Below are positions 1-64,000 of a DNA stretch of 64,000 nt, one piece after another. The position numbers and the translations under genes were made by a program. The notes beneath the pieces are model-generated. The model saw only the letters and a program-made list of their open reading frames with translations. It did not search any database and was not told the DNA's origin. Source of the stretch: Paralysiella testudinis (GTDB taxonomy: Bacteria > Pseudomonadota > Gammaproteobacteria > Burkholderiales > Neisseriaceae); NCBI RefSeq assembly GCF_016894345.1, contig NZ_CP069798.1:62001-126000 (forward strand), given 5' to 3'. Numbering within the stretch: position 1 is the stretch's first letter; each line of letters opens with the position of its first letter.

Positions 1-19
1 CAATCATTCAGGAGGCAGT

Positions 20-1393
20 ATGGAAGGTTTAAAATCCTTGTTCGATACCCTAGGCAATCTGGTTTGGGGGCCGTATATGTTGGTGCTGTTGGTGGGCACC
101 GGCGTTTATCTTACCGTACGCCTGTTGGGGCTGCAATTCACCCTGCTGCCCTATGCCTTAAAACAGGCTTTTATGCCGCACAAGAAAAAAGCCGATGGCA
201 GCGACCATGAAGGCGATATTTCCCATTTTGGCGCTTTAATGACCGCCCTGTCGGCCACCATCGGCACCGGTAATATTGCCGGTGTGGCCACTGCGGTGGT
301 ACTGGGCGGCCCCGGTGCCGTGTTTTGGATGTGGATTACCGCTATTTTCGGTATGGCCACCAAATACGGCGAAGGCGTGCTGGCGGTGAAATACCGCGTG
401 GTCAACAGCAAAGGCCAAATGTCCGGCGGTCCGATGTATTACATCGAGCGCGGTTTGGGCAAAAACTGGAAATGGATGGCTTATGCCTTTGCCTTCTTCG
501 GCACTGTGGCCTCTTTCGGCATCGGCAGCTCAGTGCAGTCCAACTCGGTGGCGCAAGCGGTGCACACCAGCTTCGGCGTTGATGGCTGGATTACCGGCGT
601 GGTGCTCACCGTGTTCACCGGCATTGTGGTGCTGGGCGGCATTAAAAGCATTGCCAAAGCCGCCTCCCTGATTGTGCCGGCCATGGCGGTGTTTTACGTA
701 TTGGGTGGCTTGGCCATTATTATCTACAACGCCCATTTGCTCGGCGATGCGGTTGGCCTGATTTTCAGCGATGCCTTTACCGGCCAAGCCGTGGCCGGTG
801 GTGCCATCGGCGCCGTGATCCGCTACGGTGTGGCACGCGGCGTATTCTCCAACGAAGCCGGCATGGGCTCAGCACCCATTGCCGCTGCCGCCGCCAAAAC
901 TGACCACCCCGTGCGCCAAGCATTGGTATCCATGACTGGTACTTTTATCGACACCATTGTGGTGTGCTCGATTACCGGCATCGTATTGGTGATGGGCTTA
1001 ATCAGCACCGGCCATTTTGTGAAACCGGAGCTCACCGGCGCCGCCCTTACCACCAGCACCTTCAACCAGCTTTTGCCAGGCCCTGGTGGTTGGGTGGTAT
1101 CCATCGGCTTGATTTTCTTTGCCTACTCCACCATTCTGGGCTGGAGCTACTACGGTGAAAAATGTGCCGCCTATGTATTTGGCGACGGCGCCACTCTGAT
1201 TTACCGCTTGGTATACGTGGGCACCGTGATGCTGGGTACCGTGGCCAGCTTGGACTTGGTATGGTCCGCCGCCGACACCTTTAACGGCTTGATGGCCATC
1301 CCCAACCTGATTGCCTTGCTGCTGCTCTCCGGCGTGATTATTAAAGAAACCAAAGACTTTAAAGCCAAACGCGCCAGCGGCGAATTGCATTAA
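20..1393 (+). CDS. Alanine/glycine:Na+ symporter (AGCS family)
   Basis: The 457-residue product is a sodium-coupled alanine/glycine importer of the inner membrane. It is hydrophobic throughout, with about ten membrane segments. Family landmarks are GTGNIAG at residues 82-88, SGGPMYYIERG near 135 and FSNEAGMGSAPIA near 277. The length is normal for the family. The start is set by a strong AGGAGG eight bases upstream. The gene is monocistronic and ends at a paired uptake-sequence terminator. Substrate specificity (alanine, glycine or related) is inferred from the family only. Confidence 0.93.
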   Translation: MEGLKSLFDTLGNLVWGPYMLVLLVGTGVYLTVRLLGLQFTLLPYALKQAFMPHKKKADGSDHEGDISHFGALMTALSATIGTGNIAGVATAVVLGGPGAVFWMWITAIFGMATKYGEGVLAVKYRVVNSKGQMSGGPMYYIERGLGKNWKWMAYAFAFFGTVASFGIGSSVQSNSVAQAVHTSFGVDGWITGVVLTVFTGIVVLGGIKSIAKAASLIVPAMAVFYVLGGLAIIIYNAHLLGDAVGLIFSDAFTGQAVAGGAIGAVIRYGVARGVFSNEAGMGSAPIAAAAAKTDHPVRQALVSMTGTFIDTIVVCSITGIVLVMGLISTGHFVKPELTGAALTTSTFNQLLPGPGGWVVSIGLIFFAYSTILGWSYYGEKCAAYVFGDGATLIYRLVYVGTVMLGTVASLDLVWSAADTFNGLMAIPNLIALLLLSGVIIKETKDFKAKRASGELH

Positions 1394-1425
1394 GCATACC
1401 GCAGATTCAGATACAATCTGTAATG

Positions 1426-1459
1426 AAAGGCTGCCTGAAACCATTTCAGGCAGCCTTTT
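1426..1459 (+). terminator. Inverted-repeat DUS terminator
   Basis: Two uptake sequences in opposite orientation (AAAGGCTGCCTGAAA, then TTTCAGGCAGCCTTTT) form a perfect stem with a 3-4 base loop and a T run, about 30 bp after the symporter gene. This is the usual neisserial arrangement of a rho-independent terminator. Confidence 0.85.
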
Positions 1460-1497
1460 GCTGATTGCATTTATTTCATTTAAAATCAATTAAATAC

Positions 1498-1627
1498 TAT
1501 AGCAACAAAAATAAATCAATCATACAAGGCGGAAACTGATTTATTCGCTGCTGTAACACCCGAGTAAATCGTTCTGTTTGAGCTAAGGCGAGCCAACGCC
1601 GTGGGATTATTTAGTTTCTTTGCTATA
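1498..1627. repeat. Correia-like element, 130 bp, TATAGCAA-type ends
   Basis: The ends are imperfect inverted repeats: left TATAGCAACAAAAATAAATC, right (complemented) TATAGCAAAGAAACTAAATA. The interior contains the Correia core in reverse orientation (AAGGCGG, later AAGGCGAGCCAACG) and the hairpin-like part GATTTATTCG...GAGTAAATCG. It lacks the GACAGTAC...TAGTACGG part found in longer copies. It lies between the convergent symporter and Na/Pi genes. Same family as the copies at 3527, 9968, 22747, 38419, 46083, 48193 and 50546. Confidence 0.75.
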
Positions 1628-3457
1628 TCAATCCTCATCTGGCTTTAGCACCGGTTCCTGCCCCTTCAACATCGCCCGATATTCGCAGGCGGAAGGCAAT
1701 ACTTCCAGCAGGCTCAAGCCGATGCGGTAGGCATAGTTGATGTCGTTCATGAGCGAGCTGGTTTGCCAGCCGTCGATTTGCTGCTCGCGCAGTTGCGCCA
1801 TCACATCATCGCGAAAACCATTGTTCAGGGTTTCCACTTGGCGGCTTAAGGCTTCGGTATATTGGGCGCAATCGCCATACTCCGCTGCCACCGGCTGGCT
1901 GGCTTGGCGGAACAACCATAAAAGCTGAAACAAATATTGGCGCAAGCGGGTGTAGTAAGCGTGTGCCGCCGTGTCGGGCTGTTGCAGGAAATGCTGCATG
2001 TTTTTTTGCAGATGCTTGCTGTCTTTCACCGCATTCACCAATTGCAGCGCCGTCATTTGTGCTTGCAGCAAGCGCTGTTGCTGCGGCTGCTCGGTGATGT
2101 CGCTCTGGCCGATAAAGTCGAGCAGCTCACTATACAGGGGCTTGATGTGCTGCTCATACAAAGGCTGCGCATCCAGCTCTAAAGGTGGAGAAGCGGCAGG
2201 TAGGTTTTCTTCCAGCACAGGCTGATACAGCTGCTGCGCCGGAATAAATAAGGCATGGCACATCACTTCCAAGCTCAAATCACCCAAATGGTGCACCTCT
2301 TGGAAAATGGCACGCAAAGCGGTGTCGCCCGAGCGCAGCATATTGGGCGACAAATGTCGGGCAAGGCTTTTGCCTGCGGCATTGGCCGCCACCGCGGGCA
2401 GCAACTCGGCTTGTTCACGTTCAGGCAGCCAGCGTTGCAGTAAGGCCGCCAGCCGGGTTTGCAGCCGCCAAAACACCGCCAGCCCCAATAAGTTAAACAG
2501 GGTGTGAAACAGCGCCAATTGCAATAAGCCGTTTTGCCCCAGCCCCACCACTTCGGCCACGTTTTTCACCAGGCTCACCAAAGGCAGCCACAGCAATAAG
2601 GCCAGCACGGCGGTAACCACGTTAAACAGCAAATGTGCCAATGCCAGCCTTTGGCCGTTGCGCTCGCTGCCAAGCATCCCCACCAACGCAGTGGAAATAC
2701 TACTGCCCACATTGGAGCCAATGGCAATTGCAAACGCCTGCTCAACGCCGATTTGCCCGCCTGCTAAGGCAGCCAAGGTTAAAATCAACGTAGCATGGGT
2801 GGATTGCAACACAATGGTGAGCAACAGGCCGATACCGCAAAACACCGCCACTTCGGCAGCGCCGCTGATGTTGATGGCGGCGAAATCCACCCCCGAGCCC
2901 ATATCGTGAAAGCCGTTTTTAATCGCATCAATGCCGATAAAAATCAGCGCAATGCCAATCAACACTCGCCCAAAAGCATGCGCCTTGCCTTTGAAAAAGC
3001 TCATTAAAATGCCGAACACCAACATCGGCAAGGCCACCGGTGCCAAGCTAATGTTTTGCCCGGCCAGCGCCAGTAGCCAAATGCCGCTGGTGGCACCCAA
3101 ATTGGTGCCCAAAATCACCGCAATACCACCGGCCAGTTGAATCAAGCCGGTGCTTAAAAACGCAATGGTAAGCAAAGACACCAGCGTGGTGGATTGCAGC
3201 ACAAAGGTAGCACCCATACCAAACAACAGGCCTTTGGCCGGGGTGGCGGTGCTGCGGGCAAGCAAACGCTCCAAGGTGCCGCCCGCGGCCTTATGCAAAC
3301 CTTCTTCGATGCATTGCATGCCAAACAAAAACAAGGCCAAGCCATAGCACAATTGCAGCCACGCCGGGCTGTGCCAAAAACTGTATGCCAGCGCCAGCAA
3401 TACGACGCACAGTAATAAAGGTTTGATTCGGGTTTTCACGGCCACACTTTCATGCAC
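1628..3457 (-). CDS. Na/Pi cotransporter family protein (NptA-like, PhoU-like C-terminus)
   Basis: The 609-residue membrane protein belongs to the bacterial Na+/phosphate cotransporter (PF02690) family. Two inverted membrane repeats carry the hallmark QS motifs, QSTTLVSLL near residue 88 and QSTHATLIL near 217. Residues of about 350-609 are soluble and alpha-helical, resembling a PhoU domain. It probably moves phosphate with sodium; bacterial homologues may export as well as import. The stop codon lies directly beside the 130 bp repeat. The start ATG is preceded by a weak ribosome site; a GTG six codons later is possible. Confidence 0.88.
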   Translation of the reverse strand: MHESVAVKTRIKPLLLCVVLLALAYSFWHSPAWLQLCYGLALFLFGMQCIEEGLHKAAGGTLERLLARSTATPAKGLLFGMGATFVLQSTTLVSLLTIAFLSTGLIQLAGGIAVILGTNLGATSGIWLLALAGQNISLAPVALPMLVFGILMSFFKGKAHAFGRVLIGIALIFIGIDAIKNGFHDMGSGVDFAAINISGAAEVAVFCGIGLLLTIVLQSTHATLILTLAALAGGQIGVEQAFAIAIGSNVGSSISTALVGMLGSERNGQRLALAHLLFNVVTAVLALLLWLPLVSLVKNVAEVVGLGQNGLLQLALFHTLFNLLGLAVFWRLQTRLAALLQRWLPEREQAELLPAVAANAAGKSLARHLSPNMLRSGDTALRAIFQEVHHLGDLSLEVMCHALFIPAQQLYQPVLEENLPAASPPLELDAQPLYEQHIKPLYSELLDFIGQSDITEQPQQQRLLQAQMTALQLVNAVKDSKHLQKNMQHFLQQPDTAAHAYYTRLRQYLFQLLWLFRQASQPVAAEYGDCAQYTEALSRQVETLNNGFRDDVMAQLREQQIDGWQTSSLMNDINYAYRIGLSLLEVLPSACEYRAMLKGQEPVLKPDED

Positions 3458-3526
3458 TTACACGTGATGTAGATTTAAGAAATAAGCAGCCATTGTAGCG
3501 GTGTTTTACATTGTCATAAAGTTGTC

Positions 3527-3677
3527 ATACCAATTCTAAAAATAACATAATAAGGCGGAACTGATTTTTGTTGGTACTTTAGCACCTTATAAAATCGTTC
3601 GCTTTGCACTAAGGCGAGCCAACACCGTAGGATTATTTAGCTTCTTTGCTATAGGTTATTTTTTAGGATTGGTGTCA
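3527..3677. repeat. Correia-like element, 151 bp, hybrid ends
   Basis: Outer ends are ATACCAATTCTAAAAATAAC and, complemented, ACACCAATCCTAAAAAATAA. Inside the right end sits a second terminus, GGATTATTTAGCTTCTTTGCTATA, identical in type to the right ends of the copies at 1498 and 38419. The core (AAGGCGGAACTGATTTTTGTTGG...GCTTTGCACTAAGGCGAGCC) is the Correia core with one hairpin module. It looks like one end type nested within another. Confidence 0.72.
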
Positions 3678-3731
3678 CAATCCAATAGCGGGTTGTCCCA
3701 TACTTCAGGCTGCCTGAAAGCCCCAGCCATA

Positions 3732-3758
3732 AAAAACCCCGCTTAGCAGCGGGGTTTT
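3732..3758 (-). terminator. Rho-independent terminator after ccoP
   Basis: The hairpin AAAACCCCGC-TTAGCA-GCGGGGTTTT lies 20 bp past the ccoP stop codon on the minus strand and has an A tract on the plus strand (a U tract in the transcript). It ends the ccoNOQP operon. Confidence 0.85.
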
Positions 3759-3779
3759 GCAGTTTACAGTCTAACCAGA

Positions 3780-5126
3780 TTATTTCAATACCACTTCCAC
3801 ACGGCGGGCTTCGGCATTATTGCCCTTGCCTTCGGTAGAAGCCGGTTTTTCCAGCTGGATTTTATCGGCAGGAGCGCCCAAGGCCACCAGTGCGTCTTTC
3901 ACTTTCTGTGCACGGTTTTTGGCCAGCTCGGCATTTTGCGCCGCATTGCCGGTGCTGTCGTGGAAACCGGAAATCACCACGCTTTTGCCTTCTTTGGCAC
4001 CGGCCACAATGGCAGCCAGCTGGTCGTTGGTGTTGGCGGCCACATCAGCCTTACCGCTGGCAAAGTACACTTTAACCACGCCGTTTTCCACCACGGTTTT
4101 GGCACTGTCGTCAACAACAGCGGCAGATGCAGCAACCGGTGCCGATGCCGCCGCAGGTGCGGATGCCGCAGCGGGTTTAGCCGCTTCAGTCGGTGCAGCG
4201 CCATCCTTGTTCGACAAGCCCCACACATAAGCGGTCATGATGTGCAGTTTGTCTTTATCAAGGAAGTGACCCCATGCCGGCATCTGGTTGTGTCGGCCAC
4301 TGGTGATGGTTTCGATAATGGCTTTTTCACTACCGCCCCACAGCCACACATCATCCGTCAGGTTCGGACCCAAGCCTTTAATGCCTTTGCCATCCGGGCC
4401 ATGACAAGCGAAGCAGTTGGCCGGGCCGCCATGAAACAGGGCATTGCCGCGTTTGGCGCGATCGGCATCATGCTGCTTGCCGGATAAAGACATTACATAG
4501 TTGGCCACGTCTTTTACCCGCTCTTCACCCAATGCCGGCCCCCAAGGCGCCATCACGGCCACACGGCCTTTTTCAATGGTTTCTTGAATTTCAGCCGGTG
4601 TACCGCCCCACAGCCAATCGTGGTCGGTCAAGTTGGGGAAGCCTTTGCTGCCTTTGGCATCGGAGCCGTGACACTGAATACAATAGGTGTCGAACATGTT
4701 TTTACCGATACGCTGGGCTTGCGGGTCTGCGGCTACCTGCTCAATCGGCATTTGGCCAAATTTGGCATACAAGGGGCCGTATTTGTCGTTGGCGGCAGCC
4801 ACTTCTTTTTCGTATTGGTTGGTACTGGTCCAGTTTAATACGCCTTTGTAGTCGCCAATGCCGGGGTACATCACCAGATAGCCCACACCGAAAATGGTGG
4901 TCAGCACAAACAGGTAAAACCACCAACGCGGCAACGGGTTATTGTATTCCTCAATGCCGTCCCAAGCGTGACCCATGGTTTCTACTTCACCATCGGCACC
5001 CCGTTTGGGCGTTTTGGTTTTGTTTTGGGAAATCAGCAACCAAGCCAAACCCAAAAAACTGAGCAGGACGATGGCCGCAATGTATATATTCCAGAAATTA
5101 CTGGTAAATTGGGATGTTGTGTTCAT
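3780..5126 (-). CDS. ccoP: cbb3 cytochrome oxidase dihaem subunit CcoP with C-terminal OmpA-like domain
   Basis: Subunit III of the high-affinity cbb3 terminal oxidase, passing electrons to CcoN. Two membrane helices (about 13-32 and 66-87) are followed by two cytochrome c domains with haem motifs CIQCH (149-153) and CFACH (238-242) and likely axial methionines in MAPW (192) and MPAW (282). An Ala/Pro linker (310-337) then leads to an OmpA-like module (346-448) with VYFASGKADV, N-x2-L-x3-RA-x2-V and the terminal RRVEVVL pattern. This fusion is unusual; a dihaem CcoP normally ends near residue 310. It is the last gene of ccoNOQP and has a terminator downstream. Confidence 0.93.
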   Translation of the reverse strand: MNTTSQFTSNFWNIYIAAIVLLSFLGLAWLLISQNKTKTPKRGADGEVETMGHAWDGIEEYNNPLPRWWFYLFVLTTIFGVGYLVMYPGIGDYKGVLNWTSTNQYEKEVAAANDKYGPLYAKFGQMPIEQVAADPQAQRIGKNMFDTYCIQCHGSDAKGSKGFPNLTDHDWLWGGTPAEIQETIEKGRVAVMAPWGPALGEERVKDVANYVMSLSGKQHDADRAKRGNALFHGGPANCFACHGPDGKGIKGLGPNLTDDVWLWGGSEKAIIETITSGRHNQMPAWGHFLDKDKLHIMTAYVWGLSNKDGAAPTEAAKPAAASAPAAASAPVAASAAVVDDSAKTVVENGVVKVYFASGKADVAANTNDQLAAIVAGAKEGKSVVISGFHDSTGNAAQNAELAKNRAQKVKDALVALGAPADKIQLEKPASTEGKGNNAEARRVEVVLK

Positions 5127-5154
5127 TATTTTGCTCCGTGGTCACGGGTAACCC

Positions 5155-5328
5155 TTATCCGCGCGTGTTCGACGTGTCGTCCGGGGTATCGGGATCGTCA
5201 ATGATGCGTTGCGCCTGCTCGGGGTAGGTTTTTTTGGCTTTACGGCCATAGGCATAGAGCAAAATCAGCATAAACGCCAGAAAACAGCCTACGGTATAGA
5301 GCACACGCGCCAGATTCAAATCACCCAT
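5155..5328 (-). CDS. ccoQ: cbb3 oxidase small subunit CcoQ
   Basis: A 57-residue protein, MGDLNLARVLYTVG at the start, with one membrane helix (about 7-26) followed by a charged tail (YGRKAKKTYPEQ) and an acidic C-terminus. This is the size and layout of CcoQ/FixQ, which stabilises the cbb3 complex. It starts five bases after the ccoO stop codon and ends 28 bp before ccoP, so position and content agree. The YGRKAKK segment after the helix fits the positive-inside rule. Confidence 0.88.
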   Translation of the reverse strand: MGDLNLARVLYTVGCFLAFMLILLYAYGRKAKKTYPEQAQRIIDDPDTPDDTSNTRG

Positions 5329-5333
5329 GATGG

Positions 5334-5945
5334 TTACCTTACGTTTTTCAGTGCCAAGCCTAAGCCTTGCAGGTAAGCGATTACCGCTTCCAATTCAGAC
5401 TTGCCGTCCACGTCTTTGGGCGCATTGGCAATTTCTTCGTCGGTATACGGCACGCCCACGGTACGCAGCGCGGTCATGTGTTTCTGAATGGTGGCACCGT
5501 CAACGGTGTTGCGCGCCAACCACGGGAAAGCAGGCATATTGGACTCAGGCACCACGTCACGCGGGTTGAGCAAGTGGATGCGGTGCCATTCGTCTGAATA
5601 GCGGCCGCCCACGCGCGCCAAATCCGGGCCGGTACGTTTAGAGCCCCATTGGAACGGGTGGTCGTATACCGACTCACCGCCCACGGAGTAGTGGCCGTAG
5701 CGCTCAGTTTCGGCGCGGAAGGGACGAATCATTTGCGAGTGGCAGTTGTAGCAGCCTTCGCGAATGTAGATGTCACGTCCGGCCACTTGCAAGGCGGTAT
5801 AGGGTTTTACCCCGGGTGCCGGTTCGGTTACCGATTTTTGGCCGAACAGCGGCACCACTTCAATCAAAAGACCCACGCTGATGACCAAAAGCGTAAAGAC
5901 AATCAGGTAGCCCACTTTTTCTTCAACAAGTTTCTGGAGACTCAT
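5334..5945 (-). CDS. ccoO: cbb3 cytochrome oxidase monohaem subunit CcoO
   Basis: The 203-residue subunit II of cbb3 oxidase has an N-terminal membrane anchor (about 12-35) and a periplasmic cytochrome c domain with the haem motif CYNCH at 65-69, within [19 protein letters not shown], which is nearly invariant in CcoO. Pro-rich NMPAFPW near residue 140 holds the probable axial methionine. It lies between ccoN and ccoQ in the same operon. Confidence 0.96.
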
Positions 5946-5963
5946 AATTCTGTCTTTCTTTCA

Positions 5964-7403
5964 TTAGTGGTGCTGGGTTTGCGAAACCGCCGGAATTTCG
6001 GCATCCACGGCTTTGCCTGCAGCAATGGTACGGTACACGTTGTACGCCATCAGTAGCATGCCGACCAGATACAGCAGCCCACCTAAGAAGCGGATTTGAT
6101 AGAAAATCATGCTTTGTTTCACTGACTCAACAAAAGAATAGGTCAAGGTGCCGTCGTCGTTCAGCGCACCCCACATCAGGCCTTGCATCACACCGGAAAT
6201 CCACATAGAAGAGATGTAGAGCACGATGCCGATGGTGGCAATCCAGAAATGCGCTTCAATCAATTTAATCGAGTACATTTCTTTGCGGCCGAACAGGCGC
6301 GGAATCAGGTAGTAAATAGAACCGATGGTGATGAAACCCACCCAACCCAACGCACCGGAGTGAACGTGGCCTACGGTCCAGTCGGTGTAGTGGCTCAAGG
6401 CATTCACCGATTTGATTGACATCATCGGGCCTTCAAAGGTAGACATACCGTAGAAAGACAACGACACCACCAAGAATTTCAGAATCGGGTCGGTGCGCAG
6501 TTTATGCCAAGCGCCAGACAAGGTCATGATGCCGTTAATCATACCGCCCCAAGAAGGCGCAAACAGAATCAGCGAGAACACCATGCCCAAAGACTGAGTC
6601 CAGTCCGGCAGCGCGGTGTAGTGCAGATGGTGCGGGCCTGCCCACATATAGGTGAAAATCAACGCCCAGAAGTGCACCACTGACAAACGGTAAGAATACA
6701 CCGGGCGGCCGGCTTGCTTGGGCACAAAGTAGTACATCATCCCCAAGAAGGCAGCAGTAAGGAAAAAGCCCACCGCATTATGGCCGTACCACCATTGCAC
6801 CATGGCATCGATGGCACCGGAGTAAATCGGATAGGAAACGGTGGCGCTGGCCGGTACTGCCAAGCTGTTGACAATGTGCAGCAAAGCCACTGCCAAGATA
6901 AAAGCGCCATAAAACCAGTTCGCCACATAAATATGCTTGATTTTACGGGTGGCGATGGTGCCGAAGAACACAATCGCGTAGGCCACCCACACCAAGGTAA
7001 TCAAGATATCAATCGGCCAAATCAATTCGGCGTATTCCTTGCCTTGGGTCAGCCCCAATGGCAGCGTAATCGCCGCCAGCACAATGACCAGCTGCCAGCC
7101 CCAAAAGGTGAAAGCCGGCAAAATATTGCCACCAAACAGGCGTACATTACAGGTGCGTTGCACGATGTAGTAAGAGGTAGCGAACAAACCGCAGCCGCCA
7201 AAGGCAAAAATCACTGCATTGGTATGCAGCGGGCGCAAGCGGCCGAAGTGAAACCACGGGCCGATGTCGGTCAGGTTCATGATATTGGGGGCAAACAACT
7301 GGGCGGCGATAATCACCCCCACCAACATGCCCACAATACCCCAAACTACAGTCATGACGGCAAATTGCCGCACCACTTTGTAGTTATAAGTTTGCGTTTC
7401 CAT
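5964..7403 (-). CDS. ccoN: cbb3 cytochrome oxidase catalytic subunit CcoN
   Basis: Haem-copper oxidase subunit I, 479 residues, reducing O2 at a haem b3-CuB centre under low oxygen. The twelve expected membrane helices are visible, as are metal-ligand motifs such as [13 protein letters not shown] (CuB/His-Tyr region), [10 protein letters not shown] and [10 protein letters not shown]. The start METQTYNY is chosen because GGAGAG lies eight bases upstream; a longer reading to 7511 adds 36 residues unlike the family. First gene of ccoNOQP. Confidence 0.96.
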
Positions 7404-7668
7404 GAAGACTCTCCATTCAAAATGGCTTGGATATTTTGGCGCCGCTTGAAAACCAATGCAAAACAAGGCATTGATATAAGCGGCATTTTCTAAACACAAC
7501 GCCTTAACCATGAGTTTACAAAAGTATGAGGCGTTTTAACCCGGCTATTCTAATGCAAATCCCCCCTGCTCACCAGACAATCCCTCAAGAGCCTGCCTTT
7601 ATTTACACAGAGAATCCATTGCCAATAACGGATTTTTGTAAGAATATCGGTTTTACCGCTGCGGTGAT

Positions 7669-7682
7669 TTGACGCACATCAA
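7669..7682. promoter_or_regulatory. Possible FNR/ANR-type box
   Basis: TTGACGCACATCAA matches the FNR dyad TTGAT-N4-ATCAA with one mismatch. It lies between the divergent ccoN operon (266 bp from its start) and the M61 peptidase gene (48 bp from its start). Oxygen control of ccoN by FNR is common in proteobacteria, but the distance to ccoN is long. The assignment rests on sequence match alone. Confidence 0.4.
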
Positions 7683-7730
7683 TCGCGCTTGATTCTGCCC
7701 AACATAACTTAACAATTATTAAAGATAACC

Positions 7731-9491
7731 ATGCTGCATTACCACATCAGCCCCTACTCCCTAGAACAACACCTTTGGCAAGTGCGCTTGTGTTTCCGGC
7801 AAACCGACACCGAAACCATCTCCTTCAGCCTGCCCAACTGGGTGCCCGGCAGCTATATGATTCGGGAATTCGCCCGCCACATCGTGGCCATCGAAGCACG
7901 AGGCAACGGCCGGCCCGCCCAACTGACCCAGAACGACAAAAACACCTGGCAACTGACCGCCACCCCGGGGGAATGGACAATCGAATACCGCGTGTATGCC
8001 TTTGATTTATCGGTACGCGGCGCGTGGCTCACGCGCGAACGCGGCTTTTTCGACGGTGCTTGCGTGTTTTTGCGCCACCATCAGCGCCAACACGAACCTT
8101 GCACCCTGCATATCGACAACCTACCCGGCGATTGGGACATCGCCACCAGTATGAACACAGGCGATGCCAAATATACTTTTCAGGCAGCCTCTTATGCCGA
8201 TTTGATTGACCACCCGGTGGAAACCGGCACTCTGATGCGGCTGCCGTTCAGCGCGGGCGGCATTGAGCACGAAATCGTGATTAGCGGCCACAGCGGCGGT
8301 TTTGATGCCGCGCGCCTGCAACACGACGTGGCCAAAATTTGTGCCGCCCAACTGGCTTTTTTCCCCGCCCCCGCGCCTTTTCAGCGCTATGTATTCCTGT
8401 TGCATGTAGGCGACAACATCTACGGCGGGCTGGAACACCGCAGCAGCACCGCGCTGTTGGCCGACCGCCACAGCCTGCCCCGCGCAAACGGCAGCAGCGA
8501 TGCCTATATCGGTCTATTGGGTTTGTTCAGCCACGAGTATTTCCACGCTTGGAATATTAAATCCATCAAACCGCAAGCCTTTGCCGAAAGCGACTTAAAC
8601 CACGAAGCCTACAGCGAGCAGCTATGGGCTTTTGAAGGCATCACCTCGTATTACGACGACCTGTTTTTGGTGCGCAGCGGCGTGATTAGCGCAACGCAGT
8701 ATTTGCGGCTATTGGCGCAAAACCTCACCCGCGTGCAACAAAGCGGCGGGCGGCAAGTGCAAACCTTGGCCGAAGCCAGCTTCAATGCTTGGACCAAATA
8801 CTACAAACAAAATGAAAACAGCCCCAACGCCTTAGTCAGCTACTACCAGCAAGGTGCGCTGATGGCGCTGTGCCTAGACAGCCATATCCGCCAACACAGC
8901 GGCGGGCGCCACAGCCTCGACAGCATCATGCAAGCCCTGTATGCCGACTACACCGCCAATGGCCAAGCACTGGCCGAAGGCGAATGGCAACAACGCGCCC
9001 AAACCTTAAGCGGCATTGATTTGGCCGATTTCTTTCAGGCAGCCTTATACACCACCGCCCCCTTACCACTGGCAAAATCCCTGCAACACTTGGGCGTGGA
9101 TTTGCAATGGCAAGCCTTGCCGCGCAGCCACGGCGGCGATGTGGTAGACACTTGGCCGCCCGAGCCCGCTGCCAGCACCGACTTTGGCGCCCGCTTCAGC
9201 CCGCACCCTTACGGTATCAAGTTGACTCATGTGCTCAACGGCGGCAGCGCCGAGGCCGCCGGGCTGTGCGCCGGCGATGAAATCATAGCCCTGAACCAAT
9301 TGGCCTGCCGCGATTTTGCCGCCGCTTGGGCGAGGTTGGCCGTGGGTGAGCGCATCAGCGTACATTATTTCCGCCACGGCCTGCTGCAACAAACCATGCT
9401 TACCGTACAAGCCGCCGACACCGACACCGCCCTGCTGCGCATCCGCGATGCCGATACACTGCAACACTGGCTAAACCCCACCACACCTTAA
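7731..9491 (+). CDS. M61 family metallopeptidase with PDZ domain
   Basis: The 586-residue protein resembles glycyl-aminopeptidase-type M61 peptidases. Residues of about 1-165 form the N-terminal beta domain. The catalytic domain has the zinc motif HEYFH at 268-272 followed by AWNIK and the downstream EGITSYYDDL, which supplies the third zinc ligand glutamate. A PDZ-like domain lies near 475-560 (YGIKLTHVLNGGSAEAAGL). No clear signal peptide is present, so a cytoplasmic location is likely. It is divergent from ccoN and followed 21 bp later by a DUF442 gene. Confidence 0.92.
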   Translation: MLHYHISPYSLEQHLWQVRLCFRQTDTETISFSLPNWVPGSYMIREFARHIVAIEARGNGRPAQLTQNDKNTWQLTATPGEWTIEYRVYAFDLSVRGAWLTRERGFFDGACVFLRHHQRQHEPCTLHIDNLPGDWDIATSMNTGDAKYTFQAASYADLIDHPVETGTLMRLPFSAGGIEHEIVISGHSGGFDAARLQHDVAKICAAQLAFFPAPAPFQRYVFLLHVGDNIYGGLEHRSSTALLADRHSLPRANGSSDAYIGLLGLFSHEYFHAWNIKSIKPQAFAESDLNHEAYSEQLWAFEGITSYYDDLFLVRSGVISATQYLRLLAQNLTRVQQSGGRQVQTLAEASFNAWTKYYKQNENSPNALVSYYQQGALMALCLDSHIRQHSGGRHSLDSIMQALYADYTANGQALAEGEWQQRAQTLSGIDLADFFQAALYTTAPLPLAKSLQHLGVDLQWQALPRSHGGDVVDTWPPEPAASTDFGARFSPHPYGIKLTHVLNGGSAEAAGLCAGDEIIALNQLACRDFAAAWARLAVGERISVHYFRHGLLQQTMLTVQAADTDTALLRIRDADTLQHWLNPTTP

Positions 9492-9512
9492 CTCTTAACC
9501 CAAGGCCAAACC

Positions 9513-9935
9513 ATGTACCCCTTAACCGACAAACTCTACGTTAGCGCCCAAGTTAGCCCCGCCGACATCGCCGAAGCCGCCGCATTGGGCATCAACACCC
9601 TTATCGGCAACCGCCCCGACGGCGAAGAGCCGCAACAGCCCAACTGGGCAACTGTGGCCGCGTGGGCAGCCGCAGCGGGCATTGAACACCAAATCCACCA
9701 GCCCGTTACCGCCCCCACCCTCAACAGCCACGATGCCGAACGCTTCGCTACCGCCGTGGCCGCCGCCGATGCACCGGTGCTGGCCTACTGCCGCACCGCC
9801 ACCCGCTGCTGCCTCTTGTGGGCGCTAGATGCGGTGGCACACGGCACAAGCGTAAACGAGGCCATTCAACACGCCGCCCGTGCCGGTGTGGACTTAAGCG
9901 GCCAGGCCGCACGCTTACAAGCTGCAGCCCGTTAA
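9513..9935 (+). CDS. DUF442/TIGR01244 family phosphatase-like protein
   Basis: A 140-residue protein of the DUF442 group (beta-lactamase-hydrolase-like, dual-specificity phosphatase fold). Visible features are the N-terminal LYVSAQVSPADIAEAAALG, the NRPDGEE segment and the P-loop-like catalytic CRTATR with Cys near residue 91. The usual family loop is CRTGTRS, so Gly is replaced by Ala here. In other bacteria such proteins are linked to sulfide metabolism or phosphatase activity; substrate is unknown here. Probably co-transcribed with the M61 gene. Confidence 0.82.
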   Translation: MYPLTDKLYVSAQVSPADIAEAAALGINTLIGNRPDGEEPQQPNWATVAAWAAAAGIEHQIHQPVTAPTLNSHDAERFATAVAAADAPVLAYCRTATRCCLLWALDAVAHGTSVNEAIQHAARAGVDLSGQAARLQAAAR

Positions 9936-9967
9936 GCATCACCACCTTAAAAGGCTACCTGAAACTT

Positions 9968-10071
9968 ATACCAATTCGAAAAAATAACCTAACTGCGTTG
10001 GCTCGTCTTGCCGTACTACTTGTACTGTCTGCGACTCGCCGCCTTGTTATCTTATTTTTTCGAATTGGTAT
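9968..10071. repeat. Correia-like element, 104 bp, ATACCAATTC-type ends
   Basis: Near-perfect terminal inverted repeats (ATACCAATTCGAAAAAATAA and its complement) flank a core reading ACTGCGTTGGCTCGTCTTGC, CGTACTACTTGTACTGTCTG and CGCCGCCTTGTTATC. The core aligns along its length with the short (about 106 bp) class of neisserial Correia elements, but the ends differ from the canonical TATAGTGGATTAAATTT. It lies between the DUF442 gene and the recJ-linked gene. Confidence 0.85.
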
Positions 10072-10155
10072 TACCTTGATTCACGCCGATATCAAGCTTC
10101 AGGCAGCCTTTTTAAGTTAAACAAACCCTTATCACTACACCCACCCCATAAAAGC

Positions 10156-10161
10156 TATAAT
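10156..10161 (+). promoter_or_regulatory. Possible -10 box upstream of the recJ-linked gene
   Basis: TATAAT stands 33 bp before the start codon at 10195. No convincing -35 hexamer is seen at the expected spacing, so this is only a candidate. Confidence 0.3.
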
Positions 10162-10194
10162 GCTTTCTTTTGCCCTGTCTGTTTATACTGCACA

Positions 10195-11178
10195 ATGCAA
10201 CAGCTCACCCTTGCCCTGCCCGATTTAGTCTGGCCGCATCCTCAAGCCGCACTGCCTGCGCTACACACCCCCGGCCTTAACCGCCTGCTGCATTGGGGGC
10301 GCAGCCAAAGCCAAGCAGCAGCCGCCAACAGCACGTTTTTTGGCCGTTTTTTATGGCAAGGCTCCTTATTAAAACAAGGCTTGCAAACACTGGGGCTGCC
10401 TGAAAGCCAAGCCGCATTTTGGTGCAGCCCGATGCATCAACACATCGGCATGCACAGCGCGCAAATCATCAGCGGCAATACCTTGGCGATTCAAGCCGAT
10501 GAAGCTGCCGCTTGGTGTGCGCAGCTGAGCCGTTTTTTTGCCGACCAATATTGGCATTTTTATCCCTACCGCGCGGATTTATGGCTGGTAAGCTGCCCGC
10601 AGCCGCCACAATGGCAAGCTGCACCGATACTGGATTTAAACCGCCACCTCGATGCCGCCAACAAACCCAGCGGCAATGGCGCCAACACTTTATTACAAGC
10701 GCAAACCGAAATACAAATGCTGTTACACAGCCACGCCTTAAACCACGCCCGTCAACAACACGGCCGCCCGCCGGTAAATGGCGTGTGGTGCTGGCGTGAT
10801 GCGCCCGGCGAGGCCGACCCGCACACCTTGCTGCTCACCGATTCCGGCTGGGCGCAAAACAGCCTGCCCTTGCGCCACACACTACCGCCCAACTGGGCTG
10901 AGCTGCAAAACCAATACACCGCTTCAGGCAGCCCCATGCACACAGTCATGTTTGACGACAGCCTGATGTTGCCGGTGGCACAAGGCGACGGCCACACCTA
11001 TGCCGCGCAACTGCAAGACTGGGATCAACGCTGGTTTACGCCCGCACACCACGCCTTGGCTTCAGGCAGCCTCAAACAACTGTGCATCAGCAGCCAACAC
11101 GCCAGCCTGTGGGTGCGCAAACCGGCTCTGCCGCCGTTTTGGCGTCGCCAGCCGGTGTTTCAGGGAGCTTGGTTATGA
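10195..11178 (+). CDS. Conserved protein upstream of recJ (function unknown)
   Basis: The 327-residue soluble protein has no catalytic motif I can name. It resembles beta-proteobacterial proteins, often labelled phosphoglycerate-mutase-like or regulatory protein, found next to recJ; the stretch TEIQMLLHSHALNHAR followed by PPVNGVWCW is the recognisable family signature. I do not see a phosphoglycerate mutase active site. The stop codon overlaps the recJ start (ATGA), so the two are translationally coupled. Two uptake-sequence-derived peptides occur (LPESQ near 69, ASGSLKQL near 287). Confidence 0.72.
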   Translation: MQQLTLALPDLVWPHPQAALPALHTPGLNRLLHWGRSQSQAAAANSTFFGRFLWQGSLLKQGLQTLGLPESQAAFWCSPMHQHIGMHSAQIISGNTLAIQADEAAAWCAQLSRFFADQYWHFYPYRADLWLVSCPQPPQWQAAPILDLNRHLDAANKPSGNGANTLLQAQTEIQMLLHSHALNHARQQHGRPPVNGVWCWRDAPGEADPHTLLLTDSGWAQNSLPLRHTLPPNWAELQNQYTASGSPMHTVMFDDSLMLPVAQGDGHTYAAQLQDWDQRWFTPAHHALASGSLKQLCISSQHASLWVRKPALPPFWRRQPVFQGAWL

Positions 11179-12893
11179 GTCATATGAGCGCCAAAATCCG
11201 CATCCGCCAAGCCGACCACCATGCCTACCAAACGCTGTTGGCCGCCGGCACCGACCCCTTACTGGCGCGCTTATGTGCCGCCCGCAATGTCAAAACCGCC
11301 GCCGAATTGGGCGATAAGCTCACGCAACTGCTGCCCTACGGTGATTTAAAAAACATCACCGCCGCCACCGAGCGTCTGACGCTTGCCATTGCCCGCCAAG
11401 AGCGCATTTTGATTGTGGCCGACTACGATGCCGACGGCGCCACCGCCTGCGCCGTGGCGATGATTGGCTTGGCGCGCATGGGCGCCCAAGTGGATTTTCT
11501 GGTGCCCAACCGCTTCGAACACGGCTACGGCCTCACCCCGCAATTGGCCGAAATGGCCGCCGAGCGCCAAGCGCAGTTCATCATGACTGTAGACAACGGC
11601 ATTGCCAGCGTGGCCGGGGTGGCACACGCCCAAGCCTTAGGGCTGGACGTATTGATTACCGACCACCACCTGCCCGGCGACACCCTGCCCAACTGTATTA
11701 TCGTCAACCCCAACCAGCCCGGCTGCGGCTTTGCCGCCAAATCACTGGCCGGCGTGGGCGTGGTGTTTTATGTATTGATGGCCTTGCGTGCGCACTTGCG
11801 CCAACAGCAGCATTTCCACGCAAGGCTGCCTGAACCCAATTTGGCCGAGCTACTGGACTTGGTGGCGCTGGGCACCGTGGCCGATGTGGTGAGCTTGGAT
11901 CACAACAACCGCATCTTGGTGGCGCAAGGCATCAAACGCATGCGTGCCGGGCTGATGCGCCCCGGCATCCGCGCCTTGTTCGATATAGCCAAGCGCGATT
12001 GGCGTAAGGCACAGCCGTTTGACTTGGGCTTTGCCATCGGCCCGCGCATCAACGCCGCGGGGCGCCTAGACGACATGAGCTTGGGCATCGCCTGCTTATT
12101 GGCTGCGGATGATGCCAGCGCCCAAGCACTGGCCGCACAGCTCGACGCCTTAAACCGCGAGCGCCGCCAAATCGAGCACAGCATGCTCGATGAAGCCTTG
12201 GCCGGGCTGGACAACATCAACGCCAACCAGTTCAGTGTAGTAGCCTATCGCGATGATTGGCACCAAGGCGTGGTGGGCATTGTGGCCAGCCGCCTGCGCG
12301 AGCGCTTCCACCGCCCGGTGATTGTGTTCGCCCCCGCCGACAACGGCGAAATCCGCGGCTCCGGCCGCTCCATCGCGGCGCTACACCTGCGCGACGCACT
12401 GGATTTGGTGAGCAAACGCGAGCCGGATTTAATCCTCAAATTCGGCGGCCACGCCATGGCGGCCGGTTTAAGCATCGCCGAAGCCAAGCTGCCCCGTTTT
12501 CAGGCAGCCTTTGAAGCCGTGGTGGCCGAATGGCTAAATAGCGACGACTTAAACCAATGCTATATCACCGACGGCGTGCTCGACACCGAACAATTGTGCT
12601 TGAATCAAGCACAACAACTGGCCGCCCAAGTATGGGGCCAAGGCTTTACCCCGCCCAGCTTTACCGACGAATTCACCGTAGTGTGGCAAAAACCGGTGGG
12701 TACCCAACACCTGAAAGCCGGTTTGTGTAAAAACGGCCACATCGTGGAAGCCCTGTTTTTCCGCTGCACCGACACCCTGCCACCCACCATCCGCACCGTT
12801 TACCGCCCCGTGGCCAACGAATGGCGCAACCAAATCGAATTGCAGCTGTATATCGATTATTGGGAAGCCGGTGACGTGCAGCCAGCCAGCTAA
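11175..12893 (+). CDS. recJ: Single-stranded-DNA-specific 5'-3' exonuclease RecJ
   Basis: RecJ, 572 residues, a DHH-superfamily nuclease of recombination and mismatch repair. Motifs present are VADYDADGATA (motif I), TVDNGIAS, ITDHHLPGD (DHH), LGTVADVV and, in the DHHA1 part, GSGRSIAALHLRDAL with FGGHAMAAGLS. The C-terminal OB-like domain is complete. The start at 11175 (MSHMSAKIRIRQ) overlaps the preceding stop codon as ATGA; an in-frame reading from 11082 would lie inside the preceding gene. Length matches the family. Confidence 0.95.
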   Translation: MSHMSAKIRIRQADHHAYQTLLAAGTDPLLARLCAARNVKTAAELGDKLTQLLPYGDLKNITAATERLTLAIARQERILIVADYDADGATACAVAMIGLARMGAQVDFLVPNRFEHGYGLTPQLAEMAAERQAQFIMTVDNGIASVAGVAHAQALGLDVLITDHHLPGDTLPNCIIVNPNQPGCGFAAKSLAGVGVVFYVLMALRAHLRQQQHFHARLPEPNLAELLDLVALGTVADVVSLDHNNRILVAQGIKRMRAGLMRPGIRALFDIAKRDWRKAQPFDLGFAIGPRINAAGRLDDMSLGIACLLAADDASAQALAAQLDALNRERRQIEHSMLDEALAGLDNINANQFSVVAYRDDWHQGVVGIVASRLRERFHRPVIVFAPADNGEIRGSGRSIAALHLRDALDLVSKREPDLILKFGGHAMAAGLSIAEAKLPRFQAAFEAVVAEWLNSDDLNQCYITDGVLDTEQLCLNQAQQLAAQVWGQGFTPPSFTDEFTVVWQKPVGTQHLKAGLCKNGHIVEALFFRCTDTLPPTIRTVYRPVANEWRNQIELQLYIDYWEAGDVQPAS

Positions 12894-13316
12894 AAACCAA
12901 CCCATCCACAGGCTGCCTGTTTTGATACCTCATCCAGTGCAAAATCGCCACAGCCCATTTTCAGGCAGCCTGCGCATCAGCCGTTTAATTAAAATTAAAC
13001 AAATCAACCAAACACGCATGGCTGCGGTATGCACTTAAAACCACACAACTTCCACGCCATCTTTCTCAAGTAGGCTGCCTGAAAAGCAAATTTACTTTAT
13101 AATCCGTTAAAACAGCGTTAATCAACACCACAAAATGGCCATAGCAGGTATAAAAGCCGCAACATTTAAGCCATATTTGCATATTATCGCAACGCATAAA
13201 ATCGGCAACGGCAGTGTTAATGTTTGCCGTGAATCAAAATTAAGGGGCAGCGGCATATGCCCATCATTTTGAATTATTAAATTAACCCCAGTATTTTCCA
13301 TCACGAGCACAGCCCC
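12894..13316. other. Intergenic region before pilF
   Basis: These 423 bp hold no convincing gene. They contain a partial uptake sequence near 12911, full ones near 12959 (reverse) and 13073 (forward), and a TATAAT at 13098-13103 that could serve the pil operon but has no good -35. The part 13110-13300 is AT-richer than its surroundings and shows nothing I can name. Confidence 0.5.
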
Positions 13317-14993
13317 ATGAGCATCGGTTTATTACGCGTTTTGTACCAGCATAAAATCATCGGCTCCGACCAAGTCGATAAATACCGCGAAGCGTTGGAC
13401 AAAAAGCAGAATATCGTACCCTTATTGTTTGAATCGGGCGTGATTAAAGCTGACGGCCTGGCCAAACTGCTGTCGCAAACCTTCCGTTTTCCCCTGCTGG
13501 ATTTAAATGAATACAACAGCAGCCTGATGGTGGCCGGGGTATTCAGTGATAAGCAAATCGAAGCCCATCGCTGCATTCCTTTATTTCAACGCGGGCGGCG
13601 GCTGTTTCTGGCGGTGTCCGACCCCACCCAGATTCAAACCTACCAACAAATGGCCGCCAGCCTCAACCTCACTGTTGATTTGGTGGTGGTGCGCGATGAC
13701 CAGCTCAACAGCCTTATGGAAGGCATCGCCCAAAAATCTTCCACCTTGCTTGATGAAATCAGCAGCGAAATCAGCGGCGGCGGTGAAAGCAAAACCGTTA
13801 CCGTGGGCGACGATGAAGCCGAAGACGGCCCGGTGGCACGCTTTATCTACAAAATTTTGAGCGACGCACTGGCCGCCGGCGCCTCCGACATCCATTTTGA
13901 ATTTTACGAAGAAAGTGCACGGGTACGCTTCCGTGTTGACGGACAATTGCGCGAAGTGGTGCGCCCGCCGCTGAACATCCGCAACCAGCTGGCTTCACGC
14001 ATCAAAGTGATGGCCAAAATGGATATTTCTGAAAAACGCATTCCCCAAGACGGCCGTATCCAATTGGTATTCCAAAAAGGTGTTAAGGCCATTGACTTTC
14101 GCGTCAGCACCCTGCCCACGCTGTTTGGCGAAAAAATCGTGATGCGGATTTTGAATTCCGATGCCTCCACGCTGAACATTGACCAACTGGGCTTTGAAGA
14201 CTTCCAAAAACAACTGATTCTGGAGGCCATCCACCGCCCCTACGGCATGGTGTTGGTCACCGGCCCCACTGGTTCGGGCAAAACCGTATCGCTTTATACC
14301 TGCCTGAATATCCTCAATACCGACGGCGTGAATATCTCCACCGCCGAAGACCCGGCCGAGATTAACCTGCCCGGCATCAACCAAGTGAATGTAAACGACA
14401 AACAGGGGCTGACCTTTGCCGCTGCACTCAAGTCGTTTCTACGCCAAGATCCGGATATCATCATGGTGGGCGAGATCCGCGACCTAGAAACCGCCGACAT
14501 CGCCATTAAAGCCGCCCAAACCGGCCACATGGTATTCTCCACCCTGCACACCAACAATGCCCCGGCCACCTTGTCGCGGATGTTGAATATGGGTGTGGCA
14601 CCGTTTAATATTGCCAGCTCGGTGAACCTGATTATGGCGCAACGCTTGGTGCGCCGCCTGTGTTCATGCAAAGCACCAATGGAGCGCCCGCCAACACCGG
14701 CGCTAAAAAAAGCCGGTTTCACCGATGAAGATTTGGCCAAAGAATGGACCATGTACCGCCCAGTGGGCTGCGACCGCTGCCGCGGCAAAGGCTATAAAGG
14801 CCGTGCCGGTGTGTACGAAGTGATGCCGGTAAGCGACAATATGCAACGCATCATCATGAACAACGGCAATGAAGTGGACATCAGCAGCCAAGCCTATAAA
14901 GAAGGCATGGTCGATTTGCGTCGCGCCGGTTTATTAAAAGTGATGCAGGGCGCCACCTCGCTGGAAGAAATCTTGGCGCACACCAACGATTAA
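13317..14993 (+). CDS. pilF: Type IV pilus assembly ATPase PilF (PilB homologue)
   Basis: The 558-residue cytoplasmic ATPase drives pilus extension. It has an N-terminal MshEN/GSPII_E_N region (about 1-140), a Walker A GPTGSGKT at 316-323, an Asp box and Walker B ([19 protein letters not shown]), a His box ([11 protein letters not shown]) and the four-cysteine zinc motif characteristic of extension ATPases (CSC near 449, CDRC near 485). It is followed by pilG and pilD, the usual neisserial pilFGD order. Also needed for natural transformation. Confidence 0.95.
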
Positions 14994-15052
14994 ACCTTTA
15001 TTTTTTATTTTTGCGGGCAAACAAGCTTTAAAACAACAGCATAGGGAACAGC

Positions 15053-16282
15053 ATGAGCACCAAAAACAAAAGCACCCCCAAACAAACCGGTAAGCGCTTT
15101 AGTTTTGAGGGAAAAAACCTGAGTACCGAGCAAATTGTGCGCGGCGAAGTGGTGGCCAAAGACGAGGCCGAAGCGCGTGCGAAATTGTCGCGCCGCCAAA
15201 TCAAGGTGATTCAAATCACCAAAATGAAGGTCAGCCGCCAAAAACGCATCACCCAGGCCGACATCACCGTGTTTACCCGCCAACTGGCCACCATGATGAA
15301 GGCCGGTTTGCCCTTGATGCAGGCGTTTGATATTGTGGCCAAAGGGCACGCCAATGCCTCGATGACCAAGCTGCTGATGGACATCCGCGGCGACATCGAG
15401 CAAGGTACCTCTATGGCCGATGCCTTTGCCAAACACCCCAAGTATTTCGACCGCTTTTACAGCAATCTGGTGCGTGCCGGCGAAGCAGGCGGCGTACTGG
15501 AAAGCTTGCTGGACAAGCTGGCCACCTACAAAGAAAAAACCCAAGCCATTAAGAAAAAAGTGAAAAGTGCACTCACCTATCCGGCAGCCGTAGTGGTGGT
15601 GGCGATTGCGCTGGTGATTGTGATGATGATGTTTGTACTGCCCGAGTTTGGCAAGGTGTATGACGGCATGGGGGTGGCCTTGCCGGCACTCACTCAGTTT
15701 ATGATGAATATTTCCGACTTTTTCGTGGCCTACGGCTGGCTGGTGATTATCGGCCTAATCGGTGCAGTGGTGGGCTTTTACCAATGGCTGCAACGCTCGC
15801 CCAAGCTGCAAAAACGGGTGGATGCCCTATTGCTGAAAATGCCGATTTTCGGCGGCATTGTACGCAAGGCCACCATTGCACGCTGGGCGCGCACCACCTC
15901 TACATTGTTTGCCGCCGGGGTGCCGCTGGTGGAAGTGCTGGATTCGGTGGCCGGCGCTTCTGGCAATATTATTTACGAAGAAGCCACCCAGGAAATCCGC
16001 AGCAAGGTTAACCAAGGTATTTCGCTGACATCCGGTATGGTGGCCACCGATTTGTTTCCCAATATGATGGTGCAGATGGCCTCCATCGGCGAAGAGTCGG
16101 GCGCGCTGGACGATATGCTGAATAAGGCGGCCGAATTTTATGAAGACGAGGTGGACAATGCGGTGTCGCAGCTGTCTTCACTGATGGAACCCATCATTAT
16201 GGTGGTATTGGGCGGTATTATCGGCGTAATTTTGGTGGCCATGTACTTGCCGCTATTCAACTTGGGCAATGTGGTCGGCTAG
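15053..16282 (+). CDS. pilG: Type IV pilus inner-membrane platform protein PilG (PilC homologue)
   Basis: The 409-residue platform protein links the pilus motor to the fibre. Two repeated T2SSF domains (about 73-196 and 276-398) each end in membrane helices; TRQLATMMKAGLPLMQAFD and ARTTSTLFAAGVPLVEVLD are the matching motifs of the repeats. The N-terminal 70 residues are the short soluble KGKxxxG-type region (SFEGKNL). It lies 59 bp after pilF. Confidence 0.95.
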   Translation: MSTKNKSTPKQTGKRFSFEGKNLSTEQIVRGEVVAKDEAEARAKLSRRQIKVIQITKMKVSRQKRITQADITVFTRQLATMMKAGLPLMQAFDIVAKGHANASMTKLLMDIRGDIEQGTSMADAFAKHPKYFDRFYSNLVRAGEAGGVLESLLDKLATYKEKTQAIKKKVKSALTYPAAVVVVAIALVIVMMMFVLPEFGKVYDGMGVALPALTQFMMNISDFFVAYGWLVIIGLIGAVVGFYQWLQRSPKLQKRVDALLLKMPIFGGIVRKATIARWARTTSTLFAAGVPLVEVLDSVAGASGNIIYEEATQEIRSKVNQGISLTSGMVATDLFPNMMVQMASIGEESGALDDMLNKAAEFYEDEVDNAVSQLSSLMEPIIMVVLGGIIGVILVAMYLPLFNLGNVVG

Positions 16283-16318
16283 GCTGCCTGAAACCTGTGT
16301 TATTAAAGAAAAACAATC

Positions 16319-17170
16319 ATGTCCGATACCGTTTTGTATATTGCTTTAGCCGCCCTATTGGGTTTGGTGGTGGGCAGTTTTTTGAATGTGGTGGTGTACC
16401 GCCTACCCATTATGCTGGAGCGCGGCTGGCGGCGTGAGGCACGAGCAGTGCTGGCTTTGCCGCCCGACACTGATGACGAGCAACGCTTTAATCTACTCGT
16501 ACCCGCTTCGGCCTGCCCGCATTGTCATGCGCCGGTGAAACCGTGGCAAAACATTCCGGTACTGAGCTTTTTGCTGCTCAAAGCCCGCTGCCATAGTTGT
16601 CACACACCGATTTCTTGGCGCTATCCACTGGTAGAAATTCTTACTGCGACCGCATTCGCAGTGGTGGTGTGGCGTTTCGGCTGGAATGAAACCGCGTGGA
16701 TGGGCTTGCTGTTCACCGCCGTGTTGCTGGCGCTCACCTTTATTGATGTTGACACCCAGTTACTGCCGGATCAGCTCACCCTGCCGCTTATTTGGCTGGG
16801 CTTGCTGTTTAATTTATGGCTAGGCTTTGTGCCTTTAACGCAAGCAGTGCTGGGCGCGGTATTGGGCTATTTGAGTTTATGGTCGCTGTTTTGGCTATTT
16901 AAACTGCTCACCGGCAAAGACGGCATGGGCTATGGCGACTTTAAGCTTTTGGCCGCATTGGGTGCTTGGCTGGGTGCCGCCACTTTACCGGTGATTGTGT
17001 TGATGGCGGCGCTGGTGGGGATTGTGGCTTCGATTATCCTCAAAGTGGCACGCAACCAACCAATGGCCTTCGGCCCGGCGCTGGCGGTTGCCGGCTGGAT
17101 TGTGTTTGTGGCCAATGAGCCGATTAAGCAAGCCATCCAGTGGTGGCTGCACTCCGCAGGCTTGGCATGA
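16319..17170 (+). CDS. pilD: Prepilin peptidase / N-methyltransferase PilD
   Basis: The 283-residue inner-membrane aspartic protease cleaves and methylates type IV prepilins. The N-terminal domain has GSFLNVVVYRLP and a zinc-type four-cysteine motif (CPHC near 66, CHSC near 91). The catalytic aspartates lie in FIDVDTQLLPDQLT (about 139) and the GYGDFKLL motif (about 204). It follows pilG by 36 bp and its stop overlaps the coaE start as ATGA. Confidence 0.95.
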   Translation: MSDTVLYIALAALLGLVVGSFLNVVVYRLPIMLERGWRREARAVLALPPDTDDEQRFNLLVPASACPHCHAPVKPWQNIPVLSFLLLKARCHSCHTPISWRYPLVEILTATAFAVVVWRFGWNETAWMGLLFTAVLLALTFIDVDTQLLPDQLTLPLIWLGLLFNLWLGFVPLTQAVLGAVLGYLSLWSLFWLFKLLTGKDGMGYGDFKLLAALGAWLGAATLPVIVLMAALVGIVASIILKVARNQPMAFGPALAVAGWIVFVANEPIKQAIQWWLHSAGLA

Positions 17171-17775
17171 CGCTGTGGGTGGGGCTTACCGGCGGCATCG
17201 GCAGCGGTAAATCTACCGTGGCGGCGCGGTTTGCCTCTCATGGCGTGCCGGTGTTAGACGCTGATGCGATTGCCCACAACCTCACCGCAGCCAATGGCGC
17301 CGCCCTGCCCGCCATTCGCGCCCATTGGGGTGATGCCGTTTTTGCTGCCACCGGCCAACTGAATCGCGCCGCGCTGCGTCAACGTGTTTTTGCCGATGCA
17401 ACACAAAAACAGCAGCTGGAAAGCCTGCTGCACCCGCTGATTTTCGATGCCATTCAGGCAGCCCAACAACACACCGCCTTGCCGCACGGCTACGGCGTGG
17501 TAGAAATACCGCTGCTCACCGAAATCCCCCGCTTCCGGCAATTGGTACAGCGCATTCTGGTGCTGGACGTAGCGGAACCTTTGCAAATCGAGCGGGTCAA
17601 GCAACGCAGCCAATTAAGCGATGCCGCCGTGGCCACCATTATGGCGCAGCAAGCCAGCCGTCAACAGCGCTTGGCCATTGCCGACGATGTCTTGACCAAC
17701 CACGGCGACTTATCCGCACTGCACACCGCTGTCGACCAACTGCACCAATACTATACTGCCCTAAGCCAGCCATGA
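17167..17775 (+). CDS. coaE: Dephospho-CoA kinase
   Basis: The 202-residue last enzyme of coenzyme A synthesis phosphorylates dephospho-CoA. Walker A GLTGGIGSGKST is at residues 6-17, followed by LDADAIAHNL; the lid region VVEIPLLTE and the nucleotide-binding RVKQRSQL are present. The start at 17167 overlaps the pilD stop; the following zapD also starts in an ATGA overlap, so pilD-coaE-zapD-yacG is one tightly coupled operon. Confidence 0.95.
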   Translation: MTLWVGLTGGIGSGKSTVAARFASHGVPVLDADAIAHNLTAANGAALPAIRAHWGDAVFAATGQLNRAALRQRVFADATQKQQLESLLHPLIFDAIQAAQQHTALPHGYGVVEIPLLTEIPRFRQLVQRILVLDVAEPLQIERVKQRSQLSDAAVATIMAQQASRQQRLAIADDVLTNHGDLSALHTAVDQLHQYYTALSQP

Positions 17776-18545
17776 CCGACCACATCCGTTACGAACACCC
17801 CCTCTCCGAGCGCATCCGCAATTTTTTACGCTTGGAGCATTTGTTTGCCCGCTTTCGCGACACCAGCAACAGCAATGAAGCCTGCGCCCACCACACTGCC
17901 CTGTTTACCCTGTTTGAAATCATGGAAGCAGCGGCGCGTGCCGAATTGAAGCTGGATATTTTGCAAGAGCTGGAACGGCAAAAAACCTTGGTGGATCAAT
18001 ATCCGCAATGGAGCGCCGAACAACAGCAAGCCCGCTTGGATGCCTTGCAAACGGCCACCCAAAATCTGCACAATGTGCACCAGAAATTCGGCCAACACCT
18101 GCGTGAAAACGAATGGCTGATGGCCATCAAACAGCGCATGTTGGTGCCCGGGGGCACCAGCCCGTTTGATTTGCCGTCCTATTTTTATTGGCAACAACTG
18201 GGCACCGAGACACGGCAGCAACAGCTACACCAGTGGATACAGAGCCTGCTGCCCACCTATGAAGCCATCTACCTGTTGCTGCACATTTTGCGCAGCAACA
18301 GTTGGGTGGTGGCTTGCGAAACCAGTGGCGGCAGCTATCAGCACAACAGCCTGGCACAAAACATCCATTTGTTGGCCATTGATGTGGCACTGGCACATGC
18401 TGCCTTGCCGGAAGTGTCGGCCAATAAATACTTCACCCACATCCGTTTTCTGCAAGCCTCGCAACAACAGGCGCGCGGCAAGGCGCTGGAAGGTCAGATT
18501 CCCTTTCAGCTGATTATGTGCAGCTTCGACCCGGTGATTCGCTGA
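17772..18545 (+). CDS. zapD: Cell division protein ZapD
   Basis: The 257-residue cytoplasmic FtsZ-ring cross-linking protein (formerly YacF/DUF1342). Recognisable parts are [19 protein letters not shown] at residues 8-26 and GGSYQHNS near 186. The alpha-helical N-terminal domain and beta C-terminal domain match the family length. Coupled to coaE (4 bp overlap) and to yacG. Confidence 0.94.
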
Positions 18546-18745
18546 TGCCACCCACCACCAAACCGCTCACCGTCACCTGCCCCACCTGCGGCAAAGACGT
18601 GGCTTGGCTGCCTGAAAACCGCCAGCGCCCGTTTTGCAGCCAACGCTGCAAATTGATTGATTTGGGCGCATGGGCGGCAGAAGACTATACAGTAGCCGCC
18701 GCAGAAGACAGCCCGCAAGAAGACGACCTGCATCCGCGCCATTAG
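18545..18745 (+). CDS. yacG: DNA gyrase inhibitor YacG
   Basis: A 66-residue zinc protein with CPTCGKDV and [11 protein letters not shown], the paired cysteines of the YacG zinc finger, and an acidic C-terminus. The start MPPTTKPL at 18545 shares one base with the zapD stop codon (TGATG). An internal [12 protein letters not shown] is encoded across an uptake sequence, a position also common in family members. Coenzyme A-zapD-yacG order is typical. Confidence 0.93.
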
Positions 18746-18805
18746 CGCCTGTTCACAGGCCATTCCGGCTTTCAGGCAGCCTCACCCACACACCCTTAAA
18801 CAACC

Positions 18806-19719
<914 letters not shown>

Positions 19720-19723
<4 letters not shown>

Positions 19724-20481
19724 ATTTCACCGGCTTTTACACCCTGTTTAAAAAAGAAGTGCTGCGGTTTTGGAAAGTGGGCTTTCAAACCTTGTCTGCC
19801 CCCATTCTCACCGCCTTGCTGTATCAATTGATTTTTTCACACGTCATGCGTGGCCACACTGACGTATTGCCCGGCGTGAGCTACACCGCTTTTCTGATTC
19901 CCGGCCTGGCGATGATGTCGATGACGCAAAACGCCTTTGCCAACGCCTCTTCCAGCCTGATTCAATCGCGCATCACCGGCAATCTGGTGTTTATTTTGCT
20001 GCCGCCGCTATCCAGCCAGGCGTTTTTCGGCGCTTACGTGGCCGCCGCCGTGGTGCGCGGCTTGGTCGTGGGCGCGGGCGTGCTGGCGGTAACCGCCTGG
20101 TTCGGCCTGCCCATGCCGCACAACGTATTGTGGATTGTGATGTTTGCCTTGCTCGGCTGCGGCATTATGGCCGTGTTCGGCCTGCTGGCGGGCATTGTGG
20201 CCGAAAAATTCGACCAACTGGCCGCGTTCCAGAATTTTCTGATTATGCCGCTCACCTTTTTATCGGGCGTGTTTTATTCCATCAACTCACTGCCGCCGTT
20301 TTGGCGCGCCATCAGCCACGCCAACCCGGTGTTTTACATGATAGACGGCTTTCGCTACGGCTTTTTCGGTGCCAGCGACGTATCGCCGTGGCTGTCGTTG
20401 GCGATTGTGGGCAGCAGCTTTATTGTGTTGAGCATCGCCATCCATGCCGTGTTAAAATCTGGCTATAAATTACGCAGCTGA
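19720..20481 (+). CDS. ABC-2 type transporter permease (YadH/NodJ-like)
   Basis: The 253-residue permease with six membrane helices partners the preceding ATPase. The family signature PLTFLSGVFYSINSLP lies near 178-193 and is followed by the conserved NPVFYMIDGFRYGF. A paired uptake-sequence terminator follows at once, so the transporter is a two-gene unit. Confidence 0.92.
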
Positions 20482-20482
20482 T

Positions 20483-20519
20483 TTTCAGGTAGCCTTTAAA
20501 CAAAAGGCTGCCTGAAACC
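20483..20519 (+). terminator. DUS-pair terminator with mixed dialects
   Basis: TTTCAGGTAGCCTTT and AAGGCTGCCTGAAA form a stem with one G-U pair, followed by CCTTTTT. The first arm is the complement of AGGCTACCTGAA, the second is AGGCTGCCTGAA, so the hairpin joins two uptake-sequence dialects. Confidence 0.75.
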
Positions 20520-20537
20520 TTTTTACGAAAGAACACC

Positions 20538-20789
20538 ATGCTCAGCACCGAACAAGTTAAAGCCATGATTGCCAGCGTTGTGGCCGCCGAACACATCGAA
20601 GTGGAAGGCGACGGCCACCATTTTTTTGCCCACATCGTTTCTTCCGCCTTTGAAGGCAAAGCACGGCTGGCACGCCACCGTCTGATTAAAGACGGCCTGG
20701 CCGACAAAATCGCCAGCAACGAATTGCATGCCCTGTCGATCAGCACTGCCGCCACACCGGCCGAATGGGCCGCCAAACATCAGCACTGA
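20538..20789 (+). CDS. ibaG: BolA family protein, IbaG type
   Basis: An 83-residue BolA/IbaG protein. FAHIVSSAFEGKARLARHRL is the BolA class II core, with the conserved helix-turn part and a terminal region HALSISTAATPAEW. These proteins partner with monothiol glutaredoxins in iron-sulfur trafficking. In many proteobacteria ibaG (yrbA) stands directly before murA; here murA follows, separated by a decayed ORF. Confidence 0.88.
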   Translation: MLSTEQVKAMIASVVAAEHIEVEGDGHHFFAHIVSSAFEGKARLARHRLIKDGLADKIASNELHALSISTAATPAEWAAKHQH

Positions 20790-20830
20790 ACTGTTTTCAG
20801 GCTACCTGAACAGACGCAGGCAGGGTAACC

Positions 20831-22625
<1,795 letters not shown>

Positions 22626-22644
22626 TTATTTCGCTGTTTAAATC

Positions 22645-22680
22645 AAAGGCTGCCTGAAATCGTTTCAGGCAGCCTTTTTA
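22645..22680 (+). terminator. DUS-pair terminator after murA
   Basis: AAAGGCTGCCTGAAA, a three-base loop, then TTTCAGGCAGCCTTTTT: a perfect hairpin with a T run 19 bp after the murA stop. Confidence 0.85.
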
Positions 22681-22746
22681 CCAACATCATATTAAGCCTA
22701 AAATATCTCAAGTGATTTATTCTACAAATATATAGTGCAATGCATA

Positions 22747-22900
22747 ATACCAATTCTACAAAATAACCTAACTGCGTTGGCTCGCCTTAGCTCGAAGAGA
22801 ACGATTTTGTAAGGCGCTAAAGCACCAACAAACTCTGTTCCGTACTAGGTGTACTGTCTGCGGCTCGCCGCCTTGTTATCTTATTTTGTAGATTGGTATA
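22747..22900. repeat. Correia-like element, 154 bp, ATACCAATTC-type ends
   Basis: Ends are ATACCAATTCTACAAAATAA and, complemented, TATACCAATCTACAAAATAA. The core reads CTGCGTTGGCTCGCCTTAGC, TCGAAGAGAACGATTTTGTA, AGGCGCTAAAGCACCAACAA, GTTCCGTACTAGGTGTACTG and CGGCTCGCCGCCTTGTTATC, the full-length Correia core. At 154 bp it is the long size class. Its right end directly abuts the WYL-regulator remnant, so it probably inserted into that gene. Confidence 0.85.
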
Positions 22901-23076
22901 ACAAAGTGCTACGGCGTTATCGCGATATTGAAACCTTACGCCAGCAAGGTGCCGATATCCGTGGTGAAGCAGGCATTGAAGCAGGATTTTCTACTGCCGC
23001 CCTTGAGGTTGGATGCAAAAGAAATGAAAGCGCTGGTGTTTGCCACCCGCTGGCTGGCGCAGCAGCCTGATGGTGG
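22901..23076 (+). pseudogene. Remnant of a WYL-domain (YafY-type) transcription regulator
   Basis: One frame reads RRYRDIETLRQQGADIRGEAG, the end of a DeoR/YafY helix-turn-helix region. A second frame then takes over near 22975 with QDFLLPPLRLDAKEMKALVF and ATRWLAQQPDGGLG, the linker and start of the WYL domain. The helix-turn-helix start is lost at the Correia-like element, the frame is shifted, and the WYL body is missing. A dead fragment. Confidence 0.72.
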
Positions 23077-23213
23077 TTTAGGGGTCGCCTCTGCCGACCA
23101 TGTGGCGCTCGGTGTGGTCGGTGGCTTTATGCAATTGAATCACAGCAAGGCTGCGGCGTGTGTCGGCGGGCGACTGGATTATTTACTATGCACCACAACA
23201 AACCCTAGGCTGC
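23077..23213 (+). pseudogene. Remnant of an EVE-domain protein
   Basis: GVASADHVALGVVGGFMQLN (frame of the upstream WYL part) continues HSKAA, then a frameshift near 23150 leads to LRRVSAGDWIIYYAPQQTL. Together these match the N-terminal third of EVE-domain proteins (pattern VGVAS-x-HV, GGFMQ-x2-HGKAAPLRR, GD-x-I-x-YYSP). The rest is absent, and an uptake sequence sits at the break. EVE domains bind modified bases in nucleic acids. The fragment is fused directly to the WYL remnant. Confidence 0.68.
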
Positions 23214-23567
23214 CTGAAACAACGGCAGTAGCCCCCACAATATCTGTTTACGCGCCGCAGGCCATTGCTTTAAGCGGTTTTCGCAGCGGGCAGCGGCAGC
23301 GGCGGTGAGGCCGCAGGCCACTAGGCGCATTTCCACCGGCGGGTGCATACGGGTGTAACGCGCGCCTTTGCCTTGGCAATGCGCCTGCCAGCGCCGCAAC
23401 GGCTGATTGCTGATGCCGCAATAAAGGCTGCCGTTGCGGCAGCGCAGCAGATACACCACCCACTCGCCCGACGGCTGCGGCCATGGCAGTAAGTTGTTTT
23501 CAGGCAGCCTTGGTGTGGCACATGCAGAAAGCAGGCCGGGCGCTGTATCCGGATTGGCGGTGTACAT
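23205..23567 (-). CDS. GIY-YIG nuclease-superfamily protein (UPF0213-like)
   Basis: A 120-residue protein whose core VVYLLRCRNGSLYCGISN (residues 37-54) is the GIY-YIG motif in the form found in YhbQ/UPF0213 proteins, followed by RRWQAHCQGKGARYTRMH. The start ATG directly follows the dnaE stop codon. The N-terminal 35 residues include LPENN from an uptake sequence and may be poorly conserved. The last residues FQAA and the stop also come from an uptake sequence, so the C-terminus looks altered. Confidence 0.78.
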   Translation of the reverse strand: MYTANPDTAPGLLSACATPRLPENNLLPWPQPSGEWVVYLLRCRNGSLYCGISNQPLRRWQAHCQGKGARYTRMHPPVEMRLVACGLTAAAAARCENRLKQWPAARKQILWGLLPLFQAA

Positions 23568-26500
23568 TTACCAGCCCACACTCACGGCATGTTCGCCCAA
23601 TAAGTCGCCTAAGGCCTGCAATAAAGGCTCGCTTAAGGCAATTTGCCAGCCATTAGCCGGTTTCAATTCGCCGTAGGCATGGGCGTTTTCGTAGCACAGC
23701 TTTAGCGGCACACGCCGTTCGCCTTGGGTTTTGTGTTCTTGTAACAAGGCGGCCAGCGCATCAATATTGTGTTCGTGGTGCAGATGCAGGTGTAAATGGC
23801 GGGCAAAGCGCTCGCGCGCACCGGCCAAGGTGTAAACCGCATCGGCGGTGATACGCAGGCCTTCGCCGCCGTTGTAGTCGTCCACCGCCACTTTGCATTC
23901 CAACAGCAGCACTTGATCGGCCTTGAGCACCTCGGCGTATTGCTCCAGCACCACCCCGGCCACCACCACTTCTACTTTGTCGCCGCCGTCTTCCAGCAGC
24001 AGCACCGCAAATTTGCCGCGTTTGCCCATAATGTAGCGCACGCTGGTAACAAAACCGGCCACCCATTGTTTGTATTCGGCCGCTTTCAGGCTGCCCAGTG
24101 TTTTGGTGGCAAAGGCGCGCACTTCAGCGGCATAGGGCGCAAACGGATGGCTGGAAAAATAAAAGCCCATGGCCTGTTTTTCTTCCGCCAAGAGCAGCGA
24201 TTGCGACCACGCGGCCACCGGCATCATTTCCACCGGTGCAATGGCGTCTTCCACAAAGTCAAACAAGCCGCCTTGATTGGCATTGGCGGCCAATTGATCG
24301 GCGTGTTCCATTGCCAGGCCGATATTGGCCAACAACAAGGCGCGGTTGGGCTCGATTTCATCAAACGCACCGGCACGCACCAGCGCTTCCACGGTGCGTT
24401 TGTTTAAATGGGCTTTGCCCACGCGTTGGCAAAAATCAAACAGGCTGGCGAATGCGCCACCGCTTTCGCGCGCGGCCACAATCGCTTCCACCGCGCCTTC
24501 GCCGGTGCCTTTAATGGCACCCAGCGCATAACGGATTTGCATTTGCCCCACCGGCGTAAAGCGATAGTGTGATTCGTTCACGCTGGGCGGCAAAAAGGTG
24601 ATGCGGTTTTCCACCGCGTCGTCATAGAAGATTTTGAGCTGGTCGGTGTTGTCCAATTCGCTCGACATGGTGGCGGCCATAAATTCGGCCGGATAATGCT
24701 GTTTGAGCCAAGCGGTTTGGTAGGCCACCAGCGCATAGGCGGCGGCGTGCGATTTGTTGAAACCGTAGCCGGCGAATTTTTCCATATAGTCGAAAATTTC
24801 GTTGGCTTTGGCTTCGTTGATGCCTTTGGCGGCGGCACCGGCCACAAAAGTGGCGCGCTGCTGCACCATTTCTTCCACTTTTTTCTTACCCATGGCACGG
24901 CGCAGCAAATCGGCACCGCCCAATGTATAGCCGCCAATCACCTGCGCCGCCTGCATCACCTGCTCCTGATACACCATAATGCCGTAGGTGGGCTCAAGCA
25001 CCGGCGCCAGCAGCGGATGCAGGTATTCAAATTGCTCGCCGTGCATGCGGCGGGTGAAGTCGGGAATCAGATCCATCGGCCCGGGGCGGTAGAGCGACAC
25101 AAAGGCGATGATTTCCTCAAACTGGCTGGGACGTGCTTGGGTGAGCATTTTTTTCATCCCCGCCGACTCAAACTGGAATACGGCGGTGGTGTTGCCCTTG
25201 GCAAAAATATGCGCATAGGTGGCGGCATCGTCCAGCGGGATATGCGCCACATCCACCTGCTCGCCGCGGGTTTGACGGATAAAATTCTGCGCCATTTCGA
25301 TGATGGTGAGGTTGCGCAAGCCCAAAAAGTCGAACTTCACCAAGCCGATTTGTTCAACGTCGTCTTTATCAAACATCGACACCGGTGAGGCATCGTCGCC
25401 CTGTGCCTGATACACCGGGCAGAAATCGGCAATTTTGCCCGGCGCAATCAGCACGCCGCCCGCGTGCATACCAAGGCCGCGGGTGAGGTCTTCGAGTTTT
25501 TTGGCCAACACCATCAGCTCTTCGGCTTCTTCTGCCGCCAATAATTGGCCAATCTGCGGCTCGGCTTCCAGTGCTTTGTCCAGCCCCAAGGGTTTGTTTT
25601 GCTCCACCGGAATCAGCTTGGATAATTTATCGCACAAGCCAAACGGCAAATCGAGCACCCGCCCCACATCGCGCACCACTGCCTTGCTCGACAAGGTGCC
25701 GAAGGTCACAATCTGGCTCACTGCCGCCACGCCGTATTTTTGGCGCACATATTGAATCACGCGGCCACGGTTTTCCTGGCAAAAGTCGATGTCGAAGTCG
25801 GGCATCGACACGCGCTCCGGATTCAAAAAGCGCTCGAACAGCAAAGCGTATTGCAGCGGATCCAAATCGGTGATTTTCAGCGCATACGCCACCAGCGAGC
25901 CGGCACCGGAGCCGCGCCCCGGCCCCACCGGGCAGCCGTTGTTTTTGGCCCAGTTGATAAAGTCGGCCACAATCAGGAAATAGCCGGGAAAGCCCATTTG
26001 GATAATGGTGTTGAGCTCAAAATCCAGCCGCGCTTGGTATTCAGGCAGCCTTTGCGCACGCTCGGCTTCATCCGGATACAGCAAGGCCATGCGTTCGGCC
26101 AAGCCTTCATTGGCCAAGTGCACCAAGTAATCGTTCAGGCTCATGCCCGCGGGCGTAGGGAAGTCGGGCAAGAAATTCTTGCCCAAGGTAACGGTGAGGT
26201 TGCAGCGCTTGGCAATTTCCACGCTGTTGGCCAGCGCGGCGGGAATATCGGCAAAACGCGCGGCCATTTCTGCAGGCGTGGCGAAATATTGGCTGGGGGT
26301 AAAATCGTGTGGGCGGCGTTTGTCGGCCAGCACATAGCCTGCGGCAATGCACACCCGCGCTTCGTGTGCTTGGAAGTCGTCGCCATCCAAAAATTGGGTT
26401 GGATGAGTGGCCACCACAGGCAAATCCAAGGCCGCCGCCAATTGCAGGCTGCCGGCCACCGCGGTTTCCCATTCCGGCTTTTCAGGCAGCCTTTGCAGCT

Positions 26501-27011
26501 CCAGATAAAAACCGTCGCCAAACCAAGTGTGGTATTTTTCGGCGGCGGCGCGGGCTTCGTCGGCATGGCCGTTGAGCAAAGCTTGGCCGATTTCGCCGTA
26601 TTGCGCCCCGGAGAGACAAATTAAGCCGCTGTTATCGCCTTCGGCCAGCCATGCCTGCTTGAGCTGGGCTTGCTGAGTGTCTTTGTCTGCGCCCACATAA
26701 GCTTGCGTGAGCAGCTCGCTTAGGCGCAAATAGCCTTGGCTGTGACGGGCAATCAGCAGCAGGCGGAAAGGTTTGTCCGGCTGCGCTGGGTTTTCCAGCC
26801 ACACATCGGCCGCCACAATCGGCTTGATGCCCGCGCTGCGGCAAGCCTTGTAAAACTTGACCATGCCGAACACATTCATCAGGTCGCTGATGCCTAAGGC
26901 CGGCAAACCGTATTGTGCCGCCCGCTTGACCGCATCTTTAATCCGCACCATGCCGTCTTCAATCGAAAACTCAGTGTGCAGGCGCAGGGGGATGTAATTC
27001 AAATCAGACAT
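23568..27011 (-). CDS. dnaE: DNA polymerase III alpha subunit
   Basis: The 1147-residue replicative polymerase catalytic subunit. The PHP domain starts LRLHTEFSIEDGMV; the palm holds GPGRGSGAGSLVAYAL and the catalytic aspartates in PDFDIDFCQENRGRV (about residue 400); the finger segment YQEQVMQAAQVIGGYTLGGAD and the C-terminal OB region (about 960-1060) are present. Length fits proteobacterial DnaE. Uptake sequences are embedded in-frame at several places. Confidence 0.97.
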   Translation of the reverse strand: MSDLNYIPLRLHTEFSIEDGMVRIKDAVKRAAQYGLPALGISDLMNVFGMVKFYKACRSAGIKPIVAADVWLENPAQPDKPFRLLLIARHSQGYLRLSELLTQAYVGADKDTQQAQLKQAWLAEGDNSGLICLSGAQYGEIGQALLNGHADEARAAAEKYHTWFGDGFYLELQRLPEKPEWETAVAGSLQLAAALDLPVVATHPTQFLDGDDFQAHEARVCIAAGYVLADKRRPHDFTPSQYFATPAEMAARFADIPAALANSVEIAKRCNLTVTLGKNFLPDFPTPAGMSLNDYLVHLANEGLAERMALLYPDEAERAQRLPEYQARLDFELNTIIQMGFPGYFLIVADFINWAKNNGCPVGPGRGSGAGSLVAYALKITDLDPLQYALLFERFLNPERVSMPDFDIDFCQENRGRVIQYVRQKYGVAAVSQIVTFGTLSSKAVVRDVGRVLDLPFGLCDKLSKLIPVEQNKPLGLDKALEAEPQIGQLLAAEEAEELMVLAKKLEDLTRGLGMHAGGVLIAPGKIADFCPVYQAQGDDASPVSMFDKDDVEQIGLVKFDFLGLRNLTIIEMAQNFIRQTRGEQVDVAHIPLDDAATYAHIFAKGNTTAVFQFESAGMKKMLTQARPSQFEEIIAFVSLYRPGPMDLIPDFTRRMHGEQFEYLHPLLAPVLEPTYGIMVYQEQVMQAAQVIGGYTLGGADLLRRAMGKKKVEEMVQQRATFVAGAAAKGINEAKANEIFDYMEKFAGYGFNKSHAAAYALVAYQTAWLKQHYPAEFMAATMSSELDNTDQLKIFYDDAVENRITFLPPSVNESHYRFTPVGQMQIRYALGAIKGTGEGAVEAIVAARESGGAFASLFDFCQRVGKAHLNKRTVEALVRAGAFDEIEPNRALLLANIGLAMEHADQLAANANQGGLFDFVEDAIAPVEMMPVAAWSQSLLLAEEKQAMGFYFSSHPFAPYAAEVRAFATKTLGSLKAAEYKQWVAGFVTSVRYIMGKRGKFAVLLLEDGGDKVEVVVAGVVLEQYAEVLKADQVLLLECKVAVDDYNGGEGLRITADAVYTLAGARERFARHLHLHLHHEHNIDALAALLQEHKTQGERRVPLKLCYENAHAYGELKPANGWQIALSEPLLQALGDLLGEHAVSVGW

Positions 27012-27110
27012 AAATACTCACGCCGCTTTCAGGCAGCCTGAAAAAAATCAGTCCATCTTAGGCTGCCTGAAAGCGGTTGATAAAGACAATAGAAAGTTTG
27101 CCTAAGATTT

Positions 27111-27341
27111 TTAAGGTTTTTCGGCAAACGATTCGAAAAAAACCTTTTGCTGTTGCAGCAATGCTTTTTGCGTTTGCACCGCCTGCAGCTGGAAATTAAG
27201 CCACATCTCCACGCTGTCCAAATCGGCAATGCGTTTTTCCACTTCGGCCAGCGAAGTGGGCGGTAAAAACGGCAAGGCCTGCGTTGGCGCTTGCTGCCAA
27301 AATTGCTGCCAAGCAGCAAAGGGGTTGTTGGGGTCGTTCAT
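27111..27341 (-). CDS. PhaM-like small coiled-coil protein
   Basis: A 76-residue protein starting MNDPNNPFAAWQQFWQQ, chosen because GGGAG lies five bases upstream. The segment LAEVEKRIADLDSVEMWLNF resembles the conserved core of PhaM, a polyhydroxybutyrate granule-associated activator, and is followed by a coiled coil. No pha genes are nearby, so the function is inferred from that short match only. It lies about 100 bp upstream of dnaE on the same strand. Confidence 0.6.
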   Translation of the reverse strand: MNDPNNPFAAWQQFWQQAPTQALPFLPPTSLAEVEKRIADLDSVEMWLNFQLQAVQTQKALLQQQKVFFESFAEKP

Positions 27342-27391
27342 ACACAGCTCCCGCTTGGTGAAAGGCCATCGGTTATCAATCCATTTTAAAT

Positions 27392-27424
27392 CCAATGGAT
27401 TCCGGCTTGCGCCGGAATGACGGT
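27392..27424. repeat. dRS3-like small inverted repeat
   Basis: ATTCCGGCTTGCGCCGGAAT with flanking CCAATGG and GACGG resembles the neisserial dRS3/NIME short repeat (ATTCCC-N8-GGGAAT), here in the CCGG variant. Single copy in this window. Confidence 0.5.
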
Positions 27425-27490
27425 GTCTCAATTACACTTATAGCAAAAAATATTGTTCAAGCTTAAAACCAGCATCACCAACAAAGCAAT

Positions 27491-27522
27491 ACGGGCTGCA
27501 TCCCCTAGGAAATGCAGCCCGT
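27491..27522 (-). terminator. Hairpin downstream of 6S RNA
   Basis: ACGGGCTGCAT on one arm and ATGCAGCCCGT on the other form a perfect 11 bp stem with a ten-base loop. Read on the minus strand it follows the 6S RNA and is trailed by ATTGCTTTGTT, only weakly T-rich. Confidence 0.6.
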
Positions 27523-27526
27523 GTAA

Positions 27527-27711
27527 TGGGTTCCCCCGCCTGTGCCGTTTGGGCTCCATCCGCTTGAACCTTGAAGACAAGGCCGGCAGCATGAAACGGC
27601 TTCGGGTACATCCGCAGAGGGACGCGCACACCCACCATCGACTTTGCCGCCGTTAAAGCGAACTATTGGTTCAAAGGAATATCTGCCCTTTCGAACACCG
27701 CAGGGGAATTC
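27527..27711 (-). ncRNA. ssrS: 6S RNA
   Basis: The minus strand reads TTCCCCTGCGGTGTTCG at the 5' end and GGCGGGGGAACCCA at the 3' end, pairing as a closing stem. Between them are TTTGAACCAATAGTTCGC and the GC-rich arms of the central bubble. This is the layout of proteobacterial 6S RNA, and the site immediately after zapA is its conserved location. 6S binds sigma-70 RNA polymerase and is made in stationary phase. Ends are estimated to within about five bases. Confidence 0.85.
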
Positions 27712-28018
27712 AAACTGTTTGGCTTTGTGCCTGCGCCACTGCTTCATCGCAGCACTGAACCATGGCACTTATTTTACGCTCAAACTCGCCAATTGCCAAA
27801 TCATCTTGTACGGTTAATTTCAGCAAATCATGGGTAAGGTTTAAAGCGGCCATAATCACGATTTTATCGGTTTCCACAATGCGTCCGGAGCTTTGAATGG
27901 CGGCGATTTTGTCATTCAGCATGTGCACGGCCTGCACCAGCGTGTCGTGTTCGGATGCGGGGGTGCCGATATTGAATTGACGCCCCAAAATATCCACTTG
28001 CACTTGTTGAATCTGCAT
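27710..28018 (-). CDS. zapA: Cell division protein ZapA
   Basis: The 102-residue FtsZ-ring stabiliser. QVQVDILGRQFNIGTPASEH is the N-terminal beta-rich head and the rest is a coiled-coil tail (LNDKIAAIQSSG, ALNLTHDLLKL). It overlaps the preceding zapB-like gene by one base (TAATG) and is followed by 6S RNA, the classic zapA-ssrS arrangement. Confidence 0.93.
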   Translation of the reverse strand: MQIQQVQVDILGRQFNIGTPASEHDTLVQAVHMLNDKIAAIQSSGRIVETDKIVIMAALNLTHDLLKLTVQDDLAIGEFERKISAMVQCCDEAVAQAQSQTV

Positions 28019-28350
28019 TACGCCACCTCCTGCACCGAATCGGCGGGCAAACGGCGCAACAATGTGTTGATGTCTTGCGCCGACTGCTGCAACATTTGCC
28101 GGTATTGCTCATTTTCCAGCCTCAGCGCATCAATCACTTGCTGCAAGCTTTGTTCCAGATTCAAAATCTGCAATTCGTATTGTTGCACCAGCGCGGTTTT
28201 GTCGGCATCGAATTCCTGCAACAAGCGTTGTTGTTGCTCGCGCAAACGCTGCCCATCATCGGCCAAAGCCTGTTTTTCGCCCATTAAGGTTTTAAATTGC
28301 GCCACCAAGGCGGTAACGCTGGTTTCCAATTGCTGTAACTGATTATTCAT
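28018..28350 (-). CDS. ZapB-like coiled-coil protein (TIGR02449 type)
   Basis: A 110-residue protein, nearly all coiled coil. MNNQLQQLETSVTALVAQF followed by KQALADDGQRLREQQQRLL resembles the small TIGR02449 proteins that precede zapA in gammaproteobacteria and betaproteobacteria and are thought to act in division. No good Shine-Dalgarno marks either this ATG or the one at 28382; 28350 is preferred because family members begin this way. Coupled to zapA. Confidence 0.75.
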   Translation of the reverse strand: MNNQLQQLETSVTALVAQFKTLMGEKQALADDGQRLREQQQRLLQEFDADKTALVQQYELQILNLEQSLQQVIDALRLENEQYRQMLQQSAQDINTLLRRLPADSVQEVA

Positions 28351-28436
28351 GGCTCGGAGGGGCTGATACGTTGACAGGCGCATGGTTGCCGAATTTACCC
28401 GCCTTGTCAATGCCGGTGCCGTTGGATTAAGTAAAG

Positions 28437-29591
28437 CTAGGGGGTGGTTTGGGCTTGATTGGGGTTGGCACGAATGCTGTCGGCCACTACCCAGCCACCT
28501 TCTTCCACCTGATACACAGTGAGCACCGCTTCATTGCGCTGGCCCTGATTATCAAATGTAAGTGCGCCGCTAAGCAAGCCACCGCTCATATTTAAGGTTT
28601 TGAGCTTGCTGGCATAGGTTTGCGGTGCAGTGCTGTCGGCCAGCTTCATTGCTGTGAGCAGCGCCCAAGTGCCATCGTAGGCCGCAGCCGCCGCTTCATC
28701 CGGCTCAGTATGGAAGCGCTGGGCAAAAGCGGCACCAAAACGATCCGCACCGGCCAGCTGCGCCAGCGGCATGCCCGCCATCACCGCCATGCTGCCCGGC
28801 GCATAGGATGCGGCTTGCTGAATAAAGCTTTTGCCCAGTGCTTCTTGGGTCATCATCACCGGCACCAGCACTTTATTTTGCTGTAATTTACGCACCAACA
28901 TGGCCGCCGACTTGGCGTCGCCACTGTAAAAAATCAAATTTGGCTGCGCGGTTTTCAGCTGCAACACCAGCTGGCGCACATCGGCCTGATTGGTTTTACC
29001 CAAAATATACATGTCGGCACGAGCGCCGGCGGTTTGCACCCGGTCTTGCAAAGCTTGGGTTAATTCGGTTTGCTGGCCGTGGCTGACCACGGCGATTTTA
29101 TCCAGGCCTTGCTGCACCGCCAGATATTGGCCAATCAAGCTGCCTTGTTGGCGGGCAGTGGCATTGATGTGGAATACGGTTTTGCCGTCGGCCTCGGTGG
29201 GCTCGGCACGCAAGCTAACGGCAGGCAAATTTTGCTGCTGCAACACCGCTGCTTGCGCCGGGTCGATGTCGCCCAGTGCCGCTGCCGGTTGACGCGATTT
29301 AATCGCCGACAATAAGGCGGCTTCTTTGTGCCCTTCCACATTGCGCAGCACAAAACGCACGGTTTGGCCTTGGATTTTCCAAGCCTTTTCATTCACTTCG
29401 GCCAGTGCCAAATCCACGCCTTGGCGTGCCGTCTCATCCTTATCGCCCTGTAAATACAGAATGTTGACCGTGGCTTCTGCTGTTGGTGCGCTGCTGCTGT
29501 CGCCATTGTTGTTGACGGCATGGTTTTGCGCCTGGTTGCCACATGCGGCCAACACGCAAGCCACGCCCACAGACCATAATTTTTTGTTCAC
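28437..29591 (-). CDS. Periplasmic-binding-fold lipoprotein (Peripla_BP_6 / LpoA-like)
   Basis: A 384-residue exported lipoprotein. The start is GTG at 29591, with GGAG five bases upstream; it gives a signal peptide NKKLWSVGVACVLAAC with lipobox LAAC. The remainder is a type I periplasmic-binding fold: VNILYLQGDKDETARQGVDL, NVEGHKEAALLSAIKSRQ, KIAVVSHGQQ. It could be an amino-acid binding protein or an LpoA-type penicillin-binding-protein activator; it lacks LpoA's TPR-like N-terminal domain. No transporter genes are adjacent. Confidence 0.8.
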   Translation of the reverse strand: MNKKLWSVGVACVLAACGNQAQNHAVNNNGDSSSAPTAEATVNILYLQGDKDETARQGVDLALAEVNEKAWKIQGQTVRFVLRNVEGHKEAALLSAIKSRQPAAALGDIDPAQAAVLQQQNLPAVSLRAEPTEADGKTVFHINATARQQGSLIGQYLAVQQGLDKIAVVSHGQQTELTQALQDRVQTAGARADMYILGKTNQADVRQLVLQLKTAQPNLIFYSGDAKSAAMLVRKLQQNKVLVPVMMTQEALGKSFIQQAASYAPGSMAVMAGMPLAQLAGADRFGAAFAQRFHTEPDEAAAAAYDGTWALLTAMKLADSTAPQTYASKLKTLNMSGGLLSGALTFDNQGQRNEAVLTVYQVEEGGWVVADSIRANPNQAQTTP

Positions 29592-29674
29592 ATGCACTCC
29601 ATTATTGCAACCAAACCAGCCAGCCCGGCTTGGCTTCAGGCTGCCTGAAAAACCGGCACGACACACACTCATAT

Positions 29675-30655
29675 TTACTCTACTTTAGGGCGACGATCCA
29701 TCAATACTTCGGCCACGGCGGCCACATCAATTTTGCCGTGAATCAAATCATGCAAAACCTGCACCACCGGCATATCCACCCCCAGCTGCTGCGCCTGGCG
29801 CTGCGCCTCATCAATGGTATACACGCCTTCGGCCACATGCCCAAGCTCAAGCAGAATTTGTTGCAAATTTTTACCTTCCGCCAACATCAAGCCGACGCGG
29901 CGGTTGCGCGACAAAGAGCCGGTGCAGGTGAGAATCAAATCGCCCATGCCCGCCAAACCCATCAAGGTAGTGGCTTCGGCACCCAATGCCAAGCTCAAAC
30001 GGGAAATTTCCGCCAAGCCGCGCGTCATCAAGGCAGCGCGGGCATTCATGCCGTAATTGAGGCCGTCGGCAATGCCGGTGGCAATCGCCATCACGTTTTT
30101 AACCGCACCGCCCACCCCCACGCCCACCACGTCCTGATTGGCATACAGGCGCAATACTGGTGTATTGAGCGCACCGGACAAGGCTTTAACCCACGGCAGA
30201 TTGGCCGAAGCCAAGGTGACGGCACAAGGCAGCTGCTGTGCCAGCTCTTGCGCAAAGCTGGGGCCGGACAATAAACCGATGCAGTTGTTGCCCGTCAATA
30301 CATCGGCCAGCACTTGTTGCGGCAGCAAACCCGTGCCCTGCTCAAAGCCTTTGCAGGCCGCCAGCACCGGCACCAGCCCCAACCCCGCCGCCTGCAAAGC
30401 AGCCGCACTGCTGCGCAAACCGGCCACCGGTGTAGCCACAATCACCAAATCAGCCGCGGCGGGCAGCTGCGACAGCACCGCCAAAGTGGGCGGAAAATCA
30501 AAATCGGGCAGATAGCGCCGGTTGCACCGCTCGGCCGCCAATACGGCGGCATGGTCGGCATTGTGTGTCCATAGCGCCACTGGGTGGCCATGATGGGCGA
30601 AATGAATCGCCAGCGCCGTACCCCAAGCACCGGCACCCATGATACAGATATTCAT
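29675..30655 (-). CDS. gpsA: Glycerol-3-phosphate dehydrogenase [NAD(P)+]
   Basis: The 326-residue enzyme reduces dihydroxyacetone phosphate to sn-glycerol 3-phosphate for phospholipids. The Rossmann motif GAGAWG is at residues 7-12. Family motifs LSGPSFAQELAQ, KNVMAIATGIADGL and GMGDLILTCTG (substrate and catalytic region) are all present. The start MNICIMGAG gives the standard N-terminus; the open frame extends 19 codons further up but without support. Confidence 0.96.
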   Translation of the reverse strand: MNICIMGAGAWGTALAIHFAHHGHPVALWTHNADHAAVLAAERCNRRYLPDFDFPPTLAVLSQLPAAADLVIVATPVAGLRSSAAALQAAGLGLVPVLAACKGFEQGTGLLPQQVLADVLTGNNCIGLLSGPSFAQELAQQLPCAVTLASANLPWVKALSGALNTPVLRLYANQDVVGVGVGGAVKNVMAIATGIADGLNYGMNARAALMTRGLAEISRLSLALGAEATTLMGLAGMGDLILTCTGSLSRNRRVGLMLAEGKNLQQILLELGHVAEGVYTIDEAQRQAQQLGVDMPVVQVLHDLIHGKIDVAAVAEVLMDRRPKVE

Positions 30656-30717
30656 AAACGTTTTCTTGGTTGCGCAACGGCATACTTTAATGGATTCCCC
30701 CCGCGGCGGCAAGCCGC

Positions 30718-30777
30718 AAAAAGGCTGCCTGAAAGCAGATTAACCCTTTTCGGTTAATTTGTTTTCAGGCAGCCTTT
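30718..30777 (-). terminator. DUS-pair hairpin between fabF and gpsA
   Basis: AAAGGCTGCCTGAAA and TTTTCAGGCAGCCTTT are separated by 27 bases that fold again as AGATTAACC-CTTTTC-GGTTAATTT. It follows fabF on the minus strand and could end its transcript before gpsA. Confidence 0.7.
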
Positions 30778-30805
30778 ACAGATAAATTATCTATGGCGCG
30801 ATTAT

Positions 30806-32053
30806 TTAATCGCTAAAGCGCTTAATCACCAAAGTGCCATTGGTGCCGCCAAAACCGAAGGAATTGGAAATTGCGGCGCGGATATTGAGGTCGCGTGCTT
30901 CGTTGGCGCAGTAATCCAAATCGCAACCGGCTTCAATGTCTTGCTCGGCCAAATTGATGGTGGGTGGGGATTTTTGGTGGTAAACCGCCAAGGTGGTGTA
31001 CACCGCTTCCACGCCGCCCGCACCGCCAAGCAAATGGCCGGTCATCGATTTGGTGGAATTCACCACCAATTTGTAGGCATGTTCGCCAAAGGCCAGTTTC
31101 AGGGCATTGGTTTCGTTGACATCACCCAAGGGTGTGGACGTGCCGTGGGCGTTGACATAATCAATGTCTTGCGGGTTCAAACCGGCATCTTTGAGTGCGT
31201 GCTGCACCGCTGCGGCGGGGCCTTCGGCACTGGGCGCGGTGATGTGGTAGGCATCCGAACTCATGCCAAAACCCACCAGCTCGGCATAAATGCGCGCGCC
31301 GCGTTTTTTGGCGTGTTCGTATTCTTCCAACACCATCACCCCGGCGCCTTCGCCCATCACAAAGCCGTCGCGGCCTTTGTCCCACGGGCGTGATGCGGTG
31401 GCCGGGTCGTCGTTGCGGGTGGACAACGCTTTCATGGCGGCAAAACCACCAATGCCCAAAGTGCAAACCGCGCCTTCGGCACCACCGGCCACCATCACGT
31501 CGGCATCACCGTACACAATCATGCGTGCGGCATCACCAATGCTGTGCGCACCGGTGGTGCAGGCCGATACCATGCCGTAGCTGGGGCCTTGATAGCCTTT
31601 GAGGATGGTGATGTGTCCGGCAATCAGGTTAATCAGCGAGCTGGGAATAAAAAACGGGTTGATTTTGCGCACGCCTTGCTCAAACACGGTTTTGGCGGTG
31701 GCCTCAATGGCGGGCAGCCCGCCGATGCCGGAGCCGATGTTCACGCCTACGCGGGTTTTGTCCAAATTTGGGGTGTCGTCTAAACCGGCATCGGCAATCG
31801 CTTGAAAAGCGGCGGCAATGCCGTAATGGATAAACACGTCCATGCGCCGGGCTTCTTTGGCACTGATGTATTGGCCGATGTCGAAATCTTTCACTTCGCC
31901 GGCAATCTGGCAGGCCAAATCGGAAGCATCAAAACGGGTGATGGTGCCAATGCCGCTGACACCGGCAGTGAGGTTTTGCCAGGCGCCGACAATGTCGTTG
32001 CCCACAGGCGATACCTGGCCCAAGCCGGTGATGACCACTCTTTTTTTGCTCAT
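30806..32053 (-). CDS. fabF: 3-oxoacyl-ACP synthase II
   Basis: The 415-residue condensing enzyme elongates acyl-ACP in fatty acid synthesis. Catalytic Cys lies in SACTTGAHSIGDA (about 165) and the two histidines in VNAHGTSTPLGD (about 305) and TKSMTGHLLGGAG (about 342). The start MSKKRVVITG gives the normal N-terminus. acpP lies just upstream on the same strand, the usual acpP-fabF order, with a small palindromic repeat between them. Confidence 0.97.
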   Translation of the reverse strand: MSKKRVVITGLGQVSPVGNDIVGAWQNLTAGVSGIGTITRFDASDLACQIAGEVKDFDIGQYISAKEARRMDVFIHYGIAAAFQAIADAGLDDTPNLDKTRVGVNIGSGIGGLPAIEATAKTVFEQGVRKINPFFIPSSLINLIAGHITILKGYQGPSYGMVSACTTGAHSIGDAARMIVYGDADVMVAGGAEGAVCTLGIGGFAAMKALSTRNDDPATASRPWDKGRDGFVMGEGAGVMVLEEYEHAKKRGARIYAELVGFGMSSDAYHITAPSAEGPAAAVQHALKDAGLNPQDIDYVNAHGTSTPLGDVNETNALKLAFGEHAYKLVVNSTKSMTGHLLGGAGGVEAVYTTLAVYHQKSPPTINLAEQDIEAGCDLDYCANEARDLNIRAAISNSFGFGGTNGTLVIKRFSD

Positions 32054-32140
32054 AAACTCGCTCGCAATAAAAAGCCTCTGCCGATTCAGGCGGCTTTGGC
32101 ACACCCTCTTCGCAAGAGGCTTAAAAACACAACGTTTGTC

Positions 32141-32210
32141 ATATCAAATCCAAAAACAAGCTAAGGGGGTTAATCCACCTTAAATTATCGTGTTTTTGGA
32201 ATTTGGTATT
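32141..32210. repeat. Small palindromic element between acpP and fabF, 70 bp
   Basis: Ends are ATATCAAATCCAAAAACA and, complemented, AATACCAAATTCCAAAAACA. A long imperfect hairpin is formed; the centre GGGGGTTAATCCACC is itself a weak dyad. The ends recall the ATACCAATTC family but the centre has no Correia core. It may act as an attenuator between acpP and fabF or be a separate miniature repeat. Confidence 0.55.
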
Positions 32211-32448
32211 AGTTCAGATGTGCGCTAACAAAATCAATGGCTTGCTGTACGGTGGTGATTTTCTCGGCTTCTTCATCCGGAATTTCGCAACCGAAGGCTT
32301 CTTCCAAAGCCATAACCAGCTCAACGGTGTCCAGCGAGTCGGCGCCCAAATCTTCTTGGAAAGAAGATTCGTTTTTCACTTCGGCTTCGCTCACGCCCAA
32401 TTGTTCTGCAACAATTTTCTTCACGCGTTGTTCGATGTTGTTTTCCAT
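32209..32448 (-). CDS. acpP: Acyl carrier protein
   Basis: The 79-residue acidic carrier protein. The phosphopantetheine attachment motif [10 protein letters not shown] puts the modified serine at residue 38. Length, charge and helix pattern are standard. It precedes fabF on the minus strand. The stop codon overlaps the last bases of the 70 bp palindromic element. Confidence 0.97.
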
Positions 32449-32776
32449 TTGTTTGTTTCCTTGGTTTGCCCGTGATTAGGGCAGGGGTTGGTTAAGCTGG
32501 TTTGCCATGCCGAAATGCTGGTTACGGCAATGGGTGTATTCCCACTATTTTTCGGGCGCTATTGTACCGAATAAAAATAGAGTTTTCTATCTAAATAAAA
32601 ATTTTCAGGCAGCCTTTTGTTTTATTGGGGTTTATTTTAAAACCTTTCAACTGTATACCGCTTTATTCACGGCTCAACGGCAGGCTGCCTGCAAACTGCA
32701 CTGTCTTGCATCTTAGCACAGGCGCTTTTTAAGCCACAAGCGCCACATGCCGGCACACAGAATAATGCTGATTTTT
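32449..32776. other. Intergenic region upstream of acpP
   Basis: These 328 bp hold no convincing gene. A reverse uptake sequence sits near 32604, a degenerate one near 32682, and an Eikenella-type one (TTTCAGGTAGCC) near 32776 beside the peptidase stop codon. The AT-rich stretch 32570-32600 could contain the acpP promoter; no clean hexamers were found. Confidence 0.45.
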
Positions 32777-34813
32777 TCAGGTAGCCTTGAGGGCTAGCGG
32801 GCGGTGTTTGGCCACGGTTTGATACAGAAAACACAACACCAGCGCCAAATCGGCCGCGGTTTGCAGCTGAGTAGTGCCGCCGCTGTGGCCGCCTTGCGGT
32901 GGTGCTGCCAGCCATGCCGCTTGACCCAAATCACGCAAGCGGGCATAAAACTTGAGTGCGTGTGCCGGATGCACACGGTCGTCGCCCAAATTGGTGGTGA
33001 TGAGGGCGGGCGGATAGCGGTGGGTGGCGTGCAGATTGTGGTAGGGCGACAAGGTTTGCAGGGCTTCGCGCTCGGTGGCGTGCTCGGGGTCGCCGTATTC
33101 GGCCAGCCACGAGGCACCGGCGGATAAATACGGATAGCGCAGCATATCGGTGAGCGGTACTTCGCACACCAGCGCACCCAGCTGTTCGGGCTGGCGGCAA
33201 AACGCCGATGCCGCCACCAAGCCGCCGTTGCTGCCGCCTTGAATCGCCGTATAGGCGGGCGCGCTCAGGCCGCGCCGGTGGATATCGGCCACCACCGCCA
33301 GCAAGTCGTCGACACTGCGGTGTTTGTGCACGCCTTGTGCGGCGCGGTGCCAGGCAGGGCCGAATTCGCCGCCGCCGCGCACATTGGTCAGCACAAAGGC
33401 AAAGCCTTGCGCCAGCCAATGGCGGCCGATATTGCCCAGATAATGTGGCAATTCGGGCATGCCGAAGCCACCGTACACATATACCAGCGTGGGCGTGTTT
33501 GCCGTGGCGGGCTTGCCCACATGGTAGTACGGCACAGCGGTGCCGTCGGCCGAGGCTGCCTGAAAGCGCTGAATTTCGATACCGGCGGCATCGAATTGCG
33601 GCGGCTGGCGGCGCAGCACCGACAATTCCATTTGCTGTAAATCCAACGCGTAAAGCGTGAGCGGGGTGGTGAAGCCGCTGGCGGCGATGTAGACCACGTC
33701 GCCGCCCCAAGGCTGGTCGGTGATTTCCAGTGCACCGCCCGGAAATGCCGGTGCCACCACGGCTTGCCATTGTCCGCCGGTATAGCGCCACAGCTTAAGG
33801 CTGCCTGAAACTTGGTCCAACACTTGGATAATCACAAAACGCTTGCTGGTTTCCACGCCGTCGAGCGCTTGCTGTTCACCCGGCTCGAATAACACAAAAG
33901 CCGCGCCCAAGCTGCCTTTGCTCAGCGGCAACGCCAATAAGCTGCCCGCCGCATAACGGCGCTGGCCGCGCTGCCAATCGCTGTGCAGGCGAAGCAATAG
34001 CTGGCCGCCCAAATAGCCGACGATATCGGCATCTTCAGGCAGCCTTAATGGCACGGTGCTGCCATCGGCCAACACTTGCCAATATTGTTTGCGGAAAAAA
34101 TCGTGCGCCGCTTCAATCAAATCAATCGGCGCGCCTTGGGCGTCTAAATAACGCCAAGCATTCACCATCATGCCCTCGGCGGCCATTTCATACACTGGCT
34201 GCGCCTGTGCGGCGGTGTCGCCGCGCTGCCACAGCCACACTTGGCGCGGATAGCCGCTGCGGGTGAGCTGGCGCTCGTCCCACGCTGGGCACACCCACAC
34301 GCTGTGCTCATCGCGCCAGGCAATGTGGTTTTTGCCCAGTGGGAAATGAAAGCCGTCGGCCACCACGCTGCCACTGTTTAAATCAAATTCCAATGTATAC
34401 GCAGCGTCGCCACCGCCGGCACTCAAATTGAGCAACACCCGCTGCGGTGCCAATACGCAATGCGACACGCCTTCCAGATACACATCGTCGCCCAGCACGG
34501 CATCAAAATCGGCCACTGCAAACAAAATTTCCCATTCAGGCAGCCCGGCGCGATAGCTGGCGGCGCTACACACGCGGTACACGCCTTTGGGGTGCGCTGC
34601 GCTTTGGTAGAAATGGTACATGCGCGCGCGGTGTTCTTGGCAGAAAGGAATTTGCTGCTCGTCTTGCAACACGGCGGCAATATCGTCGCGCAGGGCGGCA
34701 AACGGCGGCACGCCAAAATACGCTTGGGTTTCGGCATCGGCGGCGGCGGCAAACTGCCGGGTGGCCGGGTTGTCTAAATCTTCAAAATGGGCGTGGGGGT
34801 CGGTATGGGGCAT
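32777..34813 (-). CDS. Prolyl oligopeptidase family (S9) serine peptidase
   Basis: A 678-residue peptidase: seven-bladed beta-propeller (about 70-400) followed by an alpha/beta-hydrolase domain. The nucleophile elbow GGSNGG, preceding LVAASAFCRQPE, carries the catalytic Ser; NLGDDRVHPAHALKF carries the acid and PPQGGHSGG the His. The oxyanion region VYGGFGMPELP is typical of S9A enzymes. No signal peptide is seen. The ATG at 34813 is used; a TTG three codons upstream is less likely. Uptake sequences lie in-frame in several places. Confidence 0.92.
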   Translation of the reverse strand: MPHTDPHAHFEDLDNPATRQFAAAADAETQAYFGVPPFAALRDDIAAVLQDEQQIPFCQEHRARMYHFYQSAAHPKGVYRVCSAASYRAGLPEWEILFAVADFDAVLGDDVYLEGVSHCVLAPQRVLLNLSAGGGDAAYTLEFDLNSGSVVADGFHFPLGKNHIAWRDEHSVWVCPAWDERQLTRSGYPRQVWLWQRGDTAAQAQPVYEMAAEGMMVNAWRYLDAQGAPIDLIEAAHDFFRKQYWQVLADGSTVPLRLPEDADIVGYLGGQLLLRLHSDWQRGQRRYAAGSLLALPLSKGSLGAAFVLFEPGEQQALDGVETSKRFVIIQVLDQVSGSLKLWRYTGGQWQAVVAPAFPGGALEITDQPWGGDVVYIAASGFTTPLTLYALDLQQMELSVLRRQPPQFDAAGIEIQRFQAASADGTAVPYYHVGKPATANTPTLVYVYGGFGMPELPHYLGNIGRHWLAQGFAFVLTNVRGGGEFGPAWHRAAQGVHKHRSVDDLLAVVADIHRRGLSAPAYTAIQGGSNGGLVAASAFCRQPEQLGALVCEVPLTDMLRYPYLSAGASWLAEYGDPEHATEREALQTLSPYHNLHATHRYPPALITTNLGDDRVHPAHALKFYARLRDLGQAAWLAAPPQGGHSGGTTQLQTAADLALVLCFLYQTVAKHRPLALKAT

Positions 34814-34865
34814 GGTGAGCAATATTAAAGCAGGGCAATATAATTAACAGGCTGCCTGAAAACCA

Positions 34866-34893
34866 AAACCCCGCTGCCGGGCAAGCGGGGTTT
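34866..34893 (-). terminator. Rho-independent terminator downstream of ppk2
   Basis: AAACCCCGCT-TGCCGGGC-AGCGGGGTTT type hairpin with A tract on the plus strand, 32 bp past the ppk2 stop on the minus strand. Confidence 0.75.
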
Positions 34894-34924
34894 GATTAAC
34901 ACGGCTATTTCGTGGCAGCAGTAC

Positions 34925-35851
34925 TCAATCGGCCAGCGAATCGAAGTTGTCTTTAAACTGGGTTTGCGGCACGCGCACAATCAATTCATCCACGGGGCCG
35001 ATGGCCTTGAGGTCTTTGCCCGGGTAGTCAAGCTGGTGCAAGAAGTAGCGGATGCAGTTTAGGCGGGCGCGTTTTTTGTCGTCCGACTTAATAATCGTCC
35101 ACGGGGCATCACCGGTGTGGGTGTGGAAGAACATGGCATTTTTGGCTTCGGTGTAGTCGTCCCAACGATCGAGCGACTGAATATCCACCGGCGACAATTT
35201 CCAGTGCTTGAGCGGGTCGTCGCGACGGGAGATAAAGCGGCGCAACTGCTCTTCGCGACTCACCGAAAACCAAAATTTAAACAAATGGATGCCGCTGTTC
35301 ACCAGCATACGCTCAAGCTCGGGGGTTTGGCGCATAAATTGCAGGTATTCGTGCGGCTCGCAAAAGCCCATCACCCGCTCAACACCGGCACGGTTGTACC
35401 AAGAGCGGTCGAAAAACACCATTTCGCCGGTGGTGGGCAGGCGGTCGATATAACGCTGGAAATACCATTGGCCGCGCTCGGTTTCGGTGGGCTTTTCCAA
35501 GGCCACCACGCGCGCACCGCGCGGATTGAGGTGTTCCATATAGCGCTTGATGGTGCCGCCCTTGCCTGCCGCGTCGCGCCCTTCAAACAACGACACGATT
35601 TTCTGGCCGCTGTCTTTCACCCAGCTTTGCACCTTTAAAAGCTCAATTTGCAGGGTTTTTTTCTCTTTTTCGTATACGGCGCGGCGCATACGGCTGCGGT
35701 AAGGATAGCTTTCCGGCAGGGGCGCCACTGAGGAATCTTCGTTGGAACGCGGCCCTTTGTAGTCGAGCACATTTTTCTGGAACACATCCAGCTTGCCCGC
35801 GCTTTCGTCTACTTGAACTTCTTCGAAGGGCTTGATTTGATGATCGGTCAT
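34925..35851 (-). CDS. ppk2: Polyphosphate kinase 2
   Basis: The 308-residue PPK2 enzyme transfers phosphate between polyphosphate and nucleotides. Walker A is FEGRDAAGKGGTIKR, Walker B VFFDRSWYNRAGVE, and the lid region RFISRRDDPLKHWKLS follows. The layout (one domain, about 300 residues) fits class I PPK2, which usually regenerates ATP or GTP from the diphosphate. Nucleotide preference cannot be read from the sequence. Monocistronic, with a terminator. Confidence 0.94.
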   Translation of the reverse strand: MTDHQIKPFEEVQVDESAGKLDVFQKNVLDYKGPRSNEDSSVAPLPESYPYRSRMRRAVYEKEKKTLQIELLKVQSWVKDSGQKIVSLFEGRDAAGKGGTIKRYMEHLNPRGARVVALEKPTETERGQWYFQRYIDRLPTTGEMVFFDRSWYNRAGVERVMGFCEPHEYLQFMRQTPELERMLVNSGIHLFKFWFSVSREEQLRRFISRRDDPLKHWKLSPVDIQSLDRWDDYTEAKNAMFFHTHTGDAPWTIIKSDDKKRARLNCIRYFLHQLDYPGKDLKAIGPVDELIVRVPQTQFKDNFDSLAD

Positions 35852-36005
35852 ACGAATCCTTTCTTGATTGTGCCTTTGTTGGTTTGGGATTCATCTATGG
35901 TGCTTATTTTAACGCTTTTTTGCACTTTTTTGTATCCGCTGCCGCGTAAAAATACCCGTTTGGCAACATATTTTTAGGCTACCTGAAACAATGCGCCACC
36001 GCTTT

Positions 36006-36626
36006 TCAAGATGGCCACAAAGCCTGAAACGCCTTTACCACGGCTGCCGGGTCTTCCGCCTCGGTCACCGCGCGCACCACCGCCAGCGACGACACGCCGG
36101 TGTCCAGCACTGCACGCGCATTGTCTAAATTGATGCCGCCAATCGCCACCGTGGGTGTATCGCCCGCCTGTGCCACATAGCGGCGCAAATTATCCAAGCC
36201 TTGCGGTGCAGTGGGCATGGTTTTGGTGGTGGTGGCAAACACCGCCCCGCAAGCCACATAGCTGGGGCCCACCGCCAGCGCGCGATCCAGCTCGGCCACC
36301 GAATGGGTGCTCACGCCTAGGCGCACACCGGCGCTGTGCAAGTGCACCAAATCGGCGCTGTCCAAATCTTCCTGCCCCAAATGCACGCCGTAAGCGCCGC
36401 ATTCGGCCGCTTCCCACCAGTAGTCGTTAATAAATAACTGGGTCGGCGTATCCGCCGCCAGCGCCACGCTGCGCTCGATTTCGCGGCGCAAAGCAGAGCC
36501 GAACAGGGTTTTATTGCGCAACTGCACCGTGTCGGCACCCGCATCCACCATGCGCGCCACCCAATCAGCACTGGGCACCACCGCATAAAAACGCAGCGGC
36601 GCGCGCAACGGTAAAAAATTTTTCAT
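36006..36626 (-). CDS. thiE: Thiamine-phosphate synthase
   Basis: The 206-residue TIM barrel joins the thiazole and pyrimidine halves of thiamine. Motifs include DTVQLRNKTL (pyrophosphate binding), FINDYWW, GVHLGQEDLDSAD and VAIGGINLDNARAV. No TPP riboswitch is visible in the 96 bp upstream, and no other thi genes are in the window. Length is normal. Confidence 0.93.
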   Translation of the reverse strand: MKNFLPLRAPLRFYAVVPSADWVARMVDAGADTVQLRNKTLFGSALRREIERSVALAADTPTQLFINDYWWEAAECGAYGVHLGQEDLDSADLVHLHSAGVRLGVSTHSVAELDRALAVGPSYVACGAVFATTTKTMPTAPQGLDNLRRYVAQAGDTPTVAIGGINLDNARAVLDTGVSSLAVVRAVTEAEDPAAVVKAFQALWPS

Positions 36627-36722
36627 GGTTTAACTCTTCTCGCCAGTCTGTAAACAACTTTATAATAACGCTTCTACACTGCCTACTCAATTTATCAGGC
36701 AAACCCCGTACAGGAACCCATC

Positions 36723-38309
36723 ATGGCTTCAGCCGCCACACCCGCCACCAGCCTTACCCGCGTTAATTATGCTTTTGCTGCCTTATTGATTGGCATGGTG
36801 GCTTATTTTATTTTTTGGGGCATGGGCTACACCAACGGTAACCACCCCACCCTGTTTGTGCTGGCCACGCTATTTGGCGTGTTTATGGCGTTTAACATCG
36901 GCGGCAACGATGTGGCCAACTCCTTTGGCACCAGCGTGGGCGCAGGCACACTCACCATTCCGCAGGCGCTGGCGGTGGCGGCGGTGTTTGAAGTATCCGG
37001 CGCGGTGATTGCCGGCGGCGAAGTCACCAGAACCATCCGCCAAGGCATTGTGGACATGGACGCGCTGCACATTGAGCCGATGCAGTTTGTGTTTGTGATG
37101 ATGTCGGCCTTGCTGGCCGCCGCGCTGTGGCTGCTGTTTGCCACCAAAAAAGGCTGGCCGGTGTCGACCACCCACGCCATTATCGGCGGCATTGTGGGCA
37201 GCTCGGTGTGCTTGGGCTTCTTGATTGGCGGCGCCGATACCGGCATGGCTTTGGTGAAATGGAACAAAATCGGCGAAATCGCCGTGTCGTGGGTGTTGTC
37301 GCCGGTATTGGGCGGGCTGATGGCCTATGTGCTGTTCAGCCAAATCAAAAAACACGTGCTCGACTACAACCAGCGCATTGAAACACGCCTGAAAGAGCTT
37401 AAACAAGAGAAAAAAGCGCATAAAGAGCGCCACAAATTGTCGTTCGACACCATGAGCGAGGCACAGAAAATCGACGCCGCCTCCGCCATGGCGCGCGACG
37501 CCCAGATTTACGCCGATGCCGACGCCAGCGAAGACATGGATTTGGAATCGGATTATTACAAAGGCTTGCGCGAAATCGAAACCCGCAAAAGCGAAATCGA
37601 CACCTACAAAGCGCTGCACCAATGGGTGCCGCTGATTTCCTCGGTGGGCGGGATGATGATAGCGGCAATGCTGCTGTTCAAAGGGCTGCAAAACCTGCAC
37701 TTGGGCTTAAGCACGCTGCATAATTTTTTGATTATCGGCATGATTGGCGCACTGATTTGGATGGCCACTTTCATCTATGCCAAAACCCTGAAGCGTAAAG
37801 ATTTGGCCAAATCCACCTTTTTGATGTTCAGCTGGATGCAGGTGTTTACCGCTGCCGGTTTCGCCTTCAGCCACGGTGCCAACGACATTGCCAACGCCAT
37901 CGGCCCCTTTGCGGCGATTATGGATGTAATCCGCACCGGCGAAATCGGCACCAGCGCGCCAATTCCGCCAGTGGTGATGATTACGTTTGGCATTGCCTTG
38001 ATTACCGGCTTGTGGTTTATCGGCAAAGAAGTGATTCAAACCGTGGGCACCAACCTGGCCGAAATGCACCCCGCTTCCGGCTTTACCGCCGAGCTTTCCG
38101 CCGCCAGCGTGGTGATGCTGGCCTCGCTGATGGGCTTGCCGGTGTCGAGCACGCATATTCTGGTGGGCTCGGTATTGGGCATCGGCTTGGTAAACCGCAA
38201 CGCCAACTGGGCGCTGATGAAGCCCATTGGCCTGGCTTGGGTGGTTACCCTGCCCTCGGCAGCGGTGTTGTCGGTATTGGTGTTTTTGGGACTGCGCGCG
38301 GTATTTTGA
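36723..38309 (+). CDS. Inorganic phosphate transporter (Pit family)
   Basis: The 528-residue low-affinity phosphate transporter has two PHO4 repeats: [20 protein letters not shown] near residue 58 and [19 protein letters not shown] near 383, each with the GANDVANA-like signature. Between them (about 205-300) is a long charged cytoplasmic loop. The ribosome site AGGAAC stands seven bases upstream. It is divergent from thiE and ends at a hairpin terminator. Confidence 0.94.
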
Positions 38310-38342
38310 TGTTCAGGCTGCCTGAAAGCTTTAAAAACGGCA

Positions 38343-38369
38343 AAAACGCACCACACGGTGCGTTTTTTG
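38343..38369 (+). terminator. Rho-independent terminator after the Pit gene
   Basis: AAAACGCACC-ACAC-GGTGCGTTTTTT: perfect stem with a six-T tail, 33 bp after the stop codon and preceded by an uptake sequence at 38314. Confidence 0.88.
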
Positions 38370-38418
38370 TTTGGTTGACATGGTAAATCCGCCCGCCGGG
38401 TTTAACCGCATCAACCGA

Positions 38419-38625
38419 ATAGCAGAGAAAATAAATAAATCATACAAGGCGGAGCTGATTTACTCGGTGCTTCAGCACCCTAGTAAATCGCTCTCTTTGA
38501 GCTGAGCCGCAGACAGTACACCTAGTACGGAACAGATTTTTGTTGGTGCCTTAGCACCTTACAAAATCGTTCTCTTCGAGCTAAGGCGAGTCAACGAAGT
38601 AGGATTATTTAGTTTCTTTGCTATA
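38419..38625. repeat. Correia-like element, 207 bp, double module, TATAGCAA-type ends
   Basis: Ends are ATAGCAGAGAAAATAAATAA and, complemented, TATAGCAAAGAAACTAAATA. The interior has two successive hairpin modules. The first is GATTTACTCGGTGCTTCAGC continuing ACCCTAGTAAATC; the second is GATTTTTGTTGGTGCCTTAG continuing CACCTTACAAAATC. The palindrome GACAGTACACCTAGTACGG lies between them. Other copies have zero or one module, so this is an expanded form. It lies between the Pit gene and xth. Confidence 0.8.
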
Positions 38626-38664
38626 AGCAGTACAATACGCCCTTTTAGCCCCCAACACCCGCCC

Positions 38665-39435
38665 ATGAAAATCGCCACTTGGAATGTAAACTCGCTTAAT
38701 GTGCGCCTGCCGCACGTGCTCGACTGGCTGGCACAGCACCAGCCCGATGTATTGGTGTTGCAGGAATTAAAGCTGGACCAAGACAAATTTCCGCACGCAG
38801 AAATTGAAGCGGCCGGCTACCAAGCGGCGTGGAACGGCCAAAAAACCTATAACGGCGTGGCCATTTTAAGCCAGCACGCCATCACCGATGTGGTTTGCGA
38901 TATGCCCGATTTTGCCGACGAGCAAAAACGCGTGATTGCCGCCAGCATCAGCGGCATACGCATTGTGAATGTGTATTGTGTTAACGGCGAAGCGGTGGGC
39001 AGCGACAAATACGCCTACAAACAACGCTGGTTTGCCGCCTTGCGCGATTATATGCACGGCGTGGTGGCCAAACATCCGCAAACCGTGCTGTTGGGTGACT
39101 TCAACATCGCCCCGGCGGATTTAGACGTCTACGACCCCGAAAAATGGCATGAAAAAATCCTCTGCTCCACGCCGGAGCGGCAATGGTTCGGCCAATTGCT
39201 GGATTTGGGGCTTACCGACAGCCTGCGCCATCTGGATGCAGAGTCGCCCAGCTACACCTGGTGGGACTACCGCATGAATATGTTCCGCCGCAAGCTGGGG
39301 CTGCGCATCGACCATATTTTGGTGAGCGCCCCGCTGCTGGCGCGGCTGCACAGCGTGAGCGTGGACACCATCGCCCGCGGCCAAGAGCGCCCCAGCGACC
39401 ACGCACCGGTGTGCGCCGTGTTCAACCCCGCTTAA
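38665..39435 (+). CDS. xth: Exodeoxyribonuclease III
   Basis: The 256-residue AP endonuclease/3'-exonuclease of base excision repair. Motifs ATWNVNSLNVRLPHVLDW (metal-binding Asn), LQELKLDQDKFP (Glu), VLLGDFNIAPADLDVYDP, SYTWWDYR and the terminal catalytic ERPSDHAPV (Asp-His) are intact. It follows the 207 bp repeat. anmK begins 13 bp after its stop. Confidence 0.95.
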   Translation: MKIATWNVNSLNVRLPHVLDWLAQHQPDVLVLQELKLDQDKFPHAEIEAAGYQAAWNGQKTYNGVAILSQHAITDVVCDMPDFADEQKRVIAASISGIRIVNVYCVNGEAVGSDKYAYKQRWFAALRDYMHGVVAKHPQTVLLGDFNIAPADLDVYDPEKWHEKILCSTPERQWFGQLLDLGLTDSLRHLDAESPSYTWWDYRMNMFRRKLGLRIDHILVSAPLLARLHSVSVDTIARGQERPSDHAPVCAVFNPA

Positions 39436-39448
39436 ACCGCACATTATC

Positions 39449-40552
39449 ATGGCAAACACCTTGTTTATCGGCCTGATGTCCGGCACCAGCATGGACGGCG
39501 TCGACGCCGTGTTGGCGGCATTTCACGGCAGCCAATGGCAAGGCGCGCGGGCGCATGCGTTTGTGCCTTATTCAGGCAGCCTAAAAGCCGAATTGCTGGC
39601 ACTGCAAGACAGCCACACCGACGAACTGCACCGCAGCGCCCTGTTGGCGCAACAACTGGCCAAGCTCAACGCCCAAGCCGTGGCCGCGGTATTGGCGCAG
39701 GCACACACCGATGCAGCGCAGATTGGCGCCATCGGCTGCCACGGCCAAACCATCCGCCATGCACCGCAACACGGCTATAGCCTGCAATTGATGGACTACG
39801 CCTTATTGGCCGAATTAAGCGGCATCACCACCGTGGGCGATTTTCGCAGCCGCGATTTGGCCGCCGGCGGCCAAGGCGCTCCGCTCACCCCCGCCTTCCA
39901 TCAGGCCGTGTTCGCCCATCCGCAACACAGCCGCGTGGTGCTGAATTTGGGCGGCATTGCCAACATCAGCGTATTGCCGCGCACAGGTGCCGCCTTTGGT
40001 TTTGACACCGGCCCCGCCAATATGTTGATGGACGCCTGGGTGCAACAACACTGGCAACAGCCCTACGACGCCGATGGCCGCTTGGCCGCCCAAGGCCAAG
40101 TATTGCCCGATTTGCTGCAACAGCTATTGGCGCACGATTATTTCAGGCAGCCTTATCCCAAAAGCACCGGCCGCGATTTGTTTTCTTTGGCCTGGCTGCA
40201 CGATTATTTAAACGGCGATGAAACTCCCGCCGATGTATTGCGCACCTTGCTGGCCCTCACCGCCTACAGCGTGGCCGATGCCATTGCAGCGGCCGCAGCG
40301 GATGCCAGCGATGTTTACGCCTGCGGCGGCGGCACCGCCAACGCCTTACTGATGCAGCAACTGGCCGACTTACTGGCCAAACGCGAAACCCGCCTGCACA
40401 CCACCGCCGCCTTGCAACTGCCGCCGCAGCAAGTGGAAGCTGCCGCCTTCGCCTGGCTCGCCGCCTGCTGGCACCACCGCACCCCGGTGGCCGTACACCA
40501 CGCCACCGGCGCGCACGGCGCACGGATATTGGGCGCAGGCTATTGGGCTTGA
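39449..40552 (+). CDS. anmK: Anhydro-N-acetylmuramic acid kinase
   Basis: The 367-residue kinase recycles 1,6-anhydro-MurNAc from peptidoglycan turnover to MurNAc-6-phosphate. GLMSGTSMDGVDAVL at the N-terminus is the phosphate-binding signature; IGCHGQTIRHAP, VLNLGGIANISVLP, FDTGPANMLMD and YACGGGTANALL follow in order. Three in-frame uptake sequences occur (SGSLKAE, FRQPYP and others). Likely co-transcribed with xth. Confidence 0.95.
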   Translation: MANTLFIGLMSGTSMDGVDAVLAAFHGSQWQGARAHAFVPYSGSLKAELLALQDSHTDELHRSALLAQQLAKLNAQAVAAVLAQAHTDAAQIGAIGCHGQTIRHAPQHGYSLQLMDYALLAELSGITTVGDFRSRDLAAGGQGAPLTPAFHQAVFAHPQHSRVVLNLGGIANISVLPRTGAAFGFDTGPANMLMDAWVQQHWQQPYDADGRLAAQGQVLPDLLQQLLAHDYFRQPYPKSTGRDLFSLAWLHDYLNGDETPADVLRTLLALTAYSVADAIAAAAADASDVYACGGGTANALLMQQLADLLAKRETRLHTTAALQLPPQQVEAAAFAWLAACWHHRTPVAVHHATGAHGARILGAGYWA

Positions 40553-40651
40553 AGAATGGATGGCCAAATCCGGCTCGGCCATGGCAATCATCGTTTTCAG
40601 GCAGCCTAAAACCCCACCACAGAAACCCACGCACCCCAAACCGAGTACACC

Positions 40652-41182
40652 ATGACAACGCCCACGAACTTGGCCGCCACCACCCTGTCCGACAGCGTGC
40701 AAAAAGTGCATGCCTTCTTGCAACAAAGCGGCGTACCTTGCCAATTCAAACCGCTGGCCGACAGCACCCGCACCGCGCAAATGGCCGCCGATGTGCTGGG
40801 TTGCAGCGCTGCCGAAATCGCCAGCTCGCTGATATTTGAAAACCGCGACAGCGGCGCCTTGGTGCTGATTGTGGCTTCCGGCGGCCACCGCGTGGATGTG
40901 GACCATGTTTCGGCACAATTGAACATGCCTTTGCAATTAGCACGTGGCCGCGACATCAAGCGCCACACCGGCTTTGCCATTGGCGGCGTGCCGCCGGTGG
41001 CGCATGCGCAGCCGCTGCCGGTATTCCTCGACACCGCCTTGCGCCGCTTTAGCACCGTGTGGGCGGCGGCCGGATCACCGTTTGCGGTATTCGGCATCAG
41101 CCCGGCGCATTTGGCACAGCTTACCGGCGGCCAATGGCTGGCGGTAAACGCCGCCGAGACGCCGGAAAACGACAATGGATAA
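40652..41182 (+). CDS. YbaK/EbsC-type aminoacyl-tRNA deacylase
   Basis: A 176-residue member of the YbaK/ProX editing family, which hydrolyses misacylated tRNA in trans. The core SGVPCQFKPLADSTRTAQMA and IASSLIFENRDSGALVLIV, followed by GRDIKRHTGFAIGGVPPVAH, contains the conserved Lys/Gly-rich elements of the fold. Which tRNA it edits is not determinable. It sits between anmK and ftsK in one direction. Confidence 0.86.
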   Translation: MTTPTNLAATTLSDSVQKVHAFLQQSGVPCQFKPLADSTRTAQMAADVLGCSAAEIASSLIFENRDSGALVLIVASGGHRVDVDHVSAQLNMPLQLARGRDIKRHTGFAIGGVPPVAHAQPLPVFLDTALRRFSTVWAAAGSPFAVFGISPAHLAQLTGGQWLAVNAAETPENDNG

Positions 41183-41264
41183 CTGAAAATACGCACTTGC
41201 TGATAAAGGCTGCGTAATTTCAGTAAATAAACAAACACAAAGAAAGTAACCCCCGAAACACACC

Positions 41265-43631
41265 ATGGCCGAACCGAAGAAAAAAACCGCTGCCACGCCG
41301 CCGAGAAAACCGCGCGGGGTGGTAAAAAACGACCAGCGCCGCGCCCCGCATTTGATGAATTTAATCAACGACGGCTTTTGGCTGCTGGCCTTGATGCTCT
41401 CCGCCTATGTAGCGCTCACGCTGGCCAGCTTCACCATGGACGACCCGGCGTGGTCGCGCAGCATCGAGCATGAGCGCGCACCGCACAATTTGGGCGGCGT
41501 ATTCGGCGCTTATCTGGCCGACATCGGCTACTATATTTTCGGCCTCTCCGTGTGGTGGTGGCTGGCCGCCGCGGCCGTGTGGCTTTATCACAGCTTCCGC
41601 CCGCGCACCCGCGCCGAAGACGCCGACAACAAACCCTACCATTTGGGCTGGGCTGCCGCCGGGCTGGCACTGTTGTTGCTGTGTAGCCCGCTGCTGGAAG
41701 CCCTGCTGTGGCCGCAACAGCTCAACCACAGCCTGCCGGTGGGCGCAGGCGGCTTAATCGGCCAACTATTGGCCAGCGGCATCAGCCATATTTTGGGGCT
41801 TTCAGGCAGCCTATTGCTGATTTTGGTGCTGATGGTGCTGGGCGTGTCGCTGTTGCTGCAAGTGTCGTGGCTCACCTTGATTGAAAAAGCCGGGGCGCAA
41901 GTGGAATGGCTGTGGTTTAAATTGATCCGCAAACCGCACCGCTACATCCGCGAGCTGCCGCAAGCCAAAGCCAGCCGCCGCATGGTAAAACAGGCGCGCG
42001 CCATCACCGCCGCCGAGGTAGAGCCGGTGGCGGGCAGCAGCAGCAACCGCAAAGCGGTGCCGGTGCGCACCCAAGCCGAGCCGGCGGTGCAACGCGATTT
42101 ATTCGATGCCAATGCCGATACCGATGCAACACCCACGGGCGACAACGCCGCTGAGCCGGGCTTAATCCGCCTGCCCGAATTGGCTTTGCTGTCCACCCCG
42201 CCCACCACCACCGCCGAAGTCAACCCGGAGCAGTTGCAGCTTACCGCCGAGCGTATTGAGGCCAAATTAAAAGAATTCGGCGTGGCGGTGGAAGTCACCA
42301 GCGCCACCGCGGGGCCGGTGATTACCCGCTACGAAATCGAGCCGGCGCAAGGGGTTAAAGGCAGCCAGATTGTGAACCTGAGCAAGGATTTGGCGCGTTC
42401 TTTGTCTTTGCAAAGCGTGCGCGTAGTGGAAACCATTGCCGGCAAGTCCAGCATGGGCATCGAGCTGCCCAACGACACGCGCCAAAACGTGATGTTGGCC
42501 GAAATCCTCAATGCGCAAGTATTCCAACAAGCCGCCTCCACCCTCACCGTGGCGCTGGGCAAAGACATTGCCGGGGCGCCGGTGGTGGCCGATTTGGCCA
42601 AAATGCCGCATTTATTGGTGGCGGGTACCACCGGCTCGGGCAAATCGGTGGGCGTGAACGGCATGATTGTGTCGCTGCTTTACCGCGCCCAGCCCGACGA
42701 AGTGCGCTTTATTATGGTGGACCCGAAAATGCTGGAATTGTCGGTGTATGAGGGCATTCCCCATCTGCTCGCGCCGGTGGTTACCGACATGAAAGAAGCC
42801 GCGCAGGCGCTGAATTGGTGTGTAGCGGAAATGGAAAAACGCTACCGCCTGCTGGCGCATGTGGGCGTGCGCAACATCGGCGGTTTTAACGACAAAGTGC
42901 TGGCCGCCAAACAAGACGGCAAGCCTCTGGTCAACCCCTTCAGCCTCAATCCCGACCAACCCGAGCCGCTGGAAAAACTGCCGTTTATCGTGGTGGTGAT
43001 TGATGAATTGGCCGATTTGATGATGGTGGAAGGCAAAAAAGTGGAGCAGCAAATTGCACGGCTGGCGCAAAAAGCGCGTGCGGCCGGCATCCATCTGATT
43101 TTGGCCACCCAGCGCCCCAGCGTGGATGTGATTACCGGGCTGATTAAGGCCAATATCCCCACCCGCTTGTCGTTTCAAGTGTCGAGCAAAATCGACAGTC
43201 GCACCATTTTGGATCAAATGGGTGCCGAAAGCCTGCTGGGCAAAGGCGATATGCTGTTTCTGCCGCCCGGCCACGCCGAGCCCACCCGCCTGCACGGCGC
43301 CTTTGTGGCAGACGAAGAAGTACACCGCATTGTGGCCTACATCAAACGCCAAGCGCCGCCGCAATACATCGACGGCCTGCTCTCCGGCGAAGCGGCACTG
43401 GAAACCGGCAATCTGGTGAGCCCCAATGCCGACAGCGACGAAATGTTCGACCAAGCCGTGGCCTTTGTGCTCGACACCCGCAAAACCTCGATTTCATCGC
43501 TGCAACGCCATTTGCGCATCGGCTACAACCGCGCCGCCAACCTAATGGAAGCGCTGGAAACCGCCGGCATCGTTTCCCCCGCCGAATTGGGCGGCAGCCG
43601 CCGCATATTGGCGCATAAAGACAATGTGTAA
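41265..43631 (+). CDS. ftsK: DNA translocase FtsK
   Basis: The 788-residue septal DNA pump. The N-terminal 180 residues carry four membrane helices; a short linker (about 225-300) precedes the alpha-beta motor. Walker [16 protein letters not shown] is near 453, and Walker [15 protein letters not shown] near 578. The gamma winged-helix domain ([20 protein letters not shown] onwards) is the KOPS-reading module. The linker is short compared with E. coli FtsK (1329 residues), as in other Neisseriaceae. Confidence 0.96.
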
Positions 43632-43693
43632 CTGAAGCTGCGTAAAGTAAGGCTGCCTGAAACCACCCAACCTCTACATAACAAGCCCATACC

Positions 43694-44713
43694 ATGACCC
43701 ACTATTTCCTTGCCGAACCGCCCGCCAGCCCCGCCAAAACCGGCGTTTTGCTGATTAACCTCGGCACCCCCGCCGCACCCACCGCCGCTGCCGTAAAGCC
43801 TTATTTGCGCGAATTTTTGTCCGACCAGCGCGTGGTCGAGCTGCCGCGCTGGCTGTGGCAAACCGTATTGCGCGGCATCATCCTGCCGTTTCGCAGCGGC
43901 AAAAGCGCACACGGCTACCAAAAAATTTGGCAAAGCGAAGGCTCGCCGCTTTATGTCTACACCGAGCGCAGCGCTCTGGCCTTGGAACAACATCTGCGCA
44001 AGGCCATGGCCGATGCCCCGCTGGTGGCTTTTGCCATGACCTACGGCGCGCCTTCCGTGGCCGACACCATTGCCCGCCTAAAGCAGCAAGGCGTGAGCCG
44101 CCTGCTGGTGCTGCCGCTGTATCCGCAATACGCCGCTTCCGCCGGCGGAGCCGCACTGGACAAGGTATGGCAGGTATTGCTGCAACAGCGTAACCAAATG
44201 AGCGTGCGCAGCATCAGCCGCTACTATGACCACCCTGGCTATATCCAAGCACTGGCTGGCAAAATTGAACAGCACTGGCAACAACATGGCCGTGGCGATA
44301 AGCTGATGCTCAGCTTTCACGGCATCCCGCAAGCGCAACACAACGCGGGCGACCCCTATCCGCAAGAATGTCGCCAAACCGCCGTGCTGCTGGCGCAGCA
44401 ACTCAAACTGGCCGAAAGCGATTACATCGTGGCCTTTCAAAGCCAATTCGGCAAAGCCAAATGGATAGGCCCCAGCACGCAAGACTTGCTGGTATCGCTG
44501 CCCAAAAACGGCGTTAAAAAACTGGACGTGGTCTGCCCCGGCTTTGCTGCCGATTGTTTGGAAACTTTGGAAGAAATCGCCTTGCAAGGGCGCGAAGATT
44601 TTTACGCCGCCGGCGGCACCCAATACCAATACATCCCCTGCCTCAACGACGACAGCGCCTGGATAGAGGCCTTAGCGGCACTGGTGCAAACGCATTTGCA
44701 CGGCTGGGGATAA
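43694..44713 (+). CDS. hemH: Ferrochelatase
   Basis: The 339-residue enzyme inserts iron into protoporphyrin IX. Motifs are GVLLINLGTPAAPT, FAMTYGAPSVADTI, LSFHGIPQAQHNAGDPY (catalytic His) and VVCPGFAADCLETLEEI (catalytic Glu region). The C-terminus is complete. It lies 62 bp after ftsK. Confidence 0.95.
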   Translation: MTHYFLAEPPASPAKTGVLLINLGTPAAPTAAAVKPYLREFLSDQRVVELPRWLWQTVLRGIILPFRSGKSAHGYQKIWQSEGSPLYVYTERSALALEQHLRKAMADAPLVAFAMTYGAPSVADTIARLKQQGVSRLLVLPLYPQYAASAGGAALDKVWQVLLQQRNQMSVRSISRYYDHPGYIQALAGKIEQHWQQHGRGDKLMLSFHGIPQAQHNAGDPYPQECRQTAVLLAQQLKLAESDYIVAFQSQFGKAKWIGPSTQDLLVSLPKNGVKKLDVVCPGFAADCLETLEEIALQGREDFYAAGGTQYQYIPCLNDDSAWIEALAALVQTHLHGWG

Positions 44714-44855
44714 TGTCGCATACCCAATGTATCACGCTGCCTGAAAGCGGCCTTGTCATTGCCGAACTTGATTCGGCAAGCCATTCATGTTTCAGGCAGC
44801 CTAAACCGGTTAATTTATCAGCAACCGCACACTCATTTGTGTACGCTACTTCAGA

Positions 44856-44861
44856 TATAAT
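44856..44861 (+). promoter_or_regulatory. Possible -10 box for the MFS gene
   Basis: TATAAT in CAGATATAATCCC lies 27 bp before the start codon. The upstream -35 is weak (ATTTGT-like), so this is only a candidate. Confidence 0.35.
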
Positions 44862-44887
44862 CCCTTCTTTTTCAGCCTATTTTCACC

Positions 44888-46087
44888 ATGAGCCGCCACC
44901 CTTCCAGCTGGTTGATTATTGTCTGCGCCGCCGCCGTGCTGATGGTGACCATGGGCGCACGCCAATCCATGGGGCTGTTTGTGCAGCCGATGCAGTACGG
45001 CACCGGGCTCACCATCACCGCCATCAGCTTTGCGCTGGCTGTGGCGCAATTGATGTGGGGCGTGGCGCAGCCGATTGCCGGGGCGGTGGCCGATCGCTAC
45101 GGTGCGCGGCCGGTGTTACTGGCGGGTATTGTGGTGTTGGCCATCGGCTGTCTGATGACACCGTGGCTACAAAGCGGCTGGGGCTTGGTGTTCACCTTGG
45201 GCATACTCAGCGCCGTGGGTTCGGGTGCGGGTAGTTTTTCGGTGCTGATGGGGGTGGCCGCCAATAAATTGCCGCCGCAATCGCGCGGCATGGCTTCCGG
45301 GGTGATTAATGCGGGCGGCTCTTTTGGCCAGTTTGTGTTTGCGCCGGTGCTGCAACGGCTGATTACGGCGTTTGGCTGGATGGGAGCGATGTATTCATTG
45401 GCACTGATGTGTTTGGCGGCACTGCCGTTTGCACTGCGCCTAACCCGCCGTGAAACCGCCGCCGCACCCAGCACTGCTTCCGCCAGCCCGGTGGCCGAGC
45501 AAAGCCTGAAGCAAGCGGTAAAGCAAGCCTTTGCCGACCGCAGCTACTGGCTGCTGCACTTGGGCTTTTTCACCTGCGGCTTTCATATTGCCTTTTTGGT
45601 CACCCACCTGCCCGGCGAAGTGGCCTTGTGCGGGCTGCCGCAATCGGTGGCGGCGTGGTCGCTGGCGATTATCGGCATTGCCAATGTGGCGGGCAGCCTG
45701 TTTATCGGCGCCATGGTGTCGCGCTATCGCAGCAAATACCTGCTGTTTTGGATGTACGGCTCGCGCGCGCTGCTGATTGCGGTGTATTTGATGCTGCCGC
45801 GCACCGACCTCACCTTTTATCTGTTTGCCGCCGGGCTGGGCTTTACTTGGCTGGCCACGGTGCCGCCCACCGCCGCCATTGTGGGCAAGCTGTTTGGCGT
45901 GCGCTATCTGGCCACCTTATTCGGCTTTACCTTGCTATCGCACCAAATCGGCGGCTTTTTGGGCGCTTATTTGGGCGGCGTTACCATCAGCCGTTTTGGC
46001 GATTTCGGCTGGATGTGGTATGCCGATATGGCGCTGGCGGTGCTGGCGGCATTGGTAAACCTGCCGATACGCGAGCCCAAAATATAG
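44888..46087 (+). CDS. MFS transporter (OxlT/monocarboxylate-like)
   Basis: A 399-residue carrier with twelve predicted membrane helices. The N-terminal GARQSMGLFVQPMQYGTGLT and the loop QPIAGAVADRYGARPVLLAG (the MFS A-motif) place it with the oxalate/formate or monocarboxylate-like group. Substrate unknown. The C-terminus is unusual: the last codons and the TAG stop (46085-46087) fall within a canonical Correia element, so the native end may have been replaced. No partners nearby. Confidence 0.86.
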   Translation: MSRHPSSWLIIVCAAAVLMVTMGARQSMGLFVQPMQYGTGLTITAISFALAVAQLMWGVAQPIAGAVADRYGARPVLLAGIVVLAIGCLMTPWLQSGWGLVFTLGILSAVGSGAGSFSVLMGVAANKLPPQSRGMASGVINAGGSFGQFVFAPVLQRLITAFGWMGAMYSLALMCLAALPFALRLTRRETAAAPSTASASPVAEQSLKQAVKQAFADRSYWLLHLGFFTCGFHIAFLVTHLPGEVALCGLPQSVAAWSLAIIGIANVAGSLFIGAMVSRYRSKYLLFWMYGSRALLIAVYLMLPRTDLTFYLFAAGLGFTWLATVPPTAAIVGKLFGVRYLATLFGFTLLSHQIGGFLGAYLGGVTISRFGDFGWMWYADMALAVLAALVNLPIREPKI

Positions 46088-46152
46088 TGAATCAAATTTG
46101 AACCAATACTGCGTTGGCTCGCCTTGTCTTGATTCAAATTTAATCCACTATA
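46083..46152. repeat. Short Correia element, 70 bp, canonical ends
   Basis: Left end TATAGTGAATCAAATTTGAA and, complemented, right end TATAGTGGATTAAATTTGAA match the classical neisserial Correia terminal repeat (TATAGTGGATTAAATTT). The core ACTGCGTTGGCTCGCCTTGTC is shared with the other elements. At 70 bp it is a deletion form. The left end supplies the stop codon of the MFS gene. Confidence 0.88.
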
Positions 46153-46207
46153 CCCACACCGCAGGCTGCCTGAACACACACGCCCAGCGGCGCAGCCACC
46201 TTTGCCT

Positions 46208-46213
46208 TATAAT
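46208..46213 (+). promoter_or_regulatory. Possible -10 box for rfbBAC
   Basis: TATAAT within GCCTTATAATCAGCC lies 31 bp upstream of the rfbB start codon; no strong -35 was found at 16-18 bp. Confidence 0.35.
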
Positions 46214-46243
46214 CAGCCTTTGCGCCCTATCCCAAAATTCATC

Positions 46244-47329
46244 ATGCCCAGCCCTTCTGCCACCGTATTGATTACCGGCGGCGCCGGTTTTATCGGCTCC
46301 GCGCTGATCCGCCACTTGCTGGCCGATACCGGCATCACCGTGGTCAACATCGACAAGCTCACCTATGCGGGCAATCTGGCTTCTTTGCCGGGTGCCGAGT
46401 CACACCCGCGCTACCACTTCAGCCGCACCGATATCGGCGATGCCGCCGCGCTGGATGCCTTGTTTACCCGTTTTGAACCTTGCGGCGTGATTCATCTGGC
46501 CGCCGAAAGCCATGTCGACCGCGCCATCAGCGCCCCGGCCGCGTTTATCGACACCAATATCGTTGGCAGCTACACCTTGCTGGAAGCCACCCGCTACTAT
46601 TGGCAAAGGCTGCCTGAAAACGCACAACGGCAGTTCCGCTTTCACCACGTTTCCACCGATGAAGTGTATGGCGACCTCCATGGCCGCAGCGGGCGCTTTG
46701 CCGAAAACGCCGCCTACGCACCCAGCAGCCCCTATGCCGCCAGCAAAGCCGCTGCCGACCACTTGGTGCGGGCTTGGCAACGTACCTACGGCCTGCCGGT
46801 GCTGCTGAGCCATTGCAGCAACAACTACGGCCCCTACCAATTTCCGGAAAAACTGATTCCGCACATCATCATCAACGCCCTGCATGGCCGGCCGCTGCCG
46901 GTATATGGCCATGGCCTGCAAATCCGCGACTGGCTGCATGTAGACGACCACGCCTGCGCCTTATGGACCATATTCTGCCGCGCCCAAGCCGGCGCCCACT
47001 ACCATATCGGCGGCCACAACGAACAACGCAATCTCGATGTAGTACACGCCATCTGCACCTTGCTCGACCAACTGCACCCCCCCGCCTTGCACCCCGCCAC
47101 CGCTCATCTCAAAACCCATGCCGAGCTGATTACCCACGTGGCCGACCGCCCCGGCCACGATGGTCGCTACGCCATCGATGCGGGCAAAATCGAGCGTGAG
47201 CTGGGCTGGCGGCCGCAGCATCATTTTGCCAACGGCCTGCACCACACCGTGGCCTGGTATCTCAACAACCCGCAGTGGTGGCAACCTTTGCTGCACCCGC
47301 AAGCCGACACCACGGAAACCGCATCATGA
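46244..47329 (+). CDS. rfbB: dTDP-glucose 4,6-dehydratase
   Basis: The 361-residue short-chain dehydrogenase-type enzyme converts dTDP-glucose to dTDP-4-keto-6-deoxyglucose. Rossmann motif TGGAGFIGS at residues 9-17, catalytic [11 protein letters not shown], and [10 protein letters not shown] supplying the Tyr-Lys pair. The ATG at 46244 is preferred to a TTG at 46202. Its stop overlaps the rfbA start (ATGA). First gene of rfbBAC. Confidence 0.95.
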
Positions 47330-48207
47330 AAGGCATTTTATTGGCCGGCGGCAGCGGCAGCCGCCTGTATCCGCTCACCTGCGGCGTGTCCAAACAACTG
47401 CTGCCGGTATACGACAAACCGATGGTTTATTATCCGCTGTCGGTGCTGATGCTGGCCGGTATCCGCGATGTGCTTATCATTACCACCGCCCACGACCTGC
47501 CCGCCTATCAGCGCCTGCTTGGCGACGGCAGCCGCTTCGGCATTCATCTTAGCTACGCCGTGCAAGCACAGCCCGAAGGCGTGGCACAGGCCTTGCTGAT
47601 TGGCGCGCCATTTATCGGCACCGATGCCGTGTGTCTGATTTTGGGCGACAATATTTATTTTGGCGAAAGCTTTGGCCGCAAATTGCACCAAGCCGCCGCC
47701 CAAACCCACGGCGCCAGCGTATTTGCCTACCATGTGCCCGACCCCGAGCGCTTCGGCGTGATTGAATTCGATGCCCAATTCAAAGCCACCGCCATCGAAG
47801 AAAAACCGACGCACCCCAAATCCCACTACGCCGTAACCGGCCTGTATTTCTACGACAACCAAGTACTCGATATCGCCCGCCAGCTGCGCCCTTCCGAGCG
47901 CGGCGAGCTGGAAATCACCGACATCAACCGCAGCTACCTACAACAAGGCCAGCTACATGTAGAGCTACTGGGGCGCGGCTTTGTCTGGCTCGACACCGGC
48001 ACCCACGACAGCCTGCTTGAAGCGGCGCAATTTGTGCACACCATTGAAAAACGGCAAGGGCTGAAAATCGCCTGCCTAGAAGAAATCGCCTACCGCCAAG
48101 GCTGGCTCAACGCCGCCGAGCTGGCCGCCGCTGCCGCAGCATTGGCGCACAGCGGCTACGGCCAATATTTGCTGCGTTTATTGGATGAAGTAATACCGAT
48201 TCTATAA
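47326..48207 (+). CDS. rfbA: Glucose-1-phosphate thymidylyltransferase
   Basis: The 293-residue enzyme makes dTDP-glucose from dTTP and glucose-1-phosphate. [11 protein letters not shown] (residues 8-18), [25 protein letters not shown] and EEKPTHPKS are the family motifs. The last four residues (IPIL) and the TAA are encoded by the left end of a Correia-like element, so the original C-terminus has been replaced or shortened. The fold core is complete. Confidence 0.94.
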
Positions 48208-48296
48208 AATAAGATGACAAGGCGGCGAGCTGAAGACAGTACAAGTAGTACGGCAAGGCGAGCCAACGCAGTTAGGTTATTTTATAGAATCGGTAT
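48193..48296. repeat. Correia-like element, 104 bp, ATACCGATTC-type ends
   Basis: Ends ATACCGATTCTATAAAATAA and its near-perfect complement. The core is in reverse orientation: GACAAGGCGGCGAGC, GACAGTACAAGTAGTACGG, CAAGGCGAGCCAACGCAGTT. It has the same length as the copy at 9968. It sits between rfbA and rfbC and overlaps the last 15 bp of rfbA. Confidence 0.85.
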
Positions 48297-48356
48297 AAAT
48301 TGAATAGCAAAAACCAAAGCCATGCCCACCACGAGGCTACCTGAACCAAGCCCACC

Positions 48357-48902
48357 ATGAACATCACCGACACCGCCATTGCCGATGTAAAAATCATCCA
48401 CCCCCGCGTGTTTGCCGACGCACGCGGTTTTTTGCTGGAAAGCTTTTCCCTGCAACGCTACCGCCAAGCATTGGGGCTGCCTGAATTGGTCTTTGTGCAA
48501 GACAACCACAGCCGCTCGCACCAAGGCGTATTGCGCGGCCTGCATTTTCAGCGCCACCAACCACAAGGCAAGCTGGTGCAATGTGTGCGCGGGGCGGTGT
48601 TTGATGTGGCGGTAGACATCCGCCCCCATTCGCCCAGCTACGGCCAATGGGTCGGCACCGTGCTCAGCGAAGACAACCAAGCGCAAATGTGGATACCGCC
48701 CGGCCTAGCACACGGCTTTGCCGTGCTCAGCAGCGTAGCCGACTGCCTCTATAAATGCACCGACTATTACCACCCGCAAAGCGAAGACTGCCTCATCTGG
48801 AACGACCCCGCCATAGGCATAAACTGGCCGCTCACCCGGCCACAGCTGTCGGCCAAAGATGCGCAAGGCAAAACATTGGCAGCGCTGGCCGCAGCTCAGT
48901 AG
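48357..48902 (+). CDS. rfbC: dTDP-4-dehydrorhamnose 3,5-epimerase
   Basis: The 181-residue cupin epimerase of dTDP-sugar synthesis. QDNHSRSHQGVLRGLHFQ holds the catalytic His; KLVQCVRGAVFDVAVDIR and FAVLSSVADCLYKCTDYYH with the conserved Tyr follow. It is the third gene of the set; rfbD (the reductase to dTDP-rhamnose) is not in the window. The 104 bp repeat separates it from rfbA. Confidence 0.95.
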   Translation: MNITDTAIADVKIIHPRVFADARGFLLESFSLQRYRQALGLPELVFVQDNHSRSHQGVLRGLHFQRHQPQGKLVQCVRGAVFDVAVDIRPHSPSYGQWVGTVLSEDNQAQMWIPPGLAHGFAVLSSVADCLYKCTDYYHPQSEDCLIWNDPAIGINWPLTRPQLSAKDAQGKTLAALAAAQ

Positions 48903-48945
48903 GGCGCGCCATGCGCACCGATGACGGAAAAGATTTCAACCCCGC

Positions 48946-49485
48946 CTAAAACGACGATCCCGGTTGCTGTAAAAACGCCACTTCTTCGGCGCTGCTGCTG
49001 CGCCCCAAAATGGCATTGCGGTGCGGATAGCGGCCAAAGCGCTGGATAATCTGCTGGTGGCGACGTTCAAAATCCAGCGTGAGCTCATCGTTTAGCGCCG
49101 CAAACAGCGGCACGGCCTGCTCATGAATCAGTGCGGATTCGGCGTGCATATACGGCATCAGCGCAAATTTGCGCTGTGCCACCGGCAAGCTGGCGAAATC
49201 CGGCTGTGCCACCGCTTCTTGCGCCAACACCAGCGCCATGCCGTCTTGGGCAAAGGCCTGCGGGGTGTTGCGGTAAACATTGCGGGAAAACTGGTCGAGC
49301 ACAATAATTTCCGCCACCCGCCCGGCCAATGTAGACCGCCAATGCGCCAACTCCGCCGCCGCCGCTTGTGCCAACACAGCACCAAAGCGGCTGTGCACTT
49401 GTTGGTCAAACGCAGCGCTTTGGGCAAACCCATGCGGCTGTGTATCGGGCGCAAACCAAAAATCCAGTATTTGCTGCGGTGTCAT
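48946..49485 (-). CDS. DUF924 family protein
   Basis: A 179-residue all-alpha protein. QILDFWFAPDTQPHGFAQS and IIVLDQFSRNVYRNTPQAFA are the family signatures, followed by MPYMHAESALIHEQ and the terminal HRNAILGRSSSAEEVAFL. The fold is TPR-like; no biochemical function is established that I can name. It is convergent with rfbC and lies upstream of nothing obviously related. Confidence 0.88.
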   Translation of the reverse strand: MTPQQILDFWFAPDTQPHGFAQSAAFDQQVHSRFGAVLAQAAAAELAHWRSTLAGRVAEIIVLDQFSRNVYRNTPQAFAQDGMALVLAQEAVAQPDFASLPVAQRKFALMPYMHAESALIHEQAVPLFAALNDELTLDFERRHQQIIQRFGRYPHRNAILGRSSSAEEVAFLQQPGSSF

Positions 49486-49508
49486 CTTATCTCCTTAACC
49501 AAAATACC

Positions 49509-49542
49509 AAAGGCTGCCTGAAAACACTTCAGGCAGCCTTTA
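49509..49542. terminator. DUS-pair hairpin at ispH 3' end
   Basis: AAAGGCTGCCTGAA, a six-base loop, TTCAGGCAGCCTTTA: a perfect stem just beyond the ispH stop codon on the minus strand. Confidence 0.78.
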
Positions 49543-49556
49543 CCATACCATCCGGT

Positions 49557-50507
49557 TTAAGCCTGCTCAGCCTCATCCCGCAAGGCTTTGGGCAGCACAA
49601 AAATAATGCTTTCTTCCACGCCCTCGCCTTCCAGCACCGCCTGATGCCCCCAGCCTTGCAAGGTGGTAATCACTTCTTGCACCAACACTTCCGGCGCCGA
49701 AGCCCCAGCAGTTACGCCGATATTATGCTTCCCCACAAACCAGGCTGCATCAAGCTGGCCGGCATTGTCCACCATATAAGCGTCTACGCCGCGCAGGGCG
49801 GCCACTTCGCGCAAGCGGTTGCTGTTGGAGCTGTTGGGCGAGCCCACCACCACCACCACATCGCATTGTGCCGCCAAATCTTTTACCGCTTCCTGGCGGT
49901 TGGTGGTGGCGTAGCAGATGTCTTCTTTGTGCGGGCTTTTGATGTGCGGGAAGCGGGCTTTCAGGGCGGCAATGATGTCGGCGGTTTCGTCTACCGACAA
50001 GGTGGTTTGGCTCACATGCGCCAATTTTGCCACATCGCGCACCGCCAGTTTGGCCACATCTTCCACCGTTTCCACCAGCAGCATGGCGCCATCGGAAAGC
50101 TGGCCCATGGTACCTTCCACTTCGGGGTGGCCTTTGTGGCCAATCATAATGATTTGATAGCCTTGCGCATCCAGCCTATCCACTTCTTTGTGCACTTTGG
50201 TAACCAGCGGGCAAGTGGCATCAAACACGCGAAAACCGCGCTGCGCCGCTTCGTCTTGTACCGCTTTGGAAACACCGTGGGCGGAATAAATCAGCGTGGC
50301 GCCTGCGGGCACATCGGCCAAATCTTCAATAAACACCGCGCCTTTTTCGCGCAGGTTGTCGACCACAAATTTATTGTGCACCACTTCATGGCGCACATAA
50401 ATCGGCGCACCGAAGCGTTCGATGGCACGCTCAACAATGCTGATGGCGCGATCCACCCCGGCACAAAAGCCGCGCGGATTGGCCAGAAGAATGGTTTTGT
50501 TGTTCAT
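49557..50507 (-). CDS. ispH: 4-hydroxy-3-methylbut-2-enyl diphosphate reductase
   Basis: The 316-residue iron-sulfur enzyme makes IPP and DMAPP in the MEP pathway. The three cluster cysteines lie in [23 protein letters not shown] and [23 protein letters not shown] and [14 protein letters not shown] are also conserved. Length is normal. lspA lies upstream on the same strand, as in many bacteria, but a 155 bp repeat stands between the two. Confidence 0.96.
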
Positions 50508-50545
50508 AATCGGCTCTGTGTTGTGTTGTTTAGGCTGCCTGAAGC

Positions 50546-50700
50546 TATACCCATTCTACAAAATAAGATAACAAGGCGGAACTGATTTACTTGGTGCTTC
50601 AGCACCCTAGTAAATCGTTCTCTTTGAGCTGAGCCAAAGACAGTACAAATAGTACGGCAAGGCGAGCCAACGCAGTTAGGTTGTTTTGTAGAATGGGTAT
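50546..50700. repeat. Correia-like element, 155 bp, ATACCCATTC-type ends
   Basis: Left end ATACCCATTCTACAAAATAA and an exactly complementary right end. The core includes the hairpin module GATTTACTTGGTGCTTCAGC continuing ACCCTAGTAAATCG, the palindromic GACAGTACAAATAGTACGG, and AAGGCGAGCCAACGCAGTTA. It is the long size class, reverse orientation. Its right end shares a base with the lspA stop codon. Confidence 0.88.
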
Positions 50701-51203
50701 TATTTTTCTGCGGTGGCTTTGTCGGCTTTCTGCTGTTTAAAGCCGTCCAGCACCAATAATACCGCGCCCACACAAATAAAGCTGTCGGCAATATTAAACG
50801 CGGGGTAAAACCAGTTTTGGTAATAGAACAGCAAAAAATCAATCACATGGCCGTGCAACAAGCGGTCGACCACATTGCCCACCGCCCCGCCGATAATCAT
50901 CGCCGCGCCCCATTTGCCCCAAGCGCCGAATTCGTCTTTCACAATGCTGCGTGCCAGCCAAGTGCAAATCACCAGCGCCAGCCCCAAAAAGAAAAACTTC
51001 TGCCAGCCACCGGCATCGGCCAAAAAGCTGAAAGCGGCGCCGGTGTTGTACACCAAGGTTAAATCGAAAAAGTTGGGGATGATATTGAGCCGTTCGGCAA
51101 ACTGGAAATGGCGAATTACCGCCACTTTGGTGATTTGATCCAGCACAATCGCCAGCACCACCAACAGCCAGTATTTGGCCAAGGATTTTTTTTCTGCAGA
51201 CAT
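50700..51203 (-). CDS. lspA: Lipoprotein signal peptidase
   Basis: The 167-residue membrane aspartyl peptidase removes lipoprotein signal peptides. The four membrane helices and the catalytic aspartates in GGAVGNVVDRLLHGHVIDFL and FNIADSFICVG are intact. The C-terminus ends in a Lys/Ala-rich tail, and the stop codon touches the 155 bp repeat. The start MSAEKKSLAKYW fits the family. Confidence 0.95.
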   Translation of the reverse strand: MSAEKKSLAKYWLLVVLAIVLDQITKVAVIRHFQFAERLNIIPNFFDLTLVYNTGAAFSFLADAGGWQKFFFLGLALVICTWLARSIVKDEFGAWGKWGAAMIIGGAVGNVVDRLLHGHVIDFLLFYYQNWFYPAFNIADSFICVGAVLLVLDGFKQQKADKATAEK

Positions 51204-51343
51204 GGTTTTGCGGGTAGGGAAATAAAGCTGCGTATTTTACGCTATTCACGCCGATACCGCAGATTTTTGCCGATTTTGACGCCTGCACATTGCTAAGCGC
51301 AAATTAAATCAATTTATCATTAAAAATGAACAATTTAACCATA

Positions 51344-51352
51344 TGCTATAAT
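51344..51352 (+). promoter_or_regulatory. Extended -10 promoter for the BCCT gene
   Basis: TGCTATAAT is a TGN-extended -10 box located 108 bp upstream of the chosen start codon. No -35 is needed for extended -10 promoters, and none obvious is present. Confidence 0.45.
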
Positions 51353-51460
51353 GCACCGTTCGTTTTTAAGGGCAATCAGCTGTTAGCCAACTTGTTAGCA
51401 CAGCCCTGTTGTCAGGCAAATGCAGCATACCGCCGCACCGCCCCCACCACAGGAGACCGC

Positions 51461-53245
51461 ATGACCCAACCACGTCACCCCCGCCATTTAGGCACCTTTG
51501 ATGCCGATATGGCCATTAGCCAGCGCACCCCTGCGCACATTCCCGACACCCGCATCGACAAATTCACCTTTTTTGGCGTGTTGTTGATTTTATTCGGCGT
51601 TACCCTGCCGCTGGTTTTGTTTCCGCAGCAAGGCGCCGACTGGGTGGCCTTGGCCAAAACCTTTGTTACCGACACCTTCGGCGTGTTTTACCTCGCCTTG
51701 GGCGTGATGTCGGTGCTGTTTGTACTCTACATCGCTTTTTCCGACATCGGCAGCATCAAATTAGGCAAGCCCGAAGACGAGATGGAATTCAAAACCAGCT
51801 CGTGGGCGGCGATGATGTTTTGCGGCGGCATCGGCGGCAGCATTTTGTATTGGGGCGTGATTGAGTGGGCGTATTACTACCAAGGCCCGCCCTTCGGCCT
51901 GCCGCCCGGCTCCCCCGAAGCCATCCGCTGGGCTTCTACTTACGGCATTTTCCACTGGGGGCCGGTGGCGTGGGCGATTTATCTGGTGCCCGCCATCCCG
52001 ATTGCCTATTTCGCCCATGTGCGCAACTCGCCGCGCTTGAAGGTAAGCCAAAGCCTGATGCCACTGTTTGGCGAAAAATTTGCCGCCAGCAACTGGGGCA
52101 AAATAGTGGATATTTTCTTTGTGTTCGGCATGATTGGCGGTGGTGCCACCACCTTGGGTTTGGCCTCGCCGATGATTAACGAAGGCCTGCACGAGCTGTT
52201 TGGCCTGCCCAAAAACCTGTGGATGCAAATGGCGGTGTTGCTGGCCACCACCGCTTTGTTTGCCTACAGCGCCTATCGCGGCCTCAAAGGCGGCATTCAG
52301 TTTTTGTCCAACATCAATTTTTATCTGGCCATCGGCTTTGTAACATTTGTGCTGCTGGTAGGCCCCACCGTGTTTATCCTCAATACCGGATTGGAAGCCA
52401 TGGGGCGCTCGCTCACGCAAATGTTCACCATGATGACCTGGACCGAGCCTTTCGGCCAATTTGCCGAGCACGGCTTTAAAGACACCCATTTCCCCAAAGA
52501 CTGGACCGTATTCTACTGGGCATGGTGGCTGGTGTTCGCCCCCACCGTGGGCCTGTTTATCGCCAAAATTTCCAAAGGCCGCACCATCCGCCAAATGGTG
52601 GTGGGCGCCATTTTCTTCGGCTCACTCGGCTGCGCGGTGTTTTTTATCGTATTGGGCAACTACAGCCTCTATTTGCAGCTTTCAGGCAGCCTCAACGTGG
52701 TGGACATCCTCAACAACCAAAGCCCCACCGCCGCCATTTTTGCCGTGCTGAACACCCTGCCCATGGCCAAGCTGGCGATTGCCGTGTTTACGCTGCTGGC
52801 GATTATTTTCACCGCCACCACTTTCGACTCGATTTCCTACATTCTGTCTTCGGTGGTACAGCGTGAAGTGGATGGCGAGCCGCACCGCTGGAACCGCCTG
52901 TTTTGGGCATTCACCCTGTGCTTTATGCCCGCCGTGTTGCTGTTTTTGGGTGGCCTGGCCACTTTGCAAACCGCCTCGATTTTTGCCGGCGCACCGCTGA
53001 TTGTGATTATGGTGCTGATGATGATGTCCATCATCAAAGCCGCTAAATACGACCTGCACTACCAGCCGGACTACTCGCTCAAAACCATCCACATCGAAGA
53101 AGTGGCCGACAACGCCCCGTGGGAACTGGGCGAAACTTCCCCCGCGCCTGAAGGCTCGGTGCTGGCACAACAGGCCGAATACGAAGAAGCGCGCCAACAG
53201 CAAGACGACGACACCGACACCTCCGATAAACCGCCGCTGGCTTAA
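51461..53245 (+). CDS. BCCT family betaine/choline/carnitine transporter
   Basis: A 594-residue secondary transporter with about twelve membrane helices. MMFCGGIGGSILYWGVIEWA and the Trp-rich FPKDWTVFYWAWWLVFAPTV near 345 are the BCCT signatures (substrate-binding Trp box). The acidic C-terminal tail is about 60 residues. The start is set by AGGAGA ahead of MTQPRHPRHL; the frame is open further upstream but without support. Substrate is not determinable: betaine, choline and carnitine are all possible. Confidence 0.92.
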   Translation: MTQPRHPRHLGTFDADMAISQRTPAHIPDTRIDKFTFFGVLLILFGVTLPLVLFPQQGADWVALAKTFVTDTFGVFYLALGVMSVLFVLYIAFSDIGSIKLGKPEDEMEFKTSSWAAMMFCGGIGGSILYWGVIEWAYYYQGPPFGLPPGSPEAIRWASTYGIFHWGPVAWAIYLVPAIPIAYFAHVRNSPRLKVSQSLMPLFGEKFAASNWGKIVDIFFVFGMIGGGATTLGLASPMINEGLHELFGLPKNLWMQMAVLLATTALFAYSAYRGLKGGIQFLSNINFYLAIGFVTFVLLVGPTVFILNTGLEAMGRSLTQMFTMMTWTEPFGQFAEHGFKDTHFPKDWTVFYWAWWLVFAPTVGLFIAKISKGRTIRQMVVGAIFFGSLGCAVFFIVLGNYSLYLQLSGSLNVVDILNNQSPTAAIFAVLNTLPMAKLAIAVFTLLAIIFTATTFDSISYILSSVVQREVDGEPHRWNRLFWAFTLCFMPAVLLFLGGLATLQTASIFAGAPLIVIMVLMMMSIIKAAKYDLHYQPDYSLKTIHIEEVADNAPWELGETSPAPEGSVLAQQAEYEEARQQQDDDTDTSDKPPLA

Positions 53246-53268
53246 AGCAATAAGGTAATGGCGTCAAT

Positions 53269-53323
53269 AAAAGGCTGCCTGAAGGTTTTGGCTTCGCAGA
53301 AGCCGGGCTTTCAGGCAGCCTTT
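53269..53323 (+). terminator. DUS-pair terminator after the BCCT gene
   Basis: AAAAGGCTGCCTGAAGG and CTTTCAGGCAGCCTTTCT with the loop containing a second small hairpin (GGCTTCGCAGAAGCC). It lies 24 bp after the stop codon. Confidence 0.75.
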
Positions 53324-53421
53324 CTGTTGTTTCATTTGAACCAGCATCGGATTCAAGCATCCGGCATACGCCAATTTATATCCGTTGTTTATGTATTCCA
53401 CCATAAATAAAGGCTGCAAAT

Positions 53422-53459
53422 AAAGGCTGCCTGAAAATCACATTTTCAGGCAGCCTTTA
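53422..53459 (-). terminator. DUS-pair terminator after ileS
   Basis: AAAGGCTGCCTGAAAAT and ATTTTCAGGCAGCCTTTA form a perfect hairpin 37 bp past the ileS stop on the minus strand. A second partial AAAGGCTGC precedes it. Confidence 0.78.
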
Positions 53460-53495
53460 TTTAAAACCAGCCATCAAAACAACTAGCCATAAGCA

Positions 53496-56276
53496 TCAAG
53501 CATAATGCCGCTGCTCACCCGCGCCGTCCAGATTATCGGCACAGCGCGCGCAGATGGTGGGATGCTGTTCGTTGCTGCCGATGTCGTCGGTGTAGTGCCA
53601 GCAGCGTTCGCATTTTTCGCCGCCGCTCACCCCGGCGCTCACGGCCAAGGTTTCGCCTTCCGTTACGCTGGCTTTAGACACCAGCAACACAAAGCGCAAT
53701 TCATCGCCTAAGGCTTTCAGGTAGCCTGCGGTTGCGGCCGGCGCGGTAATCGCCACTTCGGCCTGCAAAGAAGAACCCACGGTTTTGTTGCTGCGCAAAG
53801 GCTCGATGGCGGCGGTAACGGCTTCGCGTACTTGGCGCACGGCCTGCCATTTTTGCAGCAGTGCCGCTTCGCTGGCTTCGGGCATATCGGGGAAGTTGTG
53901 CAGGGTGTGGAACAGCACGCTGTCTTCGGCGCCGCCGCCAATGATGTCCCACGCTTCTTCGGCGGTGAAGCACAAAATCGGCGCCATCAGCAGCACCAAA
54001 TTGCGGGTGATGTGGTAGAGCGCGGTTTGCGCGCTGCGGCGGGCGTGGCTGTTGGCGGCGGTGGTGTAGAGACGGTCTTTCAAGATGTCCAGATAAAACG
54101 CGCCCAAATCTTCGGAGCAAAATTGCACGATGTCTTGCACGGCGTAGTGAAAGGCGTAGCGCGGGTAGAAATCGCCCGCCAGCCGCTCTTGCAATTGACG
54201 CGCCAGCACCAGTGCGTAGCGATCCAGCTCCAACATGCGCTCTTGCGGCACCGCGTGTTCGATGGGATCGAAGTCGCTCAAATTGGCCAGCAAGAAGCGC
54301 AAGGTGTTGCGCAGGCGGCGGTAGCTTTCGGTAACACGTTTGAGGATTTCGTCGGAAATGGCCAGCTCGCCGGAGTAATCGGTGGAAGCCACCCACAGGC
54401 GCAAGATGTCGGCGCCCAGCGTGTCGTTCACTTTTTGCGGCGCAATCACGTTGCCGATGGATTTGGACATTTTTTGGCCGTTGCCGTCGACCACAAAGCC
54501 GTGGGTGAGCAATTGCTTATACGGGGCGCGTTCTTGGGTGGCGCAGCCGGTGAGCATCGACGACTGAAACCAGCCGCGGTGTTGGTCGCTGCCTTCCAGA
54601 TAGAGATCGGCCGGCCAAGCCAGCTCTTCGCGGCGCTTGAGCACGGCAAAGTGGGTGCTGCCGGAGTCAAACCACACATCGAGCGTGTCTTTCAGCTTTT
54701 CGTAGCTATCGGCTTCATCGCCCAAGAGTTCGCGGGCATCTAAGGCAAACCAAGCTTCGATGCCTTTTTCTTCAATGCGCTGCGCCACCGCTTCCAGCAA
54801 TTCGGCACTGCGCGGATGCAGCTCACCGGTTTCTTTGTGGGCGAAAAAGGTCATCGGCGTGCCCCAGTTGCGCTGGCGGCTCACCACCCAATCGGGGCGG
54901 CCTTCAATCATGGCTTCCAAGCGGGCGCGGCCCCAAGCGGGGAAAAATTCGGTGGCGTCCACCGCTTTCATGGCGGTGTCGCGCAGGGTTTTACCGGCCA
55001 CACCGGCTTTGTCCATGCCGATAAACCATTGGCCGGTGGCGCGGTAAATCAGCGGGGTTTTGTGGCGCCAGCAGTGGGCGTAGCTGTGTTCGATTTTGGT
55101 GTTGGACAGCAGGCGGGCATCTTCGGCCAGCCAGTCGATAATCAGCGGGTTGGCTTCCCACACGGTAAGCCCTGCCAAGCGCGGCACGTCGGCACGGTAG
55201 CGGCCTTCGCCGTTGACCGGGTTATCCAGTTTGATGCCGTATTTCAGGCACACAAAATAGTCTTCCAAGCCGTGCGAGGGCGCGGTGTGCACCAAGCCGG
55301 TACCGGCATCGGTGGTAACGTGTTCGCCGTTGAGCATGGGAATATCGCGCGGCAAAAACGGGTGGCTGAGCAGCAGGTTTTCCAAACGGCTGCCATCGGC
55401 TTCGGCCAGCACGGTGGTGTCGGTAAAGCCGTAGCGTTGCAGCGCGGCCTCGGCCAAATCTTTGGCCAACACCAGCTTGCCTTTGGGCGTGTCGATGAGT
55501 TGATACACCACGTCGGCACCGGCGCTGATGGCCTGGCTGGCGGGCAGCGTCCACGGGGTGGTGGTCCAAATCACCGCAAAGGCGTTGCCGCTGATTTCAG
55601 GCAGCCCAAAGGCTTTGGCCAGCGCGGCGTTGTTTTGAAACGGATAGGCCACGTCGATGGCGGGCGACACTTTGTCTTTGTACTCCACTTCGGCTTCGGC
55701 CAAAGACGAGCCGCAGTCCAAGCAAAACTGCACCGGCTTTTCGCCACGGTATAAATAGCCCGCCTGCTGGATTTTGCCCAGCGTGCGCACAATATCGGCC
55801 TCGGTTTGGTAGTTCATGGTGAGGTAGGGGTTGTCCCAGTCGCCCAACACGCCCAAGCGGATAAAGTCGCGCTTTTGTTTGGCGATTTGCTCGGTGGCGT
55901 ATTCGCGGCACAGCTCACGGAATTTGGCGGCGGGAATGTTTTTGCCGTGCAGCTTTTCCACCATCAATTCAATCGGCAGGCCGTGACAATCCCAGCCGGG
56001 CACATAGGGCGCATCAAATCCGGCCAGCGTTTTGCTGCGGATGATGATGTCTTTGAGGATTTTATTCACCGCATGGCCGATGTGGATGTCGCCGTTGGCA
56101 TAGGGCGGGCCGTCGTGCAAAATAAATTTCGGCCGCCCTTTGGCGATTTGGCGCAGTTTTTGGTAGCGCTGCTGCGCATACCAGTCTTTCAGCCAGCCCC
56201 CTTCGCGCTTGGCCAAATCGCCACGCATGGGAAAGGGAGTGTCCAGAAGGTTGACGGTTTTGCGGTAGTCGGTCAT
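53496..56276 (-). CDS. ileS: Isoleucyl-tRNA synthetase
   Basis: The 926-residue class I synthetase. The HIGH motif appears as [14 protein letters not shown] near residue 59 and KMSKS as [12 protein letters not shown] near 603. The editing domain (about 200-400) is intact, and the C-terminal zinc finger [12 protein letters not shown]...CARCADNL is complete. Length is typical of bacterial type-1 IleS. Several in-frame uptake sequences. The start METD-like reading is [13 protein letters not shown], a normal N-terminus. Confidence 0.97.
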
Positions 56277-56371
56277 AAGGTTCTCAAATGATGGTTTTAT
56301 ATAATTTACAGGTATTTTATTTAAATTTTAGCGCAGCCTATTATCCATAAGGCTGCCTGAAAGCCATGGCG

Positions 56372-57316
56372 CTAATTCCTATCGGCTTCATGTGCCGGCC
56401 AAATCCGTGCTGCGTCCATATCGGCCCAGATTTGCTGCTTCAAGGCATCTAAGCTGTCGAATTTCAGCTCGTCGCGCAGCTTGTGCAAAAAATGCACGCT
56501 TAAACGCTGACCGTATAAATCGCCCGCCCAATCCAGAATATGCACTTCCAGCTTTTGCGTACGCGTATGGGAAACCGTGGGGTTAAAGCCAAAGCTGGCG
56601 GCACCGCGGCGGCGGCCAAAATCACCGCACACGTCCACCACAAACACGCCGCTCAAAGCATAGTGGTGCGGCGGCAAATGGATGTTGGCGGTGGGGCTGT
56701 CCAAGGTGCGCCCCAGCTTGGCGCCGTGTTTCACATGGCCGCTGAGGGTGTATTCGTGGCCGAGCAATTGCTGTGCATAAGCCAAATCGCCTGCGGCCAA
56801 AGCACGGCGCACGGCGGTGCTGGATGCCCGTTCGTCGGCCACCAACACCGAAGGCGTGCGCTCGGTGATGAATTCGGCTTGCTGTTGCAGCAGGGCAAAA
56901 TCACCACCGCGCTGCGCACCAAAACGGAAATCGTCGCCCACCAGCAAATAGCGGGTGTTTAAATCGGCCAGCAGCACTTGGCGGATAAAATCGGCCGCGT
57001 TCATATCGGCCAGCGCCGAATTAAAACGCAACACCCACACCGCATCCACGCAGCCCGTGTCGGCCAGCAACGCCAGCTTGTCGCGCAAAGGGCTTAAGCG
57101 GTAAGGCAAGGGGCGCTGCGCTTTGCGGGCAAAAAATTCTTGCGGCTGCGGCTCAAACACCACCGCCACCGCCGCCAATCCGCGCGCATCGGCCTGCGCA
57201 CGCAGGCACTGCAAAATATGACGGTGGCCTTGATGCACACCGTCAAAATTACCAATGGTTACCGCCGCGCCTTGCGGCCAATGCGGCTTTTGCCCGCTCC
57301 CCAACCAGACTTGCAT
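56372..57316 (-). CDS. ribF: Bifunctional riboflavin kinase / FAD synthetase
   Basis: The 314-residue enzyme makes FMN and FAD. AVTIGNFDGVHQGHRHIL is the nucleotidyltransferase HxGH region and TRYLLVGDDFRFGAQRGGD follows; the kinase half has GHVKHGAKLGRTLDSPTANI. ileS lies just downstream, the usual ribF-ileS order. The start at 57316 (MQVWLGSG) is preferred to a further-upstream ATG at 57352. Confidence 0.95.
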   Translation of the reverse strand: MQVWLGSGQKPHWPQGAAVTIGNFDGVHQGHRHILQCLRAQADARGLAAVAVVFEPQPQEFFARKAQRPLPYRLSPLRDKLALLADTGCVDAVWVLRFNSALADMNAADFIRQVLLADLNTRYLLVGDDFRFGAQRGGDFALLQQQAEFITERTPSVLVADERASSTAVRRALAAGDLAYAQQLLGHEYTLSGHVKHGAKLGRTLDSPTANIHLPPHHYALSGVFVVDVCGDFGRRRGAASFGFNPTVSHTRTQKLEVHILDWAGDLYGQRLSVHFLHKLRDELKFDSLDALKQQIWADMDAARIWPAHEADRN

Positions 57317-57612
57317 AGTGTTCTTTGGCTTGGCTTTACACAAGCGCATCATTGTAAACGCATTGTTGCGGCTTATCCAGCCGAAAGCAGGCCATCAGCG
57401 CCCGACACAGACTGCCAACACCCCGGCGCCACGCTATTTTGCTGCCCATGCACATAAAATAATTTCAGCCGCCGCCTTTTTTGTGGTTAAAATAAACGGC
57501 ATTGGCGCAGTATGCCGCTGGAAATGCACGCGCACCAAAGCGGTTGTGTATGCAAAAAGCCGACATAACCATTTTTGATTAAACAATAAACACACCACAC
57601 CGGGATAAACAC

Positions 57613-58362
57613 ATGTCTTTTCGTTTTGACATTATCTACGAATACCGTGAAATGTTTTTTTACGGCGCCCTCACCACATTGGGCATCACCGTGGTTTCCA
57701 CATTTGCTGGCACCATTTTGGGCTTGATTGGCGCACTGGCTCGGGTAATCCGCGCCGAAAAAGGCGGCTTTCCGGTTAAGGTGATTATCTGGCTAGCACG
57801 GCAAGTGTCTTTGCTGTACGTTACCCTGTTTCGTGGCACACCTTTGTTTGTGCAGATTTTTATCTGGTATTTCGTCTGGTTCCCCATACTCATCAACCCC
57901 ACCGACGGCCTATTGATTAGCGGCGATGCGGCGATGGAGTTGCGGCGCAACTACGGCGCACTGATTGCGGGCACGCTGGCCTTGTCGGTGAATGCCGGTG
58001 CCTACATCACCGAAATTTTCCGCGCCGGTATCCAGTCGATAGACCGCGGCCAAGTGGAAGCGGCGCGTTCGCTGGGCTTAAGCTACCCGCAAGCCATGCG
58101 CCACATCATCCTGCCGCAAGCAGTACGGCGTATGCTGCCACCGTTTGGCAATGAATTCATCACCTTGCTGAAAGACAGCTCGCTGGTATCGGCGATTGCG
58201 GTGGCTGAGCTGGCCTTTGTGGCGCGCTCAGTAGCCGGGCGCTATTCAGTATACGAAGAGCCGTATTACACCATTGCCCTGATTTACTTGGTGATGACCA
58301 TGGGTTTGAGCTGGCTGTTCTCGTGGCTGGAAAAACGCTACAACACCGGCTACGAACGTTAA
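57613..58362 (+). CDS. Amino-acid ABC transporter permease (HisM family)
   Basis: A 249-residue polar-amino-acid permease with five to six membrane helices. VTLFRGTPLFVQIFIWYFVW and the EAA-type loop QVEAARSLGLSYPQAMRHII are diagnostic. FGNEFITLLKDSSLVSAI is also conserved. The ATPase and binding protein are not adjacent, so partners lie elsewhere or it stands alone. An inverted-repeat terminator follows. Substrate (glutamine, arginine, cystine or similar) cannot be read from sequence. Confidence 0.9.
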   Translation: MSFRFDIIYEYREMFFYGALTTLGITVVSTFAGTILGLIGALARVIRAEKGGFPVKVIIWLARQVSLLYVTLFRGTPLFVQIFIWYFVWFPILINPTDGLLISGDAAMELRRNYGALIAGTLALSVNAGAYITEIFRAGIQSIDRGQVEAARSLGLSYPQAMRHIILPQAVRRMLPPFGNEFITLLKDSSLVSAIAVAELAFVARSVAGRYSVYEEPYYTIALIYLVMTMGLSWLFSWLEKRYNTGYER

Positions 58363-58385
58363 GCCAACCTCACCCGCATCGTTAG

Positions 58386-58430
58386 CCAACAATAAGCCCG
58401 CCATCATCAGCATGGCGGGCTTATTGTTGG
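58386..58430. terminator. Bidirectional terminator between permease and tal
   Basis: CCAACAATAAGCCCGCCAT and ATGGCGGGCTTATTGTTGG are perfect complements with a short loop. Symmetric A- and T-rich flanks let it serve both the permease (plus) and transaldolase (minus) genes. Confidence 0.85.
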
Positions 58431-58463
58431 CATCTCAGTAACAGCGTTCAGGCAGCCTGAATA

Positions 58464-59522
58464 TTAAGAACGCAGCGGTTCCAGCAAAGCCTCAAACGCA
58501 TCCACAAACTGCTGCAAGCCGTCTTGTTGCAAGCGCACGGCCAGCACTTCTACGTCCACACCCAAGGCGGCCAGCTCGTCCAGCACTTTTAGTGCGGCGG
58601 GCACATCTTCTGTTAAGGTCAACCCGGCCACGCCGTGGTCGATAAAGGCTGCCAAGGTTTTATCCGGCACCGTGTTAACAGTATGCGCGCCAATCAGGCT
58701 TTCCACATACAGCACATCCGAATAATCCGGATTTTTGGTGCCGGTGGAAGCCCACAACAAGCGCACCGGTGCGGCACCTTCGGCGGCCAAATCGGCAAAA
58801 TCCACGCCGGCAAAAAAATCTTGCCATTCTTGATAAGCTGTTTTGGCCAAGGCAATGGCGGTTTTGCCTTGCAAATGGGTGGGCAAGGTGGTGTCCAGTG
58901 CGGCATCAATGCGCGACAAGAAAAAGCTGGCCACCACTTGAATGCCCGCCACCGGCAAACCTTGCGCTTTGCGGCGGCGCAGGCCTTCGCAATAAGCCTG
59001 GTAAGCCTTGAGCACCTGCTTGCGCGAAAACAGCAAGGTTAAGTTGATGTGCAAACCGGCGGCCACCAGCTCGGTGAGCGCCAGCAAACCGGCATCGGTG
59101 GCGGGCACTTTAATCATCACATTGTCGCGGCCGATGGCAGCGTGCAAACGCTTGGCTTCGGCCACAGTACCGACCGCATCGTCGGCCAGATTCGGTGCCA
59201 CTTCCAAGCTCACAAAGCCGCTGGCGCCGTTTTCGGCACGGTATTCGGGCAGGCACACATCACAGGCTGCCTGAACATCGGCAATCGCCAAAGCTTCATA
59301 GCGCTGCTTGGGGCTGAGGTTTTGCTGTTTTAATGCTGCCACTTCATCGGCATACAACGCATCACCGGCAAAGGCTTTCTGAAAAATGGCCGGATTCGAG
59401 GTAACCCCGCACACGCCTTCTTGCAACATGCGCGCCAACTCGCCCGATTGCACCAGCGAACGCGACAGGTTATCCAGCCAGATTTGCTGCCCCAAGGCTT
59501 TAACTTGCTTTAAAACGGTCAT
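58464..59522 (-). CDS. tal: Transaldolase
   Basis: The 352-residue pentose-phosphate enzyme transfers dihydroxyacetone units. The Schiff-base lysine lies in [14 protein letters not shown] near 130. [25 protein letters not shown] and [15 protein letters not shown] are conserved in the longer (about 350 residues) transaldolase subfamily. The start [13 protein letters not shown] is the family N-terminus; the frame extends 33 codons upstream without support. Confidence 0.95.
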
Positions 59523-59700
59523 TTTGACTTCCTTAATAAATATAAATTTGCGCGCAGCATCAGCGTGCTGCCGATAACACCTAACTGTAGCCACCCACAC
59601 TGCTTTTGACAAGTGAAACACCCAAAAGCAAGCCTTAACGGTATAATTTGGTTTACATTAAAACCATCTTGTTTTTCAGGCAGCCTGTAAAGCCCTTACT

Positions 59701-60675
59701 ATGAATACGCCTTCATCTTATTTGCAATGGGCAAAAGACGTTTTTGCCATTGAACAAGCCGCCATTGCCGAAGTGGCCGCCAGTTTGGATTACCGCTTTA
59801 ATCAAGCCGTAGAAGCGATTTTAAATGCCAACGGCCGGGTGGTGATTACCGGCATGGGCAAAAGCGGCCACATCGGCCGCAAAATCGCCGCCTCGCTGGC
59901 CTCCACCGGCACACCCGCGTTTTTTATCCATCCGGCCGAAGCCGCCCACGGCGATTTGGGCATGGTGGTGGATGGCGATGTGATTATCGCCCTCTCCAAC
60001 TCAGGCGAAAACGATGAAATTCTGGCCATCATCCCCGCCATCAAGCGCAAAAACGTGCGCCTAATCAGCATCACCGGCAAACCGCAGTCGAGCATGGCAC
60101 AACATGCCGACATCCATTTGCTGGCCGCCGTATCGCAAGAAGCCTGCCCTTTTGGGCTGGCACCCACCTCCAGCACCACCGCTGTATTGGTGTTGGGCGA
60201 TGCGCTCACCGTGGCCTTGCTGCGCGCCCGCGCCTTCACCCCGGAAGACTTCGCGCTAAGCCACCCCGCCGGCAGCTTGGGCAAACGCCTGCTGCTCACC
60301 GTGGCCGATTTAATGCACAGCGGCGATGCCCTGCCCTTGGTGGGCGAGCAAACGCCTTTGCGCGAAGCCATCATCACCATGAGCGAAAAAGGGCTGGGCA
60401 TGCTGGTGGTAGTCAATGCCCACGGCCAGCTGAGCGGCGTTTTTACCGATGGCGACTTGCGTCGCCTATTCCAGCGGCAAACCCAGCTAACCGAGGTGCG
60501 CATGGCCGACATCATGCAGCCGCAGCCGCACACCATCGGCAGCGACAAACTGGCAGTGGAAGCGCTCAAACAAATGGAAGACAACAAAATCAACGGGCTG
60601 ATTGTGATTGATGCGCATGCACGGCCACTGGGCGCATTGAATATGCACGACTTACTCCAAGCCCGCATCGTTTAA
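59701..60675 (+). CDS. kdsD: Arabinose-5-phosphate isomerase KdsD
   Basis: The 324-residue enzyme makes arabinose-5-phosphate, the first Kdo precursor. An SIS domain (about 35-170; MGKSGHIGRKIAASLASTG, SNSGENDEIL) and two CBS domains (about 205-260 and 270-324) are complete. ALSHPAGSLGKRLL is the family signature between them. kdsC, which normally follows in this cluster, is missing; an uptake-sequence-rich gap leads instead to lptC. Confidence 0.94.
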   Translation: MNTPSSYLQWAKDVFAIEQAAIAEVAASLDYRFNQAVEAILNANGRVVITGMGKSGHIGRKIAASLASTGTPAFFIHPAEAAHGDLGMVVDGDVIIALSNSGENDEILAIIPAIKRKNVRLISITGKPQSSMAQHADIHLLAAVSQEACPFGLAPTSSTTAVLVLGDALTVALLRARAFTPEDFALSHPAGSLGKRLLLTVADLMHSGDALPLVGEQTPLREAIITMSEKGLGMLVVVNAHGQLSGVFTDGDLRRLFQRQTQLTEVRMADIMQPQPHTIGSDKLAVEALKQMEDNKINGLIVIDAHARPLGALNMHDLLQARIV

Positions 60676-60835
60676 CGCCGGCTTGGCACCATTACGGTTT
60701 GACGGCTCTGTGTTAAGATAGCCCCATTGTTTGAATTGATTTAGGCTGCCTGAAAACGCCGCCGCATGGTTTGAAATACAATCCCAAGCCACATTAATAG
60801 CCATTCTTTCAGGCAGCCTCGGAGGCATACACCGC

Positions 60836-61414
60836 ATGATCAAAGCCCGTGGCAACTGGTTTTTTCCGCTGATTCTGGCGCTGCTGATGGGCAGCGTCAG
60901 CGTGTGGCTGGATCGCGTCAGCCAAATCAGCACTGAAGAAATCGCCCTCAACCCCAACGAGCCCAAATACCGCATCAACGGCATCAGCGCCGAGCGCTTC
61001 GATGCCGACGGCCTGCCCGGCGAAAGCCTCACCGCCACCGCCGCCTGGCAGCTACCGCAGCAAAACATTGTTAACATCGACAACCCGCAGCTCACCCTGC
61101 TGCGCCAAGGCAAGCCGCAATATCAGGTATCTTCAGCGCTGGCGCAATACCATACCGACAGCCGCGAAGTGGTGTTCAGCGACAACGTGGTGCTGCACCA
61201 AAGTGCCGACGGCAATGGCAATGAAGGCATGCTCAACACCAGCCGCCTCACCGTCAACACCGCCACCCAAACCGCTAAAACCGATGCCAAGGTAGACTAC
61301 CACTACGGCCTGTCGCAAGGCAGCGCAGTGGGTTTTGAATACAACAAAGAACGCGGGTTTTTAAACCTGTCTTCGCGCGTAAAGGCCATTATTTATGACC
61401 CCAAAAAACCTTAA
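60836..61414 (+). CDS. lptC: LPS export protein LptC
   Basis: The 192-residue bitopic inner-membrane protein passes LPS from LptFGB to LptA. One N-terminal membrane helix (about 8-24, WFFPLILALLMGSVSVWL) is followed by a periplasmic beta-jellyroll; PKYRINGISAERFDADG and VFSDNVVLHQSADG are visible fold strands. GGAGG stands ten bases before the ATG. It overlaps lptA by 20 bp. Confidence 0.92.
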   Translation: MIKARGNWFFPLILALLMGSVSVWLDRVSQISTEEIALNPNEPKYRINGISAERFDADGLPGESLTATAAWQLPQQNIVNIDNPQLTLLRQGKPQYQVSSALAQYHTDSREVVFSDNVVLHQSADGNGNEGMLNTSRLTVNTATQTAKTDAKVDYHYGLSQGSAVGFEYNKERGFLNLSSRVKAIIYDPKKP

Positions 61415-61886
61415 GCTCTTGGCCGTGTGCTTGCTCACCGGCATCAGCACCCATGCTTGGGCGCTGGAAAGCGACCGCAACCAGCCCATCGCCATCGAAG
61501 CCGACCAAGGCTCGCTGGATCAAGGCAACCAGAGCACCGTGTTTTCCGGCAATGTGCAAATCCGCCAAGGCAGTCTGTATATCAACGCCGCCCGCGTGGA
61601 AGTGAACCGCGACAACGCCGGCAACCAAACCATGCGCGCCAGCGGCAGGCCGGTTCAGTTTGGCCAACAATTGGAAAAAGACGGCATGGTTAAAGGCCAA
61701 GCCAACGAAGTGCGCTACGCCAGCGCCAGCGGCATCGTGACCCTCACCGGCAACGCGCGGGTAGAGCGCGGCAGCGACATGGCGCGCGGCCACAGCATTG
61801 TTTACAACACCCGCACTGAAGTGTACACCGTGAGCGGTGGCGGCAAAGGCCGCGTGAGCGTGCTTATCCAACCGCAAAACAAATAG
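61395..61886 (+). CDS. lptA: LPS transport periplasmic protein LptA
   Basis: The 163-residue periplasmic bridge protein has a signal peptide (LLAVCLLTGISTHAWALE, cleavage about residue 24) and an OstA/beta-jellyroll domain: PIAIEADQGSLDQGNQSTVF, GNVQIRQGSLYINAARVEV and GNARVERGSDMARGH. It overlaps lptC and is followed by lptB 9 bp later. Confidence 0.93.
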   Translation: MTPKNLKLLAVCLLTGISTHAWALESDRNQPIAIEADQGSLDQGNQSTVFSGNVQIRQGSLYINAARVEVNRDNAGNQTMRASGRPVQFGQQLEKDGMVKGQANEVRYASASGIVTLTGNARVERGSDMARGHSIVYNTRTEVYTVSGGGKGRVSVLIQPQNK

Positions 61887-61895
61887 GATTGCCGC

Positions 61896-62639
61896 ATGAC
61901 CTCCAGCCCTTCTTCAGGCAGCCTACTCAGCGTACACGGCCTGCAAAAAAGCTTTAAAAACCGCCAAGTGGTTAAAGACGTGGGTTTATCCTTGGCCAGC
62001 GGCGAAGTGGTGGGCTTGCTCGGCCCCAACGGCGCCGGTAAAACCACCAGCTTTTACATGATTGTGGGGCTGATTGCCGCCGACGCCGGCAGCATCACCC
62101 TTGATAATCAGGAAATCCGCCACCTGCCCATCCATGAGCGCGCCCGCTTAGGCTTAGGCTATCTACCGCAAGAAGCCTCGATTTTCCGCAAAATGACTGT
62201 GGCGCAAAACATCCGCGCCATTCTGGAAATCAGCGGTCGCAACAAAGCCGAAATGGACGCCGCACTCAACACCTTGCTGGCCGATCTGCACATCGAGCAC
62301 CTGCGTCACAACAGCGCCCTGTCGCTTTCCGGCGGCGAGCGCCGCCGCGTGGAAATCGCCCGCGTACTGGCCATGCAGCCGCGCTTTATTCTGCTGGACG
62401 AGCCCTTCGCCGGGGTAGACCCGATTGCAGTCATCGACATCCAAACCATCATTGCCTTTTTGAAACAGCGCGGCATCGGCGTACTGATTACCGACCACAA
62501 CGTGCGCGAAACCCTGCGCATTTGCGACCGCGCCTATATCATCAACCAAGGCAGCGTACTGGCCACCGGCCACCCGGAGGAGCTGGTGCAAAACGAAGAA
62601 GTGCGCGCCGTGTATTTGGGTGAAAATTTCGACTATTAA
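61896..62639 (+). CDS. lptB: LPS export ABC transporter ATPase LptB
   Basis: The 247-residue ATPase powers LPS extraction with LptFG. Walker [16 protein letters not shown]-loop YLPQEASIF, signature [12 protein letters not shown], Walker [13 protein letters not shown] and H-loop DHNVRE are exactly the LptB type. A small uptake-sequence-derived insert ([10 protein letters not shown]) begins the protein. lptF and lptG are not in the window. Confidence 0.96.
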
Positions 62640-62675
62640 ATAAAAAGCCAAACCGCCACCAATATCGACACCGTT

Positions 62676-64000
62676 ATGACCAAAGCCGCCCTCAGCCTCA
62701 AGCTGAAGCAGACACAACAGCTCAACCAAAATCTGCAGCAATCGCTGCGGATATTGCATATGTCGGCTCAGGCTTTGGAAACCGAGGTGGCCGAATGGCT
62801 GGCCGACAATCCCTTTCTGGAAAAACCCGACACCGACACCGAAGCATTCGAGCTACCACCACAGCAATACACCAAACCGGCCGAACACGTGCATGTGGGT
62901 GGCGATGAAGCCGCCGATATCTGGGCCACCGTGGCCGCCGAAGACGACTTACACAGCCAATTGCACGCGCAAGTGTGCGAGCACCCGCTGGATGACAGCA
63001 TCGCCGCGCAAGTACACCTCTTAATCGACAGCCTCGACGAACACGGCTACCTTGCCGACAGCCTGGCCGACATCGCCGAGCACACGCCACTGGAATGGAT
63101 GCTCAGCAAAGACAGCTTGGCGCAGGCATTGGCTGCACTGCAACGCTTCGACCCGCCCGGCATCGGCGCACGCAACCTCACCGAATCGCTGCTGCTGCAA
63201 TTGGCACGCCAGCCGCAAGACGATATCCGCAAATGCGCCGGCCTATTGGTGCGCCACCATTTGGGACAATGGCAAAGCGCGGCACAGCAAAAACAATTGC
63301 TGCGCGCCCTGCCCCAATTCAACGAAACCACTTTTCAGGCAGCCTTGCAATGCATCGCCGCCCTCAATCCCCACCCTGCCTACGGCCACACCGCCGCCGG
63401 CCAGCCCACCGCCTATGTGCAGCCCGACGTCATCATCCGCGAAAGCCGCAAAGGCTGGCAAATCGAGATGGTCAAAGCCGCTTGGCCGCAAGTGCAGCTC
63501 AACATCGAATACACCGAACTCTTGGCCGAAACCGAACTAGACCCGGCCTTTAAAAGCAAATGGCAAGAAGCCCAAGCCCATCTGGACAGCCTCAAGTTGC
63601 GGCAAAACACCGTATTGCGGCTGGCCGAGTGGATTTTAGACAAACAACAAGACTTCTTTATCTTCGGCCCCATCGGCTTGGCACCGCTCACCCTCAAAGA
63701 AGCCGCCCAAGCGTTGGGCTTGGCCGAAAGCACCATTTCAAGAGCAGTGAACCAAAAATATTTGGCTTGCCCGCGCGGAGTGTTTGCGTTACGCTATTTC
63801 TTCAGCCAAGCGGTGTCACAAAACGAACACAATGAAGCCGGCAGCAGCCAACGCGCCGTGCAAACCCTGCTCGAAACGCTGATACAGCAAGAAAACCCGC
63901 AACAGCCCTATTCCGATAGCGAGCTGGTGACACAACTGGCCAAACACGGCATTACCTTGGCTCGGCGCACCGTAGCCAAATACCGCGAAGCCTTGAAAAT
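62676..64000 (+). CDS. rpoN: RNA polymerase sigma-54 factor RpoN (cut by window edge)
   Basis: The frame from ATG 62676 is open for 441 codons to the window end without a stop. Region I (SLKLKQTQQLNQNLQQSLRI) is glutamine-rich as expected, the core-binding and HTH regions (LKEAAQALGLAESTISRAVN) follow, and the RpoN box ARRTVAKYRE is at residues 429-438. All functional regions are thus present. In gonococci and meningococci only a defective rpoN-like sequence remains, so an intact copy is noteworthy. It follows lptB in the usual order. Confidence 0.93.
   Translation, partial: MTKAALSLKLKQTQQLNQNLQQSLRILHMSAQALETEVAEWLADNPFLEKPDTDTEAFELPPQQYTKPAEHVHVGGDEAADIWATVAAEDDLHSQLHAQVCEHPLDDSIAAQVHLLIDSLDEHGYLADSLADIAEHTPLEWMLSKDSLAQALAALQRFDPPGIGARNLTESLLLQLARQPQDDIRKCAGLLVRHHLGQWQSAAQQKQLLRALPQFNETTFQAALQCIAALNPHPAYGHTAAGQPTAYVQPDVIIRESRKGWQIEMVKAAWPQVQLNIEYTELLAETELDPAFKSKWQEAQAHLDSLKLRQNTVLRLAEWILDKQQDFFIFGPIGLAPLTLKEAAQALGLAESTISRAVNQKYLACPRGVFALRYFFSQAVSQNEHNEAGSSQRAVQTLLETLIQQENPQQPYSDSELVTQLAKHGITLARRTVAKYREALK

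Follow-up and report, generated by a model that had tools for sequence, protein, structure and literature searches.

A cbb3 oxidase subunit with an OmpA-like tail in Paralysiella testudinis: a probable tether of the respiratory enzyme to the cell wall

The last gene of a cbb3-type oxidase cluster of Paralysiella testudinis encodes a subunit III (CcoP) whose chain continues well past its two cytochrome c domains, which raises the question of what this added C-terminal part is, where it came from and what it does for the enzyme. The window analyzed here is a stretch of 64,000 nucleotides of contig NZ_CP069798.1 (forward-strand positions 62,001 to 126,000), to which all plain coordinates given below refer. 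The cluster, ccoN-ccoO-ccoQ-ccoP, lies on the reverse strand: ccoN (5964..7511, TIGR00780, 835 bits; its true start codon is perhaps below 7511) and ccoO (5334..5945, TIGR00781, 321 bits) were placed on the same strand as ccoP by profile matches, and a ccoQ-like small ORF of 57 aa (5155..5328) was recognized by eye in the sequence. The ccoP gene (3780..5126) encodes a protein of 448 aa, in which both halves, CcoP and OmpA, were found by Pfam and NCBIfam profiles in one intact frame. Its core (residues 45-308, 4203..4994), composed of a FixP_N part (E=6e-24) and two cytochrome c domains, scored 365 bits with TIGR00782 against a cut-off of 180. Two CxxCH motifs are present, CIQCH (residues 149-153, 4668..4682, within the Cytochrome_CBB3 match) and CFACH (residues 238-242, 4401..4415), and no third one, by which a tri-haem CcoP is recognized, occurs past residue 242. 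Scanning for promoters and terminators added nothing to this picture. Just downstream of ccoP lies an overlapping pair (3704..3718) of DNA-uptake-type repeats; the corresponding 12-mer, AGGCWGCCTGAA, has 61 copies in the window (1428-63345), with 0.04 expected.

The C-terminal part was assigned to the OmpA family by both profile and structure searches, each of which gave clear matches. PF00691 matched residues 354-433 of the whole CcoP with 48.6 bits (cut-off 27.2, E=1e-12) and the isolated tail with 52.8 bits (E=5e-14), so that at the level of sequence the match is far above chance. The AlphaFold2 model of the tail (residues 344-448, 3783..4097), built on an alignment of 43 tails, reached a pLDDT of 88 and a pTM of 0.82, and a Foldseek search of the PDB with this model, which has the beta/alpha fold of OmpA C-terminal domains, retrieved OprF-C, PA0833, Pal and the Acinetobacter baumannii OmpA (AbOmpA) structures 3td3, 3td4 and 3td5, with E-values from 2e-8 to 2e-7 and TM-scores of 0.7-0.8; 3td4 and 3td5 represent the A. 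baumannii domain with diaminopimelate and with a pentapeptide. In the model of the full-length protein, the core resembled the cbb3 CcoP chains 8snh_G and 3mk7_C (47% identity, Foldseek), and the tail resembled OmpA domains. A sequence-only reading of this locus had proposed just such a module behind an Ala/Pro linker at residues 310-337, and both held up, the linker being an Ala/Ser/Pro-rich segment of residues 309-343 (4098..4202) with pLDDT below 50 at residues 313-337; in relatives its length varies from 24 to 85 aa. The motifs listed in that reading, VYFASGKADV, N398-x2-L-x3-R405-A-x2-V and RRVEVVL, are all present in the sequence. The subfamily of the tail carries an FA motif, where many OmpA domains have FD, and its loop before RRVEV is shorter.

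The residues by which OmpA domains contact peptidoglycan are retained in the tail. The HDSTG segment, suspected earlier to contain the diaminopimelate-contacting Asp, does provide this residue, D390 in GFHDSTG (codon 3957..3959), which HMMER aligns with the Asp of the GYTD motif in PA0833, YiaD and OmpA and which is equivalent to Asp271 of AbOmpA. The Arg is R405 (KNRAQ, codon 3912..3914), the equivalent of Arg286, at the distance of 15 residues that also separates Asp271 and Arg286 in AbOmpA. These two AbOmpA residues contact diaminopimelate and are both kept in PA0833, the OmpA-like domain of which binds peptidoglycan in vitro (PMC5974059). PA0833, which shares the same Asp and Arg, is among the best matches of the tail in both sequence and fold. 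Instead of the binding Asp and Arg being lost throughout the homologues, an outcome that the sequence-only reading had considered, D390, N398, K403, R405 and R441 are invariant in all 64 Neisseriaceae tails, fused and stand-alone together. The tail is under purifying selection, with omega of about 0.1 (median dN/dS of 0.105 versus 0.087 for the cytochrome domains, 23 pairs). The tail is like the C-terminal domain of AbOmpA, OprF-C, Pal and PA0833 in fold, in the diaminopimelate-contacting Asp and Arg and in their spacing, whereas those domains occur in an outer-membrane or lipoprotein context and the final loop of the tail subfamily is shorter than theirs.

Our main reading, to which we give a probability of roughly three in four, is that a normal cbb3 CcoP is joined through a flexible linker to a peptidoglycan-binding OmpA domain, which would tie the oxidase loosely to the overlying cell wall. 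Considering its modelled fold and its residues, the tail very probably binds peptidoglycan. The cbb3 oxidase would remain in the inner membrane with its two haem domains on the periplasmic face, and the tail would extend outward on the flexible Ala/Ser/Pro linker; D390 and R405 would hold the diaminopimelate of stem peptides, and through this grip the oxidase would be loosely anchored beneath the wall. We infer that the purpose is holding or positioning the cbb3 complex. The same idea of a tether to peptidoglycan had been put forward in the sequence-only reading and is supported by the OmpA fold together with the conserved Asp and Arg, which make binding plausible, while the spacer toward the outer membrane that was offered beside it gained no specific support. 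Such a tether would work as MotB and TssL do, but would hold a respiratory oxidase. In MotB and in TssL/TagL, an OmpA-type domain fixes a membrane machine to peptidoglycan, and, as in CcoP, an inner-membrane anchor, a periplasmic linker and an OmpA-type domain are combined in one chain; MotB and TagL are also among the fold matches of the tail in Foldseek. However, those proteins are parts of stators and secretion systems, whereas the cargo of CcoP is a respiratory oxidase and its N-terminus has no MotB or TssL domain.

How widespread the tail is was determined by a survey of 83 Neisseriaceae genomes, of which 67 gave a match and 66 had a readable ccoP, the remaining one (G076) being matched solely via a stand-alone protein. 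The OmpA tail was found in 37 of the 66 genomes, a third haem in 18 and neither in 11. The carriers of the OmpA tail include Stenoxybacter acetivorans, Bergeriella denitrificans, Alysiella crassa, an Eikenella MAG, ruminant-gut MAGs and many Neisseria, among them N. iguanae, N. weixii, N. dentiae and N. wadsworthii. Among the 11 genomes with neither tail, ccoP of G001 is cut off by the end of its contig, and that of G028 is damaged in its frame and, as in N. meningitidis, interrupted by an in-frame stop codon ahead of the third haem. In G010, an early ccoP stop is followed by the decayed remnant of an OmpA domain (L115, G010:C1:1948000-1952500), for which the truncation of the tri-haem gene in N. 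meningitidis is a parallel. Among the matches listed for 250 Burkholderiales genomes, no OmpA-tailed CcoP was found outside Neisseriaceae. Two long CcoP frames (G084 and G145) were discarded as tailed candidates, their extra length being upstream read-through.

Parsimony on the tree of the CcoP core has the OmpA tail already present in the common ancestor of the Neisseriaceae CcoP proteins and requires eight losses, at most seven of which are real since one is the G001 contig edge, and two replacements by the third-haem (haem-3) domain. Judging from these sequences, the OmpA tail is probably ancestral in the CcoP of the family. The sequence-only reading had suggested that this branch may have used the site of the third haem for a different extension; the order appears to be the reverse, as the OmpA tail is both the commoner one and the ancestral one by parsimony. 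In the best core tree, the replacements fall on the N. gonorrhoeae/sicca group (n=15) and the N. elongata group (n=3), in which the haem-3 tail probably replaced the OmpA tail separately and within the same linker. The gonococcal haem-3 linker resembles that of the OmpA-tailed N. weixii (GKAPxKKAEPA), and the N. elongata one resembles that of the OmpA-tailed N. wadsworthii (TDTENxLGxKAA). In the tree of haem domains, the N. elongata-group tails each stand beside the cytochrome c5 of their own group, and a single origin of the haem-3 domain is rejected there (p-AU 3e-6), while the core tree does not reject an arrangement with all haem-3 genomes forced together (p-AU 0.24). The haem-domain tree and the clade-specific linker sequences point to two haem-3 events, though gene conversion from cycB might produce the same appearance. 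The tri-haem CcoP of N. gonorrhoeae and relatives is comparable to the protein of the window in subunit and linker position, and its tail likewise derives from another periplasmic protein, in that case cytochrome c5, but it is a c-type haem domain aiding NirK, whereas the window tail has an OmpA fold without CxxCH. The tri-haem gene was described as a unique fusion with complete distribution within Neisseria, with OmpA unmentioned (Aspholm et al., 2010, PMC2924362); in contrast, many Neisseria are OmpA-tailed in our survey and the haem tail occurs in two clades.

The third haem of CcoP supports the activity of NirK (PMC2924362). All 18 haem-3 genomes possess NirK, and none of the 17 readable copies (that of G040 is masked) bears a C-terminal cytochrome c domain, which is present in 16 of the 23 OmpA-tail genomes having NirK. 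Given the role of the third haem, the haem may have moved from the own tail of NirK to CcoP. The pattern is clean but comprises two independent contrasts only, and we treat it as a lead. In the genome of the window itself, the copper nitrite reductase ends in a cytochrome c domain (L381, G000:C1:2639000-2641900).

As for the source of the tail, the same genome encodes a stand-alone protein (L002) of 189 aa, for which a single transmembrane segment is predicted and whose OmpA domain shares 61% identity with the tail of CcoP; relatives of this protein occur in 27 Neisseriaceae genomes of the survey. By sequence, the tail probably came from, or shares its source with, such a one-TM OmpA protein. 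The tail tree unites 29 fused tails in one clade (100/100) and places those of the window, of Stenoxybacter and of six rumen-type genomes with the stand-alone proteins; a single clade of all fused tails is not rejected (p-AU 0.43). This tree is compatible with two separate fusions as well as with a single fusion followed by gene conversion from the paralogue. An OmpA domain very near to the Neisseria CcoP tails is also carried by a DUF937 protein of some Neisseria (L182, L183, L211), and this closeness may be another sign of exchange among paralogues.

Beyond Neisseriaceae, the profile of the tail matched proteins in 62 of 399 Burkholderiales genomes at E<=1e-14, with mostly weak matches elsewhere in the class. 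The identities of the host proteins were checked with Pfam on representatives. In 22 of the 399 genomes, the subfamily tail is on the C-terminus of an H+-pyrophosphatase (L194, L197, L198, L200, L201 and L227 among them). In 10 genomes, it follows the cytochrome c domain of cytochrome c oxidase subunit II (CoxB; L215-L219, L224, L248, L252, L264, L269), and in 7 it is found on the tetrahaem cytochrome of the photosynthetic reaction centre (PufC; L214, L220, L225, L260, L272, L274, L276). One ammonium transporter has the subfamily domain on its N-terminal side (L226:1940-3871), and the domain was also detected in two RND adaptor proteins, in DUF937 proteins and in many one-TM proteins. The binding residues are largely kept: Asp in 21 and Arg in 22 of 22 H+-pyrophosphatases, both in 10 of 10 CoxB, and Asp in 5 and Arg in 6 of 6 PufC, the tail of L214 PufC being devoid of the Asp. 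The subfamily is separated from ordinary OmpA domains by a branch with SH-aLRT support of 99, in a tree of few alignment columns with three long-branched ordinary rows misplaced, and we propose to regard the CcoP tail as a member of a separate OmpA subfamily, found mostly in betaproteobacteria. A more remote parallel is PsaB of Gloeobacter photosystem I (PDB 7f4v chain aB, residues 758-864), which matched the tail profile with E=4e-7. Like CcoP, it is a core subunit of a membrane complex that converts energy and ends in an OmpA-type domain, but the host protein and the phylum are different and the match is distant; no functional test of this domain was found in the literature searched. The same literature, which excludes most subscription journals, yielded no papers on OmpA fused to CcoP, CoxB, PufC or H+-pyrophosphatase.

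Against these data, other explanations of the tail can be weighed. It could be a docking domain whose OmpA fold binds a periplasmic or outer-membrane partner rather than peptidoglycan and thereby brings the oxidase near its electron donors or outer-membrane proteins. The Pal-TolB and YfiB-YfiR complexes among the fold matches show that some OmpA folds have protein partners, and the third-haem tail that took the place of the OmpA tail serves electron transfer to NirK (PMC2924362), so that the tail site of CcoP may have served partner contact earlier as well. Docking alone, however, would not need the Asp and Arg that contact peptidoglycan, nor the intervening Asn, to be invariant, and the module occurs also on H+-pyrophosphatase and the ammonium transporter, which have no redox partner in common; we regard this explanation as unlikely. 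Several points count against the tether: the tail was lost in several lineages and is hence dispensable over evolution, its subfamily has the FA motif and the shorter loop mentioned above, and N. meningitidis and N. gonorrhoeae tolerate insertions behind the second haem domain (PMC2924362), although the genes concerned carry the haem tail. The repeated loss would suit instead a cap for assembly, stability or glycan display, which would protect CcoP or bear a glycosylated linker, any peptidoglycan binding being residual.

The gonococcal CcoP is in fact O-glycosylated at sites in its Ala/Ser/Pro-rich linker (PMC2924362). One Wzy_C-family candidate is present in the genome of the window, but a Wzy_C match alone does not identify an oligosaccharyltransferase, and the invariance of the binding residues and the low dN/dS speak against a cap, to which we give rather little credence. 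That the tail is a decaying passenger or an artefact of annotation or assembly seems hardly credible: the remnant behind the early stop in G010 and the several CcoPs without a tail would agree with decay, but the frames are intact in 37 genomes, omega is near 0.1 over the pairs compared, and the binding site does not vary. An artefact or a frameshift fusion is ruled out by the full-length fusion in those 37 genomes, which belong to several genera and cannot share one assembly error.

The tether, as the preferred reading, can be extended, tentatively and at somewhat less than even odds, to a dedicated betaproteobacterial OmpA module of the inner-membrane side that would fasten cbb3 oxidase, CoxB, PufC and H+-pyrophosphatase to the wall and organize respiration and photosynthesis in space, the Neisseriaceae anchor being ancestral and traded at least twice for a haem domain in lineages with NirK lacking its own cytochrome domain. 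The recurrence of the module on unrelated energy-converting proteins raises the interest of the CcoP fusion. Respiratory complexes are usually pictured as diffusing freely in the inner membrane; if the extended reading is true, a wall anchor carried by the oxidase and by three further proteins of energy conversion would imply that such complexes are held in place in some bacteria. For Neisseria, the history of CcoP is revised, since the third haem in the gonococcal group seems to have taken the place of an older wall anchor, a replacement that probably occurred more than once.
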